Source: Eunapius fragilis (lineage: Eukaryota > Porifera > Demospongiae > Spongillida > Spongillidae). From it: a stretch of DNA of 64,000 nt. The translations under genes were made by a program, and so were the position numbers. The stretch lies in contig OY811991.1 in assembly GCA_963681505.1 (NCBI GenBank), positions 1,992,671 through 2,056,670 on the forward strand, written 5' to 3'. A model generated the notes under the pieces. That model did no database searches, had not been told where the DNA came from, and saw nothing but the letters and a program-made list of their open reading frames with translations. How positions within the stretch are numbered: position 1 is the stretch's first letter; every line of letters begins with the position of its first letter. This document shows, piece by piece, positions 1 to 64,000 of the stretch.

Positions 1-1
1 G

Positions 2-34
<33 letters not shown>

Positions 35-92
35 AGCAAATGCGTGTGTGTGTACTGATATGTTGCCATGCCAACGATATCACTTCCTGTAG

Positions 93-19674
<19,582 letters not shown>

Positions 19675-19744
19675 TCTGGTGGAATTTTGCACTCATCTGT
19701 GCAAATGCGTTTTTGTTTTGTACGTTTATGTTCCATTTGTGTCC

Positions 19745-19750
19745 AATAAA
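19745..19750 (+). promoter_or_regulatory. Polyadenylation signal of BLTP2
   Basis: AATAAA 71 bp after the BLTP2 stop codon, in a GT/T-rich context. Confidence 0.6.
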
Positions 19751-20200
19751 CTCACTGATATCGTGAGGCTAGAAGCCACTGGTCAAATGCAGAGGATTTT
19801 CTTTCATCCTCCTGGCCGGTTCTAAGTTCCTTTTCCTCACATAGGTGGATGGGTAAAATTCAATGATTCTTATAAGTACCAAGGGGCTCATAGTTTTCAG
19901 GACATGGTTATACATACACGTCAACTTTGACGCTCCTTCCTGGATATCTTGGAAAATACGCAGGCCCCTGGGACGGGCGGGGTACTAGCATCAAGCATTG
20001 TCTCCCCAGACCGTTTTATGCGGTGCGGCGCGGCCGTCCCTTTTTTTTTTTGCTCGAGCTCCTTTTATGAAGTCACACACGAATGGTAGGCAGTTGATAC
20101 CAGTAAGAAACTAGTTGGGTATGGCTCGACTACTGACAGAATACGCGGGTGCCCAGCCTAGAATGAACTTCCTGCTTGGCCTTAACTTTAATATTAGGAA
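19751..20200. other. Intergenic spacer BLTP2 to caspase-like gene
   Basis: About 450 bp holding the presumed promoter of the caspase-like gene. It contains a GC-rich patch (20020-20040) and a T-run. No TATA box or repeat stands out. Confidence 0.5.
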
Positions 20201-22671
20201 ATGGTCTGGGGCGGGTTACAACACACATACACTGACCACGTACGAATGGATTGGCTTTTTAGTAAATTAAGTACTCTGTGGCCGCGGAATCGTTGGTGGG
20301 ATAGAAGACAGGAATCGCCCCGGCACAGTGAGCGAAGCAGTACGCCGTCAAACGATGATATCGAAGCTGATCGAGTACCACATACCGCTCCAGTACAGAC
20401 CACACATCGAGATCATTCCACTACCACTGACCCTAGCGCCATAGTTGCGGAATCAAATTCAAATGACCAGACCATCTATCGGTACTCGAGTGGTCGTACA
20501 TACGCTTTGCTCACGGGTAATTGTGGGGGCGGTGCCAGTGGTGGGTCTCTTTTGCAGTTCGTACATACAGACTTGAAGCTTTTACAGGATGCCCTTGGTT
20601 GTTGCAACGCCAAAGTGTACAATCCTTGTTTGGACAAGGGCTCACCTTTCGTCACTAGAAGTGAACTTTTTGAGTATTTGGAGAAAGCAAAAGAGTATGT
20701 TGTGGAGAATAAAATTTCATATTTTATGTTCTATTTCACCGGACACGGGGACAACACAGGTATCATCTTGTCAGGTGACAGAAGAGACAAGGCTGAGTAC
20801 GAAGAAATCATTTACTCCATTAGCTCCCTTGATGTCCCAAAGGTACTCATATTTGACTGCTGCCGGCTCAAGACAGACAAGAAGACATCATTAACAGATG
20901 CAACACTTCCTGCAGACTGCCATGTTGTTTTTGCATGCATGGATGACTCCGAGGCATGGGGATGCCCCAAAACTGGAAGTTACTTTACACACAAACTAGC
21001 AAATGCATTGAAAGCCTACTACCAGCGTGGACTGTCGCTCCCTGATATCATTACTCAAGCAGTACATGGTACAAGGGAACTGTGTAATGCTTTGAACATG
21101 GGAGTGCTTGACATACAGAATCCTATGATACTAACGACAATAGAAGGACAATTCTGTGCTATGAAAGGTAAATCATTTGTATTGATTGAATATGGACATC
21201 AATTCCTGCCTCTCATATTATCTTGAGATAGATAGATGATAACTAAAATAAAAGGCAAAGTTAATGTCTTCAAAGTCACTGAGCGTTTTTTTTTTTTTCA
21301 GATCAGGGAAAAAACAATGGAGACATAACACAACTAGGTGCTGGTATTAATGTCCTAATTATTCACGCCCCTGACCCATTGTGTGCCAGTGACTGTGTTC
21401 CAGCGAAAGACGCTGCAAAGGACATGAGAATTAAACATGAAAAATCATCTGTCATCAGATTAGCTTTTAGCCTTGAGCAACGTGGCTTTTCAGTTTTAAC
21501 TGAACTCGATGCCAACCCTGACAACATGGTGGGGTGGTACATCAGTCGCATTGAGAAATCCCGCTTTGTCCTTCTAGTGTATTCCCCTGCACTGGACCAC
21601 ATATTTAGCAGCAATTTTCAATCTTCAGACCTGCAAGTCAATCTTATTCGTATCTGCTACAATACTATTTGCAACACTTTACAGCAAAACCCTGACACAG
21701 ATAAATTTATTCCAATAGTTATAGACTCAGCATATGCAAATGTCGGGTCATTCTTCAGCAAACCTGTATATTATGCTGTGCAAGAGGGTGGTGAGGGAAG
21801 TGGTGCAAAGTACAAGTATGAATCCCTGATCTGTAAGATGGCGGCCATTGATGTTGCAACTGCCATTAAACCCAATTTTGTAAAAAGCAACACCACCACC
21901 ACACCAGCTTCAGAGGGAGGGATAAATCCTGAAGCAGACCCTGGTACCTCTGATGCAGCTACACTGGAGCCAGCCATGGAGGTCCTAGGTACACAAGCCA
22001 CTTCACAGTCAAACAGCACAGCCTTTCCTGTTGCCTGCTGTTTGGAACCAGCTGTCTGCTGCCCACAGGGAGTGCCTCCAATACCATCAATGTCCACACT
22101 GCAGGTTGGTCAAGGAGTGCCTCCACTGGACAGGCAGGTTGGTCAAGGAATGCCTCCACTGGACAGACAGGTTGGTCAAGGAGTACCTCCACTGGACAGG
22201 CTGGTTGATCAAGGAGTGCCTCCACTGGACAGACAGGTTGGTCAAGGAGTACCTCCACTGGACAGGCAAGTTGGTCAAGAAGTGCCTCCACTGGACAGAC
22301 AGGTTGGTCAAGGAGTGCCTCCACTGGACAGGCAGGTTGGTCAAAGAGTACCTCCACTGGACAGACAGGTTGGTCAAGGAGTGCCTCCACTGGACAGGCA
22401 GGTTGGTCAAGAAGTTCTAAGGTGGTTGAGCGAGCATATCAGAGAATGGAAGCTGTTTGCTAGATACTTGAAGTGTATTAGAACAGGAGACATAAACAGG
22501 TGTGCTGATGCTGGGTTATCCAGTCAACAACAGTGCTTTGAAATGCTAAAGATCTGGCATGCCAGGAACCCATCAGCAACCTACAAGCACATACTGGAAG
22601 CACTTGAAATCAGTCGGCTTAATAAAATATTGATTCATGACTTCAGTTCTAAAATTAATTCAATAGGTTAG
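20201..22671 (+). CDS. Caspase-like / SEFIR / death-domain protein
   Basis: Two exons, 20201-21167 (phase 1) and 21302-22671 (TAG), giving 778 aa; ATG at 20246 is an alternative start. Residues about 95-320 form a C14 caspase-like fold: the strand YALLTGN, the histidine motif FTGHGD (His182) and the cysteine motif IFDCCR (Cys221), closer to metacaspase/paracaspase patterns than to QACRG. Residues about 338-480 look like a SEFIR/TIR-type adaptor domain: VLIIHAPDP, then WYISRIEKSRFVLLVYSP and FIPIVID. Residues about 590-694 are some nine tandem 11-aa repeats (VGQGVPPLDRQ). Residues about 695-765 look like a death domain (IREWKLFARYL ... MLKIW ... ILEAL). The expected role is death or immune signalling, from receptor-type interaction to proteolysis. 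No signal peptide or membrane segment is seen. Unspliced, exon 1 reads 19 more codons to a stop at 21226. Confidence 0.85.
22102..22415 (+). repeat. Coding minisatellite, 33 bp = 11 aa
   Basis: About nine and a half in-frame copies in the linker between the SEFIR-like and death domains of the caspase-like protein. All copies keep the frame; variation is mostly Q/R/E at one position and silent changes. Confidence 0.95.
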
Positions 22672-23888
22672 CTACAAATATGATGTCCATTCACTGATGT
22701 TGAATCTCATGAAAGTGTAATATCCTCATGTCTGTACATTGCTTCACCTACTTGCAAGTCACTATATCAAGCTCGCATACCTAATTACATATTGTGGAAA
22801 GTTATAGAAAAAACTCTGTAGTCCCACAAATTTGTGATCTCCTTTACAATAGCTATAATCATTGGCACACTCTGTTTACTGGTACTTGGTATTCAAGGCA
22901 AGCATATAGTGCTTTGCAACATTGTGCACTATATCTTTATCTACAATCTTATCAACAAGAAATGGTCTACATTCTAGTACGAATGAGGATAATTTAAATT
23001 CACACAACAGCACTGAATAAATAAGTTCACATAATGCAGTGGGTTACTGTTTGGTTTGGGCAGAGACCCCACTGAAAACAAGTTCTGGGCATTACCCAAA
23101 CCTACTACGTAGCTGAATTTTATGCCAAGACAGGTTTTCATCAGGTATACCATGCTTCTCTGCACCTCTCAAATAATAGGGTAATGCGTTGGATTACGTG
23201 TGATAATATTGACTACGACAACAAAAGAAAAATAGTAGAATCAGTACCGTGTAAGAAAACTACAATTTCTAGAAACTCAAAATACGATCACAATTTCACT
23301 GGCATGAGCTGTATTCTGATCCATTACTGAAATTCTAGGTCACAATTTGTATAAGGGCACCAATTTTATGTATGATATTGAAGTACATTGCAGAGATATG
23401 TTTTAAAGGAAACTAGTTGGGGTGGTTCTTGCTACTGTGCGTCCTGCTGTTTGCTCACAAGCAGGGCTCTTGCGGGTCAACTTTATCACCTGCTACTAAA
23501 ATGAAATCAAGTAAATTAAAGTTTTACTGATGGAACTTCTTGTATTCATTTGAGTTGCAGGCAATAATTTGGCAGGAAGTATTGCCCATGTTTGCCAGCC
23601 ATAAGAGATTCACGATATCTTTGGCAGCGCGTAATTAAAGAAGAGGATAGCAGACCTTCACAGCGACTAACTTATATGAACTTGAAAACATTGAATCATG
23701 AGTACATCCATTATTTGAAACAAGGTACACATACAACACATAACATATGGTTGTAAAAAAAACCTGTGGAATGAGTACCAATTATCAGAATACTATAATG
23801 GATCACTGCAAATGGATAAGAAATACAATAGGCACGAAAAATAAAAGAAAGAAAGAAAAAAAACACACACACACATACACACCCGTCA
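22672..23888. other. Intergenic region between convergent genes
   Basis: This holds the 3' flanks of two convergent genes. An AATAAA at 23016-23021 could serve the caspase-like gene. No coding exon, RNA gene or notable repeat was seen. Confidence 0.5.
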
Positions 23889-26800
23889 TTATTTCTTCCT
23901 CGGCCTTCCCCTCCCCCTTCTCCCTCCTCTCCTCCCTCTACAACTAGTGCACGCACCTAGACTGTACGTCAGGAGGTAAGCAGGGTACGCCTTCTCATGG
24001 TCATAGATCACGTACACATCAGTGTCCCCAGTGTTCCCCCTCACGCTGTCATACAGCTGGTCTTCAAACGGCCCACTAGGCCTCACAGGAGGTTTCTTCA
24101 AGTTGGGGTCTGGAGGGCTGTAGTAAGACACGCCCGTCAGCACGCAGGCAAGGAACATCTGGTGCAGGACCTCCTCTCCCTCCTTCATGGCGTAAGAGTA
24201 GCTGTGGGAGTAGCTGGCGTTGACAGCAAAGTACGTCCCAGTACCCCAGTTCCCCATGGCCGAGTACCGAAAGTCAAACCCTTGCTCTGATCGGTATATC
24301 TTCTCTGGACAGGTGACCCTGGTGCCGTGGAACAGCTCCTTCTCGTTCACCTCTCCACCGTTCTTCTCCGCCATCCTCTGCTTGGCAAAGACGTACCTGT
24401 CCCACAGCCACTGGTTCTGCACCCTCTCCAACCTCGTCACCTGCGCATGACCCAAGGTCTGGTGCACCAGGGAGACAACCTTGACCCACTCGGGGGTCGT
24501 CGGGGGTACGACCTTCAGCTCAATCTTGGTCATCTGTGGGTCCCACCAGCTGGGGTACTTGGATGAGCTGCCCGCCAACAGGGCCATCTGCTGTTCCACT
24601 TTTGTCGCCAGGTTCTCCACGTAACCACGAGCACCCGTAAGCGACACCTTACCGTCCAAGATGGCGGCGCGCACAAAGTGCTGAGAAGCCCACATCTTCA
24701 CGGTCTGCTGGAGGGCGGGGCCAGCGAGCGGCTGGAGCTCCTTCCCCACGACCAACGTGACCAGCCTAGCCTCCAGGAGGCCACGCACCTCCTGGAACGC
24801 TTCGTCCATGTTTGCCTCCACCCCGCACACTTCAAGCATCAGGTCAGAGTCGCAAGACACGGCGTCCCTCCTCGGTAAGCTACGTCGTTCCAACTGCAGG
24901 CTCGCATGGGAGACGAGGTCCTCGGACCGCAGCTGTGCAAAGTCGACGCTACACTTCCTCCCTAGGATGGTCAGGTGGACCCGCTCGGGCCCCGCCTGCT
25001 GATGCTGCTGGTAGCGCCCAAACGCGTCCTCAAGGGTACCCGCGTCGTCCAAAGAGAAAGGGCACGTCCCCCCATTGTCCGCTCCATAGTACCAGCAAGG
25101 GACGAGGTCGCTGCAGCGTACCGCCCTTTGGGTACCCGTCTCCACGCCAATCTGAAGCATGGCAGCAAAGTCGATCACAAAGTGCTTAGCGTTGATGGTG
25201 ACGGTGACCCTCCCGCCGGGGGAGGCCTGGAATTCCCTCGTCAGCACGGCGCAGACCTCAGGGTCGTAGCGACTGTACTGGCCGTGGTCGCTCAGCCAGA
25301 GCCACTCGTAGCACTGGACGGGGGCAGAGCCTGGGACGGTCAGGTAGTCAACAAAACCAGTGACCTGGTCACTACCGGAGCAGCCTGCCATTCTGAAGAT
25401 CTCCCTCAGGGGTTTGGGCACCCCAAACTGGTTCAGCAGGGAGAATGCTAGCTCGCGTCTGGTCTGCAGGCATTCCACGGCGTCCAACGCCTCTCTGGAG
25501 AGGAGGGATGGCAGGTGGATGCAGGGGAGGGAGAAGCGTCTCGTCCCCATCCTCTTGTCGCCTACTTCCGCATCAATGATGTCGCCGTTCTCCAGGCCGA
25601 GGTCCAGCACTGACTTCTCTGGATCAAGGGGGCAGCCGTCAAATGTGAACCTTACCTTGGAGAGTGGGGTGCCAATACTGTTGGCAAAAGCACACATAGC
25701 CTTGGAGATGGGTTCAGACTAAAGGAAAGACCAAACGAGTGAGGCCCAATGCATCCTCCAATACCCCCCCCCCCCCCCTGCCGAATTATTCTTCACACCT
25801 TGTTTATGCTGTAATCAACTGAAGTTGAGGAACTTCGTATGCTGAAAAGGCAAATAGGGTTCTGTTCATCTTCAACCTCACAGATGACCAACTCATCTTT
25901 CTGGGGCTCAGGAATTGTATCAGTGATAACTGCATCTGTTATGTGAGTTGTAAAATGACCACTTCACACAGAATCACATGCCGGCAGATCACAGATCAAG
26001 AGTGGACCATGCACACATATACAGTGTCTGTACTACTAAGAGGCTTAGGATAATAGCAACATCTCTCAACTGTAGTGCCCATGTGTACGCATATGTATAG
26101 CTTTTTATTTACAAGTACTGTCCCATGCTGGTCCACTGTATGATAATGCAATCCTTTTGGAACATTGCAAAAAATAGTTCAAACCCACCCACTATGTCAA
26201 CAGTGGTGAGGCTGCTGTTCACCACACTTGAGAGCAGGTCCAGAGTACTTGTTCCGTGAGACAGAAAAACTTGCCTCGGGTCACAGCCTATATCCGAAGC
26301 CAGTAATGCGCAAACTTCAAGGAGGGACATATCCTGCAAAAGTGAGTCACCAAGTGTGCATCCTCACAGTACACATGTTCCGACAAAGCACACATCACCA
26401 CCACACCTAAACATGCACCATCACATAGTTGTAGATCAGTACAGAGCTAAAAAAATTAACACCCTCCACACTTATGAGCAAGGGGGGGGGGGGGGGGGGG
26501 GGTCAAAAATAAAGGTGGTTGACACCATCCTAAGATGTTGGTCAGGTGCACACGCCCATTCACCCGACCACAATCCTCAATGACCAATGACCTTACTTAT
26601 GCCCTCCAGATTTACCACATCCAATGAATAATTAGCAATTGTGGCGATGAGTGCATGAGCTTACGCAACAGATTTCCACATTACAGTACATGTGTTATAT
26701 CAAGCCACTTAGTACAAGTCTGATTGGCCCCATTCCTCTTGCATCATGTACTTGCTCATACAAAGAGGCCTGATGCTCAAGGAGCTACTTTGCTGACAGC

Positions 26801-28643
26801 ATGGGCTCTAAATAGAATATACAGATTTAGCATTTGCCTTAAACCCGGCAGCCATCCATCACCTCGCACCTCAATTTTAGATGCTGCAGTAAGTTTATTT
26901 CATCCCTTGTTGGCAATAGATGTTAAAGATGCCCCCCATTGTGCAAATCAACTCGACCATGTGACAATAGTCCCACCCACTATACACATAAATAATGCTG
27001 AATATCCTATCTTTGCATGCACTGGACACCTATGAACACTACAAACAATTCAATCACTATGTTGCTAGTGCAAGCTAAAGCGCTTTATTTATTTAAAGAT
27101 TTGACATTTTCATTTATGACCCCCCCCCCTCCCCTTCCCTCTAACTTTGATTTATTTCTATATATCCACCTGAAAAAAGAATAGCATATTTGTGATGCTC
27201 TCAATGAGCTCTACAAAGTTTGTTTATGGTGTCTTCCACTTTCTTTTTAGCTCCTTCCCCCTCCTTCCAGTCATGAATACAAAAATACGTGCACCATGTT
27301 CTTTCTTTGGGAAAAGGGAATGAATGGAGTGGGAGGGATAAGAAAACACTACATTTAAACCTGCATACACTACTTGCTAATTAGAGCAAGTCCTTTTTTT
27401 AAACTTAAGAATAAAGGTCAAAATTGTCAAGTGAATGGAAGTATGATGTACAACACATGGACATCACAAAAACTATAAGTCAGCCCTGATATGCATACCT
27501 GGGTAACAGAGTACTTGTGTATCTGCCCGCGAAGCCTCACCCTCAAGTTGAAGGGTTGTTCTGACCCTGCAGGCACCTGTTGGAATGTGTTATCGGACCC
27601 CACAGTGTCCAGATGTGAATCGTCATCCCTCTTACAGCTGACAGTCGGAGAACGCAGCATGCTGATGAGAGCATCTGCTTTCCTATCACAGGGAGATGAC
27701 AGAGCCCTGATGTCACAACATCAGAACCACGTACCTGTGTGCACATGCACAGCACACAGATACAAATATAATGCACAAGGAAACATACAAACATAAAGAC
27801 ACAGATGGATTGCACACACCAATAACAAAATTCTCATAGGCACTGATCTATTTGTGCACAACAGAGCACAGAGCCCTTTTTTACAACACACCAAGCAAAT
27901 TGTCCACTTACAGCAAAACTGGCAAGCTCTTTTTTTGGGCACTGGTGGAAGGTATGCACAGAGAGTGTGGTTGTGAACGTGGAGGGGTTGACGGTGGTTG
28001 GAGAGGTGGTGATGGTGGGTATAGAAGTGGTGATGGTGGGTATAGAGGTGGTGATGATGGAGGAGAGTCCACTGCAGCCACACAGCCACCACCATCCATG
28101 TCACTACTGAAGCACGCAGCAGTGGTGATGGATAAGGAAGATCAGGGGAGAGGACTTTACCACAGGCAACTGATTGTACACAATCTTAACCCACAACCCT
28201 ATTAAGTCTACACATTGTGCGCAGTAGTGTACTCAAACATGTACATGTACACACGCCATACGTGCTCTGTGGGGACAGAGACGCTACGTTGGGCTGGAAG
28301 GCTAGAGGGGAAGGAGGGGGGGTGAGCCGGTGAGGCTGCAATCATAGCGCAATGGTTGTAATAAAAATCTCACACAGCTACCTAGCATTGGATAGTGTGC
28401 GCCATATAAAACATGGCTATTAACGAACAGCTGCATGTCTTATACCGCAAGTCGTTTAGGTCACCCAGTCGTTACACACCTCTCATCGCTGCTCTCTTTG
28501 GCACTATTTCTCACTGTCGTCGCACGTTCCTTTGACTTTTCCTTCTCCTTTGCCCTTCTAGTGGCCTGAGAGAGCGCATCTAACTTTGCAGCGTCAATGC
28601 ATATTCTTTTCGTGTTGCCAAAGGTGAATAACTCTTCGTCCAT
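23889..28643 (-). CDS. NIP45-like SUMO-like domains fused to WWE, PARP and AT-hook
   Basis: Five minus-strand exons: 28643-28480, 27682-27499, 26333-26189, 25935-25799, 25718-23889 (TAA), 819 aa, phases consistent. The N-terminus (MDEELFTFGNTK) and two SUMO-like domains (about 100-165, and 211-265 with VRFTFDGCPLD ... NGDIIDAEV) match the NIP45 paralogue across the 105-bp gap. The last exon then runs on with no intron into two WWE-like domains (about 345-412 and 413-489), a region that might be KH-like, and a PARP catalytic domain (about 602-797): ELFHGT with His674, GTGTYFAVNASYS with Tyr706, and Val778 in VYVIYD where PARP1 has the catalytic Glu. This predicts mono-ADP-ribosylation or an inactive ADP-ribose reader. 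The tail is basic with an AT-hook-like RGRGRPRKK, suggesting a nuclear, DNA-associated protein. I know of no NIP45-PARP fusion. Confidence 0.87.
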
Positions 28644-28748
28644 TCGTACGTATTACGTGCACACGCGCCACCTGCTCATTGATTGAAGTCCCGCTCGCGC
28701 CCGGCCGCGGGCCTCAAACTTAATAATAATAGTATCTAAATTATCAAA
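28644..28748. promoter_or_regulatory. Shared bidirectional promoter of the two NIP45-type genes
   Basis: Only 105 bp lies between the two divergent start codons. It contains a GC-rich core (CCCGCTCGCGCCCGGCCGCG), typical of TATA-less bidirectional promoters. Both 5' UTRs must be very short or overlap. Confidence 0.6.
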
Positions 28749-29175
28749 ATGGAGGATGAGCTCTTTACTTTCAAAAACACCAAGAAGCTGACGTTTGGAC
28801 GCGGCGCAGCAGTCGATGGACGCAAAGCTACCTTAACACGTGATTCCAGCTCCAGCAGCGACGATGAAGGACAAGGTCGTAAGAGGCAGGGTGCTCGCCG
28901 AACAAACCCTGGGAAAAATATCGCCCTCGATCCGCGTCCCAACTCGCCGATAAATTTAGACGACAGTGACATTCCGTGCGTGCAGGTTTCTTTAGCTTAT
29001 TCTTACCATGCTCAGCCTCATGGCTATTTTCCTTTGCAGTGAGCCGGTTAAGTCCTCTACTGCCGAGAGTCTCTCTGACTCTGAGTCCCCTTCACCGCCA
29101 TTGCTTCTCGTATCAAAGCTCGCCACATCCACAAAATTGGCCAGGTAAATATCATAAGAAGTACTAATTTCTATA

Positions 29176-29230
<55 letters not shown>

Positions 29231-30008
29231 CGTGCGTGTGCGTGTGTGTGTGTGTGTGTCTTTTAAAAAAGTTGCATTGTTAAACAAAACCGGTACTCGC
29301 TAAGTATTACCTAGAAGATGGGACCTTTTACTATAGCTACAAGATTGTAGGAATAATGTTACAGTAATGTTCTATCAGTAGGACTATGTCACATGATGTC
29401 CTGGTACCTATTATCATGTAAAGCGTTGACAGTAACCTTTGTAGGTAGTGTTTCATGTGATGTCTTCATGGTGTGCCATGTGACATCCTAGAGGTGTGTC
29501 GTGTGATGTCTGGTAGTCTTGGTGTTGCTTCACGGCTTTTTGTGTTAGAGGCACCAACTGCTGTCGGAATACTTGGTATGATTCCCGAGTAAGTTTACCT
29601 TGTTGGTAAGCTAATGGAAGGAGAGAGGAAGGAAGGGTGAATACAAAGAAAGCTAACTTCCAGGTGTATCCCCATGATTTCTGAAAGGCAGCATGGATGC
29701 ATTATGTTCCTTGGTGGTGGGCCATATAATTTGCGCCACCTTTCCTCCCTCCTCCCTGTGTGCACGCACAATCAGGGCAGATGAGGCCTTGAACCAGCTG
29801 AAATGCAGGCACGCCCCTGAGGCCCATTTGGAGGGAGTCATCCCGTTAAGTTCCACCAGCACACAGCCAGATGCCTCTGCTGCCATAGTGAATGATGATG
29901 AGTTCATCCTGAGAGTGAGGTGCAGAGGGAAAATCCACAAGTACCCTGTCCGAAGTGTACGAGAGAAGGGAATGGGGAATTGTAGTTGAGGATGTACATG
30001 CATTGAAA

Positions 30009-30043
<35 letters not shown>

Positions 30044-30075
30044 TGTGTGTCTGTGTGTGTGTGTGTGTGTCTGTC

Positions 30076-30133
<58 letters not shown>

Positions 30134-30821
30134 TGTGTGCATGCTTGGTCTCCCTCTGCAGACAGACATAGGTGCCCAGGTTTGTCACAGCATGGCGTCA
30201 GAGATGGGCTGCAACTGGGACCAGATCCTGCTCTCGCACCGAACAGTGACCATGGATGCTTTCCACACACTGGGGGAAGCTGGGATCACTGTAGGTGACA
30301 TTGTCGGTGAGATATGCCTGTACGTGTGCTGTGTGTTCAGGGTGCTTTTGATTGCCACACAAACCTATGCACACGTTTCTTCGCACCTGCACTCATAACG
30401 TGCAACTCTTTGCACATGTAACATGCCTGCATCTAAACATGTACGCATGCATGGACCAATCAGATGCTGTTGTTGTGGAAGAGCCTGTCAAACAGCTGTC
30501 TGACAACAGCCCGGAGAAGCCAACCGATGGAAACGGATCAATAACTGTAACGTTCCGTACTGTCAACAAGAACGTAACATACCAGCTGGAAAATGTATTC
30601 TATTCGCTAGTTTTTTTTTTTTTTTTTTAACCCTACTGGTCATCTGCTCTTCCTTGTAGTGTGAGCCCTTGATGAAGGCTATGGAGACCTTTGCCGCTTC
30701 CCTTGGTATTTCTATGTCCAAATTGCGCTTCACATTTGACGGAGAGCCGATCGATGCAGAGCAGACAGCGGCCTACCTTGAGCTGCAAGACGATGACGTC
30801 ATTGATGTACGTGTTGCTTAG
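28749..30821 (+). CDS. NFATC2IP: NFATC2IP / NIP45, tandem SUMO-like domain protein
   Basis: Six exons: 28749-28985, 29044-29144, 29776-29956, 30162-30306, 30464-30594, 30660-30821 (TAG), 318 aa. NIP45 and its yeast relatives Esc2/Rad60 act in SUMO-dependent genome maintenance; human NIP45 also binds NFAT. The first SUMO-like domain (from FILRVRCRGKIHKYP to GITVGDIVDAVVV) and the last (SKLRFTFDGEPID ... DDDVIDVRV) match the human protein in order and spacing. A short acidic/serine segment and PINLDDSD, a possible SUMO-interacting type motif, lie near the N-terminus. The second acceptor (29044) and the donor at 29957 (GTACGA) were chosen by phase and are the least certain. UBE2G1 starts 174 bp downstream. 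Confidence 0.88.
29184..29260. repeat. (GT)n microsatellite
   Basis: GT dinucleotide tract with a few GC interruptions in a NFATC2IP intron. Confidence 0.95.
30010..30133. repeat. (GT)n microsatellite
   Basis: About 120 bp of GT with rare CT interruptions in the short NFATC2IP intron 29957-30161. Confidence 0.95.
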
Positions 30822-30994
30822 AGAATATACCAGATGCTATTGAATGATTTTTATTATTAATATTGCGCCCTGGTTACGTAAACGGGAAGTGCGGTAACTA
30901 ACAATTATAATTGCTCTATAGTAGGAGTCAACCAGTAGGCGAGGCCACCCGACACACTGCTATTACCATTCTACGGTTGTTTTTCTGAAGCAAA

Positions 30995-33870
30995 ATGGCG
31001 AGTCCAGGTCTAGACCAGGGCGCCTTGCTTTTAAGAAGACAGCTCATGGGTAAGGAAAGCGTGTCTTCTTGATGTATTGTGTAGCGTGGCCCCTCCGCCC
31101 ACCGTATCTCTGCTCGGAGTTTTTATTCAACCATATTTGTCGACCCGACATTCCAATTACTGCACACTCTACCGTTCATATCGTTGTGATAGAGCTTCAA
31201 AAGAGACCGGTGGAAGGTTTCTCTGCTGGCCTAGTCGACGACAATGACATGTACACATGGGAAGTACTCATTATCGGGCCACCGGACACTCACTAGTATC
31301 CTTACATATCGAAATGCACATTTTTACATGTCTGGCAAGTATTACCACCGCGGTGGCTACGAGGGCCAATTTTTTAAAAACGTCAAACTTTACTTTTTCA
31401 CACGTTTTTGGTTTTTAACCGTAACTACTTTCAGCGAAGGGGGTTATTTCAAGGCTCACCTGATATTCCCCAAGGAGTACCCACAACGACCTCCAAAGAT
31501 GAAGTTCGTCTCGGAGATATGGCACCCCAATGGTAAGCCCACACCTCCCCCCCCCCATAATCATTAAAACACAATTGTCACTCCAAACCCAGTTGAAAAG
31601 AATGGCGATGTGTGCATATCCATTCTTCATGATCCGGGAGAGGACAAGTGGGGATACGAGAAGGCCGAAGAGCGTTGGCTGCCTGTTCACACGGTGGAGA
31701 CCATCCTCATCAGTGTCATTTCCATGCTGGCCGACCCCAACGATCAGAGCCCAGCCAATGTTGATGCAGCGGTAGGTGTGGTTGTAACGTGTGTTTGCCA
31801 AACTATTATGGATGTGCCGATTCCATACCTGTGGTCCTACCATCACCACCGCCGCTTATGATAGGATGTTGTATTCTCACATTCTGGTTACTCAAATATT
31901 GTGGCATGCACTGTGTGGTCCAGGGTAATGCATACAGACACCTAATCAGTTGGCATTTAATGGCATTTACTGAATGTGTTGTGTGCGTGATAACAGGTCA
32001 TGAATCTTTCATTAGAAAGTGGGGAATAAATATTGAATTTTTAATAATTATCTCACATTATAAGTTTTCATCTTTACACATTGGCTTGTAGTATTATGCA
32101 AATGTGTATTGGACGCACTTTTTTGATTTCTTATTTATGGCCTGGGTAAAGAGCGTTTCTATTATTTCTTAATGTTATGTCCAGAAATTATCTGGCATTG
32201 CCATTGATATAATATCCTTTCTCTGTACTCTTTTTAAGCAGTAATAGATGTTACAATTTTCTAGTTGCAAATGTATATATTGAACTCAATGTTGTGAATA
32301 CAATACCCTAAATCTAGTGCAATGCACAGACATGCCTGCTTCCATGGCAACAGAAATTACAAGTTAAAATGAAAATGTTTAACACCCGGTTTATGAAACA
32401 CAAGAATTATTTTGGGGATATTCAGAATCCTTAAATGGAGCTGCTTGGTTTTGTTTGAACATCTGCTAAATTAGGCGTTTGATAGCTAGAGCGTACTTAC
32501 GACTGCTAAGGAAAGAATCCGCTGGTTTACACAAGCCCTCTAAAGTCAAACAACCCTGGAAATTGGGCCTTATAACTGATACACATTTTTCCTAGGCTTA
32601 CTCTGGTTGATCAGACCTAGTATTGATAATAGAAAGCATGTCCTTGCAGCTGTTCTTTTCATTTGACTTGTCGTATTAAGTAATGAAGCGTATTGCAGAC
32701 TAAGGCGAAGGTGATTGACAGCCTAAGTGCGGGATATACATTGGTAGTGCTAGGAAGTCCTCGGGAGCCTCATCAACTGCTGCAGCAATCATGGCAGACA
32801 CCATATTTGTATACTCTACAAGTTCCACTTGTTTACAGTTTATTGCTCAGCAAAAAGATGCTCTCTATATCCCAGCAGAGTGGAAAAAATTTAGAATTGC
32901 TGCAAAATTTACATTCATTGTGCCTAAATGGCTTCTTGACTGGGGCCAGGGAGCAGAGAGCACAAATGGGTGCAGTGTTTCTGAATGGCAGCTCCTGTAT
33001 TGGTCCTGTATTGGTCCTGCATTGCTCGTGCATTGGTCCCGTATTGGTCCTGTGTTGGTCCTCCATTGCTCCTGCATTGGTCCCATATTGGTCCTGTATT
33101 GGTCCTGTGTTGGTCTTGTGTTGGTTCTGCATTGCTCCTGTATTGGTCCTGCATTGGTCCCGTATTGGTCCTGTATTGGTCCTGCATTGTTCTTGTATTC
33201 ATCCTGTGTTGGTCCTGCATTGTTCTTGTATTCGTCCTGTGTTGGTCCTGTATTGGTCCTGCCTTGTTCTTGCTCTTGTATAGCTATGAGATACCAATAA
33301 AATGCTCCGAGAGCTGACAAATTAGCTTTTTAAAAAGAGCACTTTGAAAACTTTGGCCACCATAAAAACGTAATAAGGTGGCTTGGCATGTTATTGTACC
33401 ACAGTACAGTGGTAGATAGCCTTATGAGTCCTGCATTTCTATATTGATGCACTGAGAGTGGGCTATCATCGAGAGATATTTTGCATAGGCAATGAATGAA
33501 ATGAGGGAGTTCGTTTTATTTTCCCCAAAAAAATCTTGTCGTAAATCCACTAGTATGTTGGTTTGATAATCCAATCATTTTTTTGAATTTAGAATTTCAA
33601 GCAATTGCAAAACCTCAAACAGAAACCACTTATCAATTTGTGTTTTTCAGGCAGTGCATTCATTTGGTTCCAATAGCAATTGTAAATATAACTTCCACTG
33701 ATATGAAATTTAAGTTCAAAGCTGTCACGTGCAGTGTCACTTTTTCCCCTCCCAACAAAGGTGTGCCATTTTCCCTTCCCTCCATGTAGAAGGAGTGGCG
33801 GGAAGACTACAATGGAGAGTTCAGAAGGAGAGTGATGAGATGTGTTCGGTTGAGTCAAGACATGCTATAG
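30995..33870 (+). CDS. UBE2G1: Ubiquitin-conjugating enzyme E2 G1
   Basis: E2 enzyme that accepts ubiquitin from E1 on its active cysteine and passes it to substrates with an E3. Five exons: 30995-31049, 31193-31295, 31435-31532, 31593-31771, 33790-33870 (TAG), 171 aa, against about 170 in human UBE2G1. Collinear blocks include [46 protein letters not shown], the active-site segment [35 protein letters not shown] and the end [11 protein letters not shown]. The G1-specific acidic insert after the active cysteine is present. The last intron (2 kb) contains a 12-bp minisatellite. All splice phases agree. Confidence 0.97.
32995..33275. repeat. 12-bp minisatellite (TATTGGTCCTGT)
   Basis: About 23 imperfect copies in the last UBE2G1 intron. 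Both strands read open across it only because the unit is a multiple of three. Confidence 0.9.
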
Positions 33871-35788
33871 TGGGACATGCATATCATCTTGTGTCATTCA
33901 CCACAACTAGTTAGGCTAACGATTGAATGTATTTGCTTCCTTGTCCTGTATCTTCTTGTGTGTTTGAAGGATCTCAGTTATTTTAATATTTGTCTATTGT
34001 GTACTTGTTCACCCCATAGTAGTGATAGAGCGAGCTGCATGTATTGTACCATTAGTTCCGGTACCAAGGCACACATGTTTAGCATATGTACAAAATGCTG
34101 CATTAGAATTGTGTGGAGGGCAGGCGGTTTGGGGTAGTCAGCTCCTCTTGCAAGTAGAGAGGTACAATGAGTGCTATGACATCTTCACATTAGAGGTGTG
34201 AGATACTTTTAATCTGTACTTAAGTGCATGGTCCATGCACTAATTGATACTTTTTCCCCCTGATCTCTCAACTTTAAAATAGAATGTATTGGGACTTAAT
34301 TTTTATTTTTTCAATGTAATCAACTTTTAAAAGCTTTTGCACTTTTTATGGGCATAAAGTAAATAAAATAAACAATTCAAGTTGCTGTGCATGTTAGAAC
34401 TCTCAGGCTCTGGAAATACAAAGAAGTTAGATGTTTAAGAACAGAACCCAAAAGATGCAAAAGTTATCCTCAAATTACATAGAAACCGATTGCAGTTGAA
34501 CAAAAAAAAAAAAATCAAAAGCAGTGCCAAATCAAGTCCTTATGTTTTTTTTGCCTGAAATGAAAATTCCGTACAGGAAAGCGACTTGAAGCCAACTTTT
34601 GCCAATATAAATTGCCCCACAACAGGCTGGAGCAGTTACTGAACATTTAGGCAGAAGGCAAGAAACAGAGGAGGTATCTTACTTCACTATCTGTCTAACT
34701 ACATAGTAAGCAGTGTTACATGATGTTGGATGGCAACTAGCAAAAAGGATGGTTAAAAATTAAACGCCTGCTTTAAACAATGATAACCCAAACTATCAAA
34801 CTCTATATTGGTCTTCATTAAATACATGTAGTGCCAGGAGGGATGAATCTAGAATAGTCCATGCATGCTTTTTTACTAAGACTTCTGCCTGTGGCCTCTG
34901 TGCACACATCTTCATGGTGATGGTGGCAGTAGTCCCATCTCCATACCTTTGACCTGATAAAACTCAAAATTGCAATTAAATGCTGGCTAGGAATGGACAC
35001 ATTCTGGATCCAGATGTGTGATGTGTCCTCACCCCATGCTGTAACATGTAGTCATGTCTCAGTATAATCAGTTGCATCTATCTGCCTACCGGACCTGCTG
35101 ATGTCCTTGATGTCATGCACTGTGGTCTCTTGGTTTGGCTCAACCAACAACAGAGGCCTCTCAACAGAAGTTAGGCGCACGTAGTTTAGCTTAACTGCAT
35201 GGGCGTGAGTTATTATCGGCACATGGTTAAAATAGCTTTATTTCCTGGATAATAAACATGTATGGCACACCGATTTAATACACTAATCTGGCTAGGTCAG
35301 GCAAAGTCTATACTTAACATCTCCTGTCTCACTCCAACGTCACTATAGAGGCTGAGCCCGCTGCAGGTGGGCATGAATGGTTCACGTGTCTTTTCACCCC
35401 AACCACCCGCATAGCGGATCTATACAGCCAGGGAAAAGCACTCTCTGCACCCGATTTCATTACGCTTAGCGCTACATGCATATGTACATGTACAGTGCCC
35501 ATCGATCAATGCAATAATCATAAGGGCCCTTAATTCGAAGTTGAAATCAGAAGTTCTTACGGTAAAATGGGGGAGGGGCGGAGGAATATTATACATCTGC
35601 CCCCGCTTAATTTCTACCAGGCATATGATTGTACTGCACAATATGACAAAGGAGAGGTGGCATCTCAGTCAGCCCAAAACCGGGGAGTATACATTGTTTT
35701 AGTTGCTTCTCGAAGAGAATTGCTCGGCTAATCTTTGTAGAGCTTTTTTCCCCATTACACCTGAGGGGTGTAAATAAAAAAAACGGCC
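33871..35788. other. Intergenic region after UBE2G1
   Basis: AT-rich sequence with short A- and T-runs. An AATAAA-like stretch lies at 34362-34374. No coding exon, tRNA or tandem repeat that I can support. Confidence 0.4.
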
Positions 35789-36042
35789 ATGTTCAATCTC
35801 ATGGGTGCGAAGAGAGCAGGAAGAGATTTGAGTGAAAGGCTCTTACGTCAAAATAATATTATGCTTAACCAAAATCAATATCCGCTTCAGCATCTGTGCA
35901 TGTGTCAGTTGGCTATATATGAGGTAAGAAAATGTTTCTCCCGGCATTACGTGTTTGTTGTGTTGGCTCCTTGCAGCATTATGGCAGCCTTACTTCCGTC
36001 AACATTGAGGCAGCAATGTATGTCATTGTGCCTAACTGTTAG
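35789..36042 (+). CDS. Possible small two-exon ORF, unrecognised
   Basis: Exon 35789-35923 (ATG, good GAG|GTAAGA donor) joined to 35977-36042 (TTGCAG acceptor, TAG) would give 66 aa with consistent phase. The product starts MFNLMGAKRAGRD and has no domain I recognise. It could equally be a non-coding transcript or chance. Confidence 0.2.
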
Positions 36043-36769
36043 GAAACCACCGGCTCAGATGGCATGGCATTCTTAATGGAGAACTGTTTTCCATGAAAGG
36101 TATAATCACAATTTTAAAATTTACAGTTCAGATCATTCCGCGTATCAGGAACTACGATAGTAGTTCGTATATAGGAATTGACCCGGGTCGTGAATATCAT
36201 TTTAAACACGCGACCCGCGTATAACTCGCGTACCGAGAAACGGATAGTGTTGCTCTTTGTTGCTATCAATCCAGAAGGCAAAGGCGGTCATTTTAGTGTT
36301 TTACTCCAGTCTTCAAACTGTTTGCTTTAAGAGAACAAAACAGTTCGTGTTTTACCTCGTCTCCAGGCCAAATATTCTCCGTCGTCAACGTCGTCGTCGT
36401 CGTCGTTGTCTTCTAATTCTCGGGTGAGTATAACTCTGGATAGGAACGGTTTTAAAGAGCGCCAATTATACCAATCGCTTTAGAATCTCCTGGAAGGACA
36501 TCTTCAAGTATCAGATGTATGAATAAGTGATATACGTAATCATTACGTACGCCTAGTGTTGAATTGAAGCGTTCCCATGGCGAAATTTACGTATATTTAG
36601 AATTGTACAAACAAAAGACGACGAGTTAGAATTCTCCCGCGTTCTTTACAGTGATCCCAAACAAAAGCGGGCGTCTGCTCTTGACGGTAATTGAAGCGGG
36701 GGGGGGGGGGGGGGGCAACTTGCCAGTAGTAATAATCGATAAAAAATGATAATGAAAAAATTGAGGAAA

Positions 36770-37055
36770 CAAGTAAAGAAAAACATTCTCTAACGAGAAA
36801 GTTGGTGGGATATAGGAATTGGAGGCAAAGGTGGTGTAAAAGGAAGGGAACAAGGTTTTGGGAAAAGATAAATGATACTAAAAATCCTATATTTAGCACG
36901 TGTAAATGTTACAGAACCAAATGAAGTGCTAAATATAGGATTTTAGTATCATTTGTCTTTTCCCAAAACCTTGTTCCCTTCCTTTTTACACCACCTTTGC
37001 CTCCAATTCCTATATCCCACCAACTTTCTCGTTAGAGAATGTTTTTCTTTACTTG
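36770..37055. repeat. Long inverted repeat, 130-bp arms
   Basis: Arms 36770-36899 and 36926-37055 pair nearly perfectly around a 26-bp loop. It has no coding content. It lies upstream of the DNase II-like gene and, if transcribed, would fold into a long double-stranded hairpin. Confidence 0.9.
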
Positions 37056-37518
37056 TATCTACCGCGTAAAAGGTTGATGTTTGCGGAAATATTTTCAACG
37101 AAAATTCGATCCAAATATGTCATCTTGCATTAATACTAAATTTGCGAAGTAAATTTCAATATGAACAACAAAAAAACTGAAGTTGGAGATATTATATATG
37201 CGCGGGCTTTACCCGCCTGTCCATGCACCTGTACCTTTCCTACTGAAACAGGCATAAAAGCAAGCAGCTGGAATAATTTTCATCCAGCTATTTGCACCAT
37301 ATTTGATATATAACGTTGTATTTTTAATTCAGTTCAGTAAATGTGTTGACACCGCGACCATATCCCCCCCTTTTCCTGGTGCTAAACTTATATATGCTAC
37401 TGGCAGCTTGCTTTATTAGTTTTCAGCACTATAAAGCTGTAGCATGATGACATGAAGTTAATTGTGGACATTAAATGTGGTCAACACCTTATACGTGTTT
37501 ACATTTTAGCATTCTTTG

Positions 37519-38382
37519 ATGGACGTGACGTATACAGTGGCGCTTAAAGCTCCCCATGGTACCCGGGCACAATTCAAGGAAACAGCGCACAACGGTTGGC
37601 AGTACATCGATGACATCAACGACTGGCTGTCATCCCAACTGGATGCCGACCGCTGGTCTGGCTGGATGCTTTACAACGACCAACCACCGGAAGGGGCGGC
37701 GATGTTAGAAGGCGGTCACTGCAAGGGGATTGTTGCCTGGACCGAGGAGAAGATAGGATGGATGATCCACTCCGTTCCAAAGTGGCCCGACTCGTTCGGC
37801 AAAGGATCCGTCTCGAAACTCCGACCTGGCGAGTGCGTGTACGGGCAATCGTTTGTTTGGTTGACCATCCCTGTGCACTTAAAGGGCGACATTCTTGACC
37901 ATATCCGGCTCATGCAGTCGCATGTGTACGAGGACACGGAATCTCAGCGCAGGCTAAGGCAGCGCACCCCCACAGCCGACAAAATGCTGCAAGTCCTCAA
38001 GCTGTCGGAAAATGTGTTTCATATCGCCAAGCATTCCAAATGGGGGAAGGACCTATTTGAAGACGGCATTGTCCCCGTTTTCGGGGGAACTTGGATAACT
38101 GAAACGTGGTCCCGACCAGGTCAGCTTCCGACTGGAAGAGTGGGTCGCATTTTAAGTGTGCGTTGGGCGTCACCCCACTCGTCTTCACCAATTGCGTATA
38201 CCGAAGAAGATGATCACTCCAAGTGGGCAATCACCCGCAAATTGAGGGACCGCTGCTCCTATGTTGGGGACATCAACGCCATGGAGTCCCAGTTCCATCG
38301 TGGGGGAGGAGGCGTCGTGATAGAAGACTCTAGTTTATGGAAGGCTCTAAAAAGTCTTGTAACAAAAGAAACTGTCGTATAA
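37519..38382 (+). CDS. DNASE2: DNase II-like endonuclease
   Basis: Acid, divalent-metal-independent endonuclease family that degrades DNA in lysosomes. Landmarks in order: MLYNDQPPEG, the first HxK motif GGHCKGIV (His67), IHSVPKWP, YGQSFVWL, KWGKDLFEDG, the second catalytic motif EDDHSKWAI (His233), then CSYVGDINAMESQFHRGGGG and LWKALKSLV. Both active histidines and their lysines are present, so it should be active. From ATG 37519 the protein is 287 aa and lacks the signal peptide and first residues of secreted family members. An acceptor (TTTTAG) ends at 37509, so an upstream exon probably supplies them. I could not find that exon; a 5' exon ending at the GTGAGT donor at 36424 is possible. 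The coding part after 37510 has no intron. Confidence 0.9.
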   Translation: MDVTYTVALKAPHGTRAQFKETAHNGWQYIDDINDWLSSQLDADRWSGWMLYNDQPPEGAAMLEGGHCKGIVAWTEEKIGWMIHSVPKWPDSFGKGSVSKLRPGECVYGQSFVWLTIPVHLKGDILDHIRLMQSHVYEDTESQRRLRQRTPTADKMLQVLKLSENVFHIAKHSKWGKDLFEDGIVPVFGGTWITETWSRPGQLPTGRVGRILSVRWASPHSSSPIAYTEEDDHSKWAITRKLRDRCSYVGDINAMESQFHRGGGGVVIEDSSLWKALKSLVTKETVV

Positions 38383-38822
38383 AACTGTGTGATATGGCGG
38401 TTCGTATTTTTCTTATAGAAGTATATTGCAAACAGAATATACAACAGTTGCAGTTGAAAACATAAAGTGTGTACATAACGATTTTGAATGCGGGCGTCTA
38501 TTTTAGGCTAATTAGCTATTCGGTTATACTGTGCGTGCGTATTATTGTATGCGCGTCAGACCCGCTGAATCATGCAAACAGAGTACAACGGTTATGAATC
38601 ATTACAGTGTGATTCCGAAAATTTTTAAATTGCTTCTTCCTATTGCAGAGGATTAAATAACGACGTGTTTAGAGCAGAGGAGCTTTCAATAATGTTTTAT
38701 GAACTGACACGATGCCTGGGTTTAAAGCTGTACCCAAGGGTTTAGTTTGATATCGTGAATGCCATTCAAAACTACTTTAATCGTGCATTAATAAACGTTA
38801 ATACTTTAACTCTCATAGAATT
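38383..38822. other. Intergenic spacer DNase II to EIF2B1
   Basis: 440 bp; no clear polyadenylation signal, repeat or extra exon seen. It must contain the EIF2B1 promoter. Confidence 0.4.
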
Positions 38823-39139
38823 ATGGAAAGTAAGCGAATGGACGAACACGAGAAAGTCCCAGGTCTACTCCACATACAGCTGGCACATATGTAAACCCGC
38901 GCGTTTCCCCGCGAACCTGCAGGTGTTGTGCAGCACTTCAAGGACACAGTGAACAGCGATCCGAGGGCTATTGGCCCCTCGACCGCGGTGGTGGCCATTC
39001 AGAGTTTGCTGAAGTTTATCAAGGAGAGCAAAGGTAGCCAGGTGTTGCCCTCGCCATTATTATACCCTGCCATGTTGTTATCGATCGAAGTTGTGTGTGT
39101 GTGTGCATGCAAGTGTGTGTGTGTGTGTGTGTGTGTGCA

Positions 39140-39189
<50 letters not shown>

Positions 39190-42037
39190 CGTGTGTGTGT
39201 GTGTGTGTGTGTATTTGTGTGTGTATGTATGTTTTTGTGTGTGTATGTATGTTTGTGTATCAGTGTGTAAGTTTGGGGGGGGGGGGGGAGGGAGGGGGAG
39301 GGGGGGGGGTTAGAGTAACCGGGTAGGTTTGTTGACTTGTAGCAGCAGTACATTATACACATTTAATTAAATATGGACATCTTTTTAAAGAATTTTTATA
39401 TCTCGTTGGAGTCTTTAAGTGGGCATTTAAAAAAAAAAGGGTTGGGTAGAGGATTTTATGGTTCAGTCTAACTATTTTTATAATTAAGCTCATGCTTTGT
39501 ATTAATGAGCTCAAAAGTTGTCTGCGTGCGTGCACATGTGTATGTGTACATTTTTATTTGTGTGTGGGGCTACATGAAGTGGTCTTTTGGCGTTGCTCAA
39601 TAGTAGGGCATTTCCCTCCATAGCTGGGACAGTGGCCGGGCTGAGGGATGACATAATGGGGGCATTCCCCTCCATAGCTGGGATAATGGGGACATTTCCC
39701 TCCATAGCTGGGACAGTGGCCGGGCTGAGGGATAACATAATGGGGACATTTCCCTCCATAGCTGGGATAATGGGGACATTTCCCTCCATAGCTGGGACAG
39801 TGGCCGGGCTAAGGGATGACATAATGGGGACATTTCCCTCCATAGCTGGGACAGTGGCCGGGCTGAGGGATGACATAATGGGGACATTTCCCTCCATAGC
39901 TGGGATAATGGGGACATTTCCCTCCATAGCTGGGACAGTGGCCGGGCTGAGGGATGACATAATGGGGACATTTCCCTCCATAGCTGGGACAGTGGCTGGG
40001 CTGAGGGATGACATAATGGGGACATTTCCCTCCATAGCTGGGACAGTGGCCGGGCTGAGGGATGACATAATAGGGGCATTCCCCTCCATATGGCTGGGCT
40101 GAGGGATGACATAATGGGGACATTTCCCTCCATAGCTGGGACAGTGGCCGGGCTGAGGGATGACATAATGGGGACATTTCCCTCCATAGCTGGGACAGTG
40201 GCCGGGCTGAGGGATGACATAATGGGGACATTTCCCTCCATAGCTGGGACAGTGGCCGGGCTGAGGGATGACATAAAGCAAGCCATTGAAGCACTCATCA
40301 AAGCCACACCCAACACCGTATCAGTATCCTCAGGCTGTGAGCTCTTCCTGAGGTTCATCACCCTTACCTCCTTGGACCATCACATTGTGTGTTTGAACTA
40401 CATTTTATCTCTCTGTCTTCCCCTCTTCTCCACCCCCACCCCCCCCCCTCCCCTCTTAAGAGGCAGATGCAGACAGGTGATGCTATGGGGTTGATACAGA
40501 TATGACGTACAAATATCCTCCTCAGAACCATACTTGTCTGCACCCACCTCTCCTCTCCCCTCCCCTCCCCTCCTCCCCTCCCCTCTTTCACTTAGAGCCT
40601 CATGAATAATTTAAGTTTATGCATACCATCTTGATTATTGTACAGGACTTTCAGGAGCTAAAGAAGAGGCTAATTGAGAGGGGTCAGTGGTGGCCGTTTG
40701 TGGGTGTGGTTAGCCGTCTGCTCTTGTCACAGGTAACGTATACCTGAAGCAGGTGGAGATGTCCAGAGACAAGATAGCCGTTGCTGGGAATCCGTTTATT
40801 AGAGATGAGACGGTATGTTAACATGGTAACAGGAAGGCACCGTCTTAAAAATAAAAATGCTTTTTGTTGTGTTTGGTTCCCAGACCATTCTCATCCACTC
40901 AAGATCGAGGGTGGTGCTGGGCCTCCTGAAAGAAGCCGTGAGTAAAGGGAAGCGACTCAAAGTCTTCATCACCGCATCAGCCATTGATAGTTCAGGGTGG
41001 GTGTAGGGTGTGTGTGCATTTGCTGATGATGGTGATGACCGTGGGTTCTATCAGGACCAACATGCAGGATATGTTAGCACAATACAAGGTGCCGTCCAAA
41101 GTGATCCTAGATTCAGCAGTGGGGTAAGTATTAACATTTCCTTCCAACGGCAACAACAACAAAAAAATGTATCTGCTGTAACTATAACTATTTGCTGGTG
41201 ACTGGTGAAAAATTTCAGTTTCATTATGGAGAAAGTGGACGTTGTGATAGTGGGAGCAGATGGTGTATCAGAGAGTGGGGGCATCATCAACAAGGTCTGT
41301 ACAAGTGAGTATTGTGCTTAAGTGGCTGAGCTAAGGGGACATATATTCCGCCCAGATTGGGACATTTCAGATAGCAGTGATGGCCAAAGCACTGAATAAG
41401 CCTTTCTACGTTGTAGCTGAGAGCTTTAAGTTTGTCAGAGTGTTCCCTCTTAAGCAGGACGATCTCCCTAATCAGGAGAAGGTATGAGGGGAGGGGCATG
41501 TGGTGAGGTAATAGGGAGGGGCATGTGGTGGGGTGATAGGGAGAGGCATGTGGTGGGGTGATAGGGAGGAGAGGAATGGGAAGGTGATGATACTGTGTAG
41601 TGTTGGGATGGGTCTTTTAACCACTTTGTTCCTGCAATGAACTTTGCCCTGTATCTTGGAGATAACCTGATTTCAATTTCAATTAGTACAATCATTGCTT
41701 ATGACATATGAAAGATGTTACTTGTTCTGTATGGCAGTTTTTTATTCAAATGAATGCATTCATGGCATATGCTATGCATATTTTGGCCACATGGAATGCC
41801 ATTATAGCAGTGAAGTGGTATGAGCCTGTATTCACTCATTTGGCTACATTCAACACTTAACTTGCTCCTCTTCTCACTCCAACGTTCACCTGTTAGTACG
41901 TAACTGTTGATTCTGGCCCTGATAAGCACCCATCTCTGGATTATACCCCTCCTCAGTACATCACGCTCCTTTTCACAGACCTGGGAGTTTTGACACCATC
42001 AGCAGTCAGTGATGAACTGATCAAATTGTATATGTGA
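38823..42037 (+). CDS. EIF2B1: Translation initiation factor eIF2B subunit alpha
   Basis: Regulatory subunit of the eIF2B guanine-nucleotide exchange factor; it holds the decamer together and senses phosphorylated eIF2. Ten exons: 38823-38862, 38923-39033, 40244-40386, 40646-40682, 40733-40812, 40884-40996, 41055-41123, 41219-41294, 41356-41481, 41897-42037 (TGA), 311 aa (human 305). Collinear family blocks: [100 protein letters not shown]. The first exon's donor (GTCTAC) is weak and chosen by phase. The acceptor and first 31 nt of exon 3 are tandemly amplified upstream (39602-40243). Confidence 0.95.
39095..39262. repeat. (GT)n microsatellite with GCATGCAA interruptions
   Basis: GT-rich tract in EIF2B1 intron 2, followed by a G-run at 39275-39310. 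Confidence 0.95.
39602..40275. repeat. 54/30-bp minisatellite derived from the EIF2B1 exon 3 border
   Basis: About 15 tandem units of 54 bp or a 30-bp short form. The long unit is 23 bp of intron end (TTTCCCTCCATAG), then the first 31 nt of exon 3 (CTGGGACAGTGGCCGGGCTG...). The final copy runs on into the true exon. Units of 54 and 30 bp keep frames open, which creates long but meaningless reading frames on both strands. Confidence 0.95.
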
Positions 42038-42071
42038 TTTTTTTTTTTTTGTTTCTCATTATGAATCATCT

Positions 42072-42136
<65 letters not shown>

Positions 42137-43002
42137 GGGGAGAGGGATGAACTAGGGGAACAGGACAAAATATGTGTGTGCTGTCTTGGCCTAGCTGCTT
42201 TTGTCATACTACTGATTGGAGCTTGATTAGTTTTTTTTTTTTTAAAGGGATTTTTCATGAAATTTAAATAACATGTCTTATAGCCAAAAGGAGACATCGC
42301 TTGCTTAGTAGGTATACGTTCATTGTGTGTGGGTGGGGGTAAATATCACTTGTAAGTGTTAAGCAGATGTCCTGTGATGGCTATGTTAAAATGAAGTTGC
42401 ACAATTGCTCGTTTTTGCAATCATGGTAATCCAACATCTGTGGTACACATAACATGAAGGCGAATCGTTAAAAAATGCCATACTGTGCCAGAGATGTGAT
42501 GTACACCTCGTACACGCGTAGTCTCGTATGCAAACATGTTTTGTCTGGGCATTTACCCACAGTTTGTGGTTCAGAAGACAGTTGCATTCCTCTTTCAGTT
42601 TGATAGGAAATGGTCAGAAACATGTATCTGCATGGGTAGGTTTGGTGTCTGAGTTATTTACCATTGTAAGGATGAGAGAAGCCTCATTTAACAAGGTTAT
42701 AGTCTATGTCTTATTATATTTCATACATCTCATGCATCAGAATTGCAAAAAAAAAATACCACCAACATCTCCATACAGTTTCTCATTACCTCGTGACGTG
42801 AGCTTGTGCTAAATGATGATATGAGCTACGTTTACACAAGCCCATCTGATGTTCGATTTCAAAGGTGCATCGAATATGATCAGTACTGGCTATAGCTGGA
42901 ACAATCCCTGAGGTTAGACATACGTTTTATCATCAGACATTGAAGAATCAAAATACATGCACCAGGACAGGTGACCTTTTTTTTTTTTTTTTTTTTTTTC
43001 AG
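42038..43002. other. Region between EIF2B1 and the orphan exon
   Basis: Contains a (GT)n tract at 42072-42133 and T-runs at 42231-42244 and 42978-42999, the last forming the acceptor tract of the next exon. No other exon could be supported. Confidence 0.4.
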
Positions 43003-43568
43003 AACAGCTTTTTTATGACATAGCATACATCACAGGGAATGGATATTCACATGCAACAGTTGCAGGGTGTCTGTCTGCTGCTAAAGGTCAAATTCAGGTA
43101 CTATACAACGTAAGATTTATCCATCTGGGAGTTGCAAACATGTGTGAACCAAGCCATCTGTGCAAAATGCCATTTAAGAGCACTCCGGAAGAATTTCTGT
43201 TGGTGGCTCTAACTGAGGAAGAAAATACGTGTTGGTTAGATAATGCATACACAGCTCTAAATATTACATCAGGTACTACTGGTTGCTTTGAAAGCAAACC
43301 TAAAGGGATAAGAAATGAAGGGGGAGGGGGAAACACCTATCTTATAGAGCTGCAAAACTCAAAATATCTTAATGCAGCATCACTTTTTTCTACTTACCTG
43401 GCTGTCTGGCACCTACAGTGTCAGATAATAACAACCCTGGATGAGTTGTGGTATTCCATTTGCTTGAATGTTAGTCATTCAGCCAATGAAACTGCCTTGC
43501 AGATGTATGTGCCAAACTGCTATATCATAGATGCAGTTGATGATTTCTTCAATACCGTAGTAAGTTGA
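43003..43568 (+). CDS. Orphan terminal exon, unrecognised protein
   Basis: A strong acceptor (long T-run, CAG at 43000-43002) opens a 188-codon frame from 43005 to the stop at 43566-43568, entered with two bases completing a codon (upstream phase 1). No donor is needed before the stop, so it reads as a last exon. The peptide mixes hydrophobic and polar residues, with six cysteines and no signal, membrane segment or repeat. I do not recognise a family. The segment ...YVPNCYIIDAVDDFFNTVVS closes it. No upstream exon was found; if none exists, ATG 43140 gives 142 aa. It could also be the relic of a lost gene. Confidence 0.45.
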
Positions 43569-44872
43569 GGGTGTGGCACTGCAGTCATCTTCTTCTGATG
43601 TTCTTGTTAATGAGAAGCCCTTAAGAGGCCAGGCCAAAGGAGGAAATTTACTTCAACAGCATAGGGCCCACAACACACAAGAACACATATGCAACAAACA
43701 AACACACACATGCACAATACCACATTCATAATGTATTTGCACATACAAACCTGTACATGTACCCAGATGCACACAACCATACTTTCCTTGTCATGATTAC
43801 CTGCTTGGGCTTCAGATGATGCTGATTGTGAGAGACATCCTGGTTCACTTTGAAAACTGTGACAGGGATGTAAATGTGGATAGCAGCCATCAGTGTGTGT
43901 GCCTGCACCTACAAAACGCTTATGTCACTGAGCAGTAGCAAAGCTTTTGTAACTGTACCCACGCGTACATGTAGTATATTTGCATACATTGTAATTGCTT
44001 CTGATCTGCCACCTGTAGGGAAAGTCCCACAGCACCTTTTCTCTATGCTAGTCACAAAGCTCTACACTGCATGGCACCAGGCCATTACCAACCTGATCAT
44101 GGCCATCCTCTCCTTCTTGATGATCACAGATGAACTATTTCCAACCATATCCTCTGGGCATGTCTCCTCCCCAGACTTCTCTTTCCCCACCTCCTCCTCC
44201 TCCTCTCCATTCCTTGGCCTTTTGGAAGAAGGTTCCTCTAAGCCAGCCATGTGTTCAGCCAGCCCAGCAGGTAACCCACATGTGTTAAGGACAGAGCTGG
44301 CACAGCTTGGATGACAGGCAACATCACAATCTGCACAGAGAGAAGGTCACAATCAACCTCCTGGAACCACACTTGAACTTTATTTAAGTGCTTACCACAA
44401 TCTGCAGTGACAAATAAGGACCTGATAAATACTTCGCATTTAAATGCAGACACAGCAGCTATAAACACTACCAGCCAATGGTGCTAACTGGAACACCAGT
44501 ACATACATGTACACTGCAGCTTGTAGCCACTTTTTTTTGGGCCAGCGATGAGTATTCTCAAGTTGATTGACAGTACCGCTCGTTACGGTTTAATTATACC
44601 CGATTAAACTTACTGAGCTGTTTTGTGGGGAGGAAGGATTAATGCTGCGTTTTGTGGAGCTATTGACAGGCCATGTACCGATTGGTACGTTCGTTGTTTT
44701 AAAGCGATTAAAACGTCGGCACGGCCGGATGGACACTCGGCTCCTTGCCTCACCAAAAGTACCAAACCTGCGTATATACTCTTTGCCCTTGGCTGCATAT
44801 TCTTCCAACAGGTGCATTTTGAAGGGTGGGAAAGAATCCTGAATTGCTCCATGAACCAGGCTGTAATAGTAC
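43569..44872. other. Region between the orphan exon and the RING-like exon
   Basis: The minus strand has a charged open stretch at 44250-44062 (GEEEEEVGKEKSGEE) with a possible basic SKRPR, perhaps a distal exon of the RING-like gene, but splice joins could not be fixed. Otherwise nothing supportable. Confidence 0.35.
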
Positions 44873-44876
44873 TTAC

Positions 44877-45292
44877 CACCATGAGTGATCAGCATGAATG
44901 TAAGTGTCTATGGTGTATAAAGCAAGTTGGAACTGTGACCAGTGGAGGCCAGTGCAGTTGGAAACAAGTTTGCTGAGCACACAGGATGCTGTCACCACAT
45001 CAGTATCTGATGGTGGTTGGTCTTCACACTTGTGACCGCTCACCCACCATACATCGCTCCTACAGGCGTGGCACTGCACCACAATACCCATCAACAATAC
45101 GTCAACAGTGCATGTATTATAGGTGTTGCCGGCTTGAGTAAGAGGACTGTCCATGACGCAGCATGGACACTTCACCCTGCTGCAGTTGGATACTTTGTAC
45201 CAGGATACCATACAATCTGTGCAAACTGATGCCCGGCAATACAGTATGCGCTCCAGGGGTTGGTGTAAGATGGACAAGCACAAGAAACACAT
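44877..45292 (-). CDS. RING-like zinc-finger exon (partial gene)
   Basis: A minus-strand frame from ATG 45292 to a good GTAAGT donor after 44877 (phase 2). It starts with a RING-like cluster: CFLC, then CRASVCTDC, then CPCC, resembling the RING/TRAF-type fingers common in sponge and cnidarian proteins, in which the middle part usually reads C-x-H-x-x-C. Here the histidine position holds alanine, so the second metal site may be damaged or use another ligand. A further C-x2-C ... H-x-C set (CHACRSDVWWVSGHKC) follows. Possible role: E3 ubiquitin ligase or adaptor. The next exon was not identified, and the gene may start upstream, since CAAAAG before the ATG could be an acceptor. Confidence 0.55.
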
Positions 45293-46008
45293 CTTTTGGT
45301 CCGGAATAGCAGGATTATTTAAACTGGCTTATATGGGCTATTGCGGTCTAGTCTGTGTCTGGGGATGTCGTTTGTGGCGTCCACTAAATGGATGGTTGGT
45401 ACTTGTTTGCACCCATAAAAGTATAGCATATCATCTTGGGAGGTGTTGGTACCAATTATGAGTGTTTAATGCTTCAGAAAACTCTCAGCAGTTGTATGTG
45501 CCCTGTTCTTCTTGTCTCTATAGCCTCTGCCAAGAAGCGGCCACGCACTCTGCATCGCTCATTCCCCTTCGCCGTTGCTTGTGTCTCCATTCAAACCTAC
45601 GCAAATTATTCATAAAATACTATTGCTCTGATCAACGGTAAAAAAAAAAAGAAAAGGTGGCTACTTCTGGGTGTTATTTATGTGTTCTCCTATGATAATC
45701 TATGCTGATGACAATATTAATTGCTTACCGATTTCCTCGGGTTGGTTCCAGCACTAAAAGCACTGAAGTGCACCCCGTTCTTTCCCGCCAGATTTGCATA
45801 GCTCTGCAGAACTACCCAACCCTAGTGCATTTATGGTTTCGTGTATAGCTACGGTAAAGTATTTTGAAAAGCCTTGTAATGTCGTAAGACATGAAAGATA
45901 TGTGGCTCGCGAATGAAATGCGGCTAGAATAATTTTGGTGGTTACGGTATCGCTATTTACCCAACTTATTGTCCAGGCGCAAACAGCCGCGCCTCAGTTG
46001 TGCAGATA
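45293..46008. other. Intergenic region upstream of VKOR
   Basis: Presumed divergent promoter region of the RING-like gene and VKOR. No repeat, RNA gene or further coding exon seen. Confidence 0.4.
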
Positions 46009-46666
46009 ATGAAAGCGGTTCGGCTCTTAATCTCCTTTCTCTGTTTGTGCGGAATCTTTATCTCGCTTTACGCTATCCACGTGAAGCGTGCTAAGCAGCA
46101 GGACGTAACCTACTCGGCCCTCTGCGACATCGATGAAACATTTTCATGCTCCTCCGTACTTACATCACAGTACGCGGCCCTCTTGGAAATTATACGTATA
46201 AACCTGTAGTAGTAGTACCTATCTACGGTTGCCCCAAGTAAAATGTAAAAATTTGTAATATCTCACCCTTTTAGGTTCAGCGATGGGTTAGGTGTGGTGA
46301 CTACCGTGTTTGGGGACCAGCACCCCCTCAACTACTCTAATGCTTCAATGGGTATCGTATTCTATCTGTTCCTGTTGGCAACGTGTAAGCCTGTCGCTTT
46401 GCAACTGCACACACACAAACATATAATGTCCCCTCCCTTCTCCCACAGTGCTCTCCGACTCTCCCAAGATCCTTCTCCTGGCATGTCTTGCTAGCCTCTG
46501 TTCGTGCGGCTTATCCGTCTACCTGGTTTACGTGCTAGTGATGGTGCTGAGGAAGGTGTGTGTGGTCTGCTATGGTACTCACGCCATCAACCTCCTGCTA
46601 CTGATACTGCTCACCTGGAGATGGAGGGATGCCACTGGTGCAGGTGCTAAAAGCAAACGCATGTAA
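46009..46666 (+). CDS. VKORC1: Vitamin K epoxide reductase (VKORC1/VKORC1L1 type)
   Basis: ER membrane enzyme that reduces vitamin K epoxide and quinone for gamma-carboxylation or redox defence. Three exons: 46009-46169, 46275-46384, 46449-46666 (TAA), 162 aa, matching the family length of about 163-176. The first hydrophobic helix is LLISFLCLCGIFISLYAI. The two loop cysteines are in ALCDIDETFSCSS. Then FGDQHPLNYSNASMGIVFY, further helices, and the active CxxC in VCVVCYGTHAINLL. All four redox cysteines are present, so it should be active. The second donor (T|GTAAGC) was chosen by consensus and phase. The sequence alone does not separate VKORC1 from VKORC1L1; an ancestral single gene is likely. 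Confidence 0.93.
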
Positions 46667-46898
46667 AACCAAAGAGATCATTTTCATATCACCGTCATCA
46701 TGTGTATGCATACACCTACACCTACACACACACACACACACAAAAAAAAAAAAGAAATCACATTTTGGTATATAGAGTATTATAACATGCAAACGCACAC
46801 AAAATACACACACTATTAAGCTAAACGTGGGGGTGGGGTTTGGGTAGGCGTGACATTAGTTCCTTTTCTCGTTTTCCTCCTCTACCTCCTCCCCCTCT

Positions 46899-47397
46899 TC
46901 ACTCTGGCACTGTGGCACCTGCTGTTTCCTGTGGCTTCATCACGTCTGGCAGGTCAGGTGGGCTAGAATAGGGAGTGACACATGGGTCTTCAAACTTATC
47001 ACCTGGCAGGGGAAAAAAAAAAGAGGGAACTGAACCTTTCAAACTCATCAATCCCATATTACAGTGCATGACCTATACAGAGAAAGCACTCACACACCCC
47101 CCATTCACCTGTCCAGAATACCATTCCCATGGGTGCAGGGTCCTGTGCCTTTGAGTTCTGGGACTTGTATCCACAGTCCCCAAGCGTCTTCTGGTCTGGC
47201 AGTGTGTCCTTCGCGTCAGCCTTTAGGTTGTAGAGGCTGACGTGTTCGGGGGATTTCTTCACTATGGGCTCCAACTTCTTCTTCAGCTGGAGTACTGTGG
47301 TCTCTTCCGTAGCGTCCAGGAAGATAGTTAGCTTTTCGCGCCTGATCATTAGGAAGACATCCTGTGTGCAAATTACGGGCATGTTGTACGGAGCCGG

Positions 47398-47462
<65 letters not shown>

Positions 47463-47660
47463 CGTGCGTGCGTGTGCGCGCGCGCGTGTGCATTTGACCC
47501 GTGTTTGTGCGATTTTGCACAGGTGTGCGTGTAACCAAAGTTGGGAGGTATGCAGAGTTGGGGAGGGGTTCGATGTGAATGACGCGTGCCACAAGATAAG
47601 TTACAGACATTATTATACCCAACCACACACAGCGATTGCAAACTTGTACACACGTACCAT
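46899..47660 (-). CDS. ELOB: Elongin B
   Basis: Ubiquitin-like adaptor that with elongin C joins cullin-2/5 E3 ligases (VHL and SOCS boxes) and elongin A. Minus-strand exons: 47660-47658, which holds only the ATG before a GTACGT donor, then 47361-47109 and 47002-46899 (TGA), 119 aa (human 118). Recognised from DVFLMIRREKLTIFLDA at the N-terminus, the ubiquitin-like fold ending KTLGDCGYKSQNSKAQDP, and the C-terminal YSSPPDLPDVMKPQ motif. Phases fit (0, 1). A (GT)n tract lies in intron 1. The start codon is 162 bp from that of citron kinase on the other strand. Confidence 0.95.
47400..47492. repeat. (GT)n/(GC) microsatellite
   Basis: Alternating purine-pyrimidine tract (GT with GCGC blocks) in ELOB intron 1; such tracts can adopt Z-DNA. 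Confidence 0.95.
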
Positions 47661-47822
47661 GTTTCCAGCCCTCTGAGTAGTGTCCGGCTATGCAGGCAGA
47701 ACTTCCTCAAAATTATTTACCCCTCCCAACTCTAAATAAAAAGCGAAGGCACGTGATCTCAATCTCCAGTGGCGGGTGTTTCGTGGGTTGGGCTTAGTGA
47801 AATTTGCTCAGCTAATGAGTTT
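47661..47822. promoter_or_regulatory. Shared promoter region of ELOB and CIT
   Basis: 162 bp between divergent start codons. It must contain both proximal promoters and 5' UTRs unless upstream exons exist. No TATA box is obvious. Confidence 0.5.
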
Positions 47823-48599
47823 ATGGAGCAGAACATACACCAGCGGTTACTGAAGCTTAAGGATGTGGCTTTAGGCCACAGCAAGACCGTCTCAGTGAAC
47901 TCTGCCTTGTCGAACGCGAGTTACGACTGTGGTATTGATGCTCTGCTGGCTGTGTACGCGGAATGCAGCGAGAGTACAAGTCTTGCCAAAGACAAAAACG
48001 TTGCAAAGTTTTTGCATAACTGTGAGTGTGATACGATACTTAAGGTTGTGAGCGGGAGGTGGGGGGTGTGGGAGAAAGTTAAAAAAATACATTGACGGCT
48101 GCTTACATGTATATTATTCACAGACGAAGACGCAGTTAAGGCCCTGAAAGAGATTCGCCTGAAGGCTGAAGACTTTGAAGTGAAGACTATCATTGGCCAA
48201 GGTCACTTCGGGGAGGTAAACATACCCACTTCCTACCAAACAATCATTGCCATCTTAAACTGCACACATGCATGGACCACCTGTATATGTATGTTTACTA
48301 CAATTTTGGATTACATCAGTGCCCCTCCTCCCCAATCCTTTCTCCACTGCCCACTATCACACTTCATCCTCTCCACTCCTCCCCCCTGTTCTGTTAGGTG
48401 CAGGTAGTTCTAGAGAGAAGCACTGGAGAAGTGTTTGCCATGAAGGTACTGAAGAAGGCTCATATCCTCCAGCAGGCAGATGTGAGAATGTGTGTGTATG
48501 TGGTTGTGCGTGTGTGTGCATTTGACAGAGAGGATGTATGTGTGTGTCTGTATGTTTGTGTGTGAGATTTGAGAGAGAGAGAGGGGGGAGGAGAGAGAG

Positions 48600-48632
<33 letters not shown>

Positions 48633-49679
48633 ATTGTTCATAAGTTGAAAGTTCACTGCAATGATCATTTTCTACATCAAACCACACATTCACACATTTC
48701 ACATGCACCTATGCACATATGCACCCACTCACACGTGCACACAACGCTCAAGGCTGCCTTCTTCATGCAAGAGAGGGACATCATGGCATGGAACAGGAGC
48801 CCCTGGATCACGTCTCTCTCCTACGCATTCCAAGATGCCACAAACCTCTACCTGGTGATGGACTTCCACCCGGGAGGTGACCTCCTCACAGTGATGGAGA
48901 GGCAGGAGGGGGGCCTGGGAGAGGAGAAAGCTCGCTTCTACCTGGCTGAAATAGCGGCGGGCCTTCAGGACCTGCACAAGCTGGGCTTTGTGCACAGGGA
49001 CGTGAAGCCCGAGAATGTAATCATTGCTCGGTCGGGCCATACCAAGCTGGTGGACTTTGGGTCTGCGGCAAGATTGGATAAGTCTGGAAATGTGGTTAGT
49101 ATATTGATGAATGTTAACTGTCAGAGGTATGGCTGTGGGGAGGAGTGGGTAGGGGGTGGGGTGGGGTCAAGGGAGGGGTTCGTATATTGATGAATGTTAA
49201 TTGTCTGCGAAGGACGTAGATATGGCTGTAGGAGGAGTGGGGGTGGGGTTAGGGGAGTGGGTATGTTGATGTACGTGTAATCATTGACAGTTGTAAGGCC
49301 ATATGCTAGGATATTCATAAAGGCATTTGGTAGTGCTTCATTTTTGAGCCTTCATTGATGCCATACTACATGTTGCACAATCAGTAACTCTCAATAACTA
49401 TGAATATTCTCGTTTACTTGGTTATGCTTTGGGCACAACAGTGTATGTTTGTAATAGTGAACTTCTACATGCATAGATGGAGTCACGTCTTCCTGTTGGA
49501 ACGCCTGAATACATAGCCCCTGAGGTGTTGACCAGCTTGGACAAATCGGCTAACTATGGAGTCTGCTGTGATTGGTGGTCGCTGGGCATCATTGCTTATG
49601 AGCTGCTGTATCAGGCCACACCCTTTGAGGGGGGGACCACCTCACAGACATACGCTAAGATTATGAATCATAAGGTATC

Positions 49680-49718
<39 letters not shown>

Positions 49719-51641
49719 TGTGTGCATGTGTGTGTGTATGTGTGTGTATGTGTGTGTGTGTGTGCCCTAGTATGGCTAGATATTCACGGATCTACTGGAA
49801 ATGTTAAGGTTTACATGTAATGTACAGGTTTACATGTAATGTACATGTATATATATGTACACACTCATGTACCATGCAACGTCCATATACACACCTCCCC
49901 GTATGTTGTGGAGGTTACAATATGGCCATCATTGTAACATGCATCTGGTTGGTGTATACCCTATTGTACCATCTCCTCCTACTACAGCCTTTTGTATCAC
50001 CCCCTCATAGTAGCCTTTTGTATCACCCCCTCATAGTAGCCTTTTGTATCACCCCCTCATAGCAGCCTTTTGTATCACCCCCTCAAAGTAGCCTTTTGTA
50101 TCACCCCCTCAAAGTAGCCTTTTGTATCACCCCCTCATAGCAGCCTTTTGTATCACCCCCTCAAAGTAGCCTTTTGTATCACCCCCTCATAGTAGCCTTT
50201 TGTATCACCCCCTCAAAGTAGCTTTTTGTATCACCCCCTCAAAGTAGCCTTTTGTATCACCCCCTCAAAGTAGCTTTTTGTATCACCCCCTCAAAGTAGC
50301 CTTTTGTATCACCCCCTCATAGTAGCCTTTTGTATCACCCCCTCATAGCAGCCTTTTGTATCACCCCCTCAAAGTAGCCTTTTGTATCACCCCCTCAGAA
50401 AAGCCTCGTCTTTCCCTCTGATGTTGACATCAGCCCTGAGGCCAGGGACTTCATCAGCAAACTGCTCAGAGATTCCAAGGACCGTATCAGCTTTGAAGGC
50501 ATCAGAAGTCACCCATTCTTTGCTGCTGTTCGCTGGGACCACTTGCAGGAAAGTATGCTATCTGCACATGTACACCCTCCCTACACCTCACCTAATAAAC
50601 TCTCCCCACTCCTCACCTAATAAACTCTCCCCACTCCTCACCTAATAAACCCTCCCCACTCCATCTCAAACACCTTCCCACTCTACCTCAAACACCCTCC
50701 CCACTCCACCTCAAACACCCTTCCCACTCCACATCAGACACCCTCCCCACTCCACCTGAAACAACCTTCCACTCCACCTCAGACACCCTCCCCACTCCAC
50801 CTCAAACACCTCCCCACTCCACCTTACACTCAGTACTGGTTTCAATATGTACTGGGAGCGATCTTTAAAAAAAAAAAGTATGTGTGATGAATTAAAAGGG
50901 CTTGCATCAATGCAAAGTTGTATATGTGTAGTTGATGTCACACCCTGTCACCTTCCCTTCTTCCACCCTACCACTATCCCAAGCTGTACCTCCTTACATC
51001 CCCTTGGTTGGAGCGTCTGATGATGCCTCCAACTTCGACATCTTTGAGAAGAAGAAGGACGACAGCATACCTAGCCAGCCCCCCCAGGGGTTTTCGGGGA
51101 AGAGCCTCCCCTTTGTGGGGTTCACGTTCACTCGGTTTCCTCCCACCTCTGTTGGATCATTGGACCAGTAAGCGTGGGCTACCTTTCGGGGTGGTAGTGA
51201 ACCCTGCATTCCTTGGTGATGTGTGTATCACTGGGAATAGTAATTACTTGCTTGTGCTTGTTTGGGGGGGTTAACTTTTTATACATATGATCCAGCATGC
51301 AATAAGTGCACGTGGGTACTTAAATGTGTGATGGAGGTGAGATGGAGGTGCGATGGAGGTGAGATGGAGGTGTGATGGAGGTGGAGGTGTCAAGGGTATT
51401 TGTTTACATGACGCCCAGTTTGTTTTCCTTGGCAACTGTGTTTCATGGTGTGCTGCGTCTCTAGGTGTTCTTTCGCAATGGAGGGCGTTGCCATGGGGAC
51501 AGAGCACCCTAATCAGGACAGCATCGTAGGAGCTCTGAAGAGCCAGCTGGAGGCAACCAGGGGAGAGCTGCAGGAAGTGAAGAACAGGAAGGCATCACTG
51601 GAGAGGGAGTGCGTCATATATCAGAGCCAGCTAGAGGTACA

Positions 51642-51682
<41 letters not shown>

Positions 51683-51700
51683 TGGTGTGTGTGTGTGTGT

Positions 51701-51742
<42 letters not shown>

Positions 51743-54700
51743 TGTGTGTATGTGTGTGTGTGTATTGGTGTGCATGTGTGTGTGTGTGTGGTGTGTGTGT
51801 GTGTGTGTGGTGTGTGTGTGTGTGTTGGTGTGCACATGGTTATGGTGGCGTGCACGTGTGTATGTGATAGTGCTTATTGCACATACATGTATGGTTGTGT
51901 CACTCAGTGGTCCAGTTCCTTCTATGGACCTTCTGTGTTATGAAACCTTGTGAGAATATTTGGTATATACTGGAAAGTGTATACACTGAGCGTGGATCCA
52001 AACCCAGGCATTTGTTTAAATTTGTCAGTTTTGTTTCATTTTGTGTGAATACCTGTACTAGTCTTTCGAGGTCCGCCATGATGTAATAACATTCTTTTAT
52101 GTACATGTACAGTTGACTGTACGGTTGTGTACTGTACAGCTGAATGCATATGCACACACATGCACACATTTTCCCACGGATAGCGGTTTACACTTTTCAG
52201 TGGTGTGTGGTAATGGTTGCCCTAACTCCTGGGTAGTGTTGACAGGCCTTCACCCTAACCCTCCACAGGATTACCACCGAAAGCTGGAGATGGAGAGGTC
52301 AGAGGGGCGACAGCTGGACGCCAAAGCTCTGGAGATATTGTCCCAACTGAGAGAGCAGAGCAGGCTGGTCCAGGAACTGAGGGAAAACGAAGCCAAGTCA
52401 GTACTGTTTAGCATTTTATGTGTGAGAGAGCATGGGAAGCAATGTGGAGTGTAGCATGTGTCAGGTGTGGTAGACTATGATTGTGTGTGATCAGACTGTG
52501 ACTGCGTGTGATCAGACTATGACTGCATGTGATCAGACTATGACTGCATGTGATCAGACTATGTCTACGTGTGATCAGACTATGACTACATGTGATCAGA
52601 CTATGACTGAGTGTGATCAGACTACAACAGCAGTTTACTGTTGCATGGTAACTAAAAGAGTACCTGGTTCAACAGGGCCAGCAGAGAGGATTTGACACGT
52701 GCTGTTGAACAACTGGAGCAGGACCGTCTTGTGGCTAGCAACAAAGCCAGAAGGCTGCAAGAAGACCTGAAGACGGCCCAGGAAGTGGGTGCTGAGAGGG
52801 GGGGGGGGGGGGGGGGTTAGGGGGAAGGGGTGTGGTGTCAAGACAAGAGTGTGTTGAGAAGAGAAAGGGCTAAGATAAGAGAGGGAGAGGGGAAGAGGCT
52901 GGGAGTTGGTATGCGTACAAGTGTGATGTCGTTCCATCTGGAGTATGGTGGGAAGAACTGATCATGATGCTATAATGCATTATACTTACAATTTTCATGA
53001 CCAGGGTTCATCATCATACATAATCATTATTGTATACCTGATCAGGGTACCGTTGTGTGCAGTCTGATCATCTGAGAAATGATTGTCCAGAGTGTTGTAT
53101 AGTAGTCGTCAAATTCATGTACACATCCACAAGGGAACCCAGTTCATAAAAGGCATGCCTCCACCTGCAGATCAGAGACGTGGCACTGAAGAAGGCCGTA
53201 GAACTGAAGGCAAAGCTGAATGAGGTGAAGCAGGAGAGTAGGAAGGAGGTGGATGCTCTGAGGGCCAAGCTGGGGAAGGTGGGGGTATGACCTCCACGTG
53301 TGCTAGCTAATTAATGGTTTATAACTTGCAGGTGACCAAGGATGCTGATAGTAAGGTAACAGAGATTCAGAACAGGCTAACTGAGGTAGGGAGGAGTGGG
53401 AGGGGAGGTAAGGTGGGAGGGGTTTAGTGAGAGGGAGAAGGAAAGAGTGAAAGCAGAGTAAGGGAGAGAGGGGAGGAGAGTGGAGAGAGGGAAGGAAAGT
53501 GGAGAGAGGGGAGAAGAGTAAGAAAGAGAGGGGAGAAGAGTGGAGAGGGGAGGAGAGTAAGGGAGGGAGGGAGGAGAGAAGAGTGGAGAGAGGAGAGGAG
53601 AATAAGGGAGAGAGGGGAGAAGAGTGGAGAGAGGGGAGAGGGAGTGTAAGAGAGAGTGGGGAGAAAGAGAGTAGGGGAGAGGGGAGAAGGAAAGAGATCA
53701 GATATAATACATGACACTTGTTGAAGTAGTGTGTGTCTTAGTCTCAACCTCTTGCTAAAAAAAATCCTCTGGATGATGGGGGCAGTTAACAGATGTAGGT
53801 GATTCGGTTTGCTGTGGGCAATAAGGTGACCACCATTTGCAGGCACTTGAAAAGTATGCTGAAGTGATCAAGAAGGCTAGGATGCTTGAAGACACCAGCA
53901 AGAGGCTGGAGTATGAGCAGGAGCAAGCCAGGGTTTGTGTGTACTGTAACTGGGAGCTTGTGTGCTTAAGCACGGAGAAGATGTGTAGGGGCATACGCCT
54001 TAGGCATGTGCATTGTTGATACAAGACAGGTAAAGAAAACAGTGCACATTCAGGTATTTAGTCTTACCTCTCTCTCCCTTTCTCTCCCACCTCTCCCCTC
54101 TCCCCTTCTCCCCCCTTCTCTCCTCTCACCCCTTCTCCCTCCTTCTCTCCTCCCTCCCCTTCTCCCCCCTTCTCTCCTCTCTCCCCTTCTCCCCCCTTCT
54201 CTCCCCCTTCCCTTTCTCTCCCTTCTCTCCCCCTTCCTCTTCTCCCCCTTCTCTCCTCTCTCCCCTTCTCCCCCCTTCTCTCCTCTCTCCCCTTCTCCCC
54301 CCTTCTCTCCCCCTTCCTCTTCTCCCCCTTCTCTCCCCCTTCCCCTTCTTCCCCCTTCTCTCCTATCTCCTTCCTATTCTTCTACTTTGTAGTATGCTAC
54401 ATGTATCAGTTTGATTAGATGCCTTGAAATTTCTAATGGTAAAAATCCATCACATGTAGATGCCTCCTTTCCAACTGTAGCTTAATGACAAGTTCGATCA
54501 AAGTGAGACCATAGCCAGGCTCAAGAAGGAGCTGGTTGCAACTCAGGTGAGCATTGGTGACATCTTGAATGTGAGGTGCATTTTAGTATCACCTGTGACT
54601 ACCCATCATGTCACTTCTACTAGGATTCCAGTCTTAAAGCACAAGCAGAACTGCTGGCCTTGAGAGAACAGTTTGAGGTTTGTTTTGTTGCCTCCTTTCC

Positions 54701-57700
54701 TTGTTGCTTCATTACTCCTTGGGTTCTCAGTTAATCACACCTCTTCATTGCCTCCCCACTGCCTACTTTTCTCCCTTTTAATCTCACCCCCCCCTCCTCT
54801 TTCGGCTGTGTGATGTTTCTAGCATACTAACTTGCAAACAAACTTCTCATTAGCTGCCACTATATATTTTACACATCTCCCTTCCCCCCCTCTCTCTCCA
54901 TAGCTGGAAAACGAGACACACTCTGCCATGAAGACCCAATATGAGAGCCTCAAACAGATACTGAAGGTGAACCTGAGTAGCTTATGACAGTCCAAATTAA
55001 AGGCATTCCCACAAAAATGGTTTGGAGGTGAACAATGAAATCATATTGTACCTGCTATCTGTATAAATAACTTTTTAACCGTATTTATGGGTACAAATAT
55101 GTTATGTCATCTGAATTCCTTGTGGCCCCCAAGAGAAATGAATATGCACTGTTGGTGTTCCTTCCAAGGGGCAGTATTCCCTTTACTGGTGCTGTGAATA
55201 CTGCCCTCCTTCCTGGGGGTCTCTCCTCCCACCTCCATCATGTGGTATCAGTGTGCATACTGGTCAGCAGCTTTCAGGGTAGCTTAGTGCACATCTGTTG
55301 TGTGTGTTGTGTGGGTTTACTTAGCTCTTATTGTCTCCCTTGTCTTGCTGCCAGGGTCTGGAGAGCAGGTTAGAAGGGGCGGAGTCCACAAACAGGACGT
55401 TAGTGAACACTGAAGCCAATGTGAAGGCGGAGCTTCAGGTGAGCTCCACTTCTGATTGGTGCGTTTATAACTGCGTGTTGTTTTTAGGATGTGATACGAC
55501 GGCTGGAGGATGCCATTCATGACCGTGACACACTTCAGAAGAAAATGGAGGAAGAGAAGCAAGCCAGCACACAGCAAGCTGTAAATGATAGAAAGGTATG
55601 GATGCATGTACATGCACATATATGTGTCATGTGTGTATGTACACGTTGTGTCATGCGTGTATGTACACGTTGTGTCATGTGTGTACATGCACATACATGT
55701 ATATGTGTCATGCGTGTATGTACACGTTGTGTCATGCGTGTATGTACACGTTGTGTCATGTGTGTATGTACACGTTGTGCCATGTGTGTATGTACATGTT
55801 GTGTCATGGGTGTATGTACACGTTGTGTCATGTGTGTATGACACATGCACATACGTAGTATGTCTTGCATGTAATTGTATGCATACGTGAATTCAAAATG
55901 TTTTTCATTTTTTTGTGTAATGTCAGAGATATTGTAGTTTTACTCCTTAGTGAGATTGAAGGTCTTATTCATGTACTGCATGTGTCGAAATCCCAGTTAC
56001 TGATTATGCCTGGCAAAATTCAATGATTTTGCATGTACTATTCATTATCTATGGTGATCCCACCTTCATTATCTATGGTGATCCCACCTTCATTATCTAT
56101 GGTGATCCCACCTTCATTCTCTATGGTGATCCCACCTTCATTCTCTATGGTGATCCCACCTTCATTGTCTATGGTGATCCCACCTTCATTATCTATGGTG
56201 ATCCCACCTTCATTCTCTATGGTGATCCCACCTTCATTCTCTATGGTGATCCCACCTTCATTCTCTATGGTGATCCCACCTTCATTCTTTATGGTGATCC
56301 CACCTTCATTCTCTATGGTGATCCCACCTTCATTCTCTATGGTGATCCCACCTTCATTCTCTATGGTGATCCCACCTTCATTCTCTATGGTGATCCCACC
56401 TTCATTCTCTATGGTGATCCCACCTTCATTCTCTATGGTGATCCCACCTTCATTCTCTATGGTGATCCCACCTTCATTCTTTATGGTGATCCCACCTTCA
56501 TTATCTATGGTGATCCCACATTCATTCTCTATGGTGATCCCACCTTCATTCTCTATGGTGATCCCACCTTCATTCTCTATGGTGATCCCACCTTCATTCT
56601 CTATGGTGATCCCACCTTCATTCTTTATGGTGATCCCACCTTCATTATCTATGGTGATCCCACCTTCATTATCTATGGTGATCCCACCTTCATTATCTAT
56701 GGTGATCCCACCTTCATTCTCTATGGTGATCCCACCTTCATTCTCTATGGTGATCCCACCTTCATTATCTATGGTGATCCCACCTTCATTATCTATGGTG
56801 ATCCCACCTTCATTCTCTATGGTGATCCCACCTTCATTCTCTATGGTGATCCCACCTTCATTCTCCCACTGCCATATATTCCTTTCTTATCAGGCAATAG
56901 CCACGCTAACTTCTGCCAAGGACATGCTGGAATCACGGTTGCAGCAACTACAGCAGCAGACTAGCACCATTCTACCTGGAAGGTGTGTGTTCTCTGAGCA
57001 TTGATGGTGGGGATACCTGGGCATAGCATGAATACACAGGGATGGTGGGGATACCTGGGCATAGCATGAGCACACAGGGATGGTGGGGATACCTGGGCAT
57101 AGCATGAGCACACAGGGATGGTGGGGATACCTGGGCATAACATGAACACACAGGGATGGTGGGGATACCTGGGCTTAGCATGAGCACACAGGGATGGTGG
57201 GGATACCTGGGCATAACATGAGCACACAGGGATGGTGGGGATACCTGGGCATAACATGAGCACACAGGGATGGTGGGGATACCTGGGCATAGCATGAGCA
57301 CACAGGGATGGTGGGGATACCTGGGCATAGCATGAACACACAGGGATGGTGGGGATACCTGGGCATAGCATGAACACACAGGGATGGTGGGGATACCTGG
57401 GCATAGCATGAGCACACAGGGATGGTGGGGATACCTGGGCTTAGCATGAGCACACAGGGATGGTGGGGATACCTGGGCATAACATGAACACACAGGGATG
57501 GTGGGGATACCTGGGCATAGCATGAACACACAGGGATGGTGGGGATACCTGGGCATAGCATGAACACACAGGGATGGTGGGGATACCTGGTCATAGCATG
57601 AACACACAGGGATGGTGGGGATACCTGGGCTTAGCATGAGCACACAGGGATGGTGGGGATACCGGGGGATGGTGGGGATACCTGGGCATAGCATGAGCTC

Positions 57701-60700
57701 ACAGGGATGGTGGGGATACCTGGGCATAACATGAGCACACAGGGATGGTGGGGATACCTGGGGATGGTGGGGATACCTGGGCATAGCATGAACACACAGG
57801 GATGGTGGGGATACCTGGGCATAGCATGAACACACAGGGATGGTGGGGATACCTGGGCATAACATGAGCACACAGGGATGGTGGGGATACCTGGGCATAG
57901 CATGAACACACAGGGATGGTGGGGATACCTGGGCTTAGCATGAGCTCACAGGGATGGTGGGGATACCTGGGCATAACATGAACACACAGGGATGGTGGGG
58001 ATACCTGGGCATAACATGAACACACAGGGATGGTGGGGATACCTGGGGATAGCATGAGCACACAGGGATGGTGGGGATACCTGGGCATAACATGAACACA
58101 CAGGGATGGTGGGGATACCTGGGGATAGCATGAGCACACAGGGATGGTGGGGATACCTGGGCTTAGCATGAACACACAGGGATGGTGGGGATACTTGGGC
58201 ATAACATGAACACACAGGGATGGTGTGGATACCTGGGCATAACATGAACACACAGGGATGGTGGGGATACCTGGGGATAGCATGAGCACACAGGGATGGT
58301 GGGGATACCTGGGCATAACATGAACACACAGGGATGGTGGGGATACCTGGGCATAGCATGAACACACAGGGATGGTGGGGATACCTGGGCATAACATGAA
58401 CACACAGGGATGGTGGGGATACCTGGGGATAGCATGAGCACACAGGGATGGTGGGGATACCTGAACACACTTGCAAGGATAATTCCCATGCCACTGTGTT
58501 TGGAAGCCATATTCAGTGTACCCATTCTGCTGAGATTCAAGACAACTTGCTTAAGTACTTCAGAGAAGAAAGAAAATCAATTACCCATGAGTGCATGCTA
58601 GTAATTTGCTTGCACCAAGTAGCCCTGCTTGTGTAACTGGAGCAGAAGTGGCGAAGTTTGTGTCAAGTAATCAAATCACATGGTAGAACTACAATGTATT
58701 TTACTAATGGTCTGTATCATTTTATTTTATTTGTGAAATAGCTTTTTTCTGATTTTTCCAGTTAAAAGGACTGGGGACAATGTTTGCATGAGCCCAGCCA
58801 TGCACACATGCACTGTGGCTGTTTCTATAGCAGCAGGGCAAGCTCTTGTGCAGTGTTTTTAATCATGATATCTGGGTGTGCTGCTAACTTTTGCTAAAAA
58901 GTTTGGGGTGGATGATTATAGCAGCACATCTGGTAGCATGCTGTGGGTTTAGGGAACATCGAGATGTACCATTCATTCCTCTTCAAAGGGACTCGTCAGA
59001 GGCACAGATTGACAAGCTCGTTGCTGAAGTCTCGTCTCTCAAATCCCAGCTGTCGTCGGCTTTGCACATGGTTGAAGACACCCAAGAGAAGTCCAGACGA
59101 GCAGAGAGCCAATGTAAAATGGTAATAAATCTGTTTGCAGAAGTCAGATGATGGACCTGGTTGAATGGGCATGGTATATGTATGTGGCTGCACACATGGT
59201 AAAATAAGCAGCCTACATGTATGTGCACATGATGTGTACAGTAGCCACAGTGGCTTCTGCCCTATACACATAGCCACAGTGGCTTTTCCCCTATACACAG
59301 GATGAGTCAAGGCTAAAAGATCAGGTCAAGTCGCTTCAGGGGAAATTGAATGCTGTATGTTTGTCATATGTTTTGTGTTCCTGGGGTGTTTTATATGTGG
59401 TGTGGTTTTGTGTTCCTGGGTTGTTTATATGTGGTGTGGTTTTGTGTTCCTGGGATGTTTATATGTGGTGTGGTTTTGTGTTCCTGGAGTGTTTATATGT
59501 GGTGTAGTTTTGTGTTCCTGGGGTGTTTATGTGTGGTGTGGTTTTGTGTTCCTGGGGTGTTTATATGTGGTATGGTTTTGTGTTCCTGGGGTGTTTATAT
59601 GTGGTGTGGTTTTGTGTTCCTGGGATGTTTATATGTGGTGTGGTTTTGTGTTCCTGGGATGTTTATATGTGGTGTGGTTTTGTGTTCCTGGAGTGTCTAT
59701 ATGTGGTGTAGTTTTGTGTTCCTGGGGTGTTTATATGTGGTGTGGTTTTGTGTTCCTGGGATGTTTATATGTGGTGTGGTTTTGTGTTCCTGGGGTGTTT
59801 ATATGTGGTGTGGTTTTGTGTTCCTGGGGTGGTTTTATGTGGTGTGGTTTTGTGTTCCTGGGGTGTTTATATGTGTTGTGGTTTTGTGTTCCTGGGGTGT
59901 TTATATGTGGTGTGGTTTTGTGTTCCTGGGGTGTTTATATGTGGTGTGGTTTTGTGTTCCTGGGGTGTTTATATGTGTTGTGGTTTCTGCCACTGCTTGT
60001 ACTACCTGCAATCTGGTGATGGTCACCCCTTGATAGGCCTTGGCAAAAGCTGATGAACAGACAGAAAAGTTCTTTGAGTTGCAGCGAAACAAGAGGCAGC
60101 TGGAACAGGAAAACAGTTCTCTGAAGGTGGCTGTCTCGAATACCGAAGTGAGCTTAAAGATGTGACGTGGGCACACTGTAGTCGTATGGTGAAGAAGCTT
60201 ACTTACCTCGTAGTTTATGCATGATGAGACCTGTTATCATTTGTGTGTTGCATTACTATCCTCCGTGAAGAGCTTGAACAGGAGCTTACAGGCAAAGCTG
60301 TCAAAGTCCATAGAAGAGGCTTCAAAGCTTGATAGGGTTAGGAAGGAGTTTGAAGCCATGGAGAAAGAGGTGGCAACTATGTCTGTGGCCAGAAATGTAA
60401 GTGTTGCATAAAAATGATTAGTTTGAAAAGTAACATTGTGCTGTCAGCAATTTTTAAGTGCCTTGAGGACTGCAGAGGCAGAGAAGGAGAAACTGCAGAT
60501 CGCTCTAAGCGAATTGGAGAGCAGTTTGCAGAATTGCAAAAAGAGAAGCGAAGCACAGGAACTGGTAAGATTGGCATGGTACAGTAACCTTTCAAGTTAG
60601 CCCCTGTGGCCTAATGGTTAAGGCACTGGTCTTCTAAACCAGGGATTGTGGGTTCGAGTCCCACCTGGGGTAGCTGAATTTTTTTTTCCTTTCACGTGGT

Positions 60701-63700
60701 TTGAAATTAACACGCGGTCACGAAAGTGTGAATCCAGCCGAACAAAAAAGTGTCGGACGACTCGGACGTTATTAGTTTAGTGAAATGTGGACATATTTTT
60801 GTAGCGCATTCACTGCTGGCTTTACTACTGCCTTCCTTTATCAGCGCGCCCACTGTTTGCTGATAAAACATGTAACCTCCTAGAATTTTAGCGGTAGTTA
60901 CGCAAACTGTACACTTTTTTTCAGTTACGCTTTTAACCACTGGCTTTCGTCCTCAGAAGCAGCTTTTTGTTATACACGATTGTTTATGGACCGTAGATCA
61001 CATAAAGTAGTCTGTATCTTTTTAACCTTTTTAGATCGGAAAATGTGTGAATTATCGACAAGCCTCACGGGGCCAACAACCGGATGTAAATGGCGTATAG
61101 AATTCACTTGGTCATTGATGTCAAAATAGGGACAGGGAAAACAGTAAAGAACAGTTTAGAGACTAATTTTTGCTTCTATAATGCATCATCCTGTTGTGAC
61201 CCGCCCATTCAACTAAGGGGGGTTGGGCTGCTGCTATATCCATAAATAGTGATGTGGTATATCGATTGATTGCAAGAGTTGCTATCATTTAAACGTATAT
61301 GTAAGCAAAATAGAATCTTTAGTGCATATTTCAAGTGTATCTAAAGCACAAGGCTCGTCCCAGGAAACAGGCTAGGAGGATCAATGGTCAACCCAATCAA
61401 GGTATAGTCTGGGTACGAAACTAGAAGCATGTTTGGAGGTTTTAAAGGTTGCCTGCCTTTTTCTATGTGGACATGTTTCTATGTGACATGTTATGGGAAA
61501 AGAACGAAAGGTAAAAAGAAACGTAACTCGCACACACATACACACCAACATGCTGTATTAATTATTAATAACTTGTAAGTAACTAGTAGGCGGAGTGATT
61601 TGGAGCGGTCTGGGAACTACAACTGCAGCTTTACTTTAGTTTTTGGCAAGTTCCAGAGGCATTTATAGTTCAAATGCAATAGATCCTTGTATTAGACACG
61701 GGAGTCCACAACTTAGCAGTATTAGCGAGCTACGGGAATGGGAAAGAAAAAAGTGTACACTTTCGAGTAAACCGCTAGTTTGGCGATGCATTATGCCTCA
61801 AGCACGATGGATGAGAACGCGCAAAAAACTGGATACCATCGTCCAAAGGGTAGTTTTAACGTTTTTACTTAAATAATAGGGCCAAAACCCAATAGGGACG
61901 ACTTTTTTCTCCCTGCCATTCACACTTTTAGCCGTTTATTGTATGTGTTAAAATTTCACGTGGTTTGAATATTAAAATTTCATCGAGTGTAATGTGGTCT
62001 AATTACCACGCCCATGCTCGGGTATGCAAAAAAAAAAAAAAAAAAAAAAAACGCTTAGAATCAATTCTTGATTTTCAATTGATTTGTCACTTACATTCTG
62101 TTACATATTGTTGTACCAGGTATGTAAACATTTCGTACCAGAATGTAAGTGATAAATCAATTAGAATTGATTCGACGCGTTTTTTTTTTTGCTGTGGTAG
62201 CGCGGAAACCACCACTTGCAAAAGCTGGCATCTCTCCTATCCACCCATGGGAACAGCCATACAGTATTTCTTCTCCCTCTTCTTGTGGTCCACTGTAATG
62301 TACATCGGAGATGTGCGATCTTTCCTAGGCAATGCTTGTGTATTCCAACGTTAGTGTATAAGTATGTGTCTGGGTAATTGTTCAAGTTTTGTGAACTACG
62401 AAGAGCATCTATCAAATGATCATGACTGTCCAGTATAAAAGTATAGTTATAAGGTGTACACTGAATTTAGCCATACATTTCAATGTGGCTTTACTTTATC
62501 TTTGCTTGTCCTGAAAAAGTATCACATGGATAATGATTGTCCCATATACATGTATTGAAAGGAACTTGCTGTAGTCCATTTAATTAAGTTGGTACTTGGT
62601 ATGGAGGCTGCTTGACACAAGAGGCTCGGTTCTGCGTAGAAATTGAAATCTGCGTTCAAAAAAAGGCACTGTTGTGGCGAGCCCCTGTGGCCTAATGGTT
62701 AAGGCACTGGTCTTCTAAACCAGGGATTGTGGGTTCGAGTCCCACCTGGGGTAGCTCAACATTTTTTTTTTTTTTTTTGAAATTTTAAAACTAATTTCCA
62801 ACAACAAATTAGACGGTGGGCCACCTAACCCCCCCCCCCCCCCCCCCCCCCCGTTTTTACGTAACGCTTCCTCCTTTAAAAAATTTTCCTTTTTCTTCTT
62901 AGCCATGAACATGCGAGAACATGAATAATAAATAAATAAAACATCTAAGGGGGAGGGGCGCCCCTAGTTACATGACATCATTTATTGATGTTGATGTCAT
63001 GTATGATGATGGACCCTAATATTCAGTGGTGCCACAATAGCAAAATAGTTATGCTATTTCATGCCTATGAATGCCTGTAATTTAGTCCGCATACTATTGG
63101 CTATGACAGTTAGACGCACCATGCATTAATTGATTAGGTTGTTGACCGCAAAGTGACGAGGTTATCGAATGAGCAGTAACTGTTTTAAGTTGGGTTATGA
63201 CTTGTCCATAAAACTGCGTTGTTGTAACTTGCCCTTGTGGCCTAATGGTTAAGGCACTGGTCTTCTAAACCAGGGATTGTGGGTTCGAGTCCCACCTGGG
63301 GTATTTTTTTTTCCTTCTTCACATTCTTTACTCCATTCACCAGGAAATATGCCTTCTAAAACAAAGTGTGAAGGGATTAGAGGAACAACAGTCAGAAACC
63401 CAGAGTACCATGCAGGAGATGAAGACACATGAAGAGCAGTGGATGGAGAGGCAGTAAGCCTGTGGTCTTATTTGTATAATAGATTGTTAGTCATTCGTTG
63501 ATCATGGAAAGAGATACTTACTCTAATGTATGCTGATTTCGCCCCGTTGGGTTGTACCTTACTTTCCTCTTCACCTCCCCCTCTCCCACACCCCCCTATG
63601 TCCTTCACCTCTCCCCGTCTCAATCAGACGCGTGTTGGAAGGAGATCTGGAGATTGCGGAGCAGCAGGCAGATGATGCTCATGCCACCATTGAAAAAGAG

Positions 63701-63866
63701 AAGGCAGCCCGGTGTGTGTGTGTGTAGGGGGCAGGGGGGGGTGGTGAAAGTGGAAGGTGGGAGGAGTGGGGATGATGGTGGGAAGGAATTTGCATATTGT
63801 GTTGTCAAACGGTGCATTTTCATGTAGCATGTGATTCCTGCACAACTCTGTCTGAATTTATGTAGT

Positions 63867-63957
<91 letters not shown>

Positions 63958-64000
63958 GGGTGTCTGCAGAAGCAAAGACAAGTGAGCTTGTGGCCACACT
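47823..64000 (+). CDS. CIT: Citron Rho-interacting kinase, N-terminal half (runs off the window)
   Basis: AGC kinase of the midbody, acting with RhoA in cytokinesis. Exons: 47823-48021, 48124-48215, 48398-48481, 48753-49094, 49477-49674, 50399-50552, 50984-51167, 51465-51636, 52269-52396, 52676-52784, 53171-53278, 53332-53385, 53843-53932, 54481-54546, 54624-54677, 54904-54966, 55355-55438, 55488-55595, 56894-56982, 58989-59121, 59301-59354, 60037-60147, 60271-60396, 60478-60564, 63344-63453, 63628-63711, 63959-64000. About 1040 aa fit one frame. Kinase: GQGHFGEV, AMKVLKK, VHRDVKPEN, LVDFGSAARL, GTPEYIAPEVL; AGC tail GFSGKSLPFVGFTFT; then a long coiled coil. GSAA in the activation loop, the N-terminal ECSESTSLAKDKNVAKFL block and LREQSRLVQEL favour citron over MRCK or ROCK. 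The last acceptor (63958) was set by phase and has a GT-rich tract. Confidence 0.93.
49984..50397. repeat. 26-bp minisatellite carrying an acceptor-like end
   Basis: About 16 copies of a unit containing TTTTGTATCACCCCCTCAAAG. The last copy ends ...CCCCCTCAG|AAAAGCC and supplies the real acceptor of CIT exon 6; other copies differ by one base (CTCAAAG or CTCATAG), some leaving an AG. Confidence 0.93.
51643..51830. repeat. (GT)n microsatellite
   Basis: GT-rich tract starting 6 bp after the CIT exon 8 donor (51637). Confidence 0.95.
52477..52632. repeat. 21-bp tandem repeat, about 7 copies
   Basis: Copies of GTGTGATCAGACTATGACTGC in a CIT intron. Confidence 0.9.
53395..53700. repeat. GA-rich imperfect array
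   Basis: Purine-only stretch (GAGAGAGGGGAGAAGAGT-like) in a CIT intron. A mirror-type CT-rich stretch lies at 54060-54385 in the next but one intron. Confidence 0.85.
55608..55848. repeat. 24-bp minisatellite after a CIT donor
   Basis: About nine copies of a unit containing GTATGTACACGTTGTGTCAT. It begins about 12 bp after the donor at 55596. Confidence 0.9.
56041..56868. repeat. 24-bp minisatellite, about 34 copies, before a CIT acceptor
   Basis: Highly uniform copies of CATTCTCTATGGTGATCCCA plus four bases, ending about 25 bp before the acceptor at 56893. A unit of 24 bp leaves two frames open for over 300 codons; these are not genes. Confidence 0.97.
57003..58462. repeat. 38-bp minisatellite, about 38 copies, after a CIT donor
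   Basis: Copies of a 38-bp unit with GGGATGGTGGGGATACCTGG, starting about 20 bp after the donor at 56983. A few shortened units are present. Minus-strand open frames across it are artefacts. Confidence 0.97.
59375..59985. repeat. 34-bp minisatellite, about 18 copies, after a CIT donor
   Basis: Copies of a 34-bp unit with GTTCCTGGGGTGTTTATATG, starting 20 bp after the donor at 59355 and filling most of that intron. Confidence 0.97.
60600..60672 (+). tRNA. tRNA-Arg (UCU)
   Basis: 73-nt cloverleaf with loop CTTCTAA (anticodon TCT), T-arm GTGGGTTCGAGTCCCAC, and a T-run downstream. The acceptor GCCCCTG has a T.T mismatch at its sixth pair. The body resembles animal tRNA-Arg(CCU). It lies in a CIT intron, same strand. 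Confidence 0.95.
62030..62190. mobile_element. MITE-like element, relative of the one at 5543
   Basis: The ends read A-run plus ACGCTTAGAATCAATT and, at the right, AATTGATTCGACGCGT plus a T-run; the arms pair for about 60 bp. It shares the GCGTCGAATCAATT terminal motif with the element at 5543-5691. It lies between the first two tRNA-Arg copies in the CIT intron. Confidence 0.7.
62681..62753 (+). tRNA. tRNA-Arg (UCU), second copy
   Basis: Same 73 nt as the first copy, including the acceptor mismatch, with a T-run after it. Confidence 0.95.
62754..63230. other. CIT intron between tRNA-Arg copies 2 and 3
   Basis: Contains a C-run (62830-62852) and a short palindromic ATCAACATCAATAAATGATG-type stretch near 62975-63000. 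No exon seen. Confidence 0.4.
63231..63303 (+). tRNA. tRNA-Arg (UCU), third copy
   Basis: Differs from the other two at one acceptor base (GCCCTTG), making a G.T pair beside the T.T mismatch. A T-run follows, and the next CIT exon begins 41 bp downstream. Confidence 0.92.
63866..63954. repeat. (GT)n microsatellite at a CIT acceptor
   Basis: About 90 bp of GT directly before the proposed acceptor at 63958, in place of a pyrimidine tract. Confidence 0.95.

Follow-up and report, generated by a model that had tools for sequence, protein, structure and literature searches.

Does the minus-strand gene at positions 28643-23889 of a 64,000-nt stretch of the Eunapius fragilis genome (contig OY811991.1; hereafter the window) encode one protein in which NIP45-type SUMO-like domains are joined to WWE domains and a PARP catalytic domain, or are these parts two genes? 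The gene is predicted to consist of six exons encoding 884 residues. GT-AG borders were found in 6/6 exons, and splicing with predicted intron phases 2, 2, 0, 1 and 0 keeps the reading frame. The predicted product starts with a polar N-terminus, as judged by eye from the translation, followed by two SUMO-like domains (SLD1 and SLD2), a 9-residue linker, a region without a domain match, tandem WWE domains and the PARP domain. The original prediction had linked NIP45-type domains to WWE and PARP domains through exon phases and sequence, and its coordinates, exon chain and domain order all hold. The features are collected in Table 1.

Table 1. Predicted features of the fusion gene and of the neighboring NIP45 paralogue (window positions; residue numbers of the fusion protein in parentheses)
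Feature	Position	Strand	Remarks
Fusion exon 1	28480..28643	-	start codon 28643-28641, MDEELFTFGNTKR...; phase 2 at end
Fusion exon 2	27912..28106	-	polar/proline-rich low-complexity N-terminal region; phase 2 at end
Fusion exon 3	27499..27682	-	SLD1 begins; phase 0 at end
Fusion exon 4	26189..26333	-	bulk of SLD1; phase 1 at end
Fusion exon 5	25799..25935	-	SLD1 end, inter-SLD linker, SLD2 start; phase 0 at end
Fusion exon 6 (last exon)	23889..25718	-	SLD2 remainder through PARP and tail
SLD2 remainder in exon 6 (276-328)	25560..25718	-	Asp302 in FTFDG; Rad60-SLD match, paralogue alignment
Linker DKRMGTRRF (329-337)	25533..25559	-	residue 329 opposite paralogue stop codon
Region without Pfam match (338-412)	25308..25532	-	conserved HLP motif; homology to RRM-class PARP ORFs begins
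WWE domain 1 (413-476)	25116..25307	-	Pfam PF02825; best solved structures DTX1 and PARP11 WWE
WWE domain 2 (483-539), weaker	24927..25097	-	Pfam 4.3e-5 when searched alone, above cut-off
PARP catalytic domain (685-861)	23961..24491	-	triad His739-Tyr771-Val843; closest solved structure PARP14 (7.5e-28)
Basic tail with RGRPRKK	23892..23963	-	AT-hook-like; may be intronic read-through
Possible alternative intron, 151 nt	23806..23956	-	donor TAG|GTGCGT, acceptor TTTGCAG; would remove basic tail
Interval between divergent start codons, 105 bp	28644..28748	.	
Ordinary NIP45 paralogue	28749..30821	+	316 aa, ends directly after SLD2
Paralogue exons (predicted)	28749-28975, 29040-29144, 29776-29956, 30162-30306, 30464-30594, 30660-30821	+	

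Where the original prediction had only one NIP45 gene at this locus, we found a second one head-to-head with the fusion gene. The paralogue likewise has six exons in the same arrangement, with predicted intron phases identical to those of the fusion. Of its predicted donors 3/5 score poorly. Its N-terminus MEDELFTFKNTKK matches the N-terminus MDEELFTFGNTKR of the fusion. Over SLD1-SLD2, 63/162 aligned residues are identical (39%), and the differences between the two genes fall mostly at codon position 3. When the genome was searched with the paralogue, 8/8 matches, counting the best candidates only, fell in these two loci. The short interval between the start codons may serve as a promoter common to both genes, and the ordinary copy would retain the ancestral NIP45 job.

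The assignment to the Rad60-Esc2-NIP45 (RENi) family is based on the tandem SUMO-like domains, SLD2 being recognized by Pfam and SLD1 by structure match. The last exon gave a Rad60-SLD match with an E-value of 8e-8 (32.4 bits against a cut-off of 23.8). SLD1, which is split by introns, was missed by the six-frame Rad60-SLD search of the genome. Its best solved structure is SLD1 of human NFATC2IP/NIP45 (2l76), with an E-value of 0.036 for the single-sequence query and 7.8e-6 for a profile built from both NIP45 copies in the window, the next-best structure then scoring 0.034. SLD2 matched SUMO itself best in both the single-sequence and the profile searches of solved structures, as is expected for the RENi family (PMC549199); NFATC2IP was not among the best 60 of 157 and the best 60 of 166 structure matches of SLD2. 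This domain was therefore dropped as a NIP45 marker and SLD1 was chosen instead. A C-terminal diglycine is absent from SLD2 in both copies, the domain ending in IDAEVGDKR in the fusion and in IDVRVA-stop in the paralogue. The polar low-complexity N-terminus and the two SUMO-like domains without diglycine are shared with animal NIP45/NFATC2IP. RENi proteins are defined as carrying their SUMO-like domains at the C-terminal end (PMC549199); the paralogue fits this definition, whereas the fusion continues for 556 residues beyond SLD2.

A further likeness to NIP45 concerns a single residue of SLD2. Fusion residue D302 aligned with the corresponding Asp of SUMO2 and Smt3, and we take D394 of human NIP45 to lie at FFFDG and hence to be equivalent to Asp302. 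Passages of PMC10497417 describe that human NIP45 binds UBC9 via SLD2 and that the D394R substitution abolishes binding. An excerpt of PMC2946365 attributes to SLD2 of fission-yeast Rad60 a presumed additional function that does not involve the SUMO E2, a point against the docking proposed below.

The position of the join can be read from the paralogue, whose stop codon aligns with fusion residue D329: the paralogue ends exactly where the fusion continues. From residue 335-338 onward the PARP half is homologous to PARP ORFs of the RRM class at other loci of the genome. These relatives carry upstream RRM and weakly KH-like sequence, and the fusion has neither. In the predicted gene the join thus sits inside one exon and coincides with a domain boundary on either side, so that a pair of separate genes is unlikely. 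The frame runs from SLD2 into PARP without a stop, and every transcript of the NIP45 promoter that contains exon 6 in full would therefore encode the fusion. On this sequence evidence the single-gene reading of the original prediction stands.

The PARP domain claimed earlier was recovered in the last exon by Pfam (1.5e-17, 64.2 bits against a cut-off of 26.7). The best solved structures were PARP14, PARP12 and PARP15, which places the domain in clade 3 (nearest to PARP7/10-15). In the alignment to PARP14 the catalytic triad reads H739, Y771 and V843, i.e. His-Tyr with a third residue other than Glu, as expected of mono-ADP-ribosyltransferases, and mono-ADP-ribosylation is the predicted activity. 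PMC9940457 gives H-Y-I/L/Y as the triad of the mono type, from which the Val of the fusion differs. The genome contains 38 exon-level PARP matches, seven of them, the fusion included, on one contig (C21). Two relatives in the same genome, L021 and L025, are of the RRM-WWE-PARP type with one Pfam WWE each, and a third, L022, is RRM-PARP without a Pfam WWE; the fusion differs from this class by two SUMO-like domains in place of the RRM part, and from L021 and L025 by a second WWE domain. A tree of 13 ORFs placed nine PARPs on one side and the fusion with the RRM class on the other (99/100). The PARP half shows 56% amino acid identity to its relatives. No close donor copy of it was found among the 13 tree ORFs (best 61%), which gives no clear sign of a recent join.

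Both WWE-like domains of the original prediction exceed the Pfam cut-off, the profile (PF02825) matching the last exon in two stretches with an E-value of 3.8e-18. The second domain had no significant match among solved structures. In the WWE part the identity between the fusion and L022 is as low as 21%, with little excess of changes at third positions, which weakens the case. A tandem WWE pair also occurs in Deltex (DTX1), the best match of the first domain, but no ubiquitin-ligase domain was found in the fusion and its second WWE is weak. Because the WWE domain of PARP14 itself is reported in a passage of PMC10450202 to lack PAR binding, reading of ADP-ribose by the fusion is not assured.

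The C-terminal tail fared less well. The motif RGRPRKK is present in frame, and RGRP rarely arises when the bases of the tail are shuffled (in a fraction of 0.00065 over 20000 shuffles), but the tail has no Pfam match. Since a plausible donor/acceptor pair may splice the motif out, the AT-hook-like, DNA-binding tail of the original prediction is doubtful. No AATAAA or ATTAAA was found in the 1300 nt downstream of the fusion stop codon. The structure predicted for the last exon alone was too poor to use (mean pLDDT 35.8, pTM 0.21), and scanning prokaryote genomes with this exon gave 11 pattern-matching stretches and 0 confirmed relatives. The six-frame Rad60-SLD search gave 124 matches, many in regular tandem series that probably represent polyubiquitin genes. 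One of the Rad60-SLD matches lies ca. 9 kb from a PARP match on another contig (C17); its frame reads as what we take to be ubiquitin followed by a tail resembling ribosomal S27a, and this neighborhood was therefore rejected as ordinary. Seven exon-level Wnt matches, apparently at three loci, agree with the animal origin of the genome.

We propose that, within the last exon of one of two head-to-head NIP45 copies, the reading frame became joined to that of the C-terminal half of a PARP14-like gene of the RRM class. The product would be one protein in which a polar tail is followed by SLD1 and SLD2, the WWE pair and a mono-ADP-ribosyltransferase. SLD2 would dock to the back of the SUMO E2 UBC9, as in human NIP45, and thereby bring the transferase to SUMOylation sites; the WWE domains may anchor the protein on ADP-ribosylated targets, and the transferase would mono-ADP-ribosylate SUMO machinery or SUMO targets. 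We consider the chances evenly balanced that the in-frame fusion yields a single protein acting at SUMOylation sites in this way. The earlier claim that the protein binds SUMO machinery, reads ADP-ribose and may write it fits the conserved Asp in SLD2 and the H-Y-V triad, with writing narrowed to mono-ADP-ribosylation. The protein may be nuclear, and roles in DNA repair or antiviral defense are conceivable.

Plant NLR receptors carry integrated decoys, and by analogy the SLDs might be bait for SUMO-attacking parasites or viruses, mounted on a PARP14-like effector. The large family behind the PARP part agrees with such an origin, as do the convergent neighboring frames, which carry a caspase domain, a TIR/SEFIR-like stretch below cut-off and a Death domain. 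PARP14-type genes are moreover described, in excerpts of PMC13224862 and PMC4245714, as antiviral and repeatedly duplicated, sponges included. The retained Asp at the site aligned with the UBC9 contact suits a working binder and a bait equally, and we regard the decoy as improbable. Equally improbable, in our estimate, is that the fusion is a decaying by-product, or that its PARP half is inactive and only binds. The fusion is known from one genome only, but both halves are far diverged (39% and 56% identity) yet fully open, changes are most frequent at third positions, the 13 tree ORFs include no close donor, and the triad retains its His and Tyr.

Still less probable is a pair of genes sharing one exon, with NIP45 encoded by exons 1-6 and PARP made from a separate mRNA, with Met332 as its first residue. 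This Met lies in the linker, in frame at the join (AGG ATG G); the uninterrupted frame from SLD2 to PARP and the RRM-class relatives, which reach well upstream with RRM domains, argue against it, and a PARP-only gene would require a new promoter within coding sequence. An assembly artefact that brought unrelated sequences together, for which the single assembly and a shift in third-position G+C near the join could be cited, is very improbable given an intra-exonic, in-frame join with a 9-residue linker between the end of SLD2 and the start of conserved PARP homology, and a window free of runs of at least 5 N.

As judged from its domains, the single-protein fusion is a new combination of known families, and no NIP45-WWE-PARP fusion was found in the literature searched. 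Its catalytic domain is closest to PARP14 among clade 3 PARPs of the PARP14/PARP10 type. PARPs with ubiquitin-system domains likewise combine PARP with a module of a ubiquitin-like pathway: excerpts of PMC4245714 and PMC10450202 describe UBCc, UBA, RWD or UIM domains in PARP6/8, PARP4-like proteins and PARP10. These modules are E2-like or ubiquitin-related, and a tandem SUMO-like NIP45 module is not described for such proteins in the same excerpts.

SUMO and ADP-ribose signaling both operate in DNA repair and antiviral defense and, to our knowledge, act through separate proteins. The fusion could tentatively be seen as a hard-wired coupler of the two, in which a single protein, a SUMO E2 cofactor with its own mono-ADP-ribosyltransferase and ADP-ribose readers, would set both modifications at shared sites, possibly serving as an antiviral effector with an integrated SUMO-pathway bait; we hold this wider reading to be rather unlikely. 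The natural fusion predicts a direct link between UBC9 and a mono-ADP-ribosyltransferase that is testable with two purified parts, for which the head-to-head ordinary NIP45 copy would be a natural control. The replacement of the RRM part by SLD1-SLD2 would represent a clear-cut example of a domain swap within a PARP family that has expanded.

The window is located on contig C21 (genome 219 Mb), and the fusion gene on its minus strand was predicted to have six exons, all with GT-AG borders, that splice in frame to give a protein of 884 residues. The presence of Wnt genes marks the genome as that of an animal. The last exon contains 609 codons without a stop and encodes the second half of the second SUMO-like domain (SLD2), two WWE domains and a PARP domain. 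The original prediction of NIP45-type, two WWE and PARP domains in one frame was borne out by this exon structure and by Pfam searches, which found Rad60-SLD (SLD2), both WWE domains and PARP. The second WWE domain alone scored 4.3e-5, above the Pfam cut-off, and gave no significant match among solved structures.

Features in and around the fusion gene (window coordinates)
Feature	Position	Strand	Remarks
Fusion gene	28643-23889	-	
Last exon of fusion	25718-23889	-	
WWE-PARP part	25559-23961	-	
Basic tail	23892..23963	-	RGRPRKK, AT-hook-like
Ordinary NIP45 copy	28749-30821	+	head-to-head with fusion
E2 frame	31235-31567	+	just downstream of ordinary NIP45 copy; ubiquitin-conjugating enzyme (Pfam UQ_con 6.3e-10)
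Caspase and Death-domain frames	20198-21223 and 21286-22668	+	convergent neighbours of fusion
DNase II frame	37510-38379	+	Pfam 5.5e-39
EF-hand frame	6735-7238	-	Pfam down to 7.5e-12
Frames with common sequence	4480-5220 and 7315-7725	-	EIMATTAE.YMNNPFWVQK in both
Minisatellite-like repeats	55960-58550		long; several frames open, e.g. NEGGITIE, CPGIPTIPVCSCYAQVSPPSL

The caspase and Death-domain frames are probably one gene. They encode a caspase domain (Pfam 1.8e-10), a Death domain (1.8e-6), a TIR_2/SEFIR-like stretch under the Pfam cut-off and a series of almost identical repeats around 'DRQVGQGVPPL'. The sequence common to the two minus-strand frames suggests a local duplication.

Among solved structures, human NIP45 SLD1 (2l76) was the top match for the first SUMO-like domain (SLD1) of the fusion as a single-sequence query (E 0.036), and a profile of SLD1 from both window copies again placed it first (E 7.8e-6); the six-frame Pfam search gave no Rad60-SLD match for SLD1. 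SLD2 of the fusion exceeded the Pfam Rad60-SLD cut-off and ranked SUMO proteins first among solved structures, as the defining paper of the RENi (Rad60-Esc2-NIP45) family states for the family's SLD2 (PMC549199). In neither NIP45 copy does SLD2 end in a diglycine.

The ordinary NIP45 copy starts 105 bp from the start codon of the fusion. Its six predicted exons have the same intron phases as the fusion (2,2,0,1,0), but since the exon ends were set partly by likeness to the fusion this agreement is not fully independent evidence, and the ends are less certain because three of the five predicted donors score poorly with a generic matrix. The N-termini of the two proteins are alike (MDEELFTFGNTKR and MEDELFTFKNTKK), and in the ordinary copy SLD2 is followed at once by the stop, opposite residue 329 of the fusion. 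Used as query, its protein gave eight matches, six to the ordinary copy and two to the fusion (best candidates only, scored exon by exon).

The join falls inside a single exon, after SLD2 has ended and before the conserved beginning of the WWE-PARP part. The fusion frame has no stop codon that would end NIP45 alone, and a PARP gene on its own would need to begin at Met332, inside the exon. Together these features make one gene the best reading, in line with what had been predicted, and from the sequence we consider it very probable.

Third codon positions differed most between the fusion and its relatives. For SLD1-SLD2 compared with the ordinary copy, differences were 62% at position 3 and 51/36% at positions 1/2; for the PARP part they were 56% and 33/28% with L022 and 63% and 33/30% with L025, both PARP ORFs with an upstream RRM. 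The contrast was less sharp in the poorly aligned WWE part (74% and 61/57%). This excess fits purifying selection on both ends of the fusion, as judged from codon-position differences rather than dN/dS. Third-position G+C of the fusion rose from 0.48 in exons 1-5 to 0.62 where exon 6 encodes NIP45, and to 0.77-0.79 in the WWE-PARP part. The latter is not simply inherited from the related PARP class, since the six relatives measured had only 0.35-0.52.

ORFs similar to the fusion occur at 14 of the 18 loci compared in this genome (L001 and L021-L037). Homology starts at residue 338 of the fusion with L025 and at residue 335 with L021, also of the RRM class; with L022, BLAST begins at residue 399 and the multiple alignment reaches the same HLP motif. 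Of eight ORFs scanned by Pfam, three have an RRM (L021, L022, L025), four a macrodomain (L026, L029, L030, L031), one neither (L024) and none a Rad60-SLD; KH matches in L025 and L031 were below the cut-off, and L022 gave no WWE match. The fusion and 13 ORFs made up the 14 rows of the tree; L022 and L023 have identical proteins, and of the two L022 alone was entered. One branch (99/100) separates nine rows from the fusion, L028 (an outgroup on a long branch) and the three rows of the RRM class, with no resolved order among these. Catalytic-region identity to the fusion was highest for L022 (61%); L022 and L023 share the contig of the fusion, at a distance of about 150 kb. In the fusion, NIP45 has taken the place of the RRM part of the PARP. 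L022 and L023 (C21:1857000-1873500) are same-strand RRM-PARP ORFs of 923 aa each, separated by 7.7 kb, and either arose very recently by tandem duplication or were duplicated in the assembly.

The other PARP ORFs lack the basic, AT-hook-like end; the 13 listed end at most 9 residues past the last conserved motif, and L029, which the pattern missed, ends similarly. A candidate donor, TAG|GTGCGT at 23956, scores 3.4 (the five donors of the fusion span 1.8-4.4), and a pyrimidine-rich candidate acceptor ends at 23806. Splicing between them would exchange the basic tail for a different, hydrophobic end, so that a DNA-binding role of the tail is doubtful.

Among the papers listed from the open-licence literature (6 to 20 per query, out of 6 to 362), no title or abstract start described NIP45 or a SUMO-like domain fused to a PARP, and the term Rad60-SLD was absent from the 15 papers listed of 362 for one query. 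For the sponge Amphimedon queenslandica, six PARP14-like proteins are described; each has macrodomains, and some also have WWE or RRM. The main text of that paper contains neither 'SUMO' nor 'fusion' (PMC4245714).

The closest solved structure to the PARP domain of the fusion is PARP14, and its triad is H739-Y771-V843. D302 (FTFDG) aligns with an Asp of SUMO2 and Smt3 and occupies what we take to be the position of human NIP45 D394. Human NIP45, a proposed specialised SUMO E3, binds UBC9 via SLD2 and loses binding with D394R (PMC10497417), and NIP45 and Esc2 apparently use their SUMO-like domains to bind the SUMO E2 on its back (PMC12687455). A view limited to UBC9 is countered by SLD2 of fission-yeast Rad60, which is considered to act independently of the E2 as well (PMC2946365). 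H-Y-E is reported for poly-transferases and H-Y-I/L/Y for mono-transferases (PMC9940457). Some caution applies to the WWE domains as readers, because PARP14's own WWE was reported not to bind PAR (PMC10450202). Giving gene and mechanism together about an even chance, and holding the docking and transferase steps by themselves more tentatively, we propose that the fusion would be a mono-ADP-ribosyltransferase docked on UBC9, with its WWE domains serving as readers.
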